This document shows positions 1-64,000 of a DNA stretch of 64,000 nt, piece after piece (within the stretch, counting starts at the first letter, position 1; every line of letters begins with the position of its first letter). Both the position numbers and the translations under genes were made by a program. Location of the stretch: NCBI GenBank assembly GCA_902792435.1, contig CADAZN010000015.1, positions 1 to 64,000 of the forward strand, in the 5' to 3' direction. This DNA is from an uncultured Bacteroidales bacterium (GTDB lineage Bacteria > Bacteroidota > Bacteroidia > Bacteroidales > Muribaculaceae). The notes beneath the pieces are model-generated. The model saw nothing but the letters and a program-made list of their open reading frames with translations, was not told the DNA's origin and did not search any database.

Positions 1-86
<86 letters not shown>

Positions 87-90
87 TAAG

Positions 91-125
91 GAGACTCAGG
101 AACCAGTTCCTGGGTCTCTTTTTTT
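91..125 (+). terminator. rRNA operon terminator
   Basis: Inverted repeat GAGACTCAGGAA / TTCCTGGGTCTC with a 4-nt loop, followed by a run of T. It lies five bases after the 5S rRNA and is a classic intrinsic terminator. Confidence 0.9.
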
Positions 126-135
126 GTATACAAAT

Positions 136-178
136 GAGAGGACTCGGGGAGAAATCCAATAGTCCTCTCTTTTTCTTT
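136..178 (+). terminator. second intrinsic terminator after 5S
   Basis: A second hairpin, GAGAGGACT / AGTCCTCTC with a 16-nt loop, followed by CTTTTTCTTT. Tandem terminators are common after rRNA operons. Confidence 0.7.
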
Positions 179-224
179 CTGAATGCGCTCCAGCTCAGTG
201 ATTTCGTAACTCAGTCAAAATAAG

Positions 225-256
225 ATTGCCTTTCTCACGTTTTATTATTATCTTTG
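225..256 (+). promoter_or_regulatory. Bacteroidetes-type promoter for the sensor kinase gene
   Basis: ATTG, 20 bp, TATCTTTG matches the -33/-7 pattern TTTG-N19-21-TAnnTTTG with one mismatch in the -33 box. A transcript would start near 262, which argues for translation from the ATG at 278 and not from the in-frame TTG at 254. Confidence 0.65.
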
Positions 257-277
257 CACTTTATTTCTGCACTTAAC

Positions 278-1474
278 ATGAACTTACGCAACATATACGA
301 CTCTCGACGCATCTGGAAAATGGTGCTGCTGGCAGTGTCGCTGATACTGGTCGCGGTTTTCATTTATTTCTCCAATACTCTTGTTAAGGACCTAGCAAAG
401 CAGGAACGAGAGCGCATGGAGATTTGGGCCGATGCCACGCGTGAGCTCACCACATCTACCGAGACCGATGTCGACTTCTTGTTCCGTATTATTCACGGCA
501 ACCGCAACATTCCTGTGTTGCTGGTTGACGAGGGCGACAATATAATTGAGCAACGCAACTTCAAGCTTCCCGAGCCTGCCGATACAGCCAAGATGATTGA
601 TGAGTACTCGGCAGTAAATAAGACTTTTCTTACTAAGAAACTTGACAAGCTACGCAATTCAACTAATAAAATCGAGATTAAAATTGATGATAGCACAAGC
701 CAGATGCTATACTATGAGGATAGCGACGTGCTACGACGACTGGCTTATTATCCCTACATACAGCTTGCCGTAATGCTGCTGTTTCTTGGAATAGCCTATT
801 TTGCGCTTATTAGCGTTAAAAAAGCCGAGCAAAACCGCGTGTGGGTTGGTCTCTCTAAGGAGACGGCACATCAGCTGGGCACGCCCATTTCATCGCTCAT
901 GGCTTGGACGCAAATGCTGGAATCGATGGGTGTCGACAAGGAAATCATTACCGACATGGACACCGATGTTCATCGCCTATCGGTAATCGCCGACCGTTTC
1001 TCTAAAATTGGCTCTATGCCCGACAAGGAGCTCACGTTCATTAATGAAGCTGTCGAGAGCAGCCTTGCTTACATGCGCACACGCATTCCCAAGCACGTCA
1101 CGCTCACAGTGCACACCGAGGATGACAAGAACTGTGGTGTGATGCTTTGTCAGCCACTATTTGAGTGGGTGATGGAGAATCTCACCAAGAATGCTGTAGA
1201 TGCCATGAGCGGCCAGGGACGCATCGACATTGTGGTAACTAGCGATGCCCAGCATGCACACCTCTATGTCAAAGACACGGGCAAGGGCATACCCCGCAAG
1301 AACTTCAAGAATGTGTTCAATCCTGGTTTTACTACCAAGAAACGTGGTTGGGGATTGGGGCTAACGCTCGTTAAGCGCATCATCGAGGAATATCACGGTG
1401 GCAAAATCTTTGTCAAAGAAAGCGAAGTGGGTAAGGGTACCACTTTCTCGATTGAAATTCCTAAAGTGAAGTAA
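278..1474 (+). CDS. membrane sensor histidine kinase
   Basis: A 398-residue HisKA/HATPase_c kinase. Two membrane segments (about 15-33 and 161-181) enclose a roughly 125-residue extracytoplasmic sensor region. The H-box is KETAHQLGTP with the phosphorylated histidine at about His198, the N-box is ENLTKNAVDAM, G1 is DTGKGIP and G2 is GWGLGL. No HAMP domain is visible. No response regulator gene lies beside it, so the partner is encoded elsewhere. The start at 278 is chosen because the -7 promoter box ends at 256; an in-frame TTG at 254 would fall inside the promoter. The ligand and target genes cannot be told from the sequence. Confidence 0.9.
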   Translation: MNLRNIYDSRRIWKMVLLAVSLILVAVFIYFSNTLVKDLAKQERERMEIWADATRELTTSTETDVDFLFRIIHGNRNIPVLLVDEGDNIIEQRNFKLPEPADTAKMIDEYSAVNKTFLTKKLDKLRNSTNKIEIKIDDSTSQMLYYEDSDVLRRLAYYPYIQLAVMLLFLGIAYFALISVKKAEQNRVWVGLSKETAHQLGTPISSLMAWTQMLESMGVDKEIITDMDTDVHRLSVIADRFSKIGSMPDKELTFINEAVESSLAYMRTRIPKHVTLTVHTEDDKNCGVMLCQPLFEWVMENLTKNAVDAMSGQGRIDIVVTSDAQHAHLYVKDTGKGIPRKNFKNVFNPGFTTKKRGWGLGLTLVKRIIEEYHGGKIFVKESEVGKGTTFSIEIPKVK

Positions 1475-1501
1475 ATCGTTATTCTATACTTTGAATTTAC
1501 T

Positions 1502-2320
1502 TTGGCTACATCGCAATACATAAAGATGCTTGGTACTGGTAGTGCAATGTGCACTCGATGCTACAACACTTGCTTCTTTCTCAAGTCGCAGGCGGGGCAA
1601 CTTATGGTGGATGCTGGAGGTGGAAACGGCATCTTTCGCCAACTATACCGTGCTGGCATTGATTACACGCAGATTCGCCACCTATTTGTCACTCATGTCC
1701 ACACCGATCACATAATGGGTGTTATTTGGCTCATACGCAAAATATCGCCTCTGCAATACAAGGGTAAGTACCAAGGCAACTTCACTATCTACTGTCACCG
1801 TGAGGTGAAGCAGGCTCTCGAGGCCATGTGCAACATCATGATTCCAGCAAAGATAATGTCTGCAGTGGGCAAGACCATAATATTGCGTGAGGTGAACGAT
1901 GGTGAGATTCTTGACATTGACGACATGCGCGTTACTTTCTTTGACATAGGCTCCGACAAGACATTGCAGTATGGATTCAGCGCTCTTATGCCCGATGGGC
2001 AGCGTGTCGTGTGCCTAGGAGATGAGCCTTATAAACCCACTAGTGAGCAGTATGTCAAGCACTGCGACTGGTTGTTGTGCGAGGCGTTCTGCATGTATCG
2101 TGACCGCGAGCAATTCCGTCCCTATGAAAAACATCACAGTACAGTTATCGATGCTGGAAAGCTCGCTCAAGAGCTGCAAGTGAAGAACTTACTCCTTTAT
2201 CACACCGAGGACACTCGTCTCATGGCACGCCGCGATAACTACACCGCCGAAGCTCGCACTGTATTCTCAGGAAACATACACGTCCCAACCGACCTTGAAA
2301 CCATCTATCTTGCCAAGTAA
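1502..2320 (+). CDS. metallo-beta-lactamase-fold hydrolase (RNase Z-like)
   Basis: A 272-residue protein with the metallo-beta-lactamase fold. The metal-binding motif is H65-V-H67-T-D69-H70, and the later pieces LGDEP and LLYHTED resemble the remaining ligands of the RNase Z/ElaC branch. RNase Z processes tRNA 3' ends, but many relatives with this fold act on other substrates, so the precise role is uncertain. The start is the TTG at 1502: the first beta strand (QYIKMLGTGS) begins before the first in-frame ATG at 1526, so the later start would cut the fold. It follows the kinase by 27 bp on the same strand and may be cotranscribed with it. Confidence 0.82.
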   Translation: MATSQYIKMLGTGSAMCTRCYNTCFFLKSQAGQLMVDAGGGNGIFRQLYRAGIDYTQIRHLFVTHVHTDHIMGVIWLIRKISPLQYKGKYQGNFTIYCHREVKQALEAMCNIMIPAKIMSAVGKTIILREVNDGEILDIDDMRVTFFDIGSDKTLQYGFSALMPDGQRVVCLGDEPYKPTSEQYVKHCDWLLCEAFCMYRDREQFRPYEKHHSTVIDAGKLAQELQVKNLLLYHTEDTRLMARRDNYTAEARTVFSGNIHVPTDLETIYLAK

Positions 2321-2372
2321 TAAACGGCCATATTCTGGGTCAAATAATTACTATCAAGAACAATCAATTTTT

Positions 2373-2404
2373 TTTGGTTTTTAGGTGGGCTTTGAGTAAC
2401 TTTG
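2373..2404 (+). promoter_or_regulatory. promoter of the tricorn-like protease gene
   Basis: TTTG at 2373-2376, a 20-bp spacer and TAACTTTG at 2397-2404 give a perfect Bacteroidetes promoter. It leaves an AT-rich leader of about 50 nt before the start codon at 2464. Confidence 0.8.
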
Positions 2405-2463
2405 CACAAATTGTAGACAATCCTCCTTAAAAAACGAAATATTAATAATAAATTCATATAATA

Positions 2464-5400
2464 ATGAGAAAAATCTTTTTTGCAGCTTTAACTGCCTTGA
2501 TTGCTACTGCAGCCATGGCCGAGACGCCATTGTGGTTGCGATATGCTAAAATCTCGCCCGATGGCAAGCAAATTGCATTCTGCTATAAGGGCGACATCTA
2601 CAAGGTGGCAGCCAGTGGTGGTCAGGCAATACAGCTCACCACCAAGTCGAGTTACGAGATGAATCCAGTGTGGAGCGCCGACGGCCGATACATTGCCTTT
2701 GCCAGCGACCGTAAGGGCAACTTCGACGTCTACGTCATGCCTTCGGAAGGTGGTGCGCCCACTCAGCTTACCACCAACTCAGCCAGCGAGCTGCCATGGG
2801 CGTTCAGTCCCGACGGCAAGTACATCTACTTCTCGGCAGCGATTCAAGACCCTGCCAGCAGTGCGCTCTTCCCAAGTTCACGCCTCACCGAGGTGTACAA
2901 GGTGCCTGTGGCCGGTGGCCGCACTACCCAGGTGCTGGGTACACCAGCCGAGGAGATTACATTTAACAAAAACGGTAAATTCTTTGTGTACCAAGACCAG
3001 AAGGGCATGGAAGATGCCTGGCGCAAGCATCACACCTCGAGTGTGACTCGCGATGTATGGCTCTACGACACCACCAATGGCAAGCATGTGAATCTTACCA
3101 ATCATGCTGGCGAGGATCGCAGCCCTGTGCTTAGTGCCGACGGCAGCACCGTTTACATCCTGAGCGAGCGCGATGGTGGGTCGTTCAACGTTTACTCCTT
3201 CCCCATCAATGAGCCTAAGAATATCAAGTCTTTGACTTCGTTCAAGAAAAATCCCGTGCGTTTCCTCTCCATTGCCGACAACGGCACGCTGTGCTACACC
3301 TACGACGGCGAGATTTACACACAAGCCCCCTCGGGCAAGCCCACCAAGGTAAAAGTCGCCCTCTTCCACGACGACTCAGATGACGTGTTGCGCACCTCAA
3401 TGACTCGAGGCGCGACCGCCGCAGTTGCCTCGCCCGACGGCAAGCAAGTGGCCTTCATAGCCCGTGGCGAAGTGTTTGTCACTTCGGTAGAGTATGCCAC
3501 CACCAAGCGCATCACTACCACTCCCGAGGCCGAGGCTGGACTGTCGTGGGGCAGTGACAACCGCACACTCTACTACGCCACCGAGCGCAGTGGAAACTGG
3601 CAGCTAGTAAAGGCCACCATTGAGCGCAAAGAAGACCCCAACTTCCCCAACGCCACCACCATTAAAGAAGAAATTCTGTTGCCATCGAGCACCGTTGAGC
3701 GTGCTGCCCCCGATGTTAGTCCCAATGGTAAGAAATTAGCCTTCATCGAGGATCGCAACCGCCTCATGGTCATGGATATAGAAAGCGGCAAGGTGCATCA
3801 AGTGACTGATGGCTCCACATGGTATGAGACCAACGGCGGCTTTGACTACTCATGGTCGCCCGACAGCAAGTGGTTCACCCTCACCTACATCGCCAACCAA
3901 CGCGACCCCTACACCGACGTTGGTATTGTGAGTGCCGACGGAGGCAAAATCACCAACATCACAGGTAGTGGCTACTTCAGCGAGTCGCCCAAGTGGGTGA
4001 TGGAAGGCAATGCAATCCTCTTCACCAGCAACCGCTATGGCATGAGAGCCCACGGTTCGTGGGGTTCGCAGGACGACGTGCTGTTGGCATTTGTCAACCA
4101 GGACGCCTATGACAAGTATCGCATGAGCAAGGAGGACTACGAGCTCGTGAAGGAAGCCGAGAAGGAAGCCAAGAAAGAGGCCGATAAGAAAAAGGCCGAA
4201 GAGGAAAAAAATAATAAAAAGAAAGATGACAAGGCTGCAGGTGAGAAGAAAGACGAGGTGAAGGACATCGTAGTTGAGCTCGACGGCATCGAGGACCGTG
4301 TGGTGCGCCTCACCCCCAACTCAAGCAGCATAGCTAGCGCCATGGTTACCAACAACGGTGACAACCTGTATTACTTGTCGAAGTTTGAGAGCGGCTATGA
4401 CCTGTGGAAGCTTGACATGCGCAAGCACTCCACCAAGCTCGTGAACAAGATGAACTCTGGCTGGGCCAACATACAAATGGGCAAGGACGGCAAGGAAATG
4501 TTTGTACTAGGATCGGCAATGAACAAGCTGACAGTGGCTAGCGACAAGATCACTCCCATCACTTACAAAGCCGAGGTTAAGATGGACCTCGCTGCCGAGC
4601 GAGAGTACATGTACAACCACGTGCAACATCAGGTCAACAAGCGATTCTTCCGCACCGACCTCAATGGCTGCAAGTGGGACATGATGTGTGACACTTATCG
4701 CAAGTTCCTGCCACACATCAACAACAACTATGACTATGCTAACTTGCTGAGTGAGCTGCTAGGAGAGCTCAACGTGTCGCACTCAGGTGGTCGCTACTAT
4801 CCTAGCAATAGCAGTGAGGCAACAGCCAATATGGGATTGCTCTTTGACTGGACCTACACCGGTAAGGGACTCAAGATAGATGAGGTGGTAGAGAAAGGTC
4901 CGTTTGCCCGCTCTACTAGCAAGGTGCGTCCAGGCATGATTGTAGAGAAAATCAACGGCATTGAAATCGATGATGAGAACGACTACACTCAGCTGCTCAA
5001 CGGCTTGGCAGGCAAGAAGACCCTGGTGACCCTGCGCGACAAGGGAGGTAACACATTTGAAGAAGTAATCCTTCCCATCACCAACGGAGCTATGAACAAC
5101 CTGCTCTACAAGCGCTGGGTAAAGCGTAATGCACACCTGGTCGACAGCCTGTCGGGAGGACGCCTGGGTTATGTTCACATCCAGTCGATGAACGACGAGA
5201 GCTACCGCGAGGTCTACAGCCAGGTAATGGGTAAGTACTACAAGAAGGATGGCATCGTCATCGACATTCGCTTCAACGGTGGTGGCCGCCTGCACGAGGA
5301 CATCGAGGTGCTCTTCAGCGGCAAGAAATACTTCACACAGGTGATTCGTGGCCGCGAGGCATGCGACATGCCCAGCCGCCGCTGGAACAAACCCAGCATC

Positions 5401-5712
5401 ATGGTGCAGTGTGAGGCATGCTACAGCAACGCTCACGGCACCCCCTGGGTGTATAAGCACACCGGCATAGGCAAGCTAGTGGGTGCACCAGTGCCAGGCA
5501 CCATGAGCAGTGTGTCGTGGGAGACACTTCAAGACTCATCGCTCATATATGGAATGCCCATCATAGGCTATCGCCTGCCCGACGGCTCCTATCTTGAGAA
5601 CACCCAGCTTGAGCCCGACATCAAGGTTCTTAACGATCCTGCCGAGGTGGTTAATGGAGTTGACACCCAGCTCATCACCGCTACCAAGGAACTCATGAAA
5701 CAAATAAAGTAA
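2464..5712 (+). CDS. secreted tricorn-like S41 peptidase
   Basis: A 1082-residue exported protease related to archaeal tricorn, which trims peptides made by larger proteases. A Sec signal peptide (residues 1-19, ending AAMA) is followed by beta-propeller repeats of the WD40/TolB type (about 20-550; many SPDGK, SADG and SWSPDSK turns), a lysine/glutamate-rich insert (about 560-610), a helical C1-like part, a PDZ domain (about 790-870) and the S41 core. Candidate catalytic residues by analogy with tricorn are Ser772-His773 (NVSHSGG), the FNGGG loop, and Ser988 in ACYSNAHG. The position after the nucleophile is Asn, whereas I recall Asp in archaeal tricorn. A single-gene unit with its own promoter; probably periplasmic. 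Confidence 0.9.
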   Translation: MRKIFFAALTALIATAAMAETPLWLRYAKISPDGKQIAFCYKGDIYKVAASGGQAIQLTTKSSYEMNPVWSADGRYIAFASDRKGNFDVYVMPSEGGAPTQLTTNSASELPWAFSPDGKYIYFSAAIQDPASSALFPSSRLTEVYKVPVAGGRTTQVLGTPAEEITFNKNGKFFVYQDQKGMEDAWRKHHTSSVTRDVWLYDTTNGKHVNLTNHAGEDRSPVLSADGSTVYILSERDGGSFNVYSFPINEPKNIKSLTSFKKNPVRFLSIADNGTLCYTYDGEIYTQAPSGKPTKVKVALFHDDSDDVLRTSMTRGATAAVASPDGKQVAFIARGEVFVTSVEYATTKRITTTPEAEAGLSWGSDNRTLYYATERSGNWQLVKATIERKEDPNFPNATTIKEEILLPSSTVERAAPDVSPNGKKLAFIEDRNRLMVMDIESGKVHQVTDGSTWYETNGGFDYSWSPDSKWFTLTYIANQRDPYTDVGIVSADGGKITNITGSGYFSESPKWVMEGNAILFTSNRYGMRAHGSWGSQDDVLLAFVNQDAYDKYRMSKEDYELVKEAEKEAKKEADKKKAEEEKNNKKKDDKAAGEKKDEVKDIVVELDGIEDRVVRLTPNSSSIASAMVTNNGDNLYYLSKFESGYDLWKLDMRKHSTKLVNKMNSGWANIQMGKDGKEMFVLGSAMNKLTVASDKITPITYKAEVKMDLAAEREYMYNHVQHQVNKRFFRTDLNGCKWDMMCDTYRKFLPHINNNYDYANLLSELLGELNVSHSGGRYYPSNSSEATANMGLLFDWTYTGKGLKIDEVVEKGPFARSTSKVRPGMIVEKINGIEIDDENDYTQLLNGLAGKKTLVTLRDKGGNTFEEVILPITNGAMNNLLYKRWVKRNAHLVDSLSGGRLGYVHIQSMNDESYREVYSQVMGKYYKKDGIVIDIRFNGGGRLHEDIEVLFSGKKYFTQVIRGREACDMPSRRWNKPSIMVQCEACYSNAHGTPWVYKHTGIGKLVGAPVPGTMSSVSWETLQDSSLIYGMPIIGYRLPDGSYLENTQLEPDIKVLNDPAEVVNGVDTQLITATKELMKQIK

Positions 5713-5756
5713 TATCAACGAGGAGTGGTGGTTTCGGAATTCCAAAACCACCCTCA

Positions 5757-5862
5757 CTTGCCACTTGATACTTATTACTTGATATTTGTTACTTGTTACT
5801 TATTACTTATTACTTATTACTTACTACTTACTACTTACTACTTACTACTTAATACTTAACCA
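5757..5862 (+). repeat. 7-bp-period tandem array (TTACTTA type)
   Basis: About 15 degenerate heptamers (TTACTTA, CTACTTA, TTACTTG) run almost without interruption from after the protease stop to three bases before the next start codon. Period 7 holds over about 100 bp. Confidence 0.9.
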
Positions 5863-5864
5863 TC

Positions 5865-6191
5865 ATGTTACTTTTAAAGAGTTTTTTTGACCCAACAGGG
5901 ACTTTCTTCTGGATTTGTGGTATCGTTGCTTCATTAGGTTTAGTTCTAGGATATGTGCCTCAAGCTATCCAAACCATCAGAACTCGTAAAACCGATGACA
6001 TTGCTTTGCCCACATTCCTTATGATTGGTATTGGAGGCATCGCATTCATGTTACAAGGTGGCATGCTCGGCATCTTTGGTGAGGGATTCGCCATCTTCTG
6101 GACCAATCTCATTACCACGATATGTAGCGTTATCATCTTCGGAATCAAGATGTATAACGACTATTTCAAGAAAGACAAGGACAAGAAATAA
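5865..6191 (+). CDS. SemiSWEET-type sugar transporter
   Basis: A 108-residue integral membrane protein with three predicted helices (about 15-34, 50-70, 74-95) and the PQ-loop signature GYVPQAIQTIRTRKTDD of the MtN3/SWEET family. Bacterial SemiSWEETs are half-size proteins that dimerise to form a bidirectional sugar uniporter in the inner membrane. Length and topology fit the family. The start is the ATG directly after a heptamer array, so its ribosome binding and promoter lie in repeat DNA. A lysine-rich tail follows the last helix. A terminator 30 bp downstream ends the unit. The substrate is unknown; the family assignment is fairly firm. Confidence 0.87.
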   Translation: MLLLKSFFDPTGTFFWICGIVASLGLVLGYVPQAIQTIRTRKTDDIALPTFLMIGIGGIAFMLQGGMLGIFGEGFAIFWTNLITTICSVIIFGIKMYNDYFKKDKDKK

Positions 6192-6221
6192 AACTTACCG
6201 ACTTTGTTTTCGGCATCACTT

Positions 6222-6260
6222 CAGTACCTCTTGAGATGTGAGGAGGTACTGGAGTTTTTT
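6222..6260 (+). terminator. terminator after the SemiSWEET gene
   Basis: Perfect 9-bp inverted repeat CAGTACCTC / GAGGTACTG, then GAG and six T. Confidence 0.88.
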
Positions 6261-6295
6261 GCGCGAAAAAAGGCATATAGTATTAAAAAAAGTGT

Positions 6296-6303
6296 TACCT
6301 TTG
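6296..6303 (+). promoter_or_regulatory. -7 box upstream of tRNA-Pro
   Basis: TACCTTTG matches TAnnTTTG and ends 20 bp before the tRNA. No good -33 box is visible at the usual distance. Confidence 0.55.
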
Positions 6304-6323
6304 CAGCCGCAAAGTGATAAGCA

Positions 6324-6397
6324 CGGGGTGTAGCACAGTTGGCTAGCGCGCCACGTTCGGGACGTGGAGGTCGGAAGTTCGAGTCTTCTCACCCCGA
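6324..6397 (+). tRNA. tRNA-Pro (anticodon CGG)
   Basis: The sequence folds as a complete 74-nt cloverleaf. The acceptor stem is CGGGGTG/CACCCCG with discriminator A, the D arm is GCAC/GCGC, and the anticodon stem CCACG/CGTGG has loop TTCGGGA, giving anticodon CGG (proline). The T arm is GGAAG TTCGAGT CTTCT. No CCA is encoded after position 6397 (the genome continues CTA), so CCA is added by the tRNA nucleotidyltransferase. Confidence 0.96.
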
Positions 6398-6513
6398 CTA
6401 TCGGCAATGAGCGGCAAGCGTGAAATTTAGCGCCTTCCGCTCATTTTGTGAAGTGTAGAGCAGTGTCGAAATAGGGATTTTTGCCTAAAAAAAGTAAAAA
6501 AGGTGGCAAAATC

Positions 6514-6545
6514 GTTGATTATTAACGAGAATGTTCTTAACTTTG
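6514..6545 (+). promoter_or_regulatory. promoter of the yceD-rpmF unit
   Basis: GTTG, a 20-bp spacer and TAACTTTG. One mismatch in the -33 box. The predicted transcript start is near 6551. Confidence 0.7.
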
Positions 6546-6567
6546 CGCCGATTTTAACGAGAAATAG

Positions 6568-7149
6568 TTGGAAAAAGTGGCTGAAATGAAGTTATCCATT
6601 TCGTCTTTACCGTTTGGCAAACAGGAATTTAACTACCATGTCGACGGTGAGTTTTTCAACGAAATCGAAGCCTCCGAAGTTCGCTCCGGAAGTGTTGATG
6701 TCGCCCTAACCGTGACTCACACTCAGGAGGGAATCTACGAGCTCGACTTCGTGTGCAATGGCGTTATATCAATTCCATGTGACCGTTGCCTCGACGATAT
6801 GGACCATCAAGTTGACGACACCTACCACTTGACCGTTAAAATGGGCGACGCTCTCGACGACAGCCAAGATGGCGTCCTTGTGATACCGTCGTCATGGAGG
6901 ACACTCGACCTCGCGCCTATTGTTCGCGATACTGTGCTGCTCACTATTCCTATGATGCATGTTCACGCCCCAGGTGAGTGCAACGAGGAGATGCTTGGCC
7001 GGCTTGAGGAGCATGCTGCTAGCGGTTACAATAGCGACGAGGACTTCGAGACGCCACCAAGCGACAATATGGAAAATGCTGAAGGCGATATCGACCCACG
7101 ATGGGAAGCCCTAAAGCAGTTAGTAGATAATAAAAACAATAAAAAATAA
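6568..7149 (+). CDS. yceD: DUF177/YceD-family protein
   Basis: A 193-residue protein of the DUF177 (YceD, Rho-independent-ribosome-assembly-linked) family, known in E. coli and plants for a link to 23S rRNA accumulation. The family motif is CDRCLD at about residues 71-76, here as IPCDRCLDDMD. It stands directly before rpmF (8 bp), the classic arrangement. The start is either the TTG at 6568 or the ATG at 6586; the TTG gives an N-terminus of the length I recall for Bacteroides homologues, and both lie after the predicted transcript start. Probably cotranscribed with rpmF and perhaps fabH. Confidence 0.88.
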   Translation: MEKVAEMKLSISSLPFGKQEFNYHVDGEFFNEIEASEVRSGSVDVALTVTHTQEGIYELDFVCNGVISIPCDRCLDDMDHQVDDTYHLTVKMGDALDDSQDGVLVIPSSWRTLDLAPIVRDTVLLTIPMMHVHAPGECNEEMLGRLEEHAASGYNSDEDFETPPSDNMENAEGDIDPRWEALKQLVDNKNNKK

Positions 7150-7157
7150 ATTTAAAA

Positions 7158-7343
7158 ATGGCACATCCTAAACGTAGACAATCAAAGACTCGCACAGCCA
7201 AGAGAAGAACTCACGACAAGGCTGTTGCTCCAACTATCGCTCGCTGCAGCAACTGCGGCGCATGGCATGTTTATCACACTGTTTGCCCCGAGTGTGGATA
7301 CTATCGTGGCAAGAAGGTGTTTGACGATGAGGCTGCCGTATAA
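7158..7343 (+). CDS. rpmF: 50S ribosomal protein L32
   Basis: A 61-residue protein starting MAHPKRRQSKTR, the diagnostic L32 N-terminus, followed by a zinc ribbon CSNC...CPEC that holds one Zn ion. Because it keeps all four cysteines it is the zinc-binding form. It lies 8 bp after yceD and before fabH; in many bacteria plsX sits between rpmF and fabH, but here it is absent. Confidence 0.98.
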   Translation: MAHPKRRQSKTRTAKRRTHDKAVAPTIARCSNCGAWHVYHTVCPECGYYRGKKVFDDEAAV

Positions 7344-7380
7344 CACCTTTTAAGTCTCATTATCGTTTAAATGACTACTC

Positions 7381-7448
7381 AATCCTAAATATCAGCTTCC
7401 TGTTATTTCCACCGAAACAACAGCGCATCGAGGCACATATTTAGGATT
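7381..7448 (+). promoter_or_regulatory. structured leader candidate between rpmF and fabH
   Basis: A perfect 12-bp inverted repeat, AATCCTAAATAT (7381-7392) and ATATTTAGGATT (7437-7448), encloses 44 nt that can form an inner stem CTGTT/AACAG (7400-7404 with 7419-7423). It is not followed by a T run, so it is not a plain terminator. It could be a cis-regulatory RNA structure or a DNA operator for fabH. No known riboswitch is recognised. Confidence 0.45.
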
Positions 7449-7499
7449 GATTTTCATGCCTAATAACAAGAACCATAGATTAAAGAAATATAACGCTTT

Positions 7500-8495
7500 A
7501 TGCTTAACGCAAAGATAACAGGCATAGCATCGTATGTTCCCGACGACGTGCTCGACAACGAAGAGCTTTCTCGCATTGTCGACACTAGCGACGAGTGGAT
7601 TACCACCCGTGTGGGAATCAAGGAAAGACGTGTCCTCAAGAACGGAAAGGGCTCTTCTTTCCTGGGCACACAGGCAGTACAAAAGCTGCTTGCCGAGACT
7701 GGCACCAACCCCGACGATGTGGACCTTCTCATTTGTGTAACTTCTAACCCCGACTACCGTTTCCCATCAACTGCTTCGGTTATTATGCATAATTGTGGGC
7801 TGGATGGTGCAAACAAGAAATGCTACGGCTTCGACATTCAGGCTGCATGTGCTGGATTTGTAGTGGGCACCTACACTGCTAACGCCTACATCAAATCGGG
7901 TCTTTACAAAAAGGTTATTTTAGTGATCGCCGAGAAGATGACAAGTATGACCGACTATCAAGATCGCGCCACATGTCCGCTATTTGGCGATGCGGGAGCT
8001 GCTGTGCTCATTGAACCTACCGAGAACACCGAGGAAGGCATCATCGATGGCATCTACCATATCGACGGCAGCGGTCTGGAGCACCTGGTTTACAAGGCTG
8101 GTGGCTCGGCTAAACCCGCGTCGATTGAGACCGTTCAGGCTCGCGAGCACTTTGTGTATCAAGAGGGCCGTGCGGTTTACCGTCACGCTGTTGTCGACAT
8201 GCTTACTTCCACACGCGATGTGATGAAGCGCAACAACCTCACCAACGAGAATATCGATTGGTTTGTGCCTCATCAGGCCAACCTGCGCATCATCGAGGCT
8301 GTAGGCGACCGTCTGGGAATTGCCGAGGAGAAGATCTTGGTCAACATCCAGCATCGTGGCAACACGAGCGCTGCTTCTATCCCCTTGTGCCTTGATGAGA
8401 ACAAGCACCTTCTCAAGAAGGGCGACAAGATTGTTCTCACCGCTTTTGGTGCAGGCTTTACTTGGGGTGCAGCTTATATTGTCTGGGCCATCTAA
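7500..8495 (+). CDS. fabH: beta-ketoacyl-ACP synthase III
   Basis: A 331-residue KAS III, which condenses acetyl-CoA (or a branched primer) with malonyl-ACP to start type II fatty acid synthesis. The catalytic triad is visible: Cys117 in AACAGF, His258 in PHQANLR and Asn288 in GNTSAAS. The substrate-binding DTSDEWI..R.GI region is at residues 29-41. Length is normal. The gene follows rpmF by 156 bp with an inverted repeat in the gap and ends in a strong terminator. Confidence 0.97.
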   Translation: MLNAKITGIASYVPDDVLDNEELSRIVDTSDEWITTRVGIKERRVLKNGKGSSFLGTQAVQKLLAETGTNPDDVDLLICVTSNPDYRFPSTASVIMHNCGLDGANKKCYGFDIQAACAGFVVGTYTANAYIKSGLYKKVILVIAEKMTSMTDYQDRATCPLFGDAGAAVLIEPTENTEEGIIDGIYHIDGSGLEHLVYKAGGSAKPASIETVQAREHFVYQEGRAVYRHAVVDMLTSTRDVMKRNNLTNENIDWFVPHQANLRIIEAVGDRLGIAEEKILVNIQHRGNTSAASIPLCLDENKHLLKKGDKIVLTAFGAGFTWGAAYIVWAI

Positions 8496-8512
8496 AGCTT
8501 TGCCTAATCATA

Positions 8513-8565
8513 AATGCGTCTAACCACTAAAGGCATTATTATGCCTAGTGGTGGCGCATTTTTTA
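8513..8565 (+). terminator. terminator after fabH
   Basis: Long imperfect hairpin: AATGCG..AACCACTA..GGCAT pairs with ATGCC-TAGTGGT..CGCATT, then a T run. The stem exceeds 15 bp with small bulges. Confidence 0.9.
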
Positions 8566-8570
8566 ATGCA

Positions 8571-8635
8571 ACAACTTAACACTTAACACTTGTTACTTGT
8601 TACTTATTACTTTTTCACTTAACACTTAATTTTTT
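8571..8635 (+). repeat. 7-bp-period tandem array (AACACTT/GTTACTT type)
   Basis: Heptamers AACACTT, GTTACTT and ATTACTT repeat from the fabH terminator up to six bases before the era start. Same period as the array at 5757, with partly related sequence. Confidence 0.85.
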
Positions 8636-8641
8636 TCTATC

Positions 8642-9526
8642 GTGCATCGAGCAGGTTTTGTAAATATTGTGGGAAATCCCAATGTGGGAAAGTCAACTCT
8701 TAGCAACCTGCTGGTGGGAGAGAAACTCTCTATTATCACTAGCAAGTCGCAAACCACACGTCACCGCATCATGGGAATCGTCAATGGCGATGACTATCAG
8801 ATTGTGTTCAGCGACACTCCAGGTGTGCTCAAGCCCAAGTTCAAGTTGCAGGAGTCGATGCTCGACTTCTCACGTGGAGCGCTCATCGATGCCGATGTGC
8901 TGCTCTATGTGACCGACGTTGTTGAGACTCCCACCAAGAACCAGGACTTCCTCGACAAGGTAGCTAAGGAGAAAATACCTGTGCTGCTTGTTATCAACAA
9001 AATTGACTTGCTCACGGGTGGTCAGCAAGAACTTGAGAATATTGTGGCACAGTGGAAAGAGCTGCTTCCACAGGCCGAGGTTTATCCCACTAGCGCGCTG
9101 CACAATTTCAATGTCGACAACATTATGAAGCGCATCGTGGAGTTGTTGCCCGAGAGCCCGCCTTACTTTGGCAAGGACGCCCTCACCGACCGCAACTCAC
9201 GCTTCTTTGTCACCGAAATCGTGCGCGAGAAGATACTGCTCACCTACGACAAGGAGGTGCCATATGCCACTCAGGTCATTGTTGAGAAGTTTGACGAGGA
9301 CGACAAGTCGATTCACATCATGGCGGTAATCTATGTGGAGCGCGACAGCCAGAAGGGCATTATCATTGGCCACCAGGGCAAGAAACTCAAGCATGTTGGT
9401 ATCGAGGCCCGCAAGGACATCGAGAAATTCTTTGAGAAGCGCGTCTTCCTTGAACTCTTTGTTAAGGTCGAAAAAGACTGGCGCAACCAGGAAAACAAGC
9501 TCCGCCAATTCGGATACATCGAATAG
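8642..9526 (+). CDS. era: GTPase Era
   Basis: A 294-residue Era: an N-terminal GTPase domain with G1 GNPNVGKS (11-18), G3 DTPG and G4 NKID, followed by a C-terminal type II KH domain with GHQGKKLKHVG. Era binds the 3' end of 16S rRNA and is needed for 30S maturation. The start is GTG at 8642, because G1 begins only ten residues later and no earlier in-frame ATG exists. der follows 64 bp downstream, so two ribosome-assembly GTPases sit together. Confidence 0.97.
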   Translation: MHRAGFVNIVGNPNVGKSTLSNLLVGEKLSIITSKSQTTRHRIMGIVNGDDYQIVFSDTPGVLKPKFKLQESMLDFSRGALIDADVLLYVTDVVETPTKNQDFLDKVAKEKIPVLLVINKIDLLTGGQQELENIVAQWKELLPQAEVYPTSALHNFNVDNIMKRIVELLPESPPYFGKDALTDRNSRFFVTEIVREKILLTYDKEVPYATQVIVEKFDEDDKSIHIMAVIYVERDSQKGIIIGHQGKKLKHVGIEARKDIEKFFEKRVFLELFVKVEKDWRNQENKLRQFGYIE

Positions 9527-9544
9527 GAGAGGCCAAGAGTAGCT

Positions 9545-9590
9545 GTGAAAAACTATGAACTTTGAACTATAAACTCTGAACTATAACTAT
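9545..9590 (+). repeat. 7-bp-period tandem array (GAACTAT type)
   Basis: Heptamers GAACTTT, GAACTAT, AAACTCT and GAACTAT fill most of the era-der gap up to the der start codon. Confidence 0.75.
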
Positions 9591-10904
9591 ATGGGACGAT
9601 TAGTAGCAATAGTAGGACGCCCTAACGTGGGCAAGTCCACACTTTTTAACCGCTTGACCAAGACACGTGCGGCTATCGTTAACGACACTAGCGGCACCAC
9701 TCGCGACCGTCAGTACGGTCTCATGGAGTGGAATGGAATGGAGATGAGCGTGGTCGACACAGGTGGCTGGGTCGAAGGTAGCGACGACATCTTCGAGAGC
9801 GAAATCAACAAGCAGGTTTACCTTGCAATCGAGGAAGCCGACGTAATTCTCTTTATGGTCGACATAAAGACTGGTATCACCGACCTCGACGACCATGTTG
9901 CCGAGATTCTGCGCCGTGGCAAGAAACCCGTTGTTGTAGTGGTCAACAAGGACGACAATAACCAGGGTTATTACGGCGAGAGCGAGTTCTATGCCCTTGG
10001 ACTGGGACAGCCCTTTGCCATCTCGGCAATCAATGGCACCGGCACTGGCGACCTCCTTGACGAGGTTTATCGTCTCATGCCTAAGAAGAGCAATGATAAA
10101 CCCGAGGAAGACCTTCCTCGATTTGCCATCGTGGGACGCCCCAACGCTGGTAAGTCATCGCTCGTGAACTCTCTCATGGACGAGGAGCGCAACATCGTGA
10201 CCGACATAGCTGGTACCACACGCGACAGCATTTACTCACGTTTCAACAAGTTCGGTTTCGACTTCTACTTGGTCGACACCGCAGGAATTCGCAAGAAAAA
10301 CAAGGTGAACGAGGACATTGAGTACTACTCGGTGCTCCGTAGCATTCGCGCCATTGAGAACAGTGACGTGTGCATTCTTCTAATCGATGCCACTCGCGGC
10401 ATTGAGTCACAGGACGTGAACATCTTCTCTATCATCGAGAAGAACCGCAAGGGACTCGTGGTGCTTGTCAACAAGTGGGATGTAGCTCAGCAAAAGTCAC
10501 AGCAGGCCATCACCTATATGGAGAACACCATTCGCGAGCGTTTTGCTCCTTTCACCGACTTCCCTATCATCTTTGGTTCAGCTATCACCAAGCAACGCAT
10601 TCTGCGTGTGCTCGAGGAGGCTATTGCTGTTCACAACAAGCGCAAGACCATCATCCCTACCTCGCAGGTCAACAACGTGCTACAAGAGGCAATCGCCGCT
10701 GTGCCACCCCCTGCCACCAAGGGCAAGTACATCAAGATTAAGTACATCACCATGCTCAAGGAGGCACGAGTGCCATCGTTTGTCTTCTTCTGTAACCTGC
10801 CACAGTGGATTAAGGATCCTTACAAGCGCTATCTTGAGAACAAGATTCGCGAGAAATGGGATTTCTGTGGCACACCTATCAACCTTTACTTCCGCCAGAA
10901 GTAA
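9591..10904 (+). CDS. der: GTPase Der (EngA)
   Basis: A 437-residue protein with the two tandem GTPase domains unique to Der: first G1 GRPNVGKST (about 8-16), second GRPNAGKSS (about 181-189), each with switch and NKxD motifs (VNKDD, VNKWD), and a C-terminal KH-like domain. Der acts late in 50S subunit assembly. Length is normal. It is downstream of era and upstream of a terminator. Confidence 0.97.
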
Positions 10905-10928
10905 ATATTGTTGAGCGACAACAAGCAC

Positions 10929-10968
10929 AAAGGCGAGCATCACATCGATGTTCGCCTTTTATTTTTTT
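10929..10968 (+). terminator. terminator after der
   Basis: 13-bp stem AAAGGCGAGCATC / GATGTTCGCCTTT with one G-T pair, then an A/T-rich tail with seven T. It separates der from the convergent zinc-ribbon gene. Confidence 0.88.
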
Positions 10969-10981
10969 GCTTTTTAGTCGG

Positions 10982-11560
10982 TTAATTCAAACCAATGGAA
11001 CGGGCCACAGAACCGTCGGTGTCAAAGTTTGAGAGGTAGAGGATAAAGAGGAATACTCCAATCAGGATGACGATGATAATGTAGCATATTGCTCTTGTGA
11101 GCGGTGAGCCCATTACCTCACGCTTGGAGCGCAGACGGGGCAACGGCCTTATCAGGGGCAAACGCGACATGATGTCGTGGGCATCGTCTTCCACAACCAC
11201 TTGATCCTCATTAGATGTCAAGCTACTGTCCCCAATAGCCTGTGTGCTTGCTTCGGCAGTTGTTGCCACAGGCTTGTCGACAGTCGAAGCAGCAGGCTTA
11301 GCAAGGTTTTGCGATGCGCCGCAGTAGGGGCAGAACTTGAGCCCTGCCACAGGTAGCGACTCTCCACAGCTATGGCAATAGAGTTGACGGCTGGCTCTTG
11401 TTGTTGCCACATTGGTGCGCAGCATCGATGCCGGTATGTCCACACCTTGTGCCAAAAATTCATTGAGGCACTGGGGGCACACCACAACCTTCTTGCTCAA
11501 GGCGAGTTCCTCGAGCGTCATGTCAATTACCTTGCCACATTGTGGACATTCAAAAAGCAT
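10982..11560 (-). CDS. zinc-ribbon protein with C-terminal membrane anchor
   Basis: A 192-residue protein with two zinc ribbons, CPQC..CPQC (about residues 5-33) and CHSC..CPYC (about 62-79), then a disordered Ala/Thr/Asp-rich linker and one predicted transmembrane helix near the C-terminus (about 160-180). The layout resembles the zinc-ribbon plus membrane anchor proteins common in Bacteroidales, whose role is not known. A -7 box (TATATTTG) lies at 11638-11645 on the minus strand. No function is assigned. Confidence 0.75.
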   Translation of the reverse strand: MLFECPQCGKVIDMTLEELALSKKVVVCPQCLNEFLAQGVDIPASMLRTNVATTRASRQLYCHSCGESLPVAGLKFCPYCGASQNLAKPAASTVDKPVATTAEASTQAIGDSSLTSNEDQVVVEDDAHDIMSRLPLIRPLPRLRSKREVMGSPLTRAICYIIIVILIGVFLFILYLSNFDTDGSVARSIGLN

Positions 11561-11764
11561 ATCTTTATCTTAGTTTGCCTTACCTATTGTGTCGCGCTAT
11601 GGCGCAATCATCTCTCAAAACTGTTGCAATAGCGGTGCAAATATAGTCATTTTTTTTGTTTTAGGCAGATATCGGCATTAATATTTAAACGAGATGGTTG
11701 AAAAAGTATGCGAAAATCCTCTCTGCCTCGAAGTTAGACTTCGTCTCTGAAAAATACAAATAAA

Positions 11765-11796
11765 TTTGGTTTTTCGCTCGGCTTGCACTAACTTTG
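11765..11796 (+). promoter_or_regulatory. promoter of the PfkB-like gene
   Basis: TTTG (11765-11768), a 20-bp spacer and TAACTTTG (11789-11796): a perfect match to the Bacteroidetes consensus. The spacer is filled by a 20-bp motif repeated exactly at 62032. Confidence 0.85.
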
Positions 11797-11837
11797 CATA
11801 CCAAAATGACCGATAACCTACATATTTTTGTAAAAAG

Positions 11838-12773
11838 ATGAGAAAAATCATTGCCATAGGAGAATCAATTCTTGACACCGTTTATTGTAACGGTAAGCCC
11901 CTGCGGACCTTTGTTGGTGGACGAGTGAGCAATGCAGCGGCTTCTCTCGGAGACCTGGGCATACCAGTGTCGATGGTGAGCGAGTGCTGTACCGACAAGG
12001 TGGGTGACTGGGTTGTCAACTTTTTTGAGCAACACAATGTCGACACCAAGTCCATCGACCGCTACACCGATGGCTCCACACCGCTTGCCGCCATTTTCAA
12101 GCAAGATGGTGAAGACGATGCCATTGTCAACTATGGTGAGTATCCAGCCAACCGTTTCAACGTGATTTGGCCACGCATCGATGAGGAGGACATCATCCTC
12201 TTCGGCTCCTATTATGCCATCGATGAGCCTCAGCGTGAGCGCCTCTTCGACTTGTTGAGCTATGCCAGCGAGCGCAAGGCAATTCTCATCTATCTGCCAG
12301 GATTCCAGCATGGAACGCAATTCAACCTCACCAAGGTCATGCCCAACATCCTCGAGAACTTTGAGGTGTCGACTCTCGTTATCGACCACGACAAGGACAT
12401 CAACAACATGTTCCCTAATCAGGATAGCGAGAAGGTCTATAACAACCACATCAAGTTCTACGGTCCCACCTACATTCACATCACCCCAGGCGAGAATGCT
12501 ACTATCTATAAGGGGAGTGAAAAGACCGTGTGCGACTTCAAGGGCGACACTACTAACCATCTGGGATGGCAGTCAGGGTTTATCGCTGGTCTAATCTATG
12601 GAATTTTCTCGATGGACCTTAAGCTCAACGATTTGTCCATTCTCACACAGGAGAAGTGGAACCAGCTGATGGCACATGCTTTTGAGTTTGCACAGTGCTG
12701 TGCCGAGAGCGACAACAACTGCATCACCAGCGATTTTGCACAGGCCAAGTCGCGCATGCTGCCAGGCGAGTAA
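11838..12773 (+). CDS. PfkB-family sugar kinase-like protein, active site altered
   Basis: A 311-residue protein of the ribokinase/PfkB fold. The N-terminal part is typical (IAIGESILDTVYCNG; GGRVSNAAASLGDLG, residues about 28-42). The C-terminal anion-hole and catalytic motif, normally GAGD, reads G243-W-Q-S246 in LGWQSGFIAG: the aspartate that deprotonates the sugar hydroxyl is replaced by serine. The protein may therefore be a poor kinase, a binding protein or a regulator. Next to it, 34 bp downstream, is a TPR gene, probably in the same transcript. Fold assignment is firm; activity is doubtful. Confidence 0.82.
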   Translation: MRKIIAIGESILDTVYCNGKPLRTFVGGRVSNAAASLGDLGIPVSMVSECCTDKVGDWVVNFFEQHNVDTKSIDRYTDGSTPLAAIFKQDGEDDAIVNYGEYPANRFNVIWPRIDEEDIILFGSYYAIDEPQRERLFDLLSYASERKAILIYLPGFQHGTQFNLTKVMPNILENFEVSTLVIDHDKDINNMFPNQDSEKVYNNHIKFYGPTYIHITPGENATIYKGSEKTVCDFKGDTTNHLGWQSGFIAGLIYGIFSMDLKLNDLSILTQEKWNQLMAHAFEFAQCCAESDNNCITSDFAQAKSRMLPGE

Positions 12774-12807
12774 CCCCATCACATCATTACGTCACAAGTG
12801 AAAATAA

Positions 12808-13800
12808 ATGAAGCCATTACTCATTGAAGCATCTTTTCCAAAGCTCAAGAGCGACATAACGCTCCACATGGAGCACATCAAAGCCACTGGCACCCTTCCG
12901 CAGCTTCACGACCAGTCGCGTGAGGTGGTGCTTGATGTGAGGCTGTGGCACGTGCTGCACCTCATCATGAGTGGGCACAGCGATGATGCTGCCCCCATAA
13001 TCGACACTCTGGTCTTTGACGAGAGCTATGGCGACATGCCCGCGCTTCATGTTAGCTGGCTGTGGCTTGCTCGCATGTCAATCTTCATTGCCAACGAGGA
13101 CTACATGCTTGCCCTGGGAGCTGCCGAGAACGCACTTGTGAAGATGGTCGACATCACCAGCAAGAAGGACGACTTCCTCGCAATATTGGCTTCGTTGCTC
13201 TATAACCTTGCTGCGGTGCACAACAGTTTGGGCGATAATGCTAGAGCTAAGAAGGAGCTCACCAAGAGCCAGAAACTCTTTGAGCGACTCGTCAAGAAAA
13301 ACGAGCGACGCTTCTCGCCAATGCTCCTTTATGCCGTTGAGGCCTCGACGAGCATCATCACATCCAAGGCTCAGCTCATGGAGGTGCTCAAGCACTATGA
13401 CGACGAGGTGAAGCTCTACACAGGAATGCTCAACAATGGCGACAGCAAGAAGACGCGTGAGGCGCTCGTCAATCTTGTCAACTCCCTCAAGAAAGAGGGC
13501 GACATTTTGCTCGAGATGGGAAATGGACGCAACGCAGCCAAGTACTATACCAAGGCTCTGCGCTACCAAAAGAAGGTGAGCACCCACATGGGCCACAAGG
13601 AACTGGTGCTATCGATAGGGCTTGCCAAGGCTCTTAACAAGGTCGCCAACCGCCGCGAGAGTGCCGATCAGCTGCTGCAGTCGCTTCAGCCACTGGCAAA
13701 GCGCCTGAATGCTACCAACGAGCAGATTGAGATTGAGAACCTGCTTAACAACAAGAGCAAGAACACTAACATCATGACTCTTCTAAAAAGCATCTTCTGA
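12808..13800 (+). CDS. tetratricopeptide-repeat-like cytoplasmic protein
   Basis: A 330-residue all-helical protein without a signal peptide. Helix pairs resembling TPR units occur at about 110-165 (ALGAAENAL..LYNLAAVHNSLGDNARAKKEL) and about 205-300 (ALVNLVNSLKKEGDILLEMGNGRNAAKYYTKAL). The role is unknown. It follows the PfkB-like gene by 34 bp and precedes ribH by 49 bp. Confidence 0.7.
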   Translation: MKPLLIEASFPKLKSDITLHMEHIKATGTLPQLHDQSREVVLDVRLWHVLHLIMSGHSDDAAPIIDTLVFDESYGDMPALHVSWLWLARMSIFIANEDYMLALGAAENALVKMVDITSKKDDFLAILASLLYNLAAVHNSLGDNARAKKELTKSQKLFERLVKKNERRFSPMLLYAVEASTSIITSKAQLMEVLKHYDDEVKLYTGMLNNGDSKKTREALVNLVNSLKKEGDILLEMGNGRNAAKYYTKALRYQKKVSTHMGHKELVLSIGLAKALNKVANRRESADQLLQSLQPLAKRLNATNEQIEIENLLNNKSKNTNIMTLLKSIF

Positions 13801-13812
13801 CAACTCTCACCC

Positions 13813-13849
13813 AAAAACTAACAACTAAAAAACTCTGAACTAACAAATA
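13813..13849 (+). repeat. short 7-bp-period array (AACTAAC type)
   Basis: AACTAAC, AACTAAA, AAACTCT and GAACTAAC fill the gap just before the ribH start codon. Confidence 0.6.
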
Positions 13850-14338
13850 ATGTCGACCGAATTACAGGAAAATATATCAATAAATCTGCCTTGGCTTGAT
13901 GGCTTGAAGGTGGGAATAGTGGCAGCTCGATGGAACAGTAAAATCACCGAGCCTTTGCTCAATGGGGCCATAGAGCGAATCGTTGAGGCTGGATATAGCC
14001 GCGATGCCGTCACCGTGCAGCGCGTGCCGGGAACGGTTGAGCTCACTTTTGCCGCAGCGCAGATGGCCAAGAGCGGTAACTACGACGCCATCATCATGAT
14101 AGGCTGCGTGATACGCGGTGGCACGCCTCACTTCGACTATGTGTGCGACAATGCCACCCAGGGCTGCGCCATCCTCAACGCCACCCAGGATGTGCCCATC
14201 ATCTTCTGCGTGCTCACCACCGACAATGAGCAGCAGGCGCTCGACCGAGCTGGGGGAGCCCTTTGCAACAAGGGAACCGAAGCAGCCGAGGCCGCTATCG
14301 AGATGGCTGCCATAGCACGGGCCAGCAAGACTAACTGA
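13850..14338 (+). CDS. ribH: 6,7-dimethyl-8-ribityllumazine synthase
   Basis: A 162-residue lumazine synthase, which condenses 5-amino-6-ribitylaminouracil with 3,4-dihydroxy-2-butanone 4-phosphate, the penultimate step of riboflavin synthesis. Recognisable family motifs are VAARWN near residue 22, VPGTVE (substrate binding, about 61-66), GCVIRGGTPHFDYV (about 85-98, with the catalytic histidine) and FCVLTTDNEQQA. Size is normal. No other rib gene is nearby. Confidence 0.96.
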   Translation: MSTELQENISINLPWLDGLKVGIVAARWNSKITEPLLNGAIERIVEAGYSRDAVTVQRVPGTVELTFAAAQMAKSGNYDAIIMIGCVIRGGTPHFDYVCDNATQGCAILNATQDVPIIFCVLTTDNEQQALDRAGGALCNKGTEAAEAAIEMAAIARASKTN

Positions 14339-14371
14339 TAAAGAATATTCACTAAAACACATAATAAATCA

Positions 14372-15664
14372 ATGAATTTTGTAGAAGAACTAACTTGGAG
14401 AGGTATGATTAACAATATCATGCCTGGCACTGAAGAACAGCTAAACAAAGAAATGACTTCGGCCTACGTGGGCATTGACCCAACTGCCGATTCGCTTCAC
14501 ATAGGTCACCTTGTGAGCATCATGATGCTCAAGCACTTTCAGCGTGCAGGACACCGTCCCATCGCCCTCATTGGCGGTGCCACAGGTATGATTGGCGACC
14601 CATCGATGAAGTCGCAGGAGCGCAAGCTCATCGACGAGGAAACACTGCGTCACAACCAGGAGGCTATCAAGGCTCAGCTCTCACACTTCCTCGATTTCGA
14701 TAGCGATGCCCCCAACCACGCCATCCTTGTCAACAACTACGACTGGATGAAGGAATTCTCGTTCCTGAACTTCATCCGCGACATTGGCAAGCACATCACT
14801 GTCAACTACATGATGGCTAAGGATAGCGTCAAGAAGCGCTTGGCTGCCAACGCCGACCATGGCATGTCGTTCACCGAGTTCAGCTATCAGCTCCTCCAGG
14901 GCTACGACTTCCTCTACCTCTATGAGCACGAGGGATGCCGCTTGCAGATGGGTGGTAGCGACCAGTGGGGCAACATCACCACGGGCACCGAGCTCATTCG
15001 CCGCATCGCTGGTGGCGAGGCCTATGCTATCACTTGTCCGCTCATCACCAAGGCCGACGGTGGCAAGTTTGGAAAGACTGAGAGCGGTAACGTGTGGCTC
15101 GATCCAAAGCGCACCTCTCCCTACAAGTTCTATCAGTTCTGGCTCAACGTGAGCGACGCCGACGCTGCCAAGTACATCAAGATTTTCACCGACCTGCCAC
15201 AAGAGGAAATCGCTGCCCTCGAGCAGGAGCAGGAGCGTGATCCAGGTCTGCGTCCGTTGCAAAAGCGCCTGGCCAAGGAAATCACCACTATGGTACACTC
15301 GGCACAGGACTACGAGATGGCAGTCGAGGCTTCGCAAATCCTCTTCAGCAACAAAGCTAAAGACGTCCTCCACAAAATTGACGAGGACACCCTCCTCTCA
15401 GTATTCGAGGGAGTGCCACAGTTTGAGGTAAGTCGCGACGCGCTCGCTGCTGGAGTGCCAGCAATCAACCTACTCACCGACGATGCCGCAGTATTCCCAA
15501 GCAAGGGTGAGATGCGCAAGATGACACAAGGTGGTGGCGTGAGCATCAACAAGGAGAAAATTGCCGATCCCAACATGACAATCGACAACTCATTCCTCCT
15601 CAACGACAAGTACATCCTCGCCCAGCGCGGCAAGAAAAACTACTTCCTCCTCATCGCCAAGTAA
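14372..15664 (+). CDS. tyrS: tyrosyl-tRNA synthetase
   Basis: A 430-residue class I aminoacyl-tRNA synthetase that charges tRNA-Tyr. The HIGH motif is H43-I-G-H46, the tyrosine-binding segment is [30 protein letters not shown] in part (GGSDQWGN is diagnostic), and the KMSKS equivalent is K232-F-G-K-T. A C-terminal S4-like RNA-binding domain ends the protein. It follows ribH by 33 bp and is followed by a terminator. Confidence 0.97.
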
Positions 15665-15725
15665 GGTGAGAGGGAAGAGGATAGAGGAAAAAGAAAAAAG
15701 AAAAAGAAAAGAGGAAAGAGAAAAA

Positions 15726-15752
15726 AGAGGGCCCACGCCCTCTTTTTTTATC
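15726..15752 (+). terminator. terminator after tyrS
   Basis: AGAGGGC / GCCCTCT stem with a 4-nt loop, then seven T. It is preceded by 60 bp of purine-only DNA. Confidence 0.9.
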
Positions 15753-15840
15753 TAGAACCTCTAGCCCCGCTAGCCCCTCTAGATAATCTAGCCCTGCTAG
15801 AACCTCTAGCCCCCTCTAGCCCTTCTAGCCCTCTATAAAA
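15753..15840 (+). repeat. 9-bp-period CTAG array upstream of hsdM
   Basis: Ten CTAG tetramers in 85 bp, almost all exactly 9 bp apart (CTAGaacct, CTAGccccg, CTAGcccct, CTAGataat and so on). CTAG is usually the rarest tetramer in bacterial DNA, so the density is striking. Confidence 0.92.
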
Positions 15841-15873
15841 TCCACCACTCCCTCTAAAAAATAACCGCCCCCC

Positions 15874-15904
15874 TTTGTGATTTACCTCCAAATTAGTATC
15901 TTTG
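15874..15904 (+). promoter_or_regulatory. promoter of the hsd operon
   Basis: TTTG, a 19-bp spacer and TATCTTTG: perfect consensus. The transcript start is predicted near 15911, just before the hsdM start. Confidence 0.85.
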
Positions 15905-15928
15905 TAGGTTAAACTAAAAAGACCACCC

Positions 15929-17422
15929 ATGATAACTGGCGAAATCAAAAACCGTATTGACAGCATTTGGGATACCTTTTGGACTGGCGGTATCACCAAC
16001 TCCATAACAATCCTCGAGCAGATGACCTATCTGTTCTTCATGAAAATGCTTGACGATGCCCAACGCACTCGTGAGGCTAATGCCAATGCCTTTGGTGTTG
16101 CTGTGAGTGAACCCACTTTCAAGTATGGCTCGTGGCACAATCCCGAGACCGACCGTGATGTGCCCTTCAACGATTTGCGCTGGAGTGTGTTCAAGAACAA
16201 GGACCCCGAGACAATGTTCCGTCTCGTGAGCAAAGACGTGTTTGTCTATATCAAGACACTCAACGAGGGCAAGGAGAGTGCCTACAGCCGTTTTATGGAA
16301 AATGCCACCTTCCTTATCCAAAGCCCTCGCACGCTCACCAAGATTGTCGAGGGCATCGACCACCTCGACATGAACAATCGTGACACTATGGGCGACGTCT
16401 ATGAGTATGTGCTTGGCAAGATGGCTGCCTCGGGCAACAACGGCCAGTTCCGCACACCTCGTCACATTATCCGCATGATGGTTGAGTTGATGCAGCCCAC
16501 ACTGAAAGACACCATTTGCGACCCCGCTATGGGTAGCGCAGGATTCATTGTCGAGAGTGCCAAGTATGTGCAAGAGCATTACAAGAGCGAACTGCTCAAG
16601 CGAGAGAATGCCGACCACTACAAGAACCACATGCTCCACGGTTTCGACACCGATTTCACAATGCTCCGTATCGGTGCTATGAACTTGATGCTGCACGGAG
16701 TTGACAACCCTGACATTCAATATCGTGACAGCCTCTCAACCGACAACTCCGACGAGAGCCGCTACACTTTGTGTCTTGCCAACCCACCATTCACAGGGAG
16801 CCTCGACAATGAGGCAGTTAGCAAATCGCTACTTGCTATCACCAAGACCAAGAAAACCGAGTTGCTGTTCGTGAGCCTGTTCATCCGTATGCTGCAAATG
16901 GGTGGTCGCTGTGCTTCCATTGTCCCCGACGGTGTGCTGTTCGGCAACAGTACTGCCCACAAAGCATTGCGCAAGGAATTGGTCGATAACCAACGCCTGC
17001 AAGCCGTAATCTCAATGCCAAGTGGAGTGTTCCAACCCTATTCGGGAGTATCAACCGCTATCTTGATTTTCACCAAGACCAACGCTGGCGGAACCGATAA
17101 GGTGTGGTTCTATGATATGAAAGCCGATGGCTACACCCTCGACCAAAAGCGCACCGAGTGTGCCGAGAACGACATCCCCGACGTGATTGCTCGTTTCAAG
17201 AACTTGGAAGGCGAGGAATCAAGGACACGCAAAGACCAATCATTCCTCGTTCCCGTCAAGGACATACAAGACAACGACTACGACCTCAGCATCAACAAGT
17301 ACAAAGAAGTTGAGCGAGTAAAAGTGGAATACGAAGCCCCCGACGTCATTTATAACAAAATCGTCTCACTGCAAGAAGAAATAAACAACGCAATGGCCGA
17401 CTTCAAACAAAAATACCTATGA
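15929..17422 (+). CDS. hsdM: type I restriction-modification DNA methyltransferase
   Basis: A 497-residue HsdM, the N6-adenine methyltransferase of a type I restriction system. The N-terminal HsdM helical domain (about 1-140) is followed by an N6-methyltransferase domain with the SAM-binding motif DPAMGSAGF (about 192-200) and the catalytic NPPF tetrad at N285-F288. Length is normal. hsdS overlaps its stop by 4 bp (ATGA), so translation is coupled. Together with hsdS and hsdR it forms a complete, apparently intact system. Confidence 0.96.
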   Translation: MITGEIKNRIDSIWDTFWTGGITNSITILEQMTYLFFMKMLDDAQRTREANANAFGVAVSEPTFKYGSWHNPETDRDVPFNDLRWSVFKNKDPETMFRLVSKDVFVYIKTLNEGKESAYSRFMENATFLIQSPRTLTKIVEGIDHLDMNNRDTMGDVYEYVLGKMAASGNNGQFRTPRHIIRMMVELMQPTLKDTICDPAMGSAGFIVESAKYVQEHYKSELLKRENADHYKNHMLHGFDTDFTMLRIGAMNLMLHGVDNPDIQYRDSLSTDNSDESRYTLCLANPPFTGSLDNEAVSKSLLAITKTKKTELLFVSLFIRMLQMGGRCASIVPDGVLFGNSTAHKALRKELVDNQRLQAVISMPSGVFQPYSGVSTAILIFTKTNAGGTDKVWFYDMKADGYTLDQKRTECAENDIPDVIARFKNLEGEESRTRKDQSFLVPVKDIQDNDYDLSINKYKEVERVKVEYEAPDVIYNKIVSLQEEINNAMADFKQKYL

Positions 17423-18531
17423 AAGAGGGATGGACATATAAGAAATTAGGAGAGGTGGCTACATTATATGATAGCCAAAGAAAACCTGTTACAAAAAAGG
17501 ATAGAAAAAATGGCATTTATCCTTATTATGGGGCATCAGGTATACAAGATTATGTAGATAATTACATTTTTGATGGTCGTTATCTTTTAGTTGGTGAAGA
17601 TGGAGCAAAATGGGGAGCTAACGATAAAACTGCGTTTATTGTTGAAGGAAAGATATGGGTTAATAATCATGCTCACATAATGACTTTTGATGATTCTGTA
17701 AAAGACAGATTTGTTGAATATTACTTGGTTGGAAAAGATTTAAATGAATATATAACAGGTGCTGTTGTTCCAAAACTTACCCAAGCAAGTTTATCTAAAA
17801 TCACAATTCCCATTCCCCCTCTTGCTGAGCAGGAGCGGATAGTTGCGGAATTGGACTTGTTGAGCAGCATTATCGACAAGAAAAAGGCACAACTCAAAGA
17901 ACTTAACCAGCTCGCTCAATCCATCTTCTACACCATGTTCGGCGACCCCATCACCAACGAAAAAGCCTGGAAAGTAAAGAAATTAGGAGAGGTAGCAAAA
18001 GAAAAACTATCCTATGGCTCAGGAGCTTCAGCCATTCAATATAATGGGGAGATGAGATATATAAGAATAACAGATATTAAAGATGACGGAGAACTGAATC
18101 ATGATATAGTATCACCAAGCATTTATGATGATAAATATCTTTTAAATGATGGGGATATACTTTTTGCTCGAAGTGGAGCAACTGTCGGTAAAACTTTTCA
18201 GTATAAAAGTAAATATGGAAAATGCATTTATGCAGGTTATTTAATTCGTTTAATACCTAATAAAGAAATTATTTTACCATCCTATATATTTGGTTATACT
18301 AAATCACCTTTTTATCGCAGTTTTGTTTTAAAAGCTCAAAATGCAGTTGCACAACCTAATATTAATGCAAAACAATATAGTGAATTGCCCATCCCTCTTC
18401 CCCCTCTCCCCCTCCAACAGGAGTTTGCCTCAAAGGTTGAGGCAATAGAGCGACAAAAGTCGCTCATTCAGCAATCCATTGTCGAAACGCAGACGCTTTT
18501 CGACAGCCGCATGGACCACTGGTTTGGCTAG
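17419..18531 (+). CDS. hsdS: type I restriction system specificity subunit
   Basis: A 370-residue HsdS that sets the DNA target sequence. Two target-recognition domains (about residues 5-135 and 190-320) are each followed by a conserved helical spacer (IPIPPLAEQERIVAELD at about 135 and PIPLPPLPLQQEFASKVEAIE at about 325). The recognition domains are clearly AT-rich in codon use, while the spacers look like the rest of the genome, the usual sign of domain exchange. The stop codon TAG is the first unit of a CTAG array. Confidence 0.95.
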   Translation: MKEGWTYKKLGEVATLYDSQRKPVTKKDRKNGIYPYYGASGIQDYVDNYIFDGRYLLVGEDGAKWGANDKTAFIVEGKIWVNNHAHIMTFDDSVKDRFVEYYLVGKDLNEYITGAVVPKLTQASLSKITIPIPPLAEQERIVAELDLLSSIIDKKKAQLKELNQLAQSIFYTMFGDPITNEKAWKVKKLGEVAKEKLSYGSGASAIQYNGEMRYIRITDIKDDGELNHDIVSPSIYDDKYLLNDGDILFARSGATVGKTFQYKSKYGKCIYAGYLIRLIPNKEIILPSYIFGYTKSPFYRSFVLKAQNAVAQPNINAKQYSELPIPLPPLPLQQEFASKVEAIERQKSLIQQSIVETQTLFDSRMDHWFG

Positions 18532-18700
18532 GAAATCTAGAACTTCTAGAAACATTAGAGCTTCTAGAAAAACTAGAGCTTCTAGAAACATTAGAGCTTC
18601 TAGAAAAACTAGAACTTCTAGAATCATTAGATAAACTAGAAAAATAAAAAATAAAATGGACAATAAAGACAATAAAGATAAGAAAGATAAAAAATATAAA
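18528..18700 (+). repeat. 9-bp-period CTAG array between hsdS and the four-helix-bundle gene
   Basis: CTAG or TTAG recurs every 9 bp, in phase, from the hsdS stop codon (18528) to 18639. The 9-bp rhythm then continues as ATAAAGACA-type units into the coding region of the next gene until about 18700. Confidence 0.92.
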
Positions 18701-19354
18701 ATCCTTCGCAAGCAGGTCAACTGGAACAACTTGTGGTTTTACCGCAAGGCATTGACGGTGTTTCAGCTCACGACGGTTTTCACCAAGCGTTTCTTGCCTC
18801 TGCATGGCGACCGCACAGTCGATCAGATGGTGCAAGCAGCACGCTCGGGAAAGCAGAACATCGTTGAGGGTTCCGCCGACGGCGTAACCTCTGCCGAGAT
18901 GGAAATTAGGCTTATCAACGTTGCACGCGCCAGTATTCAGGAGCTTCAGGAAGACTACAGCGACTATCTTCTCAGCCACAAACTCCCACTATGGGATTCA
19001 AGACACAACCGCTTCGATGGCATGCTGGAGTTTTGCCGTGAGCACAACGATGTTGAAGATTATGAGCCCTATTTCGACTCCTGGAGCGATGAGGAAATGG
19101 CAAATATCGGTTACACACTGTGCCGCATGACCGACAAGATGATGATGACCTATATCACAAACCTTGAAAGCGACTTCATCACCGAGGGCGGCATCAAGGA
19201 ACGAATGACAGCGGCAAGACTTGGATACCGCGCCGACAAAAAAGAAGAACTTGCCGCCGCCAACAAAGAAATAGCCTCTCTAAAAGCCGAGATACAAAGG
19301 CTCAACACTATAATCGCTCAACTAAAACAAGAATTATCTAGTAAATCTAGCTAG
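18656..19354 (+). CDS. four-helix-bundle protein with coiled-coil tail
   Basis: A 232-residue protein. Residues 1-14 are a Lys/Asp-rich stretch of tripeptide repeats (MDN KDN KDK KDK) coded by the extension of the upstream 9-bp array. Residues about 20-170 match the four-helix-bundle family related to the protein coded in 23S rRNA intervening sequences (LWFYRKALTVFQLTTVFTKRF; QAARSGKQNIVEGSADG), in the variant with a suffix domain. Residues about 195-230 form a short leucine coiled coil. It sits between hsdS and hsdR on the same strand. The role is unknown; the position suggests a structural or regulatory part in the restriction system or its DNA. An internal start would remove the repeat-coded N-terminus. 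Confidence 0.85.
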   Translation: MDNKDNKDKKDKKYKILRKQVNWNNLWFYRKALTVFQLTTVFTKRFLPLHGDRTVDQMVQAARSGKQNIVEGSADGVTSAEMEIRLINVARASIQELQEDYSDYLLSHKLPLWDSRHNRFDGMLEFCREHNDVEDYEPYFDSWSDEEMANIGYTLCRMTDKMMMTYITNLESDFITEGGIKERMTAARLGYRADKKEELAAANKEIASLKAEIQRLNTIIAQLKQELSSKSS

Positions 19355-19396
19355 AGAATCTAGCAAATCTAGAACCTCTAGCAAGCCTAGAAAAAA
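19337..19396 (+). repeat. 9-bp-period CTAG array before hsdR
   Basis: Seven CTAG in about 55 bp, mostly spaced 9 bp. It begins inside the last codons of the preceding gene (its stop TAG is part of a CTAG) and ends 10 bp before hsdR. Confidence 0.88.
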
Positions 19397-19405
19397 AGAA
19401 ACACT

Positions 19406-22400
19406 ATGCGCAACTTCGACTATCTACAAGAATTAGGGCTTAACGACCTTTACAAGTTCTGCTCCACAGCCGAGGAGCTGCAAGTTAGCAATCCCGAGCT
19501 CAGTGCCGTGAGTGCGAGAAAGGCATTGGAGTATATTGTTAGTGCGCTCTACCTAATGAAGAACGTGGAGATTCCCGAGAGGGCATCGCTCTTTGAACTT
19601 GTAGATGGTGAAACGTTCCGTGAGTTTATCGGTGATGAGCGTGTGATGATGTCAGTCCACTATGTGCGCAAGGTGGGTAATAACGCTGCTCACAACACGC
19701 CAGTGACCAAGCGTGAGTCTTTCTTCTGTCTCCTCAACATCTATAATGTCGTTGCTGCAATCTTGCTCAAGTTGAGAGTCATCAGCTCAATAGCACCATT
19801 CAACGACACCTTAATCCCCAGGAGTCCACAAGCCCCAATCGTTACGGCACCTAAGGTCGTTGAGGTGACTGCTGAGGCTGCTGTCGTCAAGGCTGCCAGC
19901 AAAGAGGCTGTCGAGGACAACACTCCTGTGCAAGAGCTTCCGCTTGATATCAGCGAGGCCGAGACTCGCCGTCTCTATATCGACCTAATGCTCAAAGAAG
20001 CAGGCTGGGAAGTGCTCGATACCGAAGGGGCAATACAGCCATCAAAGGCTTGCGTTGAAGTCGAGGTTGAAGGTATGCCCAATAATGAGGGTATCGGCTA
20101 CTGCGACTATGTGCTGTTTGGCAGCAACGGTTTGCCTCTCGCCGTAGTTGAAGCAAAGCGCACAAGCGTGTCACCCATCAAGGGCAAGCACCAAGCCGAA
20201 CTCTATGCCGACTGTCTCGAAAAGCGGTATGGCATTAGGCCTGTAATATATTATACTAATGGCTTCGAGACCTATATTATCGACGGACTGGGTTATCCAT
20301 CTCGTCGGCTCTATGCGTTCCACACCGAGAGCGACCTGGAACTGCTCATCCAGCAACGTCAGCGACACGACATAACCGACTTCAGCGTCAAGGACAATAT
20401 CACCGACCGTCATTATCAGAAGATGGCGATTAAGAGCGTGTGTGAGCATTTCAACTCGAAGCACCGTCGTGGGCTGCTTGTGATGGCGACAGGAACAGGA
20501 AAGACGAGGGTTTCAATCTCGCTGGTCGATGTGCTTGCAAGAAATGGATGGGTGAAGAACGTGCTGTTCCTTGCCGATCGCATCCCGTTGGTAGGCCAAG
20601 CCCACAAGAACTTTGTGAAGCTGTTGCCTCACATGACGACATCGGTGCTGAGTGAGGATAAAGACCCCGACACCACCGCAAGAATAACGTTCTCGACCTA
20701 TCAAACGATGATTAACTACATTGACCGTGACGAGAAAGCGTTCTCGGTTGGTAGGTTCGACTTGATTATCATTGACGAGGCTCACCGTTCAATCTTCGGC
20801 AAATACACGGCAATAATCAACTACTTTGATGCTCTGCTCGTGGGCTTGACAGCGACACCCAGGGATGAAGTTGACCGCAGCACCTACGAGACATTCCAGA
20901 TGGAACAGGGTGTGCCAAATTATGCCTATGAGTTGGAAGATGCCGTGTCCGAGGGCTACCTCGTGAACTATCGTGGCTTCAAGCGTGGCTCACTAATCTT
21001 GAAAGATGGTATTAAGTACAAAGACCTCAGCCCAAAGGAACAGGAGCAGCTTGAGAAGGTGTGGGAATATGAGCAAGCGAAAAAGGCTATTGATGGTGAA
21101 GATTACCGTCGTGATATCCGCAGCGACGAGATTTTCAAGTATATCTTCAATCTCGACACCATCGACCATGTTCTGCAAGACCTGATGGAGAACGGCTTGA
21201 AGGTGCAGAGTGGAGAGCGCTTTGGCAAGACCATTATCTTTGCCTATAACCATCGCCATGCCGAGATGATTGTCGAGCGTTTCTATGCACTATATCCTGA
21301 GTATGCAAGCGAGAGCAGCGAATTCTGCGCCCTTATCGACAACTATGTCACCTACAGCAAAGACCTCATCGACAAGTTCGAGATTCGTGACGGTAATCCA
21401 CAGATAGCCGTCAGTGTGGATATGCTCGACACTGGCATCGATGTTCCCGACGTGCTGAATCTGGTGTTCTTCAAGATTGTGAAGAGCAAAATCAAGTTTA
21501 TGCAGATGATTGGTCGAGGCACACGACTATCAAAGGATGTATTCGGACCAGGACACGACAAAGAATTCTTCTATATCTTCGATTGGTGTCGCAACTTTGA
21601 GTATTTCGACAAGAATCCCGATGGCAACAAGGCTAAGACAGTTCAGTCGCTGACCGAGAAAATATTCTCACTTCGTGCAAGGATAGCATTCCAATTGCAG
21701 CACCAAAAGTGGCAAGAGGATGAGTTTGCCCGTGAGCTGCACGACGAGACTAAGGCTGTGTTGAAAGAACAAGTGGCAGCACTCAGCGACAGCCATATCT
21801 CCGTTAGAGAACGTTGGGAACAAGTAAGTCATTTCAAGAATGATGATAATTGGGTTTATATCTCAGAGGTTGACGTAAACACCCTCAGCAATGAGATAGC
21901 ACCATTGCTGCCCAAGAACACTCTCGACGAGAGTGCCAAGAAGTTTGACGTGTTGACAATGCTAATCGAGTTGTCGTTGCTCGACGGTGAGACCAACTGT
22001 GTCAAGGCTGTTCAAAACGTGCAGACCATCGCCGAGAAACTGCAAGAGAAAGCCACGCTGCCACAAGTGCAAGCCAAGATGGCAACCATCAAAGAGGTGT
22101 TGAGTGAAGTGGCTTGGCAGAATGTCTCGCTCAAATGGCTCGAAAAGGTGAGGAAAGATCTCCGTGACTTGGTAAAGTTCTTGATGGGTGGCGACAATAA
22201 ATGGTTCTCGGTTGACATTGAGGACACAATCAGCGACGAGGGAACTATCGATGGCATCACACCTCGTGTAACCTACAAGCAGAGTGTGCTCGACTTCCTA
22301 TCTCAGAACCGCAACCTTCCTGTGCTGCAAAAGATTTACGACATGGAGCAACTCACTGTGGCTGATGTTAAAGAACTTGAACGCATCCTGTGGCAAGAAC

Positions 22401-22732
22401 TTGGTAGCAAAGAGGATTACAACAAGTTCACTAGCGGCATGCAATGCGGTAGCAATGTGGCAATCTTCATTCGCTCGATTTTAGGCATCGACCGCAAGAA
22501 CGCCGTGCGCATGTTCTCTGAGTTCATATCAGGAAACGAGTTGAACGCCGACCAAGAGGACTTCTTAATGACAATTATCTCCTACGTCTGCGAGAACGGC
22601 GACATAACCAAAGAAATCGTTGTGAACGAAGCACCATTCGACGAGAGGCTGGCGGTATTCACCCCCTACATGCTGCCCCTCGCCAAGTACATCGACACAA
22701 TCCACACCGTCATCATCCCCCACACCGCCTAA
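19406..22732 (+). CDS. hsdR: type I restriction endonuclease subunit R
   Basis: An 1108-residue HsdR motor/nuclease subunit. The N-terminus (about 1-130) looks like a DUF4145-type domain (ARKALEYIVSALY..RKVGNNAAHN). It is followed by a PD-(D/E)xK nuclease with D234, E249 and K251 (VVEAKR), an SF2 helicase with Walker A A361-T-G-T-G-K-T367 and DEAH at 457-460, the motif III segment TATPRDEVDRSTYE, a motif VI-like QMIGRGTRL, and a C-terminal helical region for contact with HsdM. All catalytic motifs are intact. It closes the hsd operon. Confidence 0.96.
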   Translation: MRNFDYLQELGLNDLYKFCSTAEELQVSNPELSAVSARKALEYIVSALYLMKNVEIPERASLFELVDGETFREFIGDERVMMSVHYVRKVGNNAAHNTPVTKRESFFCLLNIYNVVAAILLKLRVISSIAPFNDTLIPRSPQAPIVTAPKVVEVTAEAAVVKAASKEAVEDNTPVQELPLDISEAETRRLYIDLMLKEAGWEVLDTEGAIQPSKACVEVEVEGMPNNEGIGYCDYVLFGSNGLPLAVVEAKRTSVSPIKGKHQAELYADCLEKRYGIRPVIYYTNGFETYIIDGLGYPSRRLYAFHTESDLELLIQQRQRHDITDFSVKDNITDRHYQKMAIKSVCEHFNSKHRRGLLVMATGTGKTRVSISLVDVLARNGWVKNVLFLADRIPLVGQAHKNFVKLLPHMTTSVLSEDKDPDTTARITFSTYQTMINYIDRDEKAFSVGRFDLIIIDEAHRSIFGKYTAIINYFDALLVGLTATPRDEVDRSTYETFQMEQGVPNYAYELEDAVSEGYLVNYRGFKRGSLILKDGIKYKDLSPKEQEQLEKVWEYEQAKKAIDGEDYRRDIRSDEIFKYIFNLDTIDHVLQDLMENGLKVQSGERFGKTIIFAYNHRHAEMIVERFYALYPEYASESSEFCALIDNYVTYSKDLIDKFEIRDGNPQIAVSVDMLDTGIDVPDVLNLVFFKIVKSKIKFMQMIGRGTRLSKDVFGPGHDKEFFYIFDWCRNFEYFDKNPDGNKAKTVQSLTEKIFSLRARIAFQLQHQKWQEDEFARELHDETKAVLKEQVAALSDSHISVRERWEQVSHFKNDDNWVYISEVDVNTLSNEIAPLLPKNTLDESAKKFDVLTMLIELSLLDGETNCVKAVQNVQTIAEKLQEKATLPQVQAKMATIKEVLSEVAWQNVSLKWLEKVRKDLRDLVKFLMGGDNKWFSVDIEDTISDEGTIDGITPRVTYKQSVLDFLSQNRNLPVLQKIYDMEQLTVADVKELERILWQELGSKEDYNKFTSGMQCGSNVAIFIRSILGIDRKNAVRMFSEFISGNELNADQEDFLMTIISYVCENGDITKEIVVNEAPFDERLAVFTPYMLPLAKYIDTIHTVIIPHTA

Positions 22733-22776
22733 AAACACCAGCTCAAGGTGTGTCATAATGCTGAATCTAATGAAAA

Positions 22777-22830
22777 CTCCCCCTCTAAGATAGAGGGGGA
22801 TACAGGGGGAGTATGAAAAAACTGAAAACT
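22777..22830 (+). repeat. REP-like repeat unit, copy 1
   Basis: Hairpin CCCCCTCTA, loop AGA, TAGAGGGGG (22779-22799), then a GGGGGAGTATGA segment and the heptamer-like ACTGAAA. Closely related copies lie at 23187, 24887 and, with another hairpin, 24683. Confidence 0.85.
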
Positions 22831-22835
22831 CCTAA

Positions 22836-22931
22836 TCAATTGTCTATAATACTCAAAAGCCGAATGGCTAAGAAAACAACACTTAATGAAAAAATATCTT
22901 GTCCTTAATTGTCGTAAAAAAAACCGACAAC
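22836..22931 (+). repeat. 94-bp direct repeat, left copy
   Basis: Starts TCAATTGTCTATAATACTC and ends near CGACAACT. Almost identical to 24782-24876 and contains a small hairpin AGCC-GAAT-GGCT. The two copies enclose the ATPase gene at 23321-24640. Confidence 0.92.
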
Positions 22932-22979
22932 TCTTGTTTTCCGCAATGGGAGACGCCAAAATGAAACCATAGCTGCGTG

Positions 22980-23117
22980 AGCATCGAAGATGCTGGGCGG
23001 GTCGAAGACCCGACTTCATTAGTAAGACCATGCAAGACCATCGTAGATGGTTCAAAGGACTATGTGCATCGAAGATGAACTTCAACTTGTCAATCTGTAT
23101 TGCGAGCCATTGGCTCG
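22980..23117 (+). repeat. cluster of 15-bp mini-hairpins
   Basis: Four perfect units of 6-bp stem and 3-nt loop: AGCATC-GAA-GATGCT (22980), CGGGTC-GAA-GACCCG (22998), ACCATC-GTA-GATGGT (23037) and CGAGCC-ATT-GGCTCG (23103), plus an imperfect one at 23065. Stems differ but the geometry is constant. No gene is seen in the whole 22733-23320 gap. Confidence 0.85.
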
Positions 23118-23186
23118 TAAATCAATCTCACAATACATCCCGGCAATTTGTCCTTAATAAAAAGGAAACAAAGAATCCTCAAGGCC

Positions 23187-23265
23187 AGCTCCCCCTCTAA
23201 GATAGAGGGGGTAGGGGGGAGTATGATAAAACTGAAAACTGACTACTGAGAACTGACAACTATTT
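23187..23265 (+). repeat. REP-like repeat unit, copy 2
   Basis: Same 9-bp-stem hairpin (23191-23211), GGGGGAGTATGATAAA segment and four to five ACTGAxx heptamers as the copy at 24887. Confidence 0.88.
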
Positions 23266-23320
23266 TAATGTTGTTTTCCCTGCTCCCTTCCTCTACTTTT
23301 GCCTAAAAAACTAAATTTTT

Positions 23321-24640
23321 ATGGCAACAAGAAACCAAAAAAACACAATCACCAACGTCTTCCGTTTACGCTCACTCGAAGAAGAAGAGAACTATAGCGA
23401 CTTCTATAATGACAAAGAGCTAGGAAGAGTATTCATTTCTAAAACTGTCGCCGACATCGTCAGCGACACACAGCCTCCAGTCGACCTTTGGCACGGATTG
23501 TGGCATCAGGGTGAAATGGCTTGCCTCTTTGGCGAACCTAACGTAGGCAAGACAATCTTAACAATGAAAATCGCTACCGACATCATCAAGAGAAAAGAAA
23601 GAGTGCTCTATTTCGACTTCGAGAACGCTGAGCACCAGCTCCTGCCTAGATACAAAGGAACCTACGGCGAGAACCCATTAGTCGAAATTCTGTCGCTTAA
23701 CTATGCCAACAAAAACATCAAGAAAGGCAACCGAAGCATGTTAAGCTACATCAAGCGACAAATCATCAAGTGCCAGGCACACATCATTATTATTGACGAT
23801 ATAACACACCTCTTCGGAAAAGGAGACCAAGCCGATGTGCGATACGTTCTCAACGAACTCCGTTCATGGACCAAGTATCTGCGTGTTTCAATTCTCGTCC
23901 TTGCTCACTCCAAGAAAAAAGGCTTCAACCAACTAGCCAACATCGAGCAACTCGCTGGGTCTTTCGAGTGTGCCTATTCCTTCGACTCCATCTTCTCTCT
24001 CAATAAAGCTAACCACTATAACAACAAGCAGCGTGGCATTTCTCACTACATCAAGCAGCACAAAACACGCATGGGAGAAATCCGATACGGCGACGAGAAC
24101 GTTATCACTCTAAAAATGAGATTCGACAACGACACCAAGTCTCTCTCCATGTGCGACCTCTGCGAGAATGGTAACGAGAGACAACTCATTCGTGACTTCG
24201 GGTACTACACCAACGAAGAAATACTTGCTGCTATCATAAACTACAAGGAGAAATGCTACACAACTCGTGAAATAGCCGAGAGAGTAGGGGTGTCTAAATC
24301 ACATGTACAGCGATTACTCAAGGAACATTACAATCCTCACAAGCCTCAGGATTACGATAACCAGCTCAAGCCGCTGCCACCAGTCTCCGAAGAAGAGCTC
24401 AACCCCTATGCCATCAGTTCAAGAACTTTCCTTGACGAAGGAGAAGAAGCTCTTCTCTACGACGATGATGAACCCGTTAGCTACATCCCTTATTATCCAC
24501 CAGAATCTCCAACTGCCCCATTTGCCCCATCTGCCCCATTTGCCCCATCTGCCCCAACAGCCCCAATAGCCCCAACCGATTCTTCCGCCCCCTCCAAATT
24601 ATCTGTTCCTTCCGGATTATCCGTTCCTTCCGGTGATTAA
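23321..24640 (+). CDS. RepA/KaiC-like AAA ATPase with C-terminal HTH
   Basis: A 439-residue protein with a RecA-type ATPase core of the RepA/AAA_25 kind: Walker A GEPNVGKT (71-78), a DFENAE segment, Walker B IIIDDI (about 155-160) and a following LAHSKKK sensor. A helix-turn-helix (about 310-335, TTREIAERVGVSKSHVQRLL) comes next, then a low-complexity Pro/Ala tail (about 395-425) of APFAPSAP repeats. Such ATPases load or act as replicative helicases on plasmids and mobile elements and are common in Bacteroidetes. No primase, relaxase or recombinase is beside it. The gene stands alone between duplicated repeats, so it may be the cargo or the core of an unrecognised element. A -7 box TACTTTTG lies at 23294. 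Confidence 0.85.
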   Translation: MATRNQKNTITNVFRLRSLEEEENYSDFYNDKELGRVFISKTVADIVSDTQPPVDLWHGLWHQGEMACLFGEPNVGKTILTMKIATDIIKRKERVLYFDFENAEHQLLPRYKGTYGENPLVEILSLNYANKNIKKGNRSMLSYIKRQIIKCQAHIIIIDDITHLFGKGDQADVRYVLNELRSWTKYLRVSILVLAHSKKKGFNQLANIEQLAGSFECAYSFDSIFSLNKANHYNNKQRGISHYIKQHKTRMGEIRYGDENVITLKMRFDNDTKSLSMCDLCENGNERQLIRDFGYYTNEEILAAIINYKEKCYTTREIAERVGVSKSHVQRLLKEHYNPHKPQDYDNQLKPLPPVSEEELNPYAISSRTFLDEGEEALLYDDDEPVSYIPYYPPESPTAPFAPSAPFAPSAPTAPIAPTDSSAPSKLSVPSGLSVPSGD

Positions 24641-24643
24641 CAT

Positions 24644-24678
24644 AAAAAAGTCCTCAAGCGTTGAAACACCTCAAGGAC
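24644..24678 (-). terminator. minus-strand terminator beyond the DUF4421 gene
   Basis: Read on the minus strand: stem GTCCTTGAG / CTTGAGGAC (two G-T pairs) followed by six T. It serves transcription from the right, although the last minus-strand gene ends 285 bp earlier at 24963. The intervening space is repeat DNA. Confidence 0.65.
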
Positions 24679-24682
24679 CTAG

Positions 24683-24775
24683 CTCTCCCTCTGTAGGGAC
24701 AAGGCGTGCCTTGTCCGCAAAGGGGGTAAGGATGAGTATGATAAAACTGAAAACCGACTACTGAAAACTGAGAAG
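24683..24775 (+). repeat. REP-like repeat unit with a different hairpin
   Basis: Same frame as the other REP-like copies (CTCCCTCT ... GGGGGTAAGGATGAGTATGATAAA, then ACTGAxx heptamers), but between the two arms sits another palindrome, GGACAAGGC-GT-GCCTTGTCC (24697-24716). Confidence 0.8.
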
Positions 24776-24781
24776 TCCGAG

Positions 24782-24876
24782 TCAATTGTCTATAATACTC
24801 AAAAGCCGAATGGCTAAGAAAACAACACTTAATGAAAAAATATCTTGTCCTTAATTGTCGTAAAAAACTGACAACT
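24782..24876 (+). repeat. 94-bp direct repeat, right copy
   Basis: Near-identical to 22836-22931, in the same orientation; the main difference is two fewer A in the A run near the end. Confidence 0.92.
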
Positions 24877-24886
24877 GACCAACCAG

Positions 24887-24960
24887 CTCCCCCTCTAAGA
24901 TAGAGGGGGTAAGGGGGAGTATGATAAAACTGAAAACTGACTACTGAGAACTGAGAACTG
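24887..24960 (+). repeat. REP-like repeat unit, copy 3
   Basis: Hairpin CCCCCTCTA, loop AGA, TAGAGGGGG (24889-24909), the GGGGGAGTATGATAAA segment and ACTGAxx heptamers ending two bases before the stop codon of the DUF4421 gene. Confidence 0.88.
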
Positions 24961-24962
24961 GT

Positions 24963-26174
24963 TTAGAAGCGGATGCCTGCTAGTGCTGAGAACTCGAGCA
25001 GGGAGCTCACGAGGTGGCTGTCGTGCTTCTTGTAGCGGTGGTGGTCGCCATAGGCCTGGAAGCCCATGAAGAAATTTTTGTGGTTGTAGACTGCACCGAT
25101 GCGCGCCCTTATGTTGAGCGAGAAGTCGCTTTGCCTCTCACCGGGCTGTGGCTTGATGTTGTAACGATAACCCAGATAAGGGGTCAAGGTGAAATTCAAC
25201 AACCACTTGGGACTCAACACCCAGTTGTAGCCGTAGCCCACAAGCACGCAGTAGTCGTTATAAAGGATGCGTGGCAGCTCGGCCTGCATGGGGATATAAT
25301 CGTAGGCCTCTTCGGGCATTTTCTCGGGATCAAACTTCACGTCAAAATGCTGCATGCTGATTCCTGCCAAGAAGGAGCCGGCACTGCGCTTTTGATACTT
25401 TGAGAAGCAGTAGGCTGCAGCTTGTGCATATCGCCTGTTGTTGAAGAAATAATAGGCGGTGAGACCCATCGCCTTGCGGCTGACTCCGGACTGCCTGATT
25501 TTGTGCCGCTCGTTGTCGGCGTTCTTGTCAACATAGTAGACGTTGATATCGTTCTGGTTCTCCCAGTAGTAGGCATCGGCGGTAAACCGAGCGCAAGTGA
25601 AGGAGAAGTCGACCTTGTTTGACACTTTGCCACCATGAATGAGATTGCTGATGCTTACCGAGTAGCCCAAGCTCACAGCCATGAACGATAGCGTCACACC
25701 AATGTTTGACACCAAATGGCTGTTCATTATCACCTTCATGTCTTTGAAGGGCGTGCCAATGTAGGAATCGAACCAGTTGTTGCTCTTGAGAAATAGTTTC
25801 CAGTTCTTGCCAGTGTGTTTCACATAGGCACTGTCGTAGCTGTTGAAAGCTCGGTCGCCCCACATATAAGTGTTGTAGCAAAACATGACAAACTTGGGAT
25901 ATCCCATAGTGCTGTCCTTGAAGTTGATTTTGCCATGCTTCATGGCTCGCCACCAGTATCGCTTGTCGCGCGTGGTGTCGTAGGGCTCGTTGAGCTTATC
26001 GTTGATGCGCTGAGTGATATTCTGCTTCAACTGCTGGAACTTGCTCAACTTAGGCACGGTGTCTTGCTGCACGGTGTCTTGCTGCTCGGGCACAACAGGT
26101 TGCTCCGCAGTCTGTCCCCACGAGAGGGCAGTCATGCAAAGCATGAGCATTAATATCAAGTAGAAGCGTTTCAT
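24963..26174 (-). CDS. DUF4421-family outer-membrane-like protein
   Basis: About 403 residues with a Sec signal peptide (MKRFYLILMLMLCMTALSWG) and then alternating aromatic beta-strand segments up to a C-terminal FSALAGIRF, typical of an outer-membrane beta barrel. It matches my memory of DUF4421, a Bacteroidales family of unknown function (KRYWWRAMKHGKINFKD; GYPKFVMFCYNTYMWGDRAFN). The ATG at 26174 is chosen over an in-frame TTG at 26183 because the signal peptide starts there. It lies 12 bp after the broken phospholipase A gene, likely in the same transcript. Confidence 0.82.
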   Translation of the reverse strand: MKRFYLILMLMLCMTALSWGQTAEQPVVPEQQDTVQQDTVPKLSKFQQLKQNITQRINDKLNEPYDTTRDKRYWWRAMKHGKINFKDSTMGYPKFVMFCYNTYMWGDRAFNSYDSAYVKHTGKNWKLFLKSNNWFDSYIGTPFKDMKVIMNSHLVSNIGVTLSFMAVSLGYSVSISNLIHGGKVSNKVDFSFTCARFTADAYYWENQNDINVYYVDKNADNERHKIRQSGVSRKAMGLTAYYFFNNRRYAQAAAYCFSKYQKRSAGSFLAGISMQHFDVKFDPEKMPEEAYDYIPMQAELPRILYNDYCVLVGYGYNWVLSPKWLLNFTLTPYLGYRYNIKPQPGERQSDFSLNIRARIGAVYNHKNFFMGFQAYGDHHRYKKHDSHLVSSLLEFSALAGIRF

Positions 26175-26186
26175 CAACTGCAATCT

Positions 26187-26961
26187 TTAGAAGTCACTGA
26201 AGAACGATGGACGGATGAGCAGTCCCAAGCGCAAGCGGCAGTGGTACTTGTTGTAGTCGAGCATGTTCTCGCCGTAGCCGTCATAGAAGTGCAGCATGAG
26301 GAACTGGTTGTCCTTCTCGCGGATGCGGAAGCCCACGTTGATGATGGTGTTGAAGCTGAAGTTCCAGCCCTGACGCTTAACGAAGGTCACGTCGGCTACC
26401 CAGCGCTTGTTGTTAGATAAGAATTGAGCACCAGTCTGGAAAATACCGCTGTACTTGAGGATGTCTTTGTTCTGCTGACCGTCGATGATGGGAATCCACA
26501 CCTTGCCATGCACCATCAAGTTGCGATTGATAAATGCAGAACCACCAAACGAGATTTTGTTCCAGCTGCGCGATGCCTCACCGTCACGACCATTAGACTC
26601 ATGCTCAACCATGATAAGGGTACTTCCCATTAAGCGACCCTTAGCGAAAATAGGCGTTATAATACCAATCCCTGGGTTGAAGTTCAGGTCGTGGAATGGC
26701 AGCGACTCCTCAAAGATGTTCCACATCGCCTTTTGCGAATAGCTCAAGAAAAGGTGGCTGTGGAGTGGAAGTACCGACTTTGTCAGCGAAATAGTTGTCC
26801 TTGTAGATTCCAAAGAATGGGCGGTTGTCAAAATCGTGAATGAGGCTATCGACATTGAATTGTTGTTGCTCTTTGCCCAACATCTTTGTAACAATTTGTG
26901 CCTGAGAAGGATAAGCAATACCTGCAAGAACCAATACTATTATAATTCTAAAAAGTTTCAT
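26187..26961 (-). pseudogene. pldA: outer-membrane phospholipase A, frameshifted
   Basis: The 5' part (from ATG 26961) codes a signal peptide (MKLFRIIIVLVLAGIAYPSQA) and DFDNRPFFGIYKDNYF, the start of a phospholipase A1 (OMPLA) of the Bacteroidetes type. The 3' part is in another frame: SLTKSVLPLHSHLFLSYSQK, then NFNPGIG and the catalytic motif EHESNGRDG (His and Ser of OMPLA). The frame changes at about 26786-26792, just where the region between KDNYF and the first barrel strands appears shortened by some 20 residues. An out-of-frame deletion is the simplest explanation. The enzyme would hydrolyse outer-membrane phospholipids; this copy is probably inactive. Confidence 0.8.
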
Positions 26962-27003
26962 TTCGTTTATCGTTTATCGTTTATCGTTTGTCGTTTATCG
27001 TGA
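26962..27003 (-). repeat. 7-bp-period tandem array (CGTTTAT type)
   Basis: CGTTTAT repeated five times with one CGTTTGT, directly upstream of the pldA start codon. The same heptamer appears at 47930-48020. Confidence 0.9.
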
Positions 27004-27049
27004 ACGGGAGGGAAGAGCTATTCTACTGCTCCACTATTTTACTATTATG

Positions 27050-28099
27050 CTATACTACAGTGAAATTCACAATATCAATGTGATTGTACTTGGCGATTAT
27101 CCTGTCGTTCATCCAAATAAAAATGTCTAAACTTGTATCAGTCTCGCCATTTGGTAATTTATACTCGTAACACTCAAAACTGAGCATATACAAATCATCG
27201 CCATAGGCCATCAGCTCCTCGGCAAAGGAGAAAAGAACTTTTTCTTGACGTCCTGAATGAATGTGTTGTGGAACACCGTCAACCCACAGCACAGCTCGCA
27301 TATTGTGATCCTCATCATCCTCATAGCCGCAAGCATAGATGTGTCCATTGAGATAAGTGGTCGAGGTCACGTGTCCAAGAGGAAGGTCGTATTCATAAGG
27401 TTGTGGGTTAAGTGTGCGAGGTAGAACTTGCAGCTCCTTGTCAACCCAAATGCAGGGCTCGGTGCCCACATGGCCACCCACGATGGTGTGGTCGGTGTCG
27501 TAAGCATAGATATTGGTTGCATGACCACTCACGTCTGGACTGGGTTTTGGGAGGATGGCCTTGGCATAACGGCCCTTGTACTCATAGTAGAGCACGGCAT
27601 CGTTAGGCTCGCCATGGTGGTATTCCATTCCTGCGAGATAGCACTTGCCGTTACTCACTGCAATGCACTGTCCCGAAGTGTTGAAGTCCTCACAGTCCTC
27701 GATAGGGAAAATGCCACTGTTTTTCAAGATGTAGGGATAGTCGAAGAGGTAGATGTAATAGTCCCACTTGGCGATACCTTGCGTCTCGTGGCTCACGTTA
27801 TCGATGAAATCGATGTGCAGTGTGCTCCACTTTCCGTTTTTCCAATATCCCACCTTGTCCTTGGAGTTCTTTCCCGAGACAAAATAGTCATCACCATCGC
27901 TAATTATCTCACTGGCATACTCGCAGTCGGGGAGCTCCATGATTCTGTCGCCCATCAGGTCATAGATGTGACCTTCGGAAGTGAGCACATATATTTGTCG
28001 CTCGCCACGGCGCTTGACTTTAATCTCATCTTTATCGCAAGAGGAGAGAAGCACCAAAAAACAAATTGTTATTAATAAATAAATATTTCTCTTTTGCAT
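27050..28099 (-). CDS. secreted lipoprotein, function unknown
   Basis: About 349 residues. The N-terminus MQKRNIYLLITICFLVLLSSC is a lipoprotein signal with the lipobox LSSC. The rest has repeated short strands with YLNGHIYACGYE, GDDYFVSG and GKCYLAGME segments, suggesting a beta-propeller-like fold. The start at 28099 is supported by the promoter: its -7 box lies at 28119-28126, upstream of this ATG, so an upstream in-frame start at 28129 would not be transcribed. No family is named with confidence. Confidence 0.75.
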   Translation of the reverse strand: MQKRNIYLLITICFLVLLSSCDKDEIKVKRRGERQIYVLTSEGHIYDLMGDRIMELPDCEYASEIISDGDDYFVSGKNSKDKVGYWKNGKWSTLHIDFIDNVSHETQGIAKWDYYIYLFDYPYILKNSGIFPIEDCEDFNTSGQCIAVSNGKCYLAGMEYHHGEPNDAVLYYEYKGRYAKAILPKPSPDVSGHATNIYAYDTDHTIVGGHVGTEPCIWVDKELQVLPRTLNPQPYEYDLPLGHVTSTTYLNGHIYACGYEDDEDHNMRAVLWVDGVPQHIHSGRQEKVLFSFAEELMAYGDDLYMLSFECYEYKLPNGETDTSLDIFIWMNDRIIAKYNHIDIVNFTVV

Positions 28100-28118
28100 A
28101 TTATGAAAAATTATGGCG

Positions 28119-28151
28119 CAAAGATACAAAAAAAATTACTTAAACAACAAA
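28119..28151 (-). promoter_or_regulatory. promoter of the lipoprotein gene
   Basis: On the minus strand: TTTG (28151-28148), a 21-bp spacer and TATCTTTG (28126-28119). The -33 box overlaps the long terminator hairpin of the upstream efflux operon. Confidence 0.8.
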
Positions 28152-28198
28152 TATCTACTCTTTCACCTAAATTTTAAAAGAGTAGATATTCTGTTGTT
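28143..28198 (-). terminator. terminator of the RND efflux operon
   Basis: Hairpin of about 20 bp, AACAACAGAATATCTACTCTTT / AAAGAGTAGATATTTGTTGTT in parts, with one bulge, then a T-rich run on the minus strand. Confidence 0.82.
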
Positions 28199-28211
28199 AT
28201 ATATTTAAATA

Positions 28212-29603
28212 TTATCGAGTTGCTCCGCCCAGGGCTATGTAAAGGGCAATGACAGCCCTTGCTGCATCATACATATTGGTTGCCTCGTTAAGCTGGGCGT
28301 TGAGCAGAGTTTCCTGTGCCGTGAGCACTTCGAGATAGCTTGCCTTGCCGCTGTTCATGAGCTCGTGAGTGCCATTGTAAGCATCGTGGAGCACCTCAAC
28401 CTGGCGGTGATAATAGCCATGTTTCTCGCTTGCTGCCTGGCAATCAGCTATTGCCTCGTTCACCTGATTTCCTGCCTCGATAACGGTTTGCACATAACGT
28501 TGTGCAACGTCTTCTTGCTGTAACTTCGCAATCTCGAGGTTGCCCTTGAGCTTGCCGCGCGCAAAGAGTGGTTGAGCGATAGATCCTATTATATTGGTCA
28601 ATATCTTACCAGGATTGACAACACCCCCTCCAGCGCTGTTGGTCCAGCCCAGCGCTCCCGACAGCGAAATGCTTGGGAAGAACGCCGAGCGTGCGGCTTG
28701 CATGTTGTAGAAAGCCTCTTCCATAACATAGTCGGCAAGGCGAATGTCGGGGCGATATTGCAGCATTTGTGCTGAAATACTCTCAAACACCATTTGAGGC
28801 ATTACGTAGCCTCCCCAACGGCTTCGCTCAATGTGCTGAGGTGGAATGGCAAGAATGCGGCAAATGGCATTTTCGGTGCTGCGAATGCTTCGGCGCACGT
28901 CCACAAGCTGTGTTTTCACACTCAGGTAAGATGACTCCATCTGGTTGACAGCAGTGGAATAGACCTTGCCAAACTCCCAGAGGATTTTTTCGGTTTCGAG
29001 CGACTTGTTCCAAAGGCTGTCGGTCATCGTGAGAATCTCGAGCTGGCGGTCAAGAACCTGCAGCAGACAATACTGCTGGGCCACGGTCGAAATGAGGTTG
29101 GCGCGTGTTGCCTCTTCACGAGCTTGAGATTGCAGGAGCACGGCATTGGCAGCACGTTTCTTGTTAGTGATCGAGCCTATGGGGCCATACTCCCAGCTGG
29201 CCTGCAAGGGTACATTATAGGTTTGTGAAGTGTTGCTGCCGAAACTGGAGAATGAAGTCTGTGGTGAGAAATTCAGCGATGGCAGAATTGCCTTTTTTGC
29301 CATTTGTAGCGAAACCTCACTTTTCTCGACGGCAATGCGTGCCGAGTTGAGGTCGGTGTTGCGCACGAGAGCCGAGTCGATAAGCTGCTGCAACAGTGGG
29401 TCGAGGAAGAAATCTCGCCACGACAACTGTGCAGGTGGGCTAGCTACAAGCGAGTCGACAGTGTTGATGCCAAACACATCATTAGGTATCTGGGCTTTTG
29501 ACTCATATTTGTCGTAAATGCCCTTAAACGAGCCACAACTATTGACCACGAAGCACACGAGGGCAAAACTCAATATATAGGATAATTTTTTCATTTTATT
29601 CAT
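28212..29603 (-). CDS. TolC-like outer-membrane efflux lipoprotein
   Basis: A 463-residue protein of the NodT/OMF family. The N-terminus has a lipobox (FVVNSC), so it is lipid-anchored. Two repeats of the OEP domain follow, with the long periplasmic helices (for example NLISTVAQQYCLLQVLDRQLEI) and the diagnostic YRPDIRLADYVMEEAFYNMQAARSAFFPSISLS in part (RPDIR, ARSAFFP). It forms the exit duct of the tripartite pump coded by the two genes upstream. Its start overlaps the pump gene by 8 bp. Confidence 0.93.
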   Translation of the reverse strand: MNKMKKLSYILSFALVCFVVNSCGSFKGIYDKYESKAQIPNDVFGINTVDSLVASPPAQLSWRDFFLDPLLQQLIDSALVRNTDLNSARIAVEKSEVSLQMAKKAILPSLNFSPQTSFSSFGSNTSQTYNVPLQASWEYGPIGSITNKKRAANAVLLQSQAREEATRANLISTVAQQYCLLQVLDRQLEILTMTDSLWNKSLETEKILWEFGKVYSTAVNQMESSYLSVKTQLVDVRRSIRSTENAICRILAIPPQHIERSRWGGYVMPQMVFESISAQMLQYRPDIRLADYVMEEAFYNMQAARSAFFPSISLSGALGWTNSAGGGVVNPGKILTNIIGSIAQPLFARGKLKGNLEIAKLQQEDVAQRYVQTVIEAGNQVNEAIADCQAASEKHGYYHRQVEVLHDAYNGTHELMNSGKASYLEVLTAQETLLNAQLNEATNMYDAARAVIALYIALGGATR

Positions 29604-32600
29604 CTGTTGTTTTCACGTCTTCAATGTTAAGTTCCTCATCTTTGCCATCAAGAGGCTGGACGATGTCTTCAACTATTAGTTGCTCGTTGGGGATAACGGC
29701 AATCTCGTCTTCACTGGTGTTGCTGTTCTCAACTTCGCTGGTTTCGGTCACCTCCTTACCCTGGAATCTCTCATGTAGCTTCTGGAACACGATGAAGAAG
29801 GCGGGAACCACAAATAGCAGGGCAAGAGTGCCCACAGCCATACCTGCCGTGACACCAAGCGCAAGCACGCGGTTGCCATTGGCTCCAGCACCTCCAGCGA
29901 TGATGAGTGGAATCATGCCCGCAATCATCGTGACGACTGTCATAAGGATTGGTCGCAGGCGCTCCTCACATGCAGCAAACGCCGCATCGCGAATGCTCAT
30001 GCCCTGAGCGCGTCGCTCGGCTGCAAACTCGGTGATAAGAATAGCAGTCTTTGCCAGCAAACCAATGAGCATGATGACGCCCGTCTGCAGGTAGATGTTA
30101 TTATCCATGCCCGGCAAGTGAAGTAGTGATACAAGCCATGTTACACCAAATGAGCCCATCAGTCCGAATGGCACACTGAGCAGCACGGCCCATGGCGTGA
30201 ACCACGAGTTGTAGAGTGAAGCCAGGATTAGGTAGATGAGGATAACGCAAATCACGTAGATTAGTGCCGTGGCATTGGAGCCCGAAGCCTCTTCAACCTC
30301 GCGCGACATGCCGCCATACTCGTAGCTATATCCCTTGGGCATCTCGGCCTCAAAGACCTCGGCAATCGCTTTGTGTGCATCGCCTTCGGAGTAACCGTTG
30401 GCAGTCATCACACCACAGGTTATGCTCTGGAACAGGTTGAAGTGATCAACCGATGCCGATCCCACGATTTCTTTCAGAGTCACGAACTCCGAGATAGGAG
30501 CCATTTTGCCACCTTGCACTCGCACGAAGATGTTGTTGAGTGACGATGGGTCGAGACGGTACTCGGGCGCTGCGTTGGCCATGATGCGATACACCTTTCC
30601 AAACTGGTTGAAGTTGCCCACGTAAGAACCACCACAGTAAGCACCAAGCGTGCGAAGCACTGCTGCTGGTGTCACCCCGGCACGGTCGCATTGGGTGGGG
30701 TCGATGTCAACTTGATATTTAGGGAATCGCTCGGAATAGGTCGACATTGCCATCATGATTTCGGGCCGTTCATTAAGCTTGGTCAAGAACTTGGTGGCGT
30801 CGGTATTGAAATCGGTCATCGAGCGGTCCTGCATATCCTGCAGCACAAGGTTCACGCAGCTGTTGGAACCATAGCCTGGCACCTGCGGCATTTGGAATGG
30901 AATAACCTTGGCGTTCTTGATTTCCTTGCAGTCGAAGGCAAAGCGGCCGTAGACGAGCATGATGTTATGGTTCATTCCTGGGCGGTCGTCCCAGTTCTTG
31001 AGGCGAATAATGAGAGTGGCGTAGCAACTACCTGAGCGTCCGGCCATCATGCCGTATCCACTGATAACAGCATAGCTCTCGAGTTCAGGAATCTTCTTAA
31101 CCTTTGCCTCAACTTTCTTGACTATCTCCTGTGTTTCATGCAGGGTGCAGCCCTCGGGAGCACGCACCTCGGCAAAGAACACTCCCTGGTCCTCTTGAGG
31201 AACAAGGCCCGATGGCAATGAGCGCATGAAGAAGATGAGTAGTATCGCTGCACCGGCTAGCAAGGCTCCCGAAATCCATGGGCGCTTGATGAAACGACCC
31301 ACGCTCTTCTTATATTTCTTTAGGATTGCGTTGTAACTAGCAGTGTAGGCCTTGGTGACATAGTAGTTCAGATTTTTCTTCTCCTTGCCGTCCTTAGAAT
31401 AGCGCATCATGATGGCGCACAGGGCGGGACACAGTGTCAAAGCCGACACGCACGAAAGGCCCACGGCCGATGCCAGTGTGACACCAAACTGCGTGAAGAA
31501 CGAGCCCGACGTGCCAGGCATGAATGCCACTGGAATGAACACTGCCATAAACACCAAGGTACACGAGATTACAGCTATCGACACGTCGCTCATGGCTTGG
31601 CGTGTAGCCTCTCGGGCATCGGTAATGCCGCTTTCCATCTTCGCCATCACCGCCTCGACCACCACAATGGCATCATCCACCACAGTACCAATGGCCAGCA
31701 CTAGTGCGAATAGCGTTAGGATATTTAATGAGAATCCCGCTAGCGACACAATTGCAAATGTTCCAAACAATGACACGATGATGGAAATAGACGGGATGAC
31801 CGTGGCCTTGAAGCTCTGCAGGAAGAAGTACACCACAAGCACCACCAGGATGATTGCGATGACAAGCGTTTCGACCACGTTGTGGATGGCTGCAAACAGG
31901 AAGTCGTCGCTGGTCTCTAGAATCTCAAACTCGAGCCCTGCGGGCATTGTGGGTTTCAGTTCCTCATAGAGCTTGCTGATGCGGGCGTTCACTTCGGTAG
32001 CATTGGCGCCAGGAGCTTGGAACACCATGTAGATGGTGCCCGGCTTGCCGTCGATGTTAGATGTGAAGTTGTAGCTAACGGCTCCAATCTCCACCTCGGC
32101 CACATCGCTCAGGTGCAGCAAGTGACCACCTTCGTCGGTGCGAAGCACGATTTCGTTAAATTCCTCAACCGTCTTCAATGTGCCCTTGTATTCCATCGAA
32201 TACTGGTAGGCGTTCTCCGACTGCTCACCTAGCGAACCAGTGGCAGCAACAAAGCTCTGCCCACCAATTGCTGCAAAAACGTCGTTAGGCTCTAGTCCAT
32301 ACTGTGCCATCACATCGGGCTTGAGCCAAATGCGCAAGGCATAGGTGTTACCCAGAGCCAACACGTCGCCCACACCGGTGATGCGCATGAGTCGGGGGCG
32401 AACGTTGATATCAATGTAGTTGGCGATAAAGTCGGCATCATACTTGCCGTCAACACTCTTCAGAGCTCCAATGTGCAGGATGTTGCTCTGTTGCTTCATC
32501 ACTTGCACGCCCACCTTTGTCACCTCCGATGGCAGCAGTGCTGTGGCACGGCTCACACGGTTCTGCACGTTGACTGCGGCAAGGTCGGGGTCGGTTCCCT

Positions 32601-32889
32601 GTTCAAAAAAAACCTGAATCGACACATCGCCCGAGGCCGAAGCCGAGCTGGTGATATAGGTCATGCCAGGCACACCGTTGATGTTCTCCTCGAGTGGCTG
32701 CACAACACTCTTCATGATAGTGTTGGCATCGGCGCCAGTGTAGGAGGTCGACACTCGCACGGTGGGCGGCGCAATATTAGGATATTGCTCGATGGGAAGT
32801 GTGCTCATGCATATGATTCCCACCAGAGTGATGACAATCGCTATGGCGCATGCCATCACATATCGGTTGATGAAAATGTTATTCTTCAT
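29596..32889 (-). CDS. RND multidrug efflux pump, AcrB/HAE1 type
   Basis: A 1097-residue inner-membrane pump. The N-terminus (FINRYVMACAIAIVITLVGI), two large periplasmic loops, twelve membrane helices and the proton-relay motif GTVVDDAIVVVEAV in TM4 place it in the hydrophobe/amphiphile efflux-1 family, driven by proton motive force. The C-terminal tail (about 1040-1097) is rich in Glu/Asp/Thr and longer than usual. Gene order adaptor-pump-outer membrane protein, with gaps of 3 bp and an overlap of 8 bp, shows one operon. Confidence 0.95.
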   Translation of the reverse strand: MKNNIFINRYVMACAIAIVITLVGIICMSTLPIEQYPNIAPPTVRVSTSYTGADANTIMKSVVQPLEENINGVPGMTYITSSASASGDVSIQVFFEQGTDPDLAAVNVQNRVSRATALLPSEVTKVGVQVMKQQSNILHIGALKSVDGKYDADFIANYIDINVRPRLMRITGVGDVLALGNTYALRIWLKPDVMAQYGLEPNDVFAAIGGQSFVAATGSLGEQSENAYQYSMEYKGTLKTVEEFNEIVLRTDEGGHLLHLSDVAEVEIGAVSYNFTSNIDGKPGTIYMVFQAPGANATEVNARISKLYEELKPTMPAGLEFEILETSDDFLFAAIHNVVETLVIAIILVVLVVYFFLQSFKATVIPSISIIVSLFGTFAIVSLAGFSLNILTLFALVLAIGTVVDDAIVVVEAVMAKMESGITDAREATRQAMSDVSIAVISCTLVFMAVFIPVAFMPGTSGSFFTQFGVTLASAVGLSCVSALTLCPALCAIMMRYSKDGKEKKNLNYYVTKAYTASYNAILKKYKKSVGRFIKRPWISGALLAGAAILLIFFMRSLPSGLVPQEDQGVFFAEVRAPEGCTLHETQEIVKKVEAKVKKIPELESYAVISGYGMMAGRSGSCYATLIIRLKNWDDRPGMNHNIMLVYGRFAFDCKEIKNAKVIPFQMPQVPGYGSNSCVNLVLQDMQDRSMTDFNTDATKFLTKLNERPEIMMAMSTYSERFPKYQVDIDPTQCDRAGVTPAAVLRTLGAYCGGSYVGNFNQFGKVYRIMANAAPEYRLDPSSLNNIFVRVQGGKMAPISEFVTLKEIVGSASVDHFNLFQSITCGVMTANGYSEGDAHKAIAEVFEAEMPKGYSYEYGGMSREVEEASGSNATALIYVICVILIYLILASLYNSWFTPWAVLLSVPFGLMGSFGVTWLVSLLHLPGMDNNIYLQTGVIMLIGLLAKTAILITEFAAERRAQGMSIRDAAFAACEERLRPILMTVVTMIAGMIPLIIAGGAGANGNRVLALGVTAGMAVGTLALLFVVPAFFIVFQKLHERFQGKEVTETSEVENSNTSEDEIAVIPNEQLIVEDIVQPLDGKDEELNIEDVKTTDE

Positions 32890-32892
32890 CGG

Positions 32893-34245
32893 TTAGTCTT
32901 CTTTTTTGGCTACTGCAGGGAATAGCACGCGTTGTCCTTCTTCCAGATTATTGGCTCCAACTGTCACGATGCGATCGCCCACTTTTAGTCCTTGTGTCAC
33001 AATCACGTCCTTGCCATTGCCGGCATCGGTGGTGGTCACAGTCACTGCGGTAGCTGTGCTGTCGGCCTTCACTTTATACACCAGCGACTTATCTTGCAAT
33101 CGCACCACGGCGTTTTGAGGCACCACCATCACATTCTTCTCACTGAACGGTATCACCACAGTGCCTTGAATGCCCGAATAAAGAAGGCCTTCGGGGTTGG
33201 GGAACACGGCTTTGCACGACAGCGTTCCGGTTGTTGCATTCACCATGCCGGTTACGCTTGTGATGCGTCCCTTGTGTTGATATTCAGTGCCATTCTTCAT
33301 GACGAAAATCACGTCGGGAAGGTTTGCGATGTTCTTAGCTTTGTCGCTTTGAGTGTAGCCCTCGCTCACTCCAGCTTCGAGAACCGACTCGTTGACCGCA
33401 AACTCTGCTTCCATCTGCTGGTTGCCACTCACAATAGTGAGCTGAGTTGCAGGAGAAACCTGGTCGCCAGCGCGCACCGTGATTTCGCCTACAATGCCAC
33501 TCACTGGCGAAGTGATGGTGCAGAATCCTAAGTTCACCTTGGCGCTGTTGACGGCCGACCGTGCCTGGTTCACCGAGGCTCGCGACTGCTCGGCGTTGGC
33601 TCGCGCTTGTTGCATCGAGGCTTGGGCTTGCGCCACCGAGGCCCGGGCTTGCTCGACGGCAGCTTTGGCTTGTGCCACGGCCGCTTGTGCCTGCCGGTAG
33701 TCGTTGAGCGAGTTCTCAAGGGTGTAGTCGCTCACGATTTTCTTCTCGTGGAGCTTCTTGTTGCTGTCATATTCCAGCTTGGCGCTATTAGCACGGGCTT
33801 GTGCCGCTTGCAGGTTGGCTTGTGCACTCTGCACGTTGGCTTGCATCGATGTCACGTTGGCGCGCGACGATTCGATGGTCGCGCTCGACGATTCGGTGCT
33901 GGCTTGCGAGGCTGCGAGCGAGGCTTGCGCCTTCTCCACCTCGTGCTGCGCGTTGCGTGAGTCCACCACAAACAGCACCTGGCCCTTGGTCACCTGCTGA
34001 CCCTCGGTCACGCAAATTTTCATCAACTGGCCACTCACCTGGGGCGTTATCGCCACGTCGGCCTGGCCTTTCATCCTGGCACTGTACTTGATGGGAATCT
34101 CGATGTCGCTCGTTTTGACTGTCATTGTTTCAAACGACGATTGGGTCTCCTTGGGCATGTCGATGGCGCATGAGGCCACGAGAAGACAAGAAGTCAAGAA
34201 GACAAGAAAACGAGAGGACAGGATAGCATAATTTGAAGGTAACAT
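32893..34245 (-). CDS. RND efflux periplasmic adaptor with long coiled coil
   Basis: A 450-residue membrane fusion protein. Lipobox VASC at residues 23-26, first half of the lipoyl domain (about 60-95), an alpha-helical hairpin (about 96-238), second lipoyl half (NLGFCTITSPVSG), beta-barrel and membrane-proximal domains. The hairpin is built of near-perfect Ala/Gln/Ser heptads (AQASLAAS, QANVQSAQANLQ, QARASVAQAQAS) and is about 140 residues, longer than the roughly 75 residues of AcrA. It links the pump to the outer-membrane channel. First gene of the operon. Confidence 0.93.
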   Translation of the reverse strand: MLPSNYAILSSRFLVFLTSCLLVASCAIDMPKETQSSFETMTVKTSDIEIPIKYSARMKGQADVAITPQVSGQLMKICVTEGQQVTKGQVLFVVDSRNAQHEVEKAQASLAASQASTESSSATIESSRANVTSMQANVQSAQANLQAAQARANSAKLEYDSNKKLHEKKIVSDYTLENSLNDYRQAQAAVAQAKAAVEQARASVAQAQASMQQARANAEQSRASVNQARSAVNSAKVNLGFCTITSPVSGIVGEITVRAGDQVSPATQLTIVSGNQQMEAEFAVNESVLEAGVSEGYTQSDKAKNIANLPDVIFVMKNGTEYQHKGRITSVTGMVNATTGTLSCKAVFPNPEGLLYSGIQGTVVIPFSEKNVMVVPQNAVVRLQDKSLVYKVKADSTATAVTVTTTDAGNGKDVIVTQGLKVGDRIVTVGANNLEEGQRVLFPAVAKKED

Positions 34246-34390
34246 AGTGGTATGTGTGATTTGAATATGAAATCTAACTTTGTAACACTAAATAAAAATA
34301 AAGGTTTTCAATAAATATATTCACAATTAAAGTGCAAATATATAATTTTTTTTCAAGACCACTGGCAATGGTCACTATTATTTTTTTTAC

Positions 34391-34424
34391 AAAAAAACGA
34401 ACCCACGGAAACACCGCGAGTTCG
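34391..34424 (-). terminator. terminator after the TGS-kinase gene
   Basis: Minus strand: CGAAC ... GTTCG with inner CGCGG/CCG pairing, then seven T. It lies 40 bp after the stop of the kinase gene. Confidence 0.72.
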
Positions 34425-34464
34425 CATTTCTTATATTATAGCCCCTTGTGAGGCATTTCTAATA

Positions 34465-36138
34465 TTACTCCCTGAAGCTGCTGCCTCCCAGGAACTCCCT
34501 GATGAGGCTGGTGCTGGGAATGGTGTTGTCGCTGATGGACTTGAAGTAACGCAAGAAGCGCAGCAGTCGGCTTGCCTCGGCAAACTCGGGCACGTTGGTT
34601 GGCACTTGTCGCAGCACTGTCTCGGCCTGCTCCTTGATGACAGCGAGCTCAAAGAGGAGCGACGAGTTGAGCATGGCGTCGGCATTCTCCTGATAAGGGA
34701 AAATCCATTTCTCTTCGCCTCGGCGCACACTGGGCCATCGCGCGATGCTCGACCGGGCGTCTACGCTGCGGTACTTGTAGTCGCGCACGATGCGGCGCAG
34801 CAGGCGGTTGTCGCTAGTTGATACCCAGTTGTGATCGTCGATGCTCAGAGTGGTGAGCGCGCTCACATACACGCGGTATTTCATCTCCTCGGGAATCTCC
34901 TTGGTGAGCTCGGGGTTAAGGCCGTGAATGCCCTCCATGAGCAGGATGTTGTTGTCCTTGAGCTGGAGAGTGTCGCCACGATATTCGCGCTCACCGGTGT
35001 GGAAATTATAGGTGGGCATTTTCACCTCTTCGCCTGCGATGAGTGCCTTTAGGTCGTGGTTGAACAGCTCCAGGTCGAGTGCATAGAGCGACTCGTAGTC
35101 ATACTCGCCTCGCTCATCGCTTGGCGTGTGGGCACGGTCGACAAAGTAGTTGTCGAGCGAGATGACGCGGGGCACGATGTAGTTGGTGAGCAGCTGAATG
35201 GCTAGGCGCTTGCTCGACGTGGTCTTACCACTTGATGAGGGGCCTGCGATGAGCACCACGCGTGCTCCGCCGTTGTGATAGCGCTCGGTGATGTCGTCGG
35301 CGATGCGCGAGAACATCTTCTCGTGCAGGGCCTCGGCAACGTTGATGATGTCGGGCGCCCAGCCACTGTCGATGCCCTTGTTGAGAGTGCCCACGTCGTC
35401 GAGACCCACAATGTCGTTAAACTTCACATAGCGGGTGAACGCCTTGAACATTTTCTCCATGGGATAGGACTTGCGAGGCAGTTCAGGGTTGTCCTTGTCG
35501 GGGCCCAGCAGCAGCATGCCGTCTTTGTAGGGCTCAAGGTTGAACACCTTGATGTATCCTGTGGAGGGCGCCAGTGGCTCATAGTAGCTGTCGATAACGT
35601 TGTCGAGCTTGTAGAACACAGTGTAAAGGTCGCTGCTTGACTCCAGTAGTCGCACCTTGTCGTTGAGGCCTTGCTTGCGGAACATCTCCACGACGTCGGT
35701 TGTGAGACGCTCACGGCGCACAAACTTGATGTCCTGGTCGATAATCTCCTGCATTCGAGCTTTGAGGCGCTCGATATTTTCGGGTGTGAGGAGCTTCTCA
35801 TCATGCTTGATGGTGCAGTAGAACCCGCCCGAGATGCTGTGCTCGATGCGCAATCGCTTGCCCGGGAAGAGGTCGACAATGGCCTTGTAGAGAATCATAC
35901 ATAACGAGTGGATATAGACCCTGATGCCTTGTGGCGATACGGGCTCTATGTACTCAACCATCTTGGGCCCGAACACTGGATAGTTGAGAGCTTCGAGCTT
36001 GTTGTTTACCAGAGCGCAAATGGGCTTGAACGGGATGCGCTTTTCGATGGTTTCATATATCTGTTGCAAGGTGTCGCCACCGTCGATGTCGATATACTCT
36101 TGTGTGTTTTTGCAAAAAATCTTTAAGTCGTTAGTCAT
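34465..36138 (-). CDS. TGS-domain uridine kinase-like nucleoside kinase
   Basis: A 557-residue protein. Residues 1-70 form a TGS-like domain (IDIDGGDTLQQIYETI), a threonyl-tRNA-synthetase-like second additional domain follows (to about 200), and the C-terminal half is a P-loop kinase of the uridine kinase/phosphoribulokinase type with Walker A GPSSSGKTT (about 287-295), SLDNYFVDRAHTP and YDYESLYALDLE. Many Bacteroidetes carry this fusion, annotated as nucleoside kinase. The TGS part suggests nucleotide or RNA sensing; the substrate is not proven by sequence. Confidence 0.87.
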   Translation of the reverse strand: MTNDLKIFCKNTQEYIDIDGGDTLQQIYETIEKRIPFKPICALVNNKLEALNYPVFGPKMVEYIEPVSPQGIRVYIHSLCMILYKAIVDLFPGKRLRIEHSISGGFYCTIKHDEKLLTPENIERLKARMQEIIDQDIKFVRRERLTTDVVEMFRKQGLNDKVRLLESSSDLYTVFYKLDNVIDSYYEPLAPSTGYIKVFNLEPYKDGMLLLGPDKDNPELPRKSYPMEKMFKAFTRYVKFNDIVGLDDVGTLNKGIDSGWAPDIINVAEALHEKMFSRIADDITERYHNGGARVVLIAGPSSSGKTTSSKRLAIQLLTNYIVPRVISLDNYFVDRAHTPSDERGEYDYESLYALDLELFNHDLKALIAGEEVKMPTYNFHTGEREYRGDTLQLKDNNILLMEGIHGLNPELTKEIPEEMKYRVYVSALTTLSIDDHNWVSTSDNRLLRRIVRDYKYRSVDARSSIARWPSVRRGEEKWIFPYQENADAMLNSSLLFELAVIKEQAETVLRQVPTNVPEFAEASRLLRFLRYFKSISDNTIPSTSLIREFLGGSSFRE

Positions 36139-36202
36139 TGTTTAGTTATGAGTATTGAGTTATGAGTATTGAGTCTATGAACTGTGAACTGTGAACTATG
36201 AA
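36139..36202 (-). repeat. 7/14-bp-period tandem array
   Basis: Read on the plus strand: two copies of TATGAGTATTGAGT (14 bp) followed by GAACTGT, GAACTGT, GAACTAT and GAACTAC heptamers. It fills the gap between two minus-strand genes. Confidence 0.88.
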
Positions 36203-36472
36203 CTACAAAGCTGCAACGGCAAAGATTGCAGCATAGCTGAGCCACAGGAGGATGAGCAGGATCCACATTATCTCGGGTCGCTCGTTGCGGCAGAACCATG
36301 CCATGAGCACCGACCCGAGCGCATAGAACGGGAAAACCACCATAAGCATTCGCTTGGCGTTGTTGAAGAGGTAGGCACTATCGTGCAAAATGGATACTGG
36401 CCACCACAGCAGTGGCAGCAGCGAAAGCCAAATCATCAGTTTCTTCCAGCGTGGAGTCTTCTCGTGGTTCAT
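36203..36472 (-). CDS. small membrane protein, unknown function
   Basis: An 89-residue protein with three predicted membrane helices (about 12-31, 43-60, 66-87) starting MNHEKTPRWKK. The start at 36472 is preferred: an upstream in-frame start would overlap the end of the TPR gene at 36480. The gap to that gene is 7 bp, so it is probably cotranscribed with the TPR pair. No family recognised. Confidence 0.65.
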   Translation of the reverse strand: MNHEKTPRWKKLMIWLSLLPLLWWPVSILHDSAYLFNNAKRMLMVVFPFYALGSVLMAWFCRNERPEIMWILLILLWLSYAAIFAVAAL

Positions 36473-36479
36473 TCTAATA

Positions 36480-38426
36480 TTATTCTTTTGGTTTGTACTC
36501 GCCATTGAGCCAGCGAGTTTTGTATTCATTTATGATGTTCAAGAACTTAGGATTGTCGCGCACGTTATCGAAATCATAGTCGAGAATGGTGTAGCCATAG
36601 TTGAGCGCGTCATCACTGTTGCCCTCGAAGTGCTTCTTTAGGAAACTAATGGCCTGGTCGATGTCGCCATGAAGAGCATAGGCGCATGCGAGGTTGTAGT
36701 TCGACATTGTCTCGGGTAGCGGCCCGAGGGCTACTAAGTCATCATAGGTCATCTCGATTAATTGCGTGGTGTTAGCCGAGAGTCGGTCAAGAATAGCCTT
36801 CGACTCGTCGGTTCGTCCAAGATAATAGAGGGCGCACATCTTAGTCTCTTCATTGTAGTTGAAATCATGTGTGGCGAGGAGTTCGTTAAGTATCTCTTGT
36901 CCCTCGTTCACCTTCCCCGACAGGACTAGTGCTCGTGCTTTGTAATAGGTTGGCATGATGTTATCCTCTTCGCTCTTGGCCCATTGTTCGTAGCAATCGA
37001 TGGCGTTTTTCCAGTCGCCTTTGGCGCTCAGGGCCCATCCCAGAGTGCTGTAGCAGAAACTCATCAAGTTGCTACCAAGATAGCTCTGCACCTTGGCATC
37101 GTTAACGACTTGGTCGGCCAGTCCGCAGTTCATCGCTATCTCTATTTTGTGCTTAAAAGCATTGTTATTGTCATCGTCTTTAACAGCAGCAACGTCAAGG
37201 ATATAGAGCGCCTTATTCACATCGCCAAGCTTGTAATAGAGGTCGGCTAAATAGGTGAGAGTAGTGACGTCGTTGGTGACTTTGATAGCCTTTTTAGCAC
37301 ATTCTAGTGCTTTGTTGTAGTCGTGACTGACTTTTTCGTGCATCATAGCCTCTACTAACGGCCAGTTGATGGGCAGCTCGTCGGAGAACTGGTGTTGTTC
37401 CTGCTTTTTGATGGTGTCGAGCAACTTGCTCAGGTTTTCATCGCTAATGGTAGCAATCGCTGCCAGAGGGGTGTAGGCATCGTCGATAGCACCACCGTTG
37501 GCTAGTGTCACAATATCGTCGACAGCTTCGTCATATCGTTTTGCGTGAGAGAGAGTTGAGGCTCTCATCTTAACCAATTCGGCGTTATCAGGATCAATAG
37601 AAATGAGCTGGTTGATGATTTCTAGTGCTTTGTCATAGTTCTCGCGTTTCACTTCGCAAGAAGCTAAATAAAGTTGCACTATTTCATTGTCAGGAAGGTA
37701 GGTTTGTGCCTTCTGGGCACACTTTTCCACCATTTCATTGTTCTCGTTATCACTATAGAAATTTAAGAGCTTGAGGTAGCTATTGTCGCAAGGATGAACA
37801 TTTGTCGCTTCGATGAGGCAAGCCTCCTGAAGGTTTTCGTCTAAGTCGTTCTCCTTGAGGATGTCGTTCTTTGCCAGCAGGGCCTTGCAGCGCGACTCTT
37901 TGTCGGCTGCTGGGAGCATTGCGATTCCCTCGTCAAGCAACTTCAAGGCATTAGTGATGGCAGTTTCCTTTTCTTTCAATTTCTCTTGGTAGAATGCGTC
38001 GATTAGTGCCATTCTTTCCTCGTCGGTGGCGCCATTTGGAATCTTTACGACCTGTAGGCCGCTGAAAATATCTACCAGCAACATGTTGAGGCTGATGGTC
38101 GCGATATGGCACTCGCACAACGCGATGTTGCATTTTGCATAGGCATTGCGTGGGTGCTGCTTGAGTTCTTTATTGAAGAAGGTGATGGCACTCTTGTAGG
38201 GGGCAGTTTCATCGACATCGGCATCGGCATCGGCATCGTCAGTTGCAACAGCATCTATTTCTTGTGTCATTGACTTCACACCAAGCTCGAAATTCTTGCT
38301 GCTGGTCCACTTGTTGTATTGCTTGCTGTCGATAACCTCGGCCAGCGTTTCGTCATTGTCGGGCACGGTCTCGTCGTTGACATAATCAATCATCTTGAGC
38401 CCATGCTGTTGCTGCCAGCATCGCAA
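36480..38426 (-). CDS. periplasmic TPR protein, signal peptide out of frame
   Basis: About 640 residues with many TPR-like helix pairs (for example NYNLACAYALHGDIDQAISFLKK in part) and a clear paralogue directly upstream (38473-40263): DSKQYNKWTSSKNF corresponds to DSDQYNQWTTSTNF. A perfect signal peptide, MNKFRLLAVTLFAMLAATAWA, starts at ATG 38460 but stops after QDD at 38386; the mature part is in the frame one base further. A one-base insertion in 38386-38395 explains it. As read, the body could start only from TTG 38426 or ATG 38393, without a signal. Either a recent frameshift, a sequencing error or a phase-variable switch. Confidence 0.8.
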   Translation of the reverse strand: MRCWQQQHGLKMIDYVNDETVPDNDETLAEVIDSKQYNKWTSSKNFELGVKSMTQEIDAVATDDADADADVDETAPYKSAITFFNKELKQHPRNAYAKCNIALCECHIATISLNMLLVDIFSGLQVVKIPNGATDEERMALIDAFYQEKLKEKETAITNALKLLDEGIAMLPAADKESRCKALLAKNDILKENDLDENLQEACLIEATNVHPCDNSYLKLLNFYSDNENNEMVEKCAQKAQTYLPDNEIVQLYLASCEVKRENYDKALEIINQLISIDPDNAELVKMRASTLSHAKRYDEAVDDIVTLANGGAIDDAYTPLAAIATISDENLSKLLDTIKKQEQHQFSDELPINWPLVEAMMHEKVSHDYNKALECAKKAIKVTNDVTTLTYLADLYYKLGDVNKALYILDVAAVKDDDNNNAFKHKIEIAMNCGLADQVVNDAKVQSYLGSNLMSFCYSTLGWALSAKGDWKNAIDCYEQWAKSEEDNIMPTYYKARALVLSGKVNEGQEILNELLATHDFNYNEETKMCALYYLGRTDESKAILDRLSANTTQLIEMTYDDLVALGPLPETMSNYNLACAYALHGDIDQAISFLKKHFEGNSDDALNYGYTILDYDFDNVRDNPKFLNIINEYKTRWLNGEYKPKE

Positions 38427-38472
38427 AGAGGGTTACCGCTAATAGTCTGAACTTATTCATTGTGGTAATGAG

Positions 38473-40263
38473 TTACTTGTTGTTTTTCCATTGATAGTAA
38501 TACTTGTCGATGAGTTGCTGGAACTCGGGTAGCTTCTTGATGGCGTCGAAACGGCGGTCAAGGGCCATATAGCCGAAGTTGTAGGGCAACTCGTCGTTCT
38601 CGAAGTGCTTAGCGGTCCACTCGCAGGCTTTGGCATTATCGCCAATTGAAGCATAGACTGCTGCGATGTCGTAGCAAGTCACATCGCTGCCGTCAAGAGT
38701 CCTGTTCTCATCGGAGATAAAGAGAGGATTGGGGTGCCAAGCCTTCTCGAGCGATTCAAGAATAGTGCGCGCCTCGTTGGTGCGGCCAAGCATGGCACAC
38801 GCTTGGGCCTTGATGGCTTGGTTGGTAGTTGATGAATCTTCAGTAACCAAGTCAATGATTTCCTCTAGTGGCTTAGTGGCCTCAGCACTACAGCCTAAAT
38901 CGGTAAGTGCCATGGCGTAGTAGAGATTGGCCTGTAGTGAATGAGGGGTGCTTGACACTGCTTTACTAAGTGGTTCCAAGGCTTGCTCAGGGCATTTCTT
39001 GAGCACATAGTACTTGCCCAGGTTCACATAGTCGTCGGTCTCTATCGTGAATACGTCGCTGAGTGTGAGTTTGGTAGTAAGATTGTTGATGAGCTGGTCA
39101 ATCATTCCTTGATTCTCTTGCAATTGTTGTAGGTTGCCAGTAACGCACAAGTTGGTGGCTGCTTGCGCGTGAAGCAAGGCGTTGGGGATATCACCAGCCA
39201 TGTAATAGCTGTAACCTATGCATTGATTCCACAAGCGGGGTTCATTGTCGCTTTTTGCTTTCAGAAAACTTTCGGTTGCTGCTTTGTAATCGTGCTTGTC
39301 GAAGCAGTAAATCAAGCCACGAAGCATGGTCCACACCACAGGATTTCCTTCTTCGGCAAACTCGCGTTGGCCAATCTTGGAGAGTACCATATTTGGGTTA
39401 GCACCAATTCGCTTTAGGCTGTTATAAAGAAATTGATAATCAGCGCCTCCTGAAAGGAGAAAATCGGTAGCGTCGGCGGTGTTTCCTTTCTGTGCTAAAG
39501 CGTTAGCATAGGCCATCACCACCTCAGAGTCAATTTCGCCATCTTGTTGCCTTGCCAACTCGATGTATCGGCCGGCATAGTTGATAACTCCATCATGGTC
39601 TTCTTTTTGTGCAGCTATGCTGGCCATCAATAACAAGAATTCACTCTTCTCAGGGAACTTTTCAATGGCTTTGAGCGCATATTTCTCACTCTTGCTAGTA
39701 TCGTCTTCATCCCATGAAAGCTCAATCAGCACCCTGTAAATGTCGGCATTGGGCCTGTACTCAGTCGATTTTTCCAAACAAGACACCATCTGCAACGAGT
39801 CGAATGGCTCACAACTCTTGTGGAAGTAGGCCATCCATAGCCATGCGTTGGCGTGCATAATCGAGTCGGCAGCAGGGATGAGTTGGCGACCTTGATCCAT
39901 AAGACCTAGTGCTTGATGCATGCCTTTGTTTACGAATTCCTTACCCATTGCAATCGAGTCGGGGGCTTCAGTATCCATGAAATCATAGCTTTGAAACATG
40001 GTTTGCATTGCCATAATCATTGACTTGTTGCAAAGGGCATAACCGTTGAGTGGATGTTGCTTTAACTCTTTATCAAAGTAGGAAATTGCATTGTCGATAT
40101 CATCCTGTTTTCCTTCTTTAATAATCTTCATTCCGTTGACAAAGTTCGTACTGGTTGTCCATTGGTTGTACTGGTCGCTGTCGAACCACAAAATCAGTTC
40201 GTCGGCGCGGCCTATAATAACTGTTGCCAAAAATAATGTAAGGAAGATTAGTCTTGTCTTCAT
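38473..40263 (-). CDS. periplasmic TPR-repeat protein
   Basis: A 596-residue protein with a Sec signal peptide (MKTRLIFLTLFLATVIIGRA) and TPR-like helices through most of its length (NAISYFDKELKQHPLNGYALCNKS; AIEKFPEKSEFLLLMASIAAQ). Paralogue of the gene downstream, from which it is separated by 13 bp from that gene's original ATG, so the pair arose by tandem duplication. Such proteins usually serve as scaffolds in the periplasm. Function not known. Confidence 0.82.
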   Translation of the reverse strand: MKTRLIFLTLFLATVIIGRADELILWFDSDQYNQWTTSTNFVNGMKIIKEGKQDDIDNAISYFDKELKQHPLNGYALCNKSMIMAMQTMFQSYDFMDTEAPDSIAMGKEFVNKGMHQALGLMDQGRQLIPAADSIMHANAWLWMAYFHKSCEPFDSLQMVSCLEKSTEYRPNADIYRVLIELSWDEDDTSKSEKYALKAIEKFPEKSEFLLLMASIAAQKEDHDGVINYAGRYIELARQQDGEIDSEVVMAYANALAQKGNTADATDFLLSGGADYQFLYNSLKRIGANPNMVLSKIGQREFAEEGNPVVWTMLRGLIYCFDKHDYKAATESFLKAKSDNEPRLWNQCIGYSYYMAGDIPNALLHAQAATNLCVTGNLQQLQENQGMIDQLINNLTTKLTLSDVFTIETDDYVNLGKYYVLKKCPEQALEPLSKAVSSTPHSLQANLYYAMALTDLGCSAEATKPLEEIIDLVTEDSSTTNQAIKAQACAMLGRTNEARTILESLEKAWHPNPLFISDENRTLDGSDVTCYDIAAVYASIGDNAKACEWTAKHFENDELPYNFGYMALDRRFDAIKKLPEFQQLIDKYYYQWKNNK

Positions 40264-40295
40264 GTTTTATTGTGGGATGTGATACTATTAACCCC

Positions 40296-40303
40296 CAAAG
40301 ATA
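40296..40303 (-). promoter_or_regulatory. -7 box of the TPR operon
   Basis: TATCTTTG on the minus strand, 33 bp before the start codon at 40263. No convincing -33 box. Confidence 0.6.
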
Positions 40304-40388
40304 GATATTATTTAGAAGATAAAAAACATTAACATGCGAAAAAAGCAAAAATATGACTGTTTTTAGCTGCCGTGTTGCTTATTATTAG

Positions 40389-40396
40389 TAATTTTG
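40389..40396 (+). promoter_or_regulatory. -7 box of the M48 protease gene
   Basis: TAATTTTG, 24 bp before the start at 40421. Divergent from the TPR operon promoter. Confidence 0.5.
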
Positions 40397-40420
40397 TGAC
40401 CAAGAAATCACATTACAATT

Positions 40421-41662
40421 ATGCCTACATTATTAATTGTTATTATAGCGTTTGTGCTGCTAGAGTTTGCGGTGAGCAGTGTGCTCTCATGGCTCAATGG
40501 CAAGTGGATGACGAATCCAGTCCCTAAGGTGCTTGAGGGACTTTATGATGAAGATAAATATCGCAAGCAGCAAGAATACACACGCACCAATCGCCGTCTT
40601 GGCTGGATAGAGCGCTGCGTGACACTCGTTATCACGTTGGTAATTCTTCTCACTGGCCTTTTGGGCTGGCTCGATGATTTGACGGCCAAGTGGAGCCACG
40701 GGTTGCTCATTCAATTGCTCATCTTCTTTGGCATCTATGCTGTGGTTTCGGCTATCATCAGCCTGCCGTTTAGTTATTACGATACCTTCGTGATTGAGGA
40801 GAAGTTTGGCTTTAACAAGACCACTCGCAAGACGTTCTGGCTCGACACACTCAAAAGCTTAGTGCTGATGCTTTTGCTAGGTGGCGTGCTGCTTAGTGTG
40901 GTGTATTTGCTTTACAGCTATCTAGGCTCTTCATTCTGGCTATGGGCAACACTGGTGTGTGCTGCATTTATAATCTTTTTCTCGCTATTCTACAGCAACT
41001 TGATAGTGCCACTGTTTAATAAGCAAAAGCCTCTGGAGCAGGGCGAGCTGCGCACTGCCATTGAGGAGGCTGCCAGCCAAATGGGTTTCTCAATAAAGAA
41101 TATCTATGTTATGGACGGTTCCAAGCACAGCACCAAGGCCAATGCCTATTTCACAGGCTTTGGAATGAAAAAGAGGGTAGTGCTCTTCGACACCCTTATT
41201 GAGCAACTCACCACCGATGAGATTGTAGCGGTGCTCACGCACGAACTAGGGCACTACAAGCATCGCGACACAATCAAAAACACCATCATGAGCATTGTGA
41301 TGGTGGCAGTGAACTTGTGGGTGTTCTCGCTACTTGTTGACAATCCCGAACTTTCACATGCTTTGGGTGGAAGCCGCAACCACTCGTTTGCCTTGTCGCT
41401 CATCGCCTTCTCGTTGCTGTTCTCACCCATTGACTTGATTCTCGACCCAATTATCAATGGAATATCCAGGCGCTGCGAGTACCGTGCCGATGCCTATGCC
41501 GCGCATTATGGTCATGGCGAGGCGCTGATTTCGGGCCTGAAGAAACTGAGTGCCAACACTCTTAGCAATCTAACTCCTCACCCTGCTGTGGTTTGGATGG
41601 ATTATAGCCATCCCACGCTCGCCCAGCGCATCGAAGCGATAATGAGTGAGAGGGAAGAGTGA
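40421..41662 (+). CDS. M48 (Ste24-like) membrane metalloprotease
   Basis: A 413-residue integral membrane zinc protease related to CAAX prenyl protease Ste24. Several membrane helices (about 1-22, 63-85, 99-120, 148-170, 175-198) precede the zinc motif H274-E-L-G-H278, and the third ligand glutamate lies in CEYRADAYAA (about 352). Bacterial relatives act in quality control of membrane proteins. Length matches the family. cinA follows 50 bp downstream on the same strand. Confidence 0.92.
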   Translation: MPTLLIVIIAFVLLEFAVSSVLSWLNGKWMTNPVPKVLEGLYDEDKYRKQQEYTRTNRRLGWIERCVTLVITLVILLTGLLGWLDDLTAKWSHGLLIQLLIFFGIYAVVSAIISLPFSYYDTFVIEEKFGFNKTTRKTFWLDTLKSLVLMLLLGGVLLSVVYLLYSYLGSSFWLWATLVCAAFIIFFSLFYSNLIVPLFNKQKPLEQGELRTAIEEAASQMGFSIKNIYVMDGSKHSTKANAYFTGFGMKKRVVLFDTLIEQLTTDEIVAVLTHELGHYKHRDTIKNTIMSIVMVAVNLWVFSLLVDNPELSHALGGSRNHSFALSLIAFSLLFSPIDLILDPIINGISRRCEYRADAYAAHYGHGEALISGLKKLSANTLSNLTPHPAVVWMDYSHPTLAQRIEAIMSEREE

Positions 41663-41712
41663 GAGGTGAGAATGCTGATTCTTGAAACGAATTATAAACT
41701 ATATAAGAAACA

Positions 41713-42951
41713 ATGAAATATTCAACAATAGTAATAGGTGACGAGCTGCTCATAGGGCAGGTTACCGATACCAACTCGGGATGGATAGCACGCCACATGG
41801 CACCCCTGGGATGGGAGTCGCAAAGTGTGCGAGTTATTGCCGACGACGCTAGTGAAATAAAACGTGCCATCGAGGATGCTTTTGCCCTCACCGACTTGGT
41901 GCTGATGACTGGAGGCTTAGGTCCCACTAAGGATGATATAACCAAGGCTACGTTATGCGATTATTTCGGTGGTGAAATGGTACTCAACGAGGATGTGAAG
42001 CGAAACGTTGACGATATGTTTGCCCGCCGTGGCATACCGATGAATCGCCTCACGGCATCGCAGGCAATGGTGCCTTCATCATGTCAAGTGATACAGAATG
42101 AGGTGGGCACTGCGCCCATTATGTGGTTTGAACGTAATGGAAAGGTGCTGGTGTCGATGCCGGGTGTCCCAGTTGAGACGCAGACCATGATGGAGCGTGC
42201 CGTGATTCCACGTCTGGTGAAGCACTTCCACAGCGATGTCGACATCGAGTATCGCACGTTTGTGGTGATCGACTATGCCGAAAGTGCTCTCGCTGAGAAG
42301 CTCGAGCAGTTTGAGCAGGATATGCCCAGCTATATCCACTTGGCTTATCTGCCAGCGCAAGGTGTTATAAGGTTGAGGCTCACTGGCACGCATGGCGACC
42401 GTGAGAAATTGAATGATGACATGGACAGGTTGTCGAGTAAGCTGCACAAACTCTTGGGCAAGAGCATTATTGCCGATGCCGACAAACCATTGTCGCAGAT
42501 AGTGGGGGAGAGGTTGCGAGAGCTTGGACTCACACTATCGACTGCCGAGAGTTGCACTGGCGGCAACATCGCCCATGTGATTACCGAGATTGCAGGTAGC
42601 AGCGACTATTTTATGGGCAGTGTAGTGAGCTATAGCAACGATGTGAAGCACCGAGTACTGGGAGTTGACGACACGGTTCTCGACACATGTGGAGCGGTGA
42701 GCCAGCCCGTGGTGGAGCAAATGGTTAACGGTGCTTGCGCAGTGTGCCACACCCATTGTGCTGTGGCGACAAGCGGCGTGGCAGGACCTGGCGGCGGAAC
42801 GCCCGAAAAACCTGTGGGTACTGTGTGGATGGCAGCCAAAGTGGGTGATATCGTCACAAGCAAGTGCCTGCACTTCACCGGTAGTCGCGCCCAAATCATT
42901 GACCGCGCAACCACCCACGCCTTGATAATGCTCCTCAAGCTCCTGAAATAA
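41713..42951 (+). CDS. cinA: CinA: nicotinamide-nucleotide amidase / competence-damage protein
   Basis: A 412-residue CinA. The N-terminal MoCF-like domain (about 1-170) contains GDELLIGQVTDTNSGWIA and TGGLGPTKDD, linked to ADP-ribose pyrophosphatase activity in other CinA proteins. The C-terminal PncC domain (about 255-412) has STAESCTGGNIAHVIT and TSGVAGPGGGTPEKPVGTVW, which deamidates nicotinamide mononucleotide. Full length with both domains. Confidence 0.96.
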   Translation: MKYSTIVIGDELLIGQVTDTNSGWIARHMAPLGWESQSVRVIADDASEIKRAIEDAFALTDLVLMTGGLGPTKDDITKATLCDYFGGEMVLNEDVKRNVDDMFARRGIPMNRLTASQAMVPSSCQVIQNEVGTAPIMWFERNGKVLVSMPGVPVETQTMMERAVIPRLVKHFHSDVDIEYRTFVVIDYAESALAEKLEQFEQDMPSYIHLAYLPAQGVIRLRLTGTHGDREKLNDDMDRLSSKLHKLLGKSIIADADKPLSQIVGERLRELGLTLSTAESCTGGNIAHVITEIAGSSDYFMGSVVSYSNDVKHRVLGVDDTVLDTCGAVSQPVVEQMVNGACAVCHTHCAVATSGVAGPGGGTPEKPVGTVWMAAKVGDIVTSKCLHFTGSRAQIIDRATTHALIMLLKLLK

Positions 42952-42989
42952 AATCGTTCTCTACAATCGCTTATCGCGATAACCTTTTT

Positions 42990-43586
42990 TTAGTCGAAGA
43001 GGGAGAGCTGGCCCACTAGGTTGAAGCTCTTGCGGTGGTAGGGGCTGATGCCGTGTGCCACGATGGCGGCGCGGTGGTCTTTAGTGGGATAGCCTTTGTT
43101 CTTTGCCCAGTTGTAGTGTGGGAATTCCTCTGCAATTTTTCTCATATATTCGTCACGGTGAGTCTTGGCGAGGACGCTCGCTGCAGCAATGCTCATCATC
43201 TTGCCGTCGCCCTTGACTACTGTAGTGAAAGGGATGTCGCCATAGGGATAGAAGCGGTTGCCGTCGACGAGGATGTGCTCGGGCCTGATTGATAGTTGGT
43301 TTAAGGCGCGATGCATAGCTGTAATCGACGCCTTGAGGATGTTGATTCGGTCAATCTCCTGAGGCGATACCATTGCCACAGCCCACGCTATAGCTTCATG
43401 CTCGATGATTGGGCGCAGCAAGTCGCGCTGGTGCTCAGTGAGCTGCTTACTGTCGTTGAGCAGTTCGTTTTCAAAATCGGGTGGCAAAATAACCGCGGCG
43501 GCCGTCACAGGTCCAGCCAAGCACCCACGCCCAGCCTCATCACACCCCGCCTCTACGCGTCCTTCTTGCAAGTATCGTTGTAGCAT
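42990..43586 (-). CDS. rnhB: ribonuclease HII
   Basis: A 198-residue RNase HII that cuts RNA in RNA-DNA hybrids and single ribonucleotides in DNA. The active-site start [14 protein letters not shown] carries the first Asp-Glu pair, and the DGNRFYP segment and later [15 protein letters not shown] hold the other acidic residues. The ATG at 43586 (MLQRYLQEG) matches the family's N-terminus; an in-frame TTG at 43598 is less likely. Convergent with cinA. Confidence 0.95.
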
Positions 43587-43671
43587 ATTACAAATCAATT
43601 TATTAATCTATTATTGATATCTTCTTCACAATTTCATGAGGAAAAGTTTTTTCCTTTTGCCACTCAACATG

Positions 43672-43679
43672 CAAAGATA
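43672..43679 (-). promoter_or_regulatory. -7 box of rnhB
   Basis: TATCTTTG on the minus strand, giving an 80-nt leader. No -33 box is visible because the region upstream is a run of T and A. Confidence 0.55.
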
Positions 43680-43938
43680 CAGTTTTTTTCTTTCTTTTTA
43701 AAAAAAGATTATTATTGTATGATTTTTATTGAAATGATTTCTTCTGCAAAAAGAAAATTGCTGACAATCAACAATTTGGCGCCCTTTAGGATTTGGTCTG
43801 CAAATAAAAACACTATCCATAGAATGGGATATACGTCAAGAAATAATTCCTGCATGCATTGTATCTTTATTAAACCTTTTATTGTATCTTCGTGTTATTT
43901 ACATCTTACCCAATAACTTTTTCGGGTTATCCACTAAC
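43680..43938. other. AT-rich gap between rnhB and the DUF5131 gene
   Basis: The whole gene-free gap is 43587-43938. Apart from the rnhB promoter I see only AT-rich DNA with no convincing ORF, tRNA or repeat. A weak hairpin ATAAC/GTTAT near 43913-43931 may end minus-strand transcription of the island. Confidence 0.5.
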
Positions 43939-44685
43939 TCAGATTTTTACACGGCCTTTTTTTGCAGGCATCTGCTGAATCACTTCACCCATCAGCAACT
44001 TGCCATTGGCATGCTTGTTGCGCTTAATTCCGTCGCTGCCCCATGTGCCCCATTGTTTGAAGAAAAATGCTGCTCCTTGTTGCTCTACTTGTTGTTTGAT
44101 GTTCACCACCCAATCTAACAACATTGGGCGAGCCTTAGGGCCGCTCTCTCCGCCAACGATTACCCAGTCAATGCCCATAAGATTTAAATCATCCAAGTCC
44201 TCTATCAGCGGTTCACAGGAGAGAAACTTGATGCTGGCATTCAATTTTCGAAGATGGTCTATACGATTTCTGGTAGCCTTGCACTCTACTGTCACGCCAA
44301 GCCAAACATTCTGAGGGATGATTCTTGTATCAAAGTATTCTGCCATCCGCTCTGCTCGTTTTGTCAGAATCTGATAGCGGTGCTGAGGGGTCTTCCTAAT
44401 AGTGTTCATTATCTTGTCGATGAACTCGAAAGGCACCTCTTCATGGAAAATATCGCTCATGGAACAAACAAAGATATTATGAGGTTTTTTCCATTGCAAC
44501 GGTTCATCAAGATCATCCTCATGAAGTGCCAGCAGGAAACCGTTTTTATATTTATCCAATCGCATGGCTCTCAACCGCCGTGCCATCACTTCAGCATAGC
44601 AATGCGCACAGCCTGCTGACTTCTTCGTGCAACCTGTTATTGGGTTCCACGTCTTATCAGTCCATTCTATTTTTGTGGTTTTCAT
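43939..44685 (-). CDS. DUF5131 / phage Gp37-Gp68-like three-Cys protein
   Basis: A 248-residue protein starting MKTTKIEWTDKTWNPITGC, the signature of the DUF5131 (phage Gp37/Gp68) family. Cysteines C19, C26 and C29 (C-x6-C-x2-C) resemble the iron-sulfur triad of radical-SAM enzymes; FLSCEPLIEDL, VIVGGESGPKARP and the C-terminal FFKQWG are also typical. The family commonly neighbours TcmP, as here (1-bp gap). Function is not established; a nucleic-acid-modifying or DNA-repair role (SPL-like) has been guessed from the fold. The start at 44685 avoids overlap with tcmP. Confidence 0.88.
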   Translation of the reverse strand: MKTTKIEWTDKTWNPITGCTKKSAGCAHCYAEVMARRLRAMRLDKYKNGFLLALHEDDLDEPLQWKKPHNIFVCSMSDIFHEEVPFEFIDKIMNTIRKTPQHRYQILTKRAERMAEYFDTRIIPQNVWLGVTVECKATRNRIDHLRKLNASIKFLSCEPLIEDLDDLNLMGIDWVIVGGESGPKARPMLLDWVVNIKQQVEQQGAAFFFKQWGTWGSDGIKRNKHANGKLLMGEVIQQMPAKKGRVKI

Positions 44686-44686
44686 A

Positions 44687-45793
44687 TTATTTTCCAAGTA
44701 GATAGTTAATAATACGATGGTTCTTAAATATTTGGTCATAGGTAACAAGAGGAGAAGGTCCCTCGTACATTAGGAGTCCCTCCTTCTTTAGTTGCTTCAA
44801 TAAATTGGCAGCATGTGAGGGAATGTGACCTTGGTCTAAAGTAAAAAGGTAGACATCCTCGTTTGTAACCAATTCCTTGTTCAGCAGTTTGTTTCTTAAT
44901 AAGTTTGTGAATGCTTCTTTTTTCGTTGGCTTCTTTTCGTCAAACAAGGAAAGCTGGGCTTTGGCAGCATCGTCATCTATGTCAAAATTAGCTTCACCAT
45001 TCACTATATTTCGTTTCCATGCTGTAGTAAGGAATTTCTCAACTGCTAAAGGATGGCTGGCCCCAAAGATGATGCCATAGACATTTCTTCCTTTCTTGAT
45101 AGAGAATGGGTATAGCTTTACATTTGAGTCAGTGGGAATCTTCTCTCTAAGTTGTTCTAATAGGCTACGATGTATGAACTTATACGGATTCTCTTTGGCA
45201 CGTTGCATGTCAATTTGCACGTTCATTAAGAACTCTGGTCTTTCACCAAAGCGGAAAAAATAGGATGAAGACACGAAATACAGGAAATCAACAGTAGATG
45301 TTGATACAAGCTCTTGGAAGTACTGGTCAGACAAATATTTAATTCCATTCTGGTCAAGGAAGACAAGAGAAGGGAAACGTTTGATAATTCCCAATATTTG
45401 TGGGAATAATACTGCAAAGTCAAGTTCTGTATATTTTATCTTCACAATCTCTCTATCAGTCGCAGCTTTTAACTGGGGATGCTCACTTATAAAACCCTGA
45501 CAGGAATTTACAAGCAGTTCATATTTGGGGTGGTCATATTCGTTCAGCCAAAGATAAATATGCTTTCCACGATTATCTATATTTGACAACATACCATTTA
45601 TCTGCTGAAGTATTCGAATTGGACTACCTGCCACACCATTTTGATCTCGCCCTGTACCTGCGAAGAGGTCGAAGATACAAATATGTTGATAGGGACTCAT
45701 TACAAAAACAGGAAGCCACTCTTTTGTATAAGCCTCAAAAATCTCTAGTTTTGTTATTGTTCCTTCGTCAAAAGGATGTCTATGTAAATCCAT
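44687..45793 (-). CDS. tcmP: three-Cys-motif partner protein TcmP
   Basis: A 368-residue protein of the TcmP family, defined by its pairing with the three-Cys (DUF5131) protein. A methyltransferase-like glycine motif FDLFAGTG (41-48) is followed by the family segment DQNGVAGSPIRILQ. A C-terminal winged-helix-like part (GHIPSHAANLLKQLKKEGLLMYEG, about 325-348, in parts) closes it. Codon use is more AT-rich than in the flanking housekeeping genes, in line with transfer. It is first of two coding genes behind an HTH gene remnant and one promoter. Confidence 0.88.
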   Translation of the reverse strand: MDLHRHPFDEGTITKLEIFEAYTKEWLPVFVMSPYQHICIFDLFAGTGRDQNGVAGSPIRILQQINGMLSNIDNRGKHIYLWLNEYDHPKYELLVNSCQGFISEHPQLKAATDREIVKIKYTELDFAVLFPQILGIIKRFPSLVFLDQNGIKYLSDQYFQELVSTSTVDFLYFVSSSYFFRFGERPEFLMNVQIDMQRAKENPYKFIHRSLLEQLREKIPTDSNVKLYPFSIKKGRNVYGIIFGASHPLAVEKFLTTAWKRNIVNGEANFDIDDDAAKAQLSLFDEKKPTKKEAFTNLLRNKLLNKELVTNEDVYLFTLDQGHIPSHAANLLKQLKKEGLLMYEGPSPLVTYDQIFKNHRIINYLLGK

Positions 45794-45840
45794 ATTTTTA
45801 TAAATAGCAACTAAATATTTATTCTTCTCTCAACAGGTCT

Positions 45841-46015
45841 TCAGCTTACCCCCTTATTTTCATAAATCTGAAGAAGTGTTTCAAGGTTTGGCAGGCAAAC
45901 ATTGGTTCGCCATTCTGAAACTGTAGTAATGGCAACTCCTATTTGTTCTGCCAACCATTTATTGGATCTCTTTTTCTGCTAATACTACTTTTAGCCGATT
46001 GACATCTCTGTCCAT
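45841..46015 (-). pseudogene. XRE-like HTH regulator, frameshifted
   Basis: From ATG 46015 the frame reads MDRDVNRLKVVLAEKEIQ and then stops. One base further the frame continues SNKWLAEQIGVAITTVSEW, RTNVCLPNLETLLQIYENKG, the core helix-turn-helix of a small XRE-type regulator. A one-base shift at about 45966-45972 breaks it, and the C-terminus is also short. It lies 47 bp before tcmP with a -7 box upstream, so it was probably the island's regulator and leader gene. Confidence 0.75.
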
Positions 46016-46039
46016 ATTGTATAATCCTTCTGTTTGGCA

Positions 46040-46047
46040 CAAAGATA
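46040..46047 (-). promoter_or_regulatory. -7 box of the HTH-tcmP-DUF5131 unit
   Basis: TATCTTTG on the minus strand, 25 bp before the HTH start codon. Confidence 0.55.
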
Positions 46048-46395
46048 CAAAGTTTTTAGCGGAAACACGCATATCTCTCCAATATTTAACAAAATATTCA
46101 CTAATATTTCCTTATTCTCATTTTTTGCATACTTTTTGTTCTATTGCCAATACCTCCAAATGGCAAAACTCGTTACATAAGCGGTACTTGATGTTACTCA
46201 AAGGTGCCCCCAGGCTGAAGTCACTCCATGAAAAGTAAGCCCCATTTATAAATCTTTTTTTATCTTAATATCAACAATTAATGAACCTTGTTTTTTTTTT
46301 AGTGTACACTTATGATAAATTGCGAAATTTTTCGTTACGAATATTTTCGCAATGCAGTGAATTGGCATAATTGAACATTTAGAAAATGGAGCTAA
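46048..46395. other. gene-free AT-rich gap between the TcmP island and the GH3 gene
   Basis: About 350 bp without a credible ORF, RNA gene or array, except two TATGCAT heptamers at the right end (46397-46412) that run into the last codons of the GH3 gene. No attachment-site-like repeat was seen by eye. Confidence 0.5.
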
Positions 46396-47916
46396 TTATG
46401 CATTATGCATTAAAGAGAGCATTTGGTCGATGGTGGTGCGGTTGTTGTTGAGGCGGGGGATTTTGCGCTGGCCGCCGAGTTTGCCGGTTGAGCCTAACCA
46501 CTGGTCGAAGAGGCCTCGGCGTGCGACTACTATCTGAGGGGCATCGAGGAAGATGCTCTGGTAGCGCTTTGCCTGATAATCGCCATTGTCCTCCTGGAGG
46601 TATTTGTCGAGCAGGGCGGCAAACTCGTCAAGACTCGCAGGTTCCTTTTCAAATTCAATGAGCCACTGATGGCGGCCCTTGCTCTTGTCGCCAGCATAGA
46701 CGGGTGCAGCTGTGTAGTTGAGAACCTGTGCTCCAGTCTCTTGCGAGGCGCGGGTGATAGCCTTGTCGGCATTGTGCACCATCAGCTCCTCGCCAAAGGC
46801 ATTGATGAAGCTCTTGGTGCGCCCTGCTATGTTGATTTTCACGGGATTAAGTTGCTCGATGTGCACTGTGTCGCCTATTCGGTAGCGCCACAGGCCGTTG
46901 CAGGCAGTGATGATGAGTTCGTAGGTTTTGCCAGCTTCTATCTCCCAAATGGGGAGCACGTCGGGGTGGTCGCTGTTGACCTCGCTCAGCGGGATGAACT
47001 CGTAGAACACGCCAACGTCGAGCAACAGCAGCATTGCTGTGGTGCTCCAGTCGCTCTGTGTGGCGAAGAAGCCCTCGCTGGCATTGTAGGTGTTGAGGAA
47101 GTGCATCTTGCTCATGTCGCACAGGCGCTCATACTGCTCACGATAAGGCTCGAAAGCGATTCCGCCGTGGAAGAACACCTCCAGGTTGGGCCACACATCG
47201 TGGATGCAGTCTTTGCCAGTAGCTTTGAGCACCTCCTTGATGACAGTGAGGAACCACGATGGCACACCGCTTAGGTTGGTGATGTCCTCGCCCTTGCTTG
47301 CCTCGACCAGTGCAGGGAGTTTTTCGGCCCAGTCTTCGAGTAGAGCGATGCGTTTTGATGGCACACGCACCAGGTTGGCAATTGGGTTGATGTTGTTGAT
47401 GAGCGTTGCCGAGAGGTCGCCTACACGGGTGCCTCGGGGTAGATTCAATTCATTGGCAAACGAGCCTCCCAAGATTAGCGCCTTGCCCGAGAACAAGCGG
47501 CTCTCGGGATTGAGGTTGAGGTAGTGCGACACCACATCGCTTGAGCCGCGGTAATGGTTCCATCGAAGCGACTCGGGGGTGATGGGGATGTACTTGTGGT
47601 TGCCATCGCTGGTACCCGAAGATTGCGCAAAGTTGGAGCAACGCCCTGGCCACAACACGTCTTTCTCGCCGCGCACCATGCGCATGATTTGCGGCTGCAG
47701 ATCCTCATAGCGATAGAGAGGAACACGCGTGGCAAACTCCTTGTAGGTGCGAATTGTCGAGAAGTCATATTTGCGCCCAAACCATGTTAGTGCGGCACGC
47801 TCTTTCAGGCGCATGAACTGCTCCTGCTGCACACTATCGGCATGCTCAATGTAGCGTGCGTGCTGTTTCAAGCGTGAAGTCAGGTAACCTCGCAATATGG
47901 GAGTGAAGTTCAACAT
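46396..47916 (-). CDS. GH3-family acyl-adenylating enzyme
   Basis: A 506-residue member of the GH3 family, whose plant members adenylate auxin or jasmonate and link them to amino acids. The family motif block FAQSSGTSDGNHKYIPIT (ATP/AMP binding, about 91-108) and YNASEGFFATQ, GLWRYRIGDTV and GRTKSFINAFGEELM (C-terminal hinge) are all present. Bacteroidetes homologues are common but their substrates are unknown. No signal peptide. It has its own promoter at 48036-48067. Confidence 0.9.
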   Translation of the reverse strand: MLNFTPILRGYLTSRLKQHARYIEHADSVQQEQFMRLKERAALTWFGRKYDFSTIRTYKEFATRVPLYRYEDLQPQIMRMVRGEKDVLWPGRCSNFAQSSGTSDGNHKYIPITPESLRWNHYRGSSDVVSHYLNLNPESRLFSGKALILGGSFANELNLPRGTRVGDLSATLINNINPIANLVRVPSKRIALLEDWAEKLPALVEASKGEDITNLSGVPSWFLTVIKEVLKATGKDCIHDVWPNLEVFFHGGIAFEPYREQYERLCDMSKMHFLNTYNASEGFFATQSDWSTTAMLLLLDVGVFYEFIPLSEVNSDHPDVLPIWEIEAGKTYELIITACNGLWRYRIGDTVHIEQLNPVKINIAGRTKSFINAFGEELMVHNADKAITRASQETGAQVLNYTAAPVYAGDKSKGRHQWLIEFEKEPASLDEFAALLDKYLQEDNGDYQAKRYQSIFLDAPQIVVARRGLFDQWLGSTGKLGGQRKIPRLNNNRTTIDQMLSLMHNA

Positions 47917-47925
47917 ATATTCGTT

Positions 47926-48020
47926 TATCGTTTATGGTTTATCGTTTATCGTGATTGTGATCGTGAACGTGATCGGGGTATCTCTTCCCTCGTTTATCGT
48001 TTATGGTTTATTGTTTGGAA
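47926..48020 (-). repeat. 7-bp-period tandem arrays (CGTTTAT type)
   Basis: Two blocks of CGTTTAT/GGTTTAT heptamers (47930-47952 and 47995-48016) with a 6-bp-period block of GTGATC/GTGAAC between them, in the 5' leader of the GH3 gene. Confidence 0.88.
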
Positions 48021-48035
48021 GATATTGCATAGCTA

Positions 48036-48067
48036 CAAAAATAGTGTTTTTACCGTGTGATGGCAAA
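48036..48067 (-). promoter_or_regulatory. promoter of the GH3 gene
   Basis: Minus strand TTTG (48067-48064), a 20-bp spacer and TATTTTTG (48043-48036). It leaves a leader of about 110 nt that consists largely of heptamer repeats. Confidence 0.75.
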
Positions 48068-48156
48068 TTTTAGCTACAAAAAGTTTTTCAGTATCGTTGT
48101 TCTATGCGGAATGATGACGACCTTTTGAAGACTATGTTCGCCAAAATCAATTATAA

Positions 48157-49296
48157 TCAACTGATGCGGCGTTGAATCCAAAGTTTAAAGACAGGGTCAG
48201 TAATATTAAGAGTGCCCTTGACTTGCATTTCAATAAGATCCTTCTTTATTAATGAAGACTTGAGCCGAGTTATATTTGATGGGCTTCCCAAATTGTATTC
48301 TTCTCTAATTTCCATTTCGCCGAATCCACGATTATGGCCATCGGCAATTGCTCTGAGGAAATTCAACTGATAGGCCGACAATGGTTCTATCTGTTGCATA
48401 AACAAAGCCTCGTTGGCATTCAGCAAATCGTTAACTGCGTGATTGAGTTTTCCCATGGTAGCTGTTTCTCCTTCATTTAGCAACGAGAATAGCAACCAAG
48501 CTAATTGCTGAACATAGGAGGAGTAATTTTCAACAATTTCGCATAATTGCTGAGCAAGCTCACGTGATATATCTCTTTTGCGATCCTGAAAATGCTCTAC
48601 TATATAATCTACCCACTGTTCGGTAGGAATTTTATCTAAGAAAATCATATCACCGAACTGATAGAATGGCATGTTGCGGCGCTGGAAAATATTGCTCATA
48701 AGATGCTTTTTGCTGCCAAACAAGCAGTAAGAAGTCAATTGTTGATGCTGCCAGACCGAGCGCAGACGTTTCTGAACGGTTAAAGAGTCGGGTAACTCGC
48801 CTATCTGCTGAAACTCGTCGATGCACACTACGATGCGCTTGCTGCGCTTGCGTGCGATTTCTTCGACCAATCCAAGTATTTGCTCAGGGGTATGTGTTTT
48901 AGCTGTTATGCCCAAAGAAATTGAGAAGTCGCTATTGGCTTCGGGTGAAAAAGAAATTTTTGGAGTGAGCCTAACTATAAAGTCTTTGGCATATTCCATC
49001 CATTTCTCGGCATGAGAGGCCGTCTGCTTGAGCACAGCAGCCGACAACGCATTATAGAATTCATATTCAGTCTTGCAGGCAAACATGTCGAGGTATACAA
49101 CAATCACATCCTCGTGCGATTCAAGCAACTGCTTGACCTTCTTCACAAGCGAGGTCTTGCCTATGCGACGTGGAGATATAAGGATTGTATTGATGCCTTC
49201 GGTGAAATTAGCCATCAATCTTTTTATCTCTGCTTCTCGCCCAATAAAATTGTAACCACCAACAGCAGTGCCGAATAAGAAACTTTTGTTTTCCAT
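48157..49296 (-). CDS. archaeal-type AAA ATPase (STAND-like, ATPase_2)
   Basis: A 379-residue ATPase. FIGREAEIKRL (17-27), Walker A PRRIGKTSL (42-50), Walker B IVVCIDEFQQIGE (about 153-165) and FGSKKHLM sensor-like segment place it in the ATPase_2 branch of STAND-related ATPases. The C-terminal part (about 300-379, QLNFLRAIADG..EIREEYNLGSPSNITRLKSSLIKKDLIE, in parts) is a winged-helix DNA-binding domain. Such proteins are often solitary accessory genes. Its upstream region carries four palindromic sites overlapping the promoter, so autoregulation or control by another repressor is likely. Confidence 0.87.
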   Translation of the reverse strand: MENKSFLFGTAVGGYNFIGREAEIKRLMANFTEGINTILISPRRIGKTSLVKKVKQLLESHEDVIVVYLDMFACKTEYEFYNALSAAVLKQTASHAEKWMEYAKDFIVRLTPKISFSPEANSDFSISLGITAKTHTPEQILGLVEEIARKRSKRIVVCIDEFQQIGELPDSLTVQKRLRSVWQHQQLTSYCLFGSKKHLMSNIFQRRNMPFYQFGDMIFLDKIPTEQWVDYIVEHFQDRKRDISRELAQQLCEIVENYSSYVQQLAWLLFSLLNEGETATMGKLNHAVNDLLNANEALFMQQIEPLSAYQLNFLRAIADGHNRGFGEMEIREEYNLGSPSNITRLKSSLIKKDLIEMQVKGTLNITDPVFKLWIQRRIS

Positions 49297-49317
49297 AACT
49301 TTTCAATTTTTATAGCG

Positions 49318-49325
49318 CAAATATA
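49318..49325 (-). promoter_or_regulatory. -7 box of the ATPase gene
   Basis: TATATTTG on the minus strand, 22 bp before the start at 49296. The expected -33 position falls in the first palindrome of the operator array. Confidence 0.6.
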
Positions 49326-49342
49326 AGGACTTTTTATTTAAT

Positions 49343-49410
49343 ACACAATATTGTGTAAGATTTTTTATACAACATTGTGTTGCACAAGGTTGTGTAATAC
49401 AATTCTGTAT
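49343..49410. promoter_or_regulatory. iterated palindromic operator array
   Basis: Four 14-bp sites of the form RYACAA-NN-TTGTGT: ACACAATATTGTGT (49343-49356, perfect), ATACAACATTGTGT (49367-49380), GCACAAGGTTGTGT (49382-49395) and ATACAATTCTGTAT (49397-49410). Centres of the last three are exactly 15 bp apart; the first is 24 bp from the second. This layout suits a dimeric repressor bound cooperatively upstream of the ATPase gene. Confidence 0.78.
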
Positions 49411-49512
49411 AATGATTAATATTCTTATGCTAAGCATATTAATTGTGTGTTAGTCCTTAAAATAACATCCTAAAATTTTGGCTTATTTGGGGGCTGATAT
49501 ACCAGTTGGAAA

Positions 49513-49553
49513 TAAAAAAAGTGCCTCGAGGCTGCTCTTCAGTCTCGAGGCAC
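49513..49553 (-). terminator. terminator of the dockerin protein gene
   Basis: 10-bp stem GTGCCTCGAG / CTCGAGGCAC with a 13-nt loop, followed on the minus strand by a T run. Confidence 0.88.
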
Positions 49554-49590
49554 AAGTGTAAAGAAATTTGGGTTTATTTAGGCTATTTCT

Positions 49591-52500
49591 TTACTGTGCA
49601 GTGAATGAGGTGAACGATGTTGTTCCAGTTGCTGTGCTGCCCAGATATACTCCGTGCCATGCTGTGGTGGCATTGGTTGGAGCTGTGGTGCTGTACTTCA
49701 CGGTGTAGCTCTGACCCTTGGTCATGCCCTTAGCAGTGAAGAGTGACAGTGAACTTGATACGCCAGCCTCAAAGCTGTAGGTCATGAGGTTAGTGCCGCT
49801 GCTGTTGGCAATGGTGTAGTAGCGACCTGCAGTGTAGCTGAGCGAGCTAGTGCTCAGGTAGTAGCCTTGCACTGCGCTGCCGAGGCCACTTGTGCCTCCC
49901 CAGCCGCCGCCACCGCCTTGGCTGCCGCCAGCGCTGATGGCATAGCCTGTACCAGTGATGCTGATGTAGCTGTTGTTATCGCAGTCGAGACCTTCCTCAG
50001 GACCACCTGCGCTAGTGTAGGCAACAATACATCCGTTGCCAATCTCAATAGCGCCAGCGCGACCGTAGTTGCTGTCGACAGCGTCGTTACCGTTGGAGTA
50101 AACTACTGTCACGCCACCAGCAAACTTGATTGGGCCAGCGCAGTTCATACCGTCGTCGTAAGCTTTGTAGTAGTGGTTACCGCCATTGACGGTGATGCTG
50201 GTCTTTGACTCGATACCCTCAGCACCGTTAGTAGCTGTAGTAACCTCGCTCTGGCCGCCATTGAGGGTGATAGTGCCGAGCACCTTGATGGCCTTAGCGC
50301 TACCCGAGCCGCTGGTTTGTCCGCCACCTGGCCAGCCGCCACCACCGCTGCTGCCACCTGCTGAGCTACCAGTGGTCTGCACGGTGAGAGTTGGGCCTTC
50401 GCCACCGCTCACGCCTTGAACGTAGTTGCCGTTAACCTTGATGCCCTTGCCGCCAGTGCCAGTCATCTTGATGTGGATGGTGCCACCCAGCAGGTTCAGG
50501 TTGCCATCGGTCTTGAAGCCCTTGGCAGTGTAGTAGTCGCTCGATGCGGCCGACTGAGAAGAGCCTGTGTTGTTGATGGTGATAGAACCGCCGTTGGTGG
50601 TGATGTTGGTTGTAGAAACACCCTTGCCGGCCACGCCGCTTGAGTTTATCTTGAGCACGCCGCCATTCATCACGAAGTCAACAGCCTTGATGCCGCTGCT
50701 GTAGCTTGCATCGCTATTGATAACCTGCATAGCACCGCTAGGAGTGAGAGTGATGTCACCGCCATTGATGGTAACGGTGGCCTTGCTCTTGATGCTCTTA
50801 CTCATCGAGCCATTGTTGGCGATGGTGAAGGTGCCTGCATTGATGGTGATATTGCCATCGGCCTTGATGCCTGCAGCGTTGTAGCTTGTGCCAGTATCCT
50901 CGCTGATGTCGCTAGTGCCGCCGTAGGTGGAGGTAACGTTGTTGAGGGTGTAGGTGCGTGTATAAACGCCACCAGTAGTACTACTAGTGTAGCCGCCTAT
51001 TTGATAGTAGATATCAGAGCCACTAGTTGGGCCGCTGAAATTGTTGGTTAGGATTACATAAGAACGCCCCATGCTTGAGTAGTTGTCGCTCTTGAAGTAG
51101 TAGGTGCCACTGTCGGCCGAACCGAAGTCGTAGTAGTAGAAAGTGAGAGTTGAGTAACCCGAGGTTTTTTGAACGGTGTTGTTGGTGATGTTTGCCACCA
51201 TTGTGCCGTCGCTCTTATAGAGATACATGTTGGTCCATGCATTGCCGCCACTGCCTCCACCAGGATAGCCACCGCTACTTGAGGGCTTAGCAACATAAAT
51301 CCTGTAAGATTGTGGAGTCTCGCCGCCGCCACTTGAGCTTCCAGCCTCGGCTGTGCCGCCCTGGCCGTTGGCCTTGATGTTGATGGTTGTTGTGGCGTTA
51401 GCCTCGTCGATGGTGATTGTGCCGTCGGCGTTCAGACCCTTGCCACCTTGTGCGGTGTTGGTGAGGTCAACGTTACCACCATGAATCAGGATGTCGCCAC
51501 CAGCCTTGACGCAGGTGCCATAGTCGATGTCGCCATCGCCAGCCACGAGGTTGCCGCTCTGAACCATCTTGAGTGTGCCCTTGAGCATGATAAAGTTGGA
51601 AGCAGCCTTGATTCCCTTGCCGCCAGCGCTTGTCATAGTCATGTCGAGAGTACCGTCTTTGAGGGTTACCTCGCCAGTGTTCTCCTCTTCTTCAACGATT
51701 AGGTCGTTGTCGTCGGTCTCGTAGCTAACCTGAATGCCGTCGTCGGCAACATTCTTGACAGTCACCTTGCCGCCATTCTGCAGGTAGTACTGGTTAATGT
51801 TGAAACCGTCGCCCTTAGAGCCCAGGATGTTGATCTCGCCCACGGTCTTCTTAACCTCAACATACTCCTTGCCCCAAAATGCGTGGCTAGAGTTACCGGT
51901 GATGTTAAGAATACCAGCGCCCTTGAACTCAGTGTGTCCCTTCACGGCGAAGCAGCCCTTCTGTGAGCCGCCGGTGCCGTCGGTGAGGGTATTGGTAGTT
52001 CCCTCTACGAGTTCCACAGCGATGCGCTTGCCGTCGCGAATGTTGATGGCAGCACTGTCGGGGTTGTTAAGAGTAAGGCCGTTGAGTTGCACTGTAGCTT
52101 TAAATTCGCCGTCCTGATAGAACGAACCGTTGGTAGAGCTACCTGTGAGGGTATAGGTGATTTCCTCGGCAACGCTGGCATCTTGCATAGCCACAACGTG
52201 AGCGCCGTTAACGCTGGCAGTCATGTTCTTGGCAATGTTACCAGCCACAATCACCTTGGCGGTGTTGCCTGTGTAGGTCACCTTCACAGTGTTGTCAGGC
52301 ACAGGTGTGTTGTCAACATATATTTGGTCAACATCAGCAACATTGAAGGTTTTGCCCTGAGCAGTGAACGAGGTGCCGTTGTTGTAGGGCATAGCCTCGA
52401 GTTGAGAGGTGGTGAAAGCCCAGCTCACATCGCCGGTTACGACCCACATAGTTTGGTCGCCGTCGGTAATTTCGCCAGCTTTGCTACCCAGGAGGATGTT

Positions 52501-52905
52501 GTAAACAAATGTCACGTCACCCGAAGTGATAGCACCATCGCTGTTTTGGTCTCCGTTAACAATTGCGCTGTTATCATTGTTAAGTAACCAGTTGTAGAGT
52601 GCAGTGATGTCGGCGCTAGTTACCTCGCCGTCACCGTTAACATCGCCAGCAACACTTACTGGGCCCTCAGAGCCCAAGCCAAACACCATGTTCAGGATGT
52701 CGGGCAAGTTGTTGGTGCCAGCTTGAGTGCCAGAATTGCTAGCTACAAGTTTGTTGTTCTCAAATTTCAACGTCAAATCAGTTGTGGGATAAGACGTTAC
52801 TGAACCAGAGTTCATTGTTACATTTAGGTAAGGATATATAGTCGCTGTCGCAACCAATACACCTACCGAGATTAGAATAGTTAAGATTGCTTTTCTCATA
52901 AGCAT
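49591..52905 (-). CDS. secreted dockerin-like and carbohydrate-binding (beta-helix) protein
   Basis: An 1104-residue secreted protein. Signal peptide to about residue 22 (a second ATG two codons later at 52899 is an equal start candidate). A dockerin type I pair, DVNGDGEVTSAD (88-99) and DQNSDGAITSGD (119-130), lies near the N-terminus and should bind two Ca ions. A small domain (about 150-235) follows, then a long run of short GlxxNGG strand repeats (SITVNGGNHYYKAYDDGMN and relatives) matching the Cthe_2159-like pectin/polygalacturonate-binding beta-helix. Gly/Ser-rich linkers with GGG runs interrupt it. No clear C-terminal T9SS sorting domain. It probably binds plant or host glycans at the cell surface. 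Confidence 0.82.
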   Translation of the reverse strand: MLMRKAILTILISVGVLVATATIYPYLNVTMNSGSVTSYPTTDLTLKFENNKLVASNSGTQAGTNNLPDILNMVFGLGSEGPVSVAGDVNGDGEVTSADITALYNWLLNNDNSAIVNGDQNSDGAITSGDVTFVYNILLGSKAGEITDGDQTMWVVTGDVSWAFTTSQLEAMPYNNGTSFTAQGKTFNVADVDQIYVDNTPVPDNTVKVTYTGNTAKVIVAGNIAKNMTASVNGAHVVAMQDASVAEEITYTLTGSSTNGSFYQDGEFKATVQLNGLTLNNPDSAAINIRDGKRIAVELVEGTTNTLTDGTGGSQKGCFAVKGHTEFKGAGILNITGNSSHAFWGKEYVEVKKTVGEINILGSKGDGFNINQYYLQNGGKVTVKNVADDGIQVSYETDDNDLIVEEEENTGEVTLKDGTLDMTMTSAGGKGIKAASNFIMLKGTLKMVQSGNLVAGDGDIDYGTCVKAGGDILIHGGNVDLTNTAQGGKGLNADGTITIDEANATTTINIKANGQGGTAEAGSSSGGGETPQSYRIYVAKPSSSGGYPGGGSGGNAWTNMYLYKSDGTMVANITNNTVQKTSGYSTLTFYYYDFGSADSGTYYFKSDNYSSMGRSYVILTNNFSGPTSGSDIYYQIGGYTSSTTGGVYTRTYTLNNVTSTYGGTSDISEDTGTSYNAAGIKADGNITINAGTFTIANNGSMSKSIKSKATVTINGGDITLTPSGAMQVINSDASYSSGIKAVDFVMNGGVLKINSSGVAGKGVSTTNITTNGGSITINNTGSSQSAASSDYYTAKGFKTDGNLNLLGGTIHIKMTGTGGKGIKVNGNYVQGVSGGEGPTLTVQTTGSSAGGSSGGGGWPGGGQTSGSGSAKAIKVLGTITLNGGQSEVTTATNGAEGIESKTSITVNGGNHYYKAYDDGMNCAGPIKFAGGVTVVYSNGNDAVDSNYGRAGAIEIGNGCIVAYTSAGGPEEGLDCDNNSYISITGTGYAISAGGSQGGGGGWGGTSGLGSAVQGYYLSTSSLSYTAGRYYTIANSSGTNLMTYSFEAGVSSSLSLFTAKGMTKGQSYTVKYSTTAPTNATTAWHGVYLGSTATGTTSFTSFTAQ

Positions 52906-53088
52906 TAATTTATGTTTTTAGTTATGAATTATTCAGAAAACCCACAAAATTATTGATACTCAAGTTAAAAAACAATTTTTTTCAACAAAAGCCCTCTATT
53001 TTTAAACAAACATAGATTTTCACATCTCCTTTTTTGCACTAGCGACACTGGGGCTGAGCTCACTGAAAAAGAGACATATTGAGCAATC

Positions 53089-54966
53089 TTAAGGGTTCAA
53101 GCTCTTGATGTAGTTGTGGAGCTTGCGGTAGAAGGGGTGTCGAGTCATGGTGGTGCTGTCGCCGAGGATGAAGAGCTTCATGCGTGCGCGGGTGATTGCG
53201 ACGTTCATTCGCCGCAAGTCGCGCAGGAAACCTATTTGCCCCTCATCGTTGGCACGGACCAGGCTGATAACGATGATGTCGCGCTCCTGGCCTTGGAAAC
53301 CATCAACGGTGTTTACCGAGATAAGCTGCTTGAGTGGCTTGAAATAGGCACTCTTGCGCAGCATGCGTCGCAGCAGCTGCACTTGGGCACGATAGGGCGA
53401 GATGATGCCCACGTCGAGGCGTTCGTCAATCACCCGCTGTCGTCCTAGCCGCTCGAAATACTGCTGTAGTGTGTCGATGGTGAGGTGGGCCTCGGCGCGG
53501 TTGATGCGTCCGTAGGTTTCTCCCACGAGTTCCTCGTGAGCCTCAATATCGAGTTGTGCAGTGTCGATCCATGTCATTGGGGTGTCGAGATCGAGGATGC
53601 TGCGGTATTTCACTTCGGGAGCGCTCTCGACCTCGCCGTGATAGAACCATTCGCTCGAGAAGCGCATGATGTCGTCGTTCATGCGGTATTGCACCTTGAG
53701 CAGCGTCACCACCTGCGGGTTGCTCTGCACGATGCGTTCCATGAGGGTGCGTGCGAGGCCACCTTTTATCGCCTCGAGACATTTCACGGTGGGAGGCAGC
53801 TGGCAGTGGTCACCAGCAAATATCACACGATTAGCCTTGCGGATGGCTATCCAGCACGCCGCTTCGAGTGCTTGAGCCGCTTCGTCGATGAACAGCGTGG
53901 CAAATTTCATCCCCTCAAGCACCCGGCTAGCACTGCCTGCGAGGGTGCATGAAATCACGCGTGCGCTGTTGAAGATATGGTTGTTGATGCGCAGCTCAAG
54001 TTCCGTTTCACGGCTTTTCAGCCTATCGAGTTTTTGATGGTAGCTGTCGGAGCCTCGCCGCTTGGCGCTGCGCAATTCACGAATCGCTTTGCGAATTGCC
54101 CACAGCTGAGGATAGTCGGGGTGTGCCTCAAATCGTCGCTCGTAGGTGAATCCCAGCATCTTATCATTCACTTTGGTAGGGTTGCCAATGCGCAGCACTT
54201 CCACCCCTCGGTCGACAAGGCGCTCGCTAATCCAGTCGACCGCCATGTTGCTTTGTGCACACACCAGCACCTGATTCTCGCGCCTGAGCGTCTCATAGAT
54301 GGCCTCGACCAGCGTTGTGGTTTTTCCAGTGCCGGGCGGGCCATGAACGATGGCAACATCCTTGGCGAGCAGCACCTCGTTGACGGCATGTTCCTGAGTG
54401 GGATTGAGCCATGGGAAACGGATGGGAGCAAAGGTGAATTTCTCGGTCTTGCTGCGGTTGTAGAAGAGGTCGCGCAGTTGTGCGAGGCGATTGCCTTTGG
54501 CCTTTGCGACTTTGTCGATAGCTTGGAGCATAAGTTGATAGGTGTGCTCATCCATCGAGAGTTGCACTCCCACTCGCTCGCGGCCTTGCAGCTCGGCCAC
54601 GGCGTTGCCGTCGGGCACCACTATCACCATGCGGCTTTCTTGAGCATAGCTAACAGTTGCTGCAAACTTGAAATAGGAGATGTTGTCGCTGGAGTCGACA
54701 TGGAAGAACATAACCTGGCGACCATACTCAAAATTGTGCTCGATGTCGGTATCCTCTTTGCGGCTCACCTCAACAACGAGCTGATTGAGCGAATTGTAGT
54801 AGCTGCGCCCCACCTTCAAGGGCCACCAGCAATCGCCCCGCTTCACCTTGCGACCTAGTCCCACGGTTTCGGTCTGATGCTGGAACTCGCTGCGCTCGGC
54901 GTCACGCTCAGCTACCAGCAACGCCCGCTGCTTTTGCAACTCTAATATGGGAGATACCGCCTGCAT
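53089..54966 (-). CDS. SF1B DNA/RNA helicase, IGHMBP2/Dna2-like
   Basis: A 625-residue helicase. An N-terminal SMUBP-2/HCS1-like domain (about 1-190) precedes Walker A GPPGTGKTTTL (about 217-227), motif Ia AQSNMAVDWI, motif II FIDEAAQALE, motif III FAGDHCQLPPTV, motif IV QYRMN, motif V NTVDGFQGQERDIIVIS and motif VI NVAITRAR. All SF1B motifs are intact. Widespread chromosomal gene in Bacteroidales; role in nucleic-acid maintenance not settled. It lies 20 bp after the acyltransferase gene. Confidence 0.93.
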   Translation of the reverse strand: MQAVSPILELQKQRALLVAERDAERSEFQHQTETVGLGRKVKRGDCWWPLKVGRSYYNSLNQLVVEVSRKEDTDIEHNFEYGRQVMFFHVDSSDNISYFKFAATVSYAQESRMVIVVPDGNAVAELQGRERVGVQLSMDEHTYQLMLQAIDKVAKAKGNRLAQLRDLFYNRSKTEKFTFAPIRFPWLNPTQEHAVNEVLLAKDVAIVHGPPGTGKTTTLVEAIYETLRRENQVLVCAQSNMAVDWISERLVDRGVEVLRIGNPTKVNDKMLGFTYERRFEAHPDYPQLWAIRKAIRELRSAKRRGSDSYHQKLDRLKSRETELELRINNHIFNSARVISCTLAGSASRVLEGMKFATLFIDEAAQALEAACWIAIRKANRVIFAGDHCQLPPTVKCLEAIKGGLARTLMERIVQSNPQVVTLLKVQYRMNDDIMRFSSEWFYHGEVESAPEVKYRSILDLDTPMTWIDTAQLDIEAHEELVGETYGRINRAEAHLTIDTLQQYFERLGRQRVIDERLDVGIISPYRAQVQLLRRMLRKSAYFKPLKQLISVNTVDGFQGQERDIIVISLVRANDEGQIGFLRDLRRMNVAITRARMKLFILGDSTTMTRHPFYRKLHNYIKSLNP

Positions 54967-54986
54967 GGTTGAGGTGACAATGACAT

Positions 54987-56003
54987 CTAAAGCCCAATGA
55001 AGTACTTGCTATAGGGCAATTTTGACAGCAAGTGAACGATGGTGTAGCACACCACTACCTCGAGAGAAATCATTAGCGGATAGACTATAGCATAATGCAT
55101 TTCGAATGATTCAGGCATAAGTGGCAATACCACAAACGACATTATCAACTTGTGAACCAGGTAAATGCCAAAGGTGTGCTGAGCAAAGTTGTAGACAATG
55201 AGTTTCATGCGGTTGCCAAGCTTGATGTTCTTGATGACAATAAAGTATACACAAGTCAACAACACCACATTTATTGCTAATCGGTCTTGGAACATTACAG
55301 CTGGCACTTTAAACAGGAAATGGCTTACTGGCCAGATCACGAGCAATAGGGTAAAAGCTACATGCCACCACTGCAATCGTGTGATGTTGACATAACGCCG
55401 CAAGTAATAGCCCATCACAGCAAGCCACAGATAGCCATTGAAGTAATAGAGCCAACCTTTAGAGATGCTTACAACTGGAGCTATGCCCTCGTCTATTAAA
55501 TTCAGATAGGGAACAGCAAGCGCCAAGGCGCCAATGGCAAGAATGGCCCGCAGTTCGTTTCGCGAGCATTTGTTAAGCCACAGCGACAAGATGGGTGCAA
55601 CAAGATATATGCCAAACACCACGTAGATGAACCAAAACGTGCCATACTGCGGAGCAAATGGTATTAATGCTATCTTGCCCGGTAATTCCTTCCATGGCAT
55701 CATGCCAGTGCAGCAGCCTATAACAAGCGCAATGATTGTCCATATTGCCATGGGCAAGGCAACGCGCAAGAGTCGTTGCTTGATGAAAGGGAAAAACGGC
55801 TTGGGCTTATAAAGCACCAAAGCTCCTGATATCATGAAGAACAAAACCGATGCGCCTGCTACAGCAAAATAGTTGATGCCTCCCACCAGGCGTGCGCCAT
55901 TAGTGCCTCCAGGCACGTAGGCATGAACTGTGAGCACACACAGACAAGCTAGCGACCTCACGGCATCAATCCAATAGATTCTGTTGTCATCAGGCTGTTT
56001 CAT
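54987..56003 (-). CDS. membrane acyltransferase (acyltransferase 3 family)
   Basis: A 338-residue protein with about ten membrane helices and the family start RIYWIDAVRSLACLCVLTVHAY, where the R and the following H are the conserved active-site-like residues of acyltransferase family 3 (OatA/WecH). It transfers acetyl groups to sugars or other envelope molecules from the cytoplasmic side. Length is normal. The acceptor cannot be told. It may share a transcript with the helicase gene. Confidence 0.9.
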   Translation of the reverse strand: MKQPDDNRIYWIDAVRSLACLCVLTVHAYVPGGTNGARLVGGINYFAVAGASVLFFMISGALVLYKPKPFFPFIKQRLLRVALPMAIWTIIALVIGCCTGMMPWKELPGKIALIPFAPQYGTFWFIYVVFGIYLVAPILSLWLNKCSRNELRAILAIGALALAVPYLNLIDEGIAPVVSISKGWLYYFNGYLWLAVMGYYLRRYVNITRLQWWHVAFTLLLVIWPVSHFLFKVPAVMFQDRLAINVVLLTCVYFIVIKNIKLGNRMKLIVYNFAQHTFGIYLVHKLIMSFVVLPLMPESFEMHYAIVYPLMISLEVVVCYTIVHLLSKLPYSKYFIGL

Positions 56004-56098
56004 GAATAAATACTGGTTGTGATTGAAAAATAGAAATTCTAGATATTCAAGATGACCAAGAAAATCCAGAATTTCATATTAATTGCCATTTTAATGGT

Positions 56099-58165
56099 TT
56101 ATCCTACTTGGACGCCGGGGCGCACTTCGCCATGAGGGCCAATGACCACGAGGCGGCCGTCGGCATCCTCGGCGCTGAGAATCATGCCCTGTGACTCAAT
56201 GCCCTTGAGGGTTCGTGGCGCGAGGTTGGCGATAAAGCACAGCTCCTTGCCAACGAGTTCCTCGGGGTTATAGAACTTGGCGATGCCCGACACGATAGTG
56301 CGACCGCCCATACCGTCGTCGATGGTGAACTTGAGGAGCTTGTCGGCCTTCTTCACCTTCTCGCACTGGAGCACCTTGCCCACGCGAATGTCGAGCTTCT
56401 GGAAGTCGTCGAAGGCGATTGTTGGTGCAATAGGCTTAGGCGTGAAGTTGTTGAGAATGTTCTCCTGCTTGATGCGCTCGAGTCGGTCGGTTTGAATTTT
56501 GATAGTCTCATCCTCGATTTTCTCGAAGAGCAGCACTGGTTTCTCAACTCGGTCGCCAGCCTTTAGGATGTCGATAGAGCCCAGCTTGTTCCAGTCGGCG
56601 CATTGCATGTTGAGCATCTTGCGCAGCTTCTCGGCGCTGAAGGGCAGGAATGGCTCAAAAGCGATGGCGAGATTTGCAGTGATTTGCAATGCCACGTTCA
56701 TGATAGTCTCAACGCGTGTCATGTCGCTCTTGGCAAGCTTCCAAGGCTCGGTGTCGGCGAGGTATTTGTTGCCGATGCGGGCCAGCTTCATTGCCTCGGC
56801 TAGCGCAGCACGGAAGTGGAATGTGTCGAGAGCTTTGCCCAATTCGTCTTTCACGCCCATGAATTCCTCGATAGTGGCGCGATCATAATCGTTAAGCTCA
56901 TGAGCCTCGGGGATTACGCCATCGAAGTACTTGTTGGTAAGAACAATGGCGCGGTTCACGAAGTTGCCCAAGATGGCTACTAGCTCGTTGTTGTTTCTAT
57001 CTTGGAAATCTTTCCAAGTGAAATCGTTATCTTTGGTCTCGGGTGCGTTGGCAGTGAGCACATAGCGCAGCACGTCTTGCTTGCCAGGGAAATCTTTCAG
57101 ATATTCATGCAGCCACACTGCCCAGTTCTTGCTTGTTGAAATTTTGTCGCCCTCAAGATTTAGGAACTCGTTGGCAGGCACGTTGTCGGGCATGATGTAG
57201 TCGCCGTGAGCGTGCATCATTGTTGGGAAGATGATGCAGTGGAACACGATGTTGTCCTTGCCAATGAAGTGAATCAGGCGAGTGCTGTCGTCTTGCCACC
57301 ACTGTTGCCAAGATCCGAATTGCTCGGGGTGGGCATCACACAATTCCTTGGTGTTGCTGATGTAGCCGATAGGAGCATCAAACCACACGTAGAGCACCTT
57401 GCCTTCGGCACCTTCCACTGGCACTGGGATTCCCCAATCAAGGTCGCGTGTCATAGCACGTGGCTCCAAGTCCATGTCGAGCCACGACTTGCATTGGCCA
57501 TAAACGTTGGTGCGCCATTCTTTATGTCCGTCGAGAATCCATTGCTTGAGCCATTGCTGATACTCGTTGAGTGGCAGATACCAGTTGGTGGAGTCGCGCA
57601 GCACGGGCACCGCGCCACTCTCCTTGGCATGTGGATTGATGAGCTGTGTTGGCTCCAAGCTGCGCTGGCAGCCCTCTTCACATTGGTTGCCATAGGCTTT
57701 GGGATGATGGCAATAGGGGCATTCTCCCACCACATCACGATCGGTGAGGAACCTGTGCTCTTTTTCGTCATAGAATTGCTTTGTGGTCTTTTCCACTAGT
57801 TTGCCCTCGTCATAAAGCTTGCGGAAAAATTCGGCGGCAAACTTGTGATGAATCTTTGACGTGGTGCGGCTATATATATCATAGGAGATGCCAAATTCTT
57901 GGAATGAGTCCTTGATGAGCTCATGATATCGATCAACGACCTGCTGTGGGGTGATGCCTTCTTTGCGGGCTCGCTGGGTCACTGGAACGCCATGCTCGTC
58001 GCTGCCGCCAACCATCATCACCTGCTCGCCCTTCAGGCGCAGATAGCGCACATAGATGTCGGCAGGAACATAAACTCCAGCCAGGTGACCAATGTGTACT
58101 GGCCCGTTGGCATAGGGTAAGGCTGTTGTCACGAGCGTGCGTGCATATTTCTTTTTCTCTTCCAT
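56099..58165 (-). CDS. metG: methionyl-tRNA synthetase
   Basis: A 688-residue MetG. HIGH motif H24-I-G-H27, zinc-binding knuckles [18 protein letters not shown] (about 148-165), KMSKS equivalent K341-I-S-T-S-K346, anticodon-binding helices, and a C-terminal EMAP-II/Trbp111-like tRNA-binding domain (about 575-688, [20 protein letters not shown] in part). It charges initiator and elongator tRNA-Met. Own promoter at 58209. Confidence 0.98.
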
Positions 58166-58208
58166 ATTATTGATATAAAAAAATGTGTGTGTTTTTTGAA
58201 ATTTTTTG

Positions 58209-58216
58209 CAAAGTTA
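58209..58216 (-). promoter_or_regulatory. -7 box of metG
   Basis: TAACTTTG on the minus strand, 43 bp before the metG start. A heptamer array begins 12 bp upstream, where the -33 box should lie. Confidence 0.6.
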
Positions 58217-58227
58217 GGAAAAAGTTT

Positions 58228-58275
58228 TCAGTTATCGGTTATCGGTTGCCAGTTTTTGGTTTTTGGTTTGGTGTT
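58228..58275 (+). repeat. 7-bp-period tandem array (GGTTATC/GGTTTTT type)
   Basis: AGTTATC, GGTTATC, GGTTGCC, AGTTTTT, GGTTTTT and GGTTTGG in exact heptamer register, between divergent metG and the SGNH gene. Confidence 0.85.
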
Positions 58276-58318
58276 AATCGTTTTATGAAAAAGAGCAGAG
58301 AAAAAAATATGGTTTGGT

Positions 58319-58349
58319 TTTGTCAATTTGTGGGTTTGATGTACATTTG
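58319..58349 (+). promoter_or_regulatory. promoter of the SGNH-MBOAT operon
   Basis: TTTG, a 19-bp spacer and TACATTTG. The transcript start is predicted near 58356, leaving a very short leader before ATG 58367. Confidence 0.78.
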
Positions 58350-58366
58350 CAAGTTTTTTAGAGTAA

Positions 58367-59821
58367 ATGGAGAAGAATTACCTAAATAGAGTGGCGTGGA
58401 TAGTGCCGGCAGTAGTGCTGTCGCTCTTGGTGTTATATTGGCTTCCTGCGCCCTCGATAGGAGGTTGGCAGATGCGCAAGATTGACTTGCTCAGCGACAT
58501 CCGTAACGACTCGGTAGTTCTTGCCAGCACCACCACCAGTGATTACTCTGGGGGACAAGAGCTTGACACCTTGGTAAAAAGGGGCAGCGTCGATGAGATG
58601 GAAGTGCCTGTTCTCGAGGGCTCCCGTCTCACCCGCGGCAAAGATGGTAAGCTTGTCACTCTGGAGGATTCAATCATTGAAGCCGAAGCGTTGAAAGTTG
58701 AGAAGAAGGTTGGCGTGACGAGCATAGTTGACCTGAGCGAAGGTGCAGCCGGCGGAATGAACTCTTTTTATCAGGCACTTGACATGGCGGGCTCACGACC
58801 TGTGCGCATTGCCGTGCTTGGCGACTCGTTCATTGAGGGCGACATCATGACAGCGATGCTTCGTGAACTGTTGCAAAAGAGGTTTGGTGGCAAGGGCTGT
58901 GGCTACCTTCCCATAACAAGCATCACGGCTAGCAACCGGGTTACGGTGAAGCAATCGTTTGAGGGGTGGACCACCCACAAGTGTGTTGATCGCGCAGGCT
59001 TTGTCGACACCTACAACAATCTCACGGGATATTACTTCAATGCCTCTCAAGGCGCTTGGGTTAACATGGAGTGCCGTGGTAATGCCTACCCGCACTCGGC
59101 GTCATGCACTAGCTCGTCGCTCTACTACCTGGGCGGTGGAGGCACTGGCTCGGCGTCGGTGACAATTAACGGCACCACCAACCGGTTCTTCACGCTTGAG
59201 GACTATGAGAGTGTTGGCAAAGTGACCATCACTGGCGATATCACCAGCGCCAAGTGGGTGATAGACAATCCATCGGGAATAGTTTTCCTTGGCGCATCAA
59301 TGGATTGCGACAACGGTATGATAGTCGACAACATGTCGATGCGTTCGTCGTCGGGCCGTCACCTTTACAGGATTAACGACCGCATTCTCAGCGGTTTCAA
59401 CAACGTGAGACCTTATGATTTGGTGATAATCATGTATGGCCTCAATGTTGCTGGGCGAGTGGCCAGCGAGTTCACCGAGTATAGCAGAATGATGCAGCAG
59501 GGTGTTGAGAACATCAAGCGATGCATGCCAGGCACCAGTGTGTTGCTGGTGAGCTGCAGCGACCGCGAGGAGCGTGGCAGCAATGGTTTCAAGACAATGA
59601 AAGGCGTGCTTGGCTTGATACAGGCCCAAAAGCGTGCGGCAATTAACACTAGAGTGTCGTTCTGGAACCTTTATGACGCAATGGGTGGCGAGGGCAGCAT
59701 CGTCGAAATGGTCAAGAAAGGCGAGGCAGCTCGCGACTACACCCATCTAACTGGTCGTGGCGGTGATCGCATAGCGCGTCTTCTCTATGACGCACTGATG
59801 CTGGGTTATGATAATCGATAA
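58367..59821 (+). CDS. membrane-anchored SGNH/GDSL hydrolase
   Basis: A 484-residue protein with one N-terminal membrane anchor (about 10-28) and a periplasmic SGNH domain: block I VLGDSFIEGD with Ser154, an asparagine in the MYGLN block III, and the C-terminal DYTHLTGRGG block V with Asp and His. A carbohydrate-binding-like beta region (about 225-310) splits the domain. Together with the MBOAT gene 10 bp downstream it resembles the AlgI/AlgJ and PatA/PatB pairs that pass acetyl groups across the membrane to a polysaccharide. The acetylated polymer is unknown. Confidence 0.87.
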   Translation: MEKNYLNRVAWIVPAVVLSLLVLYWLPAPSIGGWQMRKIDLLSDIRNDSVVLASTTTSDYSGGQELDTLVKRGSVDEMEVPVLEGSRLTRGKDGKLVTLEDSIIEAEALKVEKKVGVTSIVDLSEGAAGGMNSFYQALDMAGSRPVRIAVLGDSFIEGDIMTAMLRELLQKRFGGKGCGYLPITSITASNRVTVKQSFEGWTTHKCVDRAGFVDTYNNLTGYYFNASQGAWVNMECRGNAYPHSASCTSSSLYYLGGGGTGSASVTINGTTNRFFTLEDYESVGKVTITGDITSAKWVIDNPSGIVFLGASMDCDNGMIVDNMSMRSSSGRHLYRINDRILSGFNNVRPYDLVIIMYGLNVAGRVASEFTEYSRMMQQGVENIKRCMPGTSVLLVSCSDREERGSNGFKTMKGVLGLIQAQKRAAINTRVSFWNLYDAMGGEGSIVEMVKKGEAARDYTHLTGRGGDRIARLLYDALMLGYDNR

Positions 59822-59831
59822 TTGAGATGCA

Positions 59832-61388
59832 ATGGAGGCAACGTGGCACAACATATTGAATTTTGTGAACTCCCAGTTTGGCACACTAGACTGGGGGCTG
59901 CTGCTCAAGCAACTCACCTACGACGAGAACTCTCCGCTCATTTTCTCGAGTGGCATGTTCCTGTGCATGTTCTCGGTTTTCATTGTCATCTACACGCTGC
60001 TTAGCAAGAGGTCGATGCTGCGCACCATTTTTGTGCTCGCGTTCAGTTACTATTTCTACTACAAGAGCAGTGGCATTTATTTCTTCCTGCTTGCTGTGGT
60101 GACATGTTCCGACTATTTGATAGCCGACATCATCTACACCACAAGGTCGAAGCTGGGGCGCAAGTGCCTGGTGGCATTGAGCCTGTTGATTGACTTGGGC
60201 CTGCTGGCTTATTTCAAGTACACCAATTTCTTTGGTCAGCTGTGGAGCGACATTAGTGGCGCGCCGTGGCACAATTTTGAGATTTTCCTTCCTGTGGGCA
60301 TCTCGTTCTTCACCTTCCAGTCGCTTAGCTACACTATCGATGTTTATCGCCGCAAGATAGAGCCTGTTGACAACTTGCTCGACTATGCGTTCTTTGTCTC
60401 GTTCTTCCCGCAGCTAGTAGCTGGCCCCATCGTTCGTGCCAGCGACTTCATCCCTCAAATGTATAAGCCCTTGCGTGTCACTCGTGAGATGCTGGGCTTG
60501 GGATTTTGGTTTGTGGTGATAGGTTTGTTTAAGAAAGCTGTGATAAGCGACTACATCAGCATCAACTTTGTGGAGCGCGTGTTTGAGAATCCCATTCAGT
60601 TCAGTGGCATTGAGAACCTGCTTGGCGCCTATGGTTATGGCTTGCAAATTTACTGCGACTTCTCGGGCTATAGCGATATGGCGATAGGCCTTGCGTTGCT
60701 CTTGGGATTCCGCTTCAACATCAACTTCAACAACCCCTATAAGGCGGTGTCGGTTACCGACTTCTGGCGTCGCTGGCACATCTCGCTAAGCTCTTGGCTC
60801 AAGGACTATCTTTACATATCGCTTGGCGGTAACCGCAAGGGAAAATTCCGTCAGTATCTCAACCTGCTCATTACAATGCTGCTGGGCGGCTTGTGGCACG
60901 GGGCATCGATTAATTTCATCTTCTGGGGAGCGTTGCATGGCGTTGCGCTGGTGATTCACAAGATGTGGATGAGCCTCACCCGTGGGTGGAAGCTCGTTAA
61001 CAGCAAAGTGTGGAATGTGCTCATGGTGATAGTGACCTTCCACTTCGTGATTTTTGCGTGGATGATTTTCCGCAATGCCGACATCACTTGGAAAGGACTC
61101 TTCCAAAACGGCGAGTGGGGTAACTTGGGTGTTATGCTGTCGCAAATCTTCACCAGTTTCCATCCCGAGCTCTTGACCGACGTGGTCACTAGCTACTGGC
61201 ACGTGTTTGCCCTCATAGTTTTGGGATATTGCCTGCACTTTGTCCCCGACTCGGTTTCGCAGGCTTGCAAGCGCGCCTTTGTTAAAATGCCTGCTGTGCT
61301 TTATGTGCTGGTGCTCGTGATTCTCATTGTGATTATCATGCAGGTTAAAACTAGCGAGATACAACCGTTTATCTACTTCCAGTTCTAA
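59832..61388 (+). CDS. MBOAT-family O-acyltransferase (AlgI-like)
   Basis: A 518-residue inner-membrane protein with about twelve helices and the MBOAT signatures: the AlgI-like block QLVAGPIVRASDFIPQM, DFWRRWHISLSSWLKDYLYI in part (DFWRRWHISLS) and the conserved histidine H356 in GGLWHGASINFIFW. It should move an acetyl group from a cytoplasmic donor to the periplasmic SGNH partner coded just upstream. It ends the two-gene operon, followed by a terminator. Confidence 0.94.
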   Translation: MEATWHNILNFVNSQFGTLDWGLLLKQLTYDENSPLIFSSGMFLCMFSVFIVIYTLLSKRSMLRTIFVLAFSYYFYYKSSGIYFFLLAVVTCSDYLIADIIYTTRSKLGRKCLVALSLLIDLGLLAYFKYTNFFGQLWSDISGAPWHNFEIFLPVGISFFTFQSLSYTIDVYRRKIEPVDNLLDYAFFVSFFPQLVAGPIVRASDFIPQMYKPLRVTREMLGLGFWFVVIGLFKKAVISDYISINFVERVFENPIQFSGIENLLGAYGYGLQIYCDFSGYSDMAIGLALLLGFRFNINFNNPYKAVSVTDFWRRWHISLSSWLKDYLYISLGGNRKGKFRQYLNLLITMLLGGLWHGASINFIFWGALHGVALVIHKMWMSLTRGWKLVNSKVWNVLMVIVTFHFVIFAWMIFRNADITWKGLFQNGEWGNLGVMLSQIFTSFHPELLTDVVTSYWHVFALIVLGYCLHFVPDSVSQACKRAFVKMPAVLYVLVLVILIVIIMQVKTSEIQPFIYFQF

Positions 61389-61415
61389 AAAAAGAGAGTG
61401 GGCTGGAGCAGCGAT

Positions 61416-61461
61416 AAAGAAAAATGAGCCAAACGACCGTTTAGCTCATTTTTCTTTTTTG
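61416..61461. terminator. bidirectional terminator
   Basis: 14-bp perfect stem AAAGAAAAATGAGC / GCTCATTTTTCTTT with T runs on one side and A runs on the other. It serves the MBOAT gene from the left and the small membrane protein gene from the right. Confidence 0.9.
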
Positions 61462-61479
61462 TATTATGCATTGATTGAG

Positions 61480-61947
61480 TTATTCGTAGAGGTTGAAGCT
61501 GTAGGCATACAGGAAGAAGCATGCCACAACATAGGATATCACATTAGCCAGCACTGTGGCACTCATAACCCTCTTGAAGCCACGAGACTTCATCATCATC
61601 GAGTTGAGAATAACCTCAATAATAACTGTGAAAATAAATGCGCCTACCAGCGTTGTGATAAAGGTGATGAACGATTCGCTATTGTTGATATCAATGTCAA
61701 CCGAGCTAACCCAGGGGAACCAAACCACGAGCATCCACCCGTTGTTCACAACCTTGGAGAGCAAGGCGCCTGCAACAGCGCTAACAATGTTGCTCACGCA
61801 ACAGGGGAACATAATGCGGGCTTCAAACTTCTTGTTTTCAAGGAACTGTGACATAATAATTCCCTCGGCAATTATAACTAATAAAAAAACGCTCCAACCT
61901 AATGGGTGAGACGCATATTTTCCAAACGACGCTGTGTAAAGTAACAT
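61480..61947 (-). CDS. small integral membrane protein, unknown
   Basis: A 155-residue protein with four predicted membrane helices (about 15-33, 45-65, 92-112, 128-148). No family is recognised. A Cys pair, PCCVSN, sits at the start of the second helix. Convergent with the MBOAT gene, with which it shares a terminator. Confidence 0.65.
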   Translation of the reverse strand: MLLYTASFGKYASHPLGWSVFLLVIIAEGIIMSQFLENKKFEARIMFPCCVSNIVSAVAGALLSKVVNNGWMLVVWFPWVSSVDIDINNSESFITFITTLVGAFIFTVIIEVILNSMMMKSRGFKRVMSATVLANVISYVVACFFLYAYSFNLYE

Positions 61948-62031
61948 AGCAATATCAATAATTAAATACTTTTAGATAAATTAGGCTGCGCCTTGGAAGT
62001 AAAAATGAAAAACTTTGTCTTTCTTTTTGTA

Positions 62032-62051
62032 TTTCGCTCGGCTTGCACTAA
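62032..62051 (+). repeat. 20-bp motif identical to the PfkB-gene promoter spacer
   Basis: TTTCGCTCGGCTTGCACTAA occurs here and at 11772-11791. At the first site it sits in the spacer of a perfect promoter and runs into the -7 box; here no good -7 box follows directly. Confidence 0.85.
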
Positions 62052-62159
62052 TTTTTTCAAAATTAGTTAAAGAGCTGCAAAATTAGGTATATTTTTTTAT
62101 TTGTAAGGTCTTTTGCTAAATAAAAACGCCGTGACACTATTATTTAGGGTGAAAATTGG

Positions 62160-62167
62160 TAACTTTG
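62160..62167 (+). promoter_or_regulatory. -7 box of the symporter gene
   Basis: TAACTTTG, 23 bp before the start at 62191. No matching -33 box. Confidence 0.6.
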
Positions 62168-62190
62168 CACGTTCAAAATAAACCCAGCCA

Positions 62191-63669
62191 ATGATTTCGA
62201 CTACACACATCATGGGCGTTGTGCTCACAGTGGCAGTGTTGCTGCTGGTGAGCTGGCTCTCGTCGCGCAATGTTAAAGATGAGCGCAGTTTCACGACAGG
62301 TGGCACCGCTGGCAGTTGGATGGTGTGTGGCGCGTTCCTCACCACGCTGGCGGGTGGCCAGTCGACGGTGGGCACTGCACAATTAGCCTTCTGCTATGGC
62401 ATTTCGGCCTGGTGGTTCACACTGGGCGCTGCGCTTGGTGGTGTGATGCTTGCGGTGTTCTATGCCGGGCCACTTCGTCGCAGTGGTTGCAGCACGTTGC
62501 TCGAGCTAGTGGGCCGCGAATATGGCCACAAGGTGGAAGCCTTGGGTTCAATCCTGTTCTTGATAGGCATCTTTATCAGCATAGTGGCCCAAGTGCTCAC
62601 ATCGGGAGCGATGATTGGCAGCTTGTTTAACGTGAACACATTGTGGTCGCTCATCATTGGCGCAGTGCTAATAATGCTGTTTGTCATCTTTGGTGGCATA
62701 AAGAGTGCCGGAGCTGGTGGAATAGTGAAACTGATACTCCTGTACTTTGGGTCGGTTGCTACAGGCATTATTGTGTATCGCATGGCAGGAGGTTTCGACG
62801 GTTTTGCACAAGGCATCGACGACATTTACAAGTCTTCCACCATAGCATCATTCAATGGTCTGGACGGCATTGAAGCAATTCATCATCGCTATGGCAGCAT
62901 GCTTGCCCGTGGTGCATTAAAGGACCTGGGTGGATGCCTATCGCTGGTGCTTGGAGTGGTGTCGACGCAAACTTATGCGCAATGCATTTGGTCGGGAGCC
63001 ACTACTGCCAAGGCGCGTCGTGGCGCATTGTTGTGTGCTTTCTTCATTCCTGTGATTGGCGCAGCTTGCACACTGGTGGGGCTCTACATGCGAGGCCATT
63101 ATGTGACAGCTGCCGAACTCGAGGCCCTCAAGCAAGCTGGCGAGACTCTTCCTGACGGAATTGGTGTTATAGCCAACTCGGCTCAGGCGTTCCCGTCGTT
63201 CATCTTGCAGCACCTGCCTGCATGGTTTGGAGGCTTGATGCTAGGAGCGTTGCTCATCAACATTCTGGGCTGTGGCAGTGGGCTGATGCTTGGTGCGTCA
63301 ACAATTCTTGTGCGCGACGTTGTTGCTAACGTGCAGCGCAAGTTCTCAAAGCTGCAAATGGGAATGTCGCAGTTGTTGCAGACTCGCCTTGCAATTGTGG
63401 TGTTGCTTGCGATTGCGGTTGCTGTTGCCAACACTTTTGAGGGAAGTTTTATCAACGATTTGGGGTTCCTTTCATTGGGCCTGAGGGCTGTGGCGATCAT
63501 TTTCCCGCTGAGCTTCGCCTTGTGGTTGCCTGGGCGCTTTTCGCCTCGTGGCGTGATGCTGGCAATGGTTGCTGGCACAGCGGCTATGTTGCTCGCAGGC
63601 TGGGCGAACTTGCCGGGAGACGCAGTGTACTATGGCCTCGCCACATCACTTTTAGTTATTAGTTTTTAG
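62191..63669 (+). CDS. sodium:solute symporter family transporter
   Basis: A 492-residue secondary transporter with about twelve to thirteen membrane helices and SSS-family features: TTGGTAGSWMVCGAFLTTLAGGQSTVGTAQLAF in parts (the broken TM1 with GGQST), YGISAWWFTLGAALGG and TQTYAQCIWSGATTAKARRG. It uses the sodium gradient to import a small solute, not identifiable here. The last codons (LLVISF, stop TAG) lie in a 7-bp-period repeat (TTAGTTA, TTAGTTT), so the C-terminus may have been altered by repeat growth. Confidence 0.9.
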   Translation: MISTTHIMGVVLTVAVLLLVSWLSSRNVKDERSFTTGGTAGSWMVCGAFLTTLAGGQSTVGTAQLAFCYGISAWWFTLGAALGGVMLAVFYAGPLRRSGCSTLLELVGREYGHKVEALGSILFLIGIFISIVAQVLTSGAMIGSLFNVNTLWSLIIGAVLIMLFVIFGGIKSAGAGGIVKLILLYFGSVATGIIVYRMAGGFDGFAQGIDDIYKSSTIASFNGLDGIEAIHHRYGSMLARGALKDLGGCLSLVLGVVSTQTYAQCIWSGATTAKARRGALLCAFFIPVIGAACTLVGLYMRGHYVTAAELEALKQAGETLPDGIGVIANSAQAFPSFILQHLPAWFGGLMLGALLINILGCGSGLMLGASTILVRDVVANVQRKFSKLQMGMSQLLQTRLAIVVLLAIAVAVANTFEGSFINDLGFLSLGLRAVAIIFPLSFALWLPGRFSPRGVMLAMVAGTAAMLLAGWANLPGDAVYYGLATSLLVISF

Positions 63670-63735
63670 TTTTTCTAGATGTTCTAGAATGTCTAGAGGT
63701 TCTAGATTGTGCATTGTGCATTATGCTTTATGCAT
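63651..63735 (+). repeat. composite array: 7-bp, 9-bp CTAG and 7-bp blocks
   Basis: TTAGTTA/TTAGTTT heptamers (63653-63674), four CTAG units exactly 9 bp apart (63675-63709), then TGTGCAT/TATGCAT heptamers (63711-63735). Both repeat classes meet in one spacer. Confidence 0.88.
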
Positions 63736-63738
63736 TAT

Positions 63739-64000
63739 TTAAAGCCAACCAGCGCTCTTGTACCACTCGATGGCCTCGTGCACGCCTTGCTTGAGGTCGT
63801 ATTGCGCCTTGAAGCCGAAGTCGCGCTCGGCATCGGTGGTGTCGCACAGCCAGTTGCGCTGCTTGAGGATGCGGAACTTGTCGGGGTTGAGAGTGCTTGG
63901 CTTGCCAGTGACTTTGCCCCAGAACTCTGCCACATGGCACACTATCTTCACAATCCATAGCGGGCAGGTGATGGGAATCACCACTTTCTTGCCCAGCTCG
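63739..64000 (-). CDS. NAD-dependent epimerase/dehydratase, C-terminal part
   Basis: The C-terminal 87 or so residues of a sugar-nucleotide epimerase-type SDR; the 5' part lies beyond the window. Recognisable are the late segment PDKFRILKQRNWLCDTTDAERDFGF (in parts) and the typical ending YDLKQGVHEAIEWYKSAGWL, where the helix EAIEWY closes extended SDR proteins. The reading frame is open to the window edge. Substrate not determinable from this part. Confidence 0.82.
   Translation of the reverse strand, partial: ELGKKVVIPITCPLWIVKIVCHVAEFWGKVTGKPSTLNPDKFRILKQRNWLCDTTDAERDFGFKAQYDLKQGVHEAIEWYKSAGWL

Follow-up and report, generated by a model that had tools for sequence, protein, structure and literature searches.

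Degenerate seven-base tandem arrays in noncoding DNA of a Sodaliphilus-like Muribaculaceae genome and its relatives

Heptameric short tandem repeats (STRR) are known from cyanobacteria, and Paludibacter propionicigenes, a species that recurs below, belongs to Bacteroidales. The closest described system is the TAACTGA direct repeat, which the portions of the source available to us place in Beggiatoaceae, Cyanobacteria and five Bacteroidetes including P. propionicigenes (MacGregor 2015, PMC4679880). The same portions of that paper describe TAACTGA before start codons in one Beggiatoaceae genome and in Flexibacter litoralis, mixed heptamer arrays in Microcystis, Gramella, Aequorivita and Elizabethkingia, 7-nt indels between Cyanothece strains, and relatives that carry no repeats at the same gap. 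A second system, the GGGAATC and GGGGA(C/T)T heptamers of Xanthomonas and Nostoc, has a strand preference corresponding to that found here, according to the available parts of PMC4692102. As cited in the accessible parts of both papers, Mrazek (2007) found seven nucleotides to be the most abundant long simple sequence repeat (SSR) class in most genomes and proposed a 7-nt polymerase contact as the cause; excerpts of PMC12699852 add that Bacteroidota have a high density of short tandem repeats.

Published work already covers heptamer excess, its explanation by 7-nt polymerase contact and, for five Bacteroidetes, TAACTGA arrays, and an earlier note on the DNA analysed here, which knew of no described system in Bacteroidales, was in part mistaken on this point (PMC4679880, in the portions available). 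That paper was the only literature on heptamer arrays in Bacteroidetes found by our search, which covered few subscription journals, and absence from print is not claimed; the accessible parts of PMC4060949 and PMC7015867 hold nothing on Bacteroidetes heptamers.

The seven-base period in window, genome and genus

The window, that is, the whole 64,000-base stretch that was analysed (bases 1-64000 of contig C15), is part of a 2.96-Mb genome in 56 contigs, whose genus is Sodaliphilus-like, within the Muribaculaceae. Gene calls rest on a crude longest-ORF criterion, so all coding and noncoding labels and start positions are approximate. Within the 7,232 noncoding bases of the window, 5-base words matched at lag 7 in 195 cases (20 shuffles gave 13.2, sd 3.8); harmonics appeared at 14, 21 and 28, and a smaller second series at 9, 18 and 27. 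Window coding DNA showed no period 7, its word matches falling at multiples of three only. Tandem Repeats Finder (TRF) also reported many period-7 arrays in the window. Across 464 kb of the same genome, 19 noncoding period-7 arrays reached a lag-7 score of at least 14 (0.2 after shuffling), compared with none at periods 5 and 8, one at 6, five at 9 and two at 10; 19 of the 21 arrays at this threshold were noncoding.

Relatives were found by their Era protein and gave a genus set of 80 loci (1.31 Mb, 166 kb noncoding). They are metagenome-assembled genomes (MAGs) or uncultured, many of them from rumen and other gut samples, and are labelled Muribaculaceae, Prevotellaceae, Porphyromonadaceae or Bacteroidales, two being Candidatus Sodaliphilus. 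Species comparisons used one genome per species. Certain stretches share sequence, L080 and L152 for instance overlapping by less than 1 kb, and orthologous loci are numerous; where stated, counting was by orthology group (159 gaps in 67 groups, the largest with 58 gaps). At a score of at least 12, the 80 loci held 126 noncoding arrays at period 7, as against two at 4, none at 5 or 6, nine at 8, 24 at 9 and nine at 10, harmonics 14 and 21 apart, and 47 of the 80 loci had at least one array. Density varied from 20 arrays per 10.6 kb of noncoding DNA in G049 to six per 7.7 kb in G024 and three per 8.3 kb in G010; in the single-contig genome G060, two stretches with 5.6 kb of noncoding DNA had none. 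The period spectrum that the earlier note had proposed as a check has its 7-bp peak over shuffled controls in the noncoding DNA of the window and the 464 kb, and period 7 leads in the genus too.

In the wider set, 17 of 198 arrays lay mostly within crude ORFs. As a separate observation, an ACTCATC array of about 19 units (L276 608-741, at about 48.2 kb of contig C10 of the same genome) sits within a long open frame and may be a real coding array or reflect a wrong ORF on the crude gene map.

For the window itself, the claim of period-7 arrays at many gaps held up: when 13 listed places were compared by lag-7 score with 500 dinucleotide shuffles of each gap, 11 beat the shuffles. None of the 500 reached the observed score at ten places (5757, 8571, 9545, 23228, 24926, 26962, 36139, 47930, 58228 and 63653/63711, the last two counted as one gap). 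The scores at 13813 and 22800 were not above chance, with 36 and 34 of 500 shuffles reaching them; these places correspond to a doubtful AACTAAC array upstream of a lumazine synthase gene (13813..13831, plus strand, score 7) and to two ACTGAAA units behind a dispersed hairpin, which make no array alone (22818..22830, plus).

The array at 5755..5859 (plus) comprises 15 units of ACTTATT, ACTTACT and ACTTGTT and scored 68, against a shuffle maximum of 10.5; TRF assigned it period 7 and 12.9 copies over 5769-5858, and it stops 5 nt upstream of the ATG of a PQ-loop gene (gene at 5865; Pfam). Two further arrays lie in consecutive gaps around era. The first, with ACTTAAC, ACTTGTT and ACTTATT (8574..8629, plus, score 24), occupies the fabH-era gap, its neighbours matching ACP synthase III and a GTPase plus KH domains; the second, with ACTATGA, ACTTTGA and ACTCTGA (9551..9582, plus, score 12.5), occupies the era-der gap and lies 8 nt upstream of the der ATG. 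A purine-rich AAAAAGA array that the earlier list did not contain (15669..15728, plus, score 25.5) begins 4 nt past the stop of gene 14372-15664. Further along, a hairpin block joined to an array spans 23190..23262 (plus), the array proper being 23228-23261 with ACTGAAA, ACTGACT and ACTGAGA; an ACTGAAA array follows a related dispersed block at 24743..24774 (plus, one of 500 shuffles); and the array at 24926..24960 (minus), AGTT-type in the direction of gene 24963-26183, starts 2 nt past the stop of that minus-strand gene.

The second half of the window added AAACGAT arrays, one at 26963..27001 (minus, unit in gene direction, score 27), one at 47921..47952 (minus, score 20) that ends 4 nt upstream of a GH3-family gene start (GH3 by Pfam), and a second AAACGAT-type array in the same gap as the latter (47990..48016, minus, score 15), again absent from the earlier list. 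An array running from ACTCATA/ACTCAAT to AGTTCAC (36149..36202, minus, score 17) lies upstream of gene 34465-36138 and begins at the stop codon of a small ORF (36203-36529), itself uncertain on the crude map. GATAACC and AAAACCA units fill part of a divergent gap (58223..58269, no strand assigned, score 17.5). Finally, a TTAGTTT array (63652..63674, plus, score 13.5) overlaps the end of gene 62191-63669, and ATTATGC/ATTGTGC units (63706..63738, no strand assigned, score 18.5) stand immediately past a 9-bp CTAG array. Such 9-bp arrays form a second class, with period 9 on CTAG (TCTAGANNN), seen in the window at 15751-15835, 18528-18631 and 63674-63710 and also in era gaps of relatives.

Units, register and turnover

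The 198 arrays have 79 consensus units, the commonest being AACACTT, AAAACTG and AAAAACT, and average 35% G+C; ATCCCCG (GATCCCC type) is the consensus of eight arrays and AACTGAT (TAACTGA type) of four. With the best array taken from each gap group, 38 of 67 groups contained ACT or AGT, compared with 18.0 (sd 3.6) for permuted units. Variable columns adjoined one another (z 4.6 with 116 arrays; z 3.0 with 45 groups), so that one part of the unit looks like a constant core and the rest like free spacer. Minor alleles were not gathered in particular columns (z -0.7, 77 arrays), and a model with one hypervariable column per unit was rejected on that value.

The earlier note had claimed that units vary while the register holds, and rightly so. 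Its clearest case is an array of the same genome (L261) in which one 7-bp register runs through about 343 bp, or 49 consecutive 7-base steps, along which the unit changes from TCAGTTN to TCACTNA and others and back, with the register unbroken. ACT recurred at spacing 7 in 42 cases, at 9 in seven and at 6 in two in this genome, and in 238 cases at 7 and 11 elsewhere in the genus. Cores were specific to their period, with CTAGA at 9, ACT mainly at 7 and, judged by eye, CTCGA at about 8 in G049; four successive CTAGA occurred at spacing 9 only in the combined own and genus data.

Likeness between units bears on how arrays arise. Among 77 arrays found by lag 7, a set in which detection is biased toward likeness at separation 1, unit identity fell with separation (0.81, 0.78, 0.74, 0.73, 0.73 and 0.71), which speaks against a single external template. 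Within ACT-phased arrays, which were found without this bias, adjacent spacers resembled each other no more closely than after shuffling (41 arrays of genus and own genome, z 0.0; 36 of the own genome, z 0.5). Next-but-one spacers were raised in both sets (z 4.0), with weak distance decay; counted per array, this excess came to 60 versus 42 with five ties and was not significant (p 0.09). Arrays that alternate two units, such as (ACTTGTT ACTTCCT)n, show two-unit copying directly; these and a block repeat were present in the own genome. Single-step 7-nt copying was rejected, its signal being absent in core-phased arrays. Of the slippage with a 7-nt step that the earlier note had suggested, the slippage idea itself is already in print, as the available parts of the citing papers tell, and a pure 7-nt step was not borne out, spacers being alike next-but-one and not when adjacent.

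The gaps on either side of era allowed arrays to be compared at one place across species. We compared the fabH-era and era-der gaps side by side in 30 genus genomes, four era-der gaps not being delimitable. Across the 80 loci, at a lag-7 score of at least 9, arrays were present in 37 of 75 delimitable fabH-era gaps (shuffle 0.0) and in 40 of 68 delimitable era-der gaps (shuffle 0.8). Units at the same place differed by species (ACTGAAA, ACTAAGG, ACTTACA, ACTATGA and others), as did copy numbers, and the register stayed. In the closest pair (L100 and L064, flank identity 94-100%), the era-der gap measured 42 versus 118 bp, a difference of 76 bp or 11 units less one base, and the fabH-era gap 127 versus 211 bp, a difference of 84 bp or 12 units. 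A comparison between relatives, as the earlier note had advised, found arrays that differ in units and lengths between species and are not identical everywhere. Length differences over pairs of orthologous gaps gave no multiple-of-7 peak (four of 28 pairs at a flank identity of 90% or more, eight of 64 at 85%, ten of 79 at 80%), and mod-7 length differences over species pairs were dropped as a signature. The genus is a tractable case, with fabH-era-der gaps that carry different heptamer arrays in dozens of species, and array birth, growth, switching and loss could be followed there gap by gap. Some relatives (L003, L005 and L008) have an era-der gap of 574-637 bp, several times longer, with an apparent small inserted gene, the start of which we take to resemble GxxExxY proteins.

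Explanations for the arrays

Microsatellite-like growth by slippage or unequal recombination, combined with spread of unit families, is the best reading and, by a cautious estimate, a somewhat probable one; it does not cover the choice of seven. The arrays would be heptamer simple sequence repeats, a bacterial microsatellite, that grow and shrink in place through replication slippage or unequal recombination by whole units (7, sometimes 14 or blocks). Within a genome, unit families may move from gap to gap, either through exchange among arrays that resemble each other or inside dispersed blocks, and point changes would build up with the register intact, such that one array passes through several families. 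Growth within genes would be purged because 7 is not a multiple of 3, leaving arrays in gaps, often up to a start or from a stop codon, and beside start codons selection would favour variants whose mRNA leader stays unstructured. Consistent with this account are the period of 7 in noncoding DNA, the gap differences between L100 and L064, the decay of identity, the two-unit and block repeats and, as set out below, unit sharing, the mosaics of G049, and the A+C orientation and low folding at starts. Against it stand the missing mod-7 peak, the null result for adjacent spacers, the lack of orientation in some gap classes, the coexistence of 8- and 9-bp arrays with their own cores, and a period 7 that is about level with period 8 outside the genus. 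Support for in-place growth is reduced by the unbiased neighbour test and the mod-7 counts. Loss of mismatch repair was discarded as a cause: MutS_I was found in all ten genomes tested.

Arrays could alternatively be functional leaders, selected as ladders of binding sites before start codons, for ribosomal protein S1 or another RNA-binding protein that the 7-nt spacing would reflect; we consider this unlikely as a general account, if the strongest of the alternatives. Among 175 noncoding arrays, the closest gene boundary was a start codon for 87 and a stop codon for 84. Of the former, 59 lay within 20 nt, and 51 of these 59 were A+C-rich in gene direction, which fits leaders; of the latter, 66 lay within 20 nt, with 31 of 66 A+C-rich, and these 84 arrays with their different orientation do not fit. 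Several begin exactly at a stop codon that forms part of the first unit (TAAGTGT, TAGGCTT, TAATTCT, TAGTTCA). Counted by orthology group, A+C-rich arrays made up 15 of 17 groups in start-only gaps (p 0.002) and four of 17 for stop-nearest arrays of convergent gaps (p 0.049). The orientation was absent from stop-to-start gaps (eight of 18 groups) and stop-only codirectional gaps (ten of 22), and interior arrays gave nine of 14 groups and divergent ones three of five and five of eight. The orientation rule is therefore partial.

In the same line, folding was weaker for start-adjacent arrays than for either control: 23 of 34 groups when set against the reverse complements (p 0.006), 24 of 34 when set against versions with permuted columns (p 0.015). 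The bias in orientation, partial as it is, hints that arrays before starts serve as unstructured leaders. Such a function is plausible there because translation initiation in Bacteroidetes lacks Shine-Dalgarno signals and favours leaders free of structure, to which S1 binding has been proposed (PMC3155529, in the parts available); arrays after stops are not covered by such a function. The ACT core above chance, the adjoining variable columns and the matching position of TAACTGA in one Beggiatoaceae genome and Flexibacter litoralis (PMC4679880, available portions) also favour leaders. Conversely, the same gap is without an array in many relatives, minor alleles are not concentrated in columns, and ACT exceeded its reversed control in 41 genomes of the order sample and fell below it in 37.

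Two other sequence properties were considered for the arrays and not adopted. A stop-codon barrier was suggested by an excess of stop triplets over units with permuted columns (z 6.6 sense, 5.8 antisense, 4.6 convergent), a set dominated by related gaps; the own genome and G049 alone gave z 2.0 and -0.5. Amino/keto skew (0.172 versus a background of 0.095, with purine/pyrimidine at 0.155 versus 0.076) was rejected as a selected property, since one 7-letter unit gives about 0.156 by chance.

A third reading, that arrays travel inside small mobile or REP-like blocks of hairpin and array types and are mutual copies, appears a little less likely still. Pairs of arrays from different gaps of one genome shared their unit type in 0.169 of 1301 cases, against 0.107 (sd 0.014) with genome labels shuffled; as many of these pairs lie on one 20-kb stretch, long-range spread is not proven. 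Some gaps of G049 (L080, L151-L156) are ordered mosaics with 8-bp CTCGANNN arrays among the 7-bp ones. By eye, the order TTTATGG, AGGTGAG, 8-bp TACT array, ACTGAAA was seen in two of its gaps, and the order AAGGACA, AATGCAC, CTCGANNN, GATCCCC, GC hairpin, ACTTAAC was whole in one gap and partial in three more. Such recurring order and the sharing of units favour copying as blocks.

A dispersed hairpin block (CTCCCCCTCT..AGAGGGGG..GGGGGAGTATGA) occurs in the window at 22778-22830, 23190-23262, 24721-24774 and 24888-24959. The hairpin-plus-array block at 23190..23262 had at least 34 matches in its own genome, with 40 of 88 candidates scored: at least six cover both parts wholly or partly, at least 13 the hairpin only and at least 15 the array only. 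The hairpin block, some copies of which precede a heptamer array, resembles a REP or a small non-autonomous element. Two points oppose joint travel as the general explanation: among the matches scored, 13 of 19 with the hairpin had no array part and 15 of 21 with the array had no hairpin, and orthologous gaps keep their place while units change, which simple insertion does not give. The earlier note had also held that the pattern is not the spread of one repeat, a statement not supported in view of unit sharing within genomes, an ACT core above chance, array types recurring in order in G049 and the dispersed hairpin-plus-array block. Its contrast between a generating mechanism and repeat spread is too sharp, as there are traces of both.

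How far the pattern extends beyond the genus was assessed in Era-match lists which, besides the own genome, comprised 48, 56 and 59 genomes (family, order and phylum, some listed twice). Of 20 stretches per list (up to 20 kb each), 19, 20 and 20 were examined, and G099, of the same genus, was kept apart. At a score of at least 10, three period-7 arrays were found in the 19 genomes of 16 other family genera, six in the 20 of other order families and two in the 20 of other phylum members, with three, four and three arrays at period 8 (37-40 kb of noncoding DNA each), and period 7 was not clearly ahead of period 8 in these stretches. In searches of whole genomes, ACT at every seventh base, five times over, which is a broader pattern than TAACTGA, was present in 67 of 119 order genomes and 73 of 118 phylum genomes, the own genome counted in both. 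The reversed control, itself a 7-spaced pattern, gave totals of 2678 versus 3642 for ACT in the order sample, and with the split of 41 above and 37 below, ACT was not supported there as a phylum-wide core. For genomes with high counts or hits, 16 of 20 loci were examined (six of nine genomes), the G335 and G300 stretches being picked at pattern hits. Period 7 led clearly in G335 (11 versus one at 8), less in G235 (10 versus six) and barely in G256, G337 and G300 (two to three versus one to two); 40 kb of G325 had no period-7 arrays. G335, from another family of the window's class, carries two similar array copies with starts about 200 bp apart (L254 8096-8205 and 8301-8392), in which the unit shifts stepwise in one register. 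Arrays of this kind are found widely, though unevenly, across a phylum that is dominant in the gut.

We regard it as quite improbable that in some Bacteroidota a short core (ACT in this genus) is read or written at seven-base intervals by an active system, with start-adjacent arrays as ladders for a protein of 7-nt footprint and the spacer letters free; if true, that protein would have left its imprint as a period that stays fixed while the letters change. A dedicated generator, such as a templated polymerase or an enzyme measuring 7 nt that makes a step of fixed length, seems more improbable yet: it would suit a period that persists over 49 consecutive steps while the family changes, as well as the recurrence of heptamer arrays in other families and orders of the phylum, whereas two-unit and block repeats, and identity decay in a biased test, point to local copying, and 8-bp and 9-bp arrays coexist. 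An assembly artefact is almost certainly not the cause, for although the relatives are MAGs or uncultured and long-array lengths may be wrong, arrays are found in a large number of separate assemblies (47 of 80 loci), none of 13 checked contig starts reached a lag-7 score of 9, and the point variation between units is unlike a product of collapse.

Comparison with known systems

Like TAACTGA repeats, the arrays described here are intergenic heptamer tandems, some of them before starts, and ACTGA is common to both. TAACTGA repeats have one main unit, with related heptamers rarely repeated in the main genome (PMC4679880, available portions), whereas our set contains 79 unit types, TAACTGA-type in four arrays, organized in families with an ACT core and seen at one gap across dozens of species. 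TAACTGA units stand in forward orientation a few nt before a start codon; here, start-only arrays are A+C-rich in 15 of 17 groups and arrays of the other classes are not. The G-rich heptamers of Xanthomonas and Nostoc are likewise noncoding and differ in length and sequence between close species at the same genes, and form quadruplexes (PMC4692102, in its accessible parts); in contrast, the commonest units here lack G-tracts. CRISPR arrays, with long conserved repeats and unique spacers, do not correspond to units of 7 bp. With heptanucleotide long SSRs the arrays share 7-bp tandem units above chance and a noncoding location; they differ from long SSRs and STRR in being degenerate, with unit families that change in register, a comparison made with Mrazek (2007) through the available parts of citing papers.

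Overall, the feature is real and striking, and its extent in Bacteroidota exceeds the published accounts that we found. What is added here to those accounts is scale, in-register switching of unit families and the comparison of one gap over many species.
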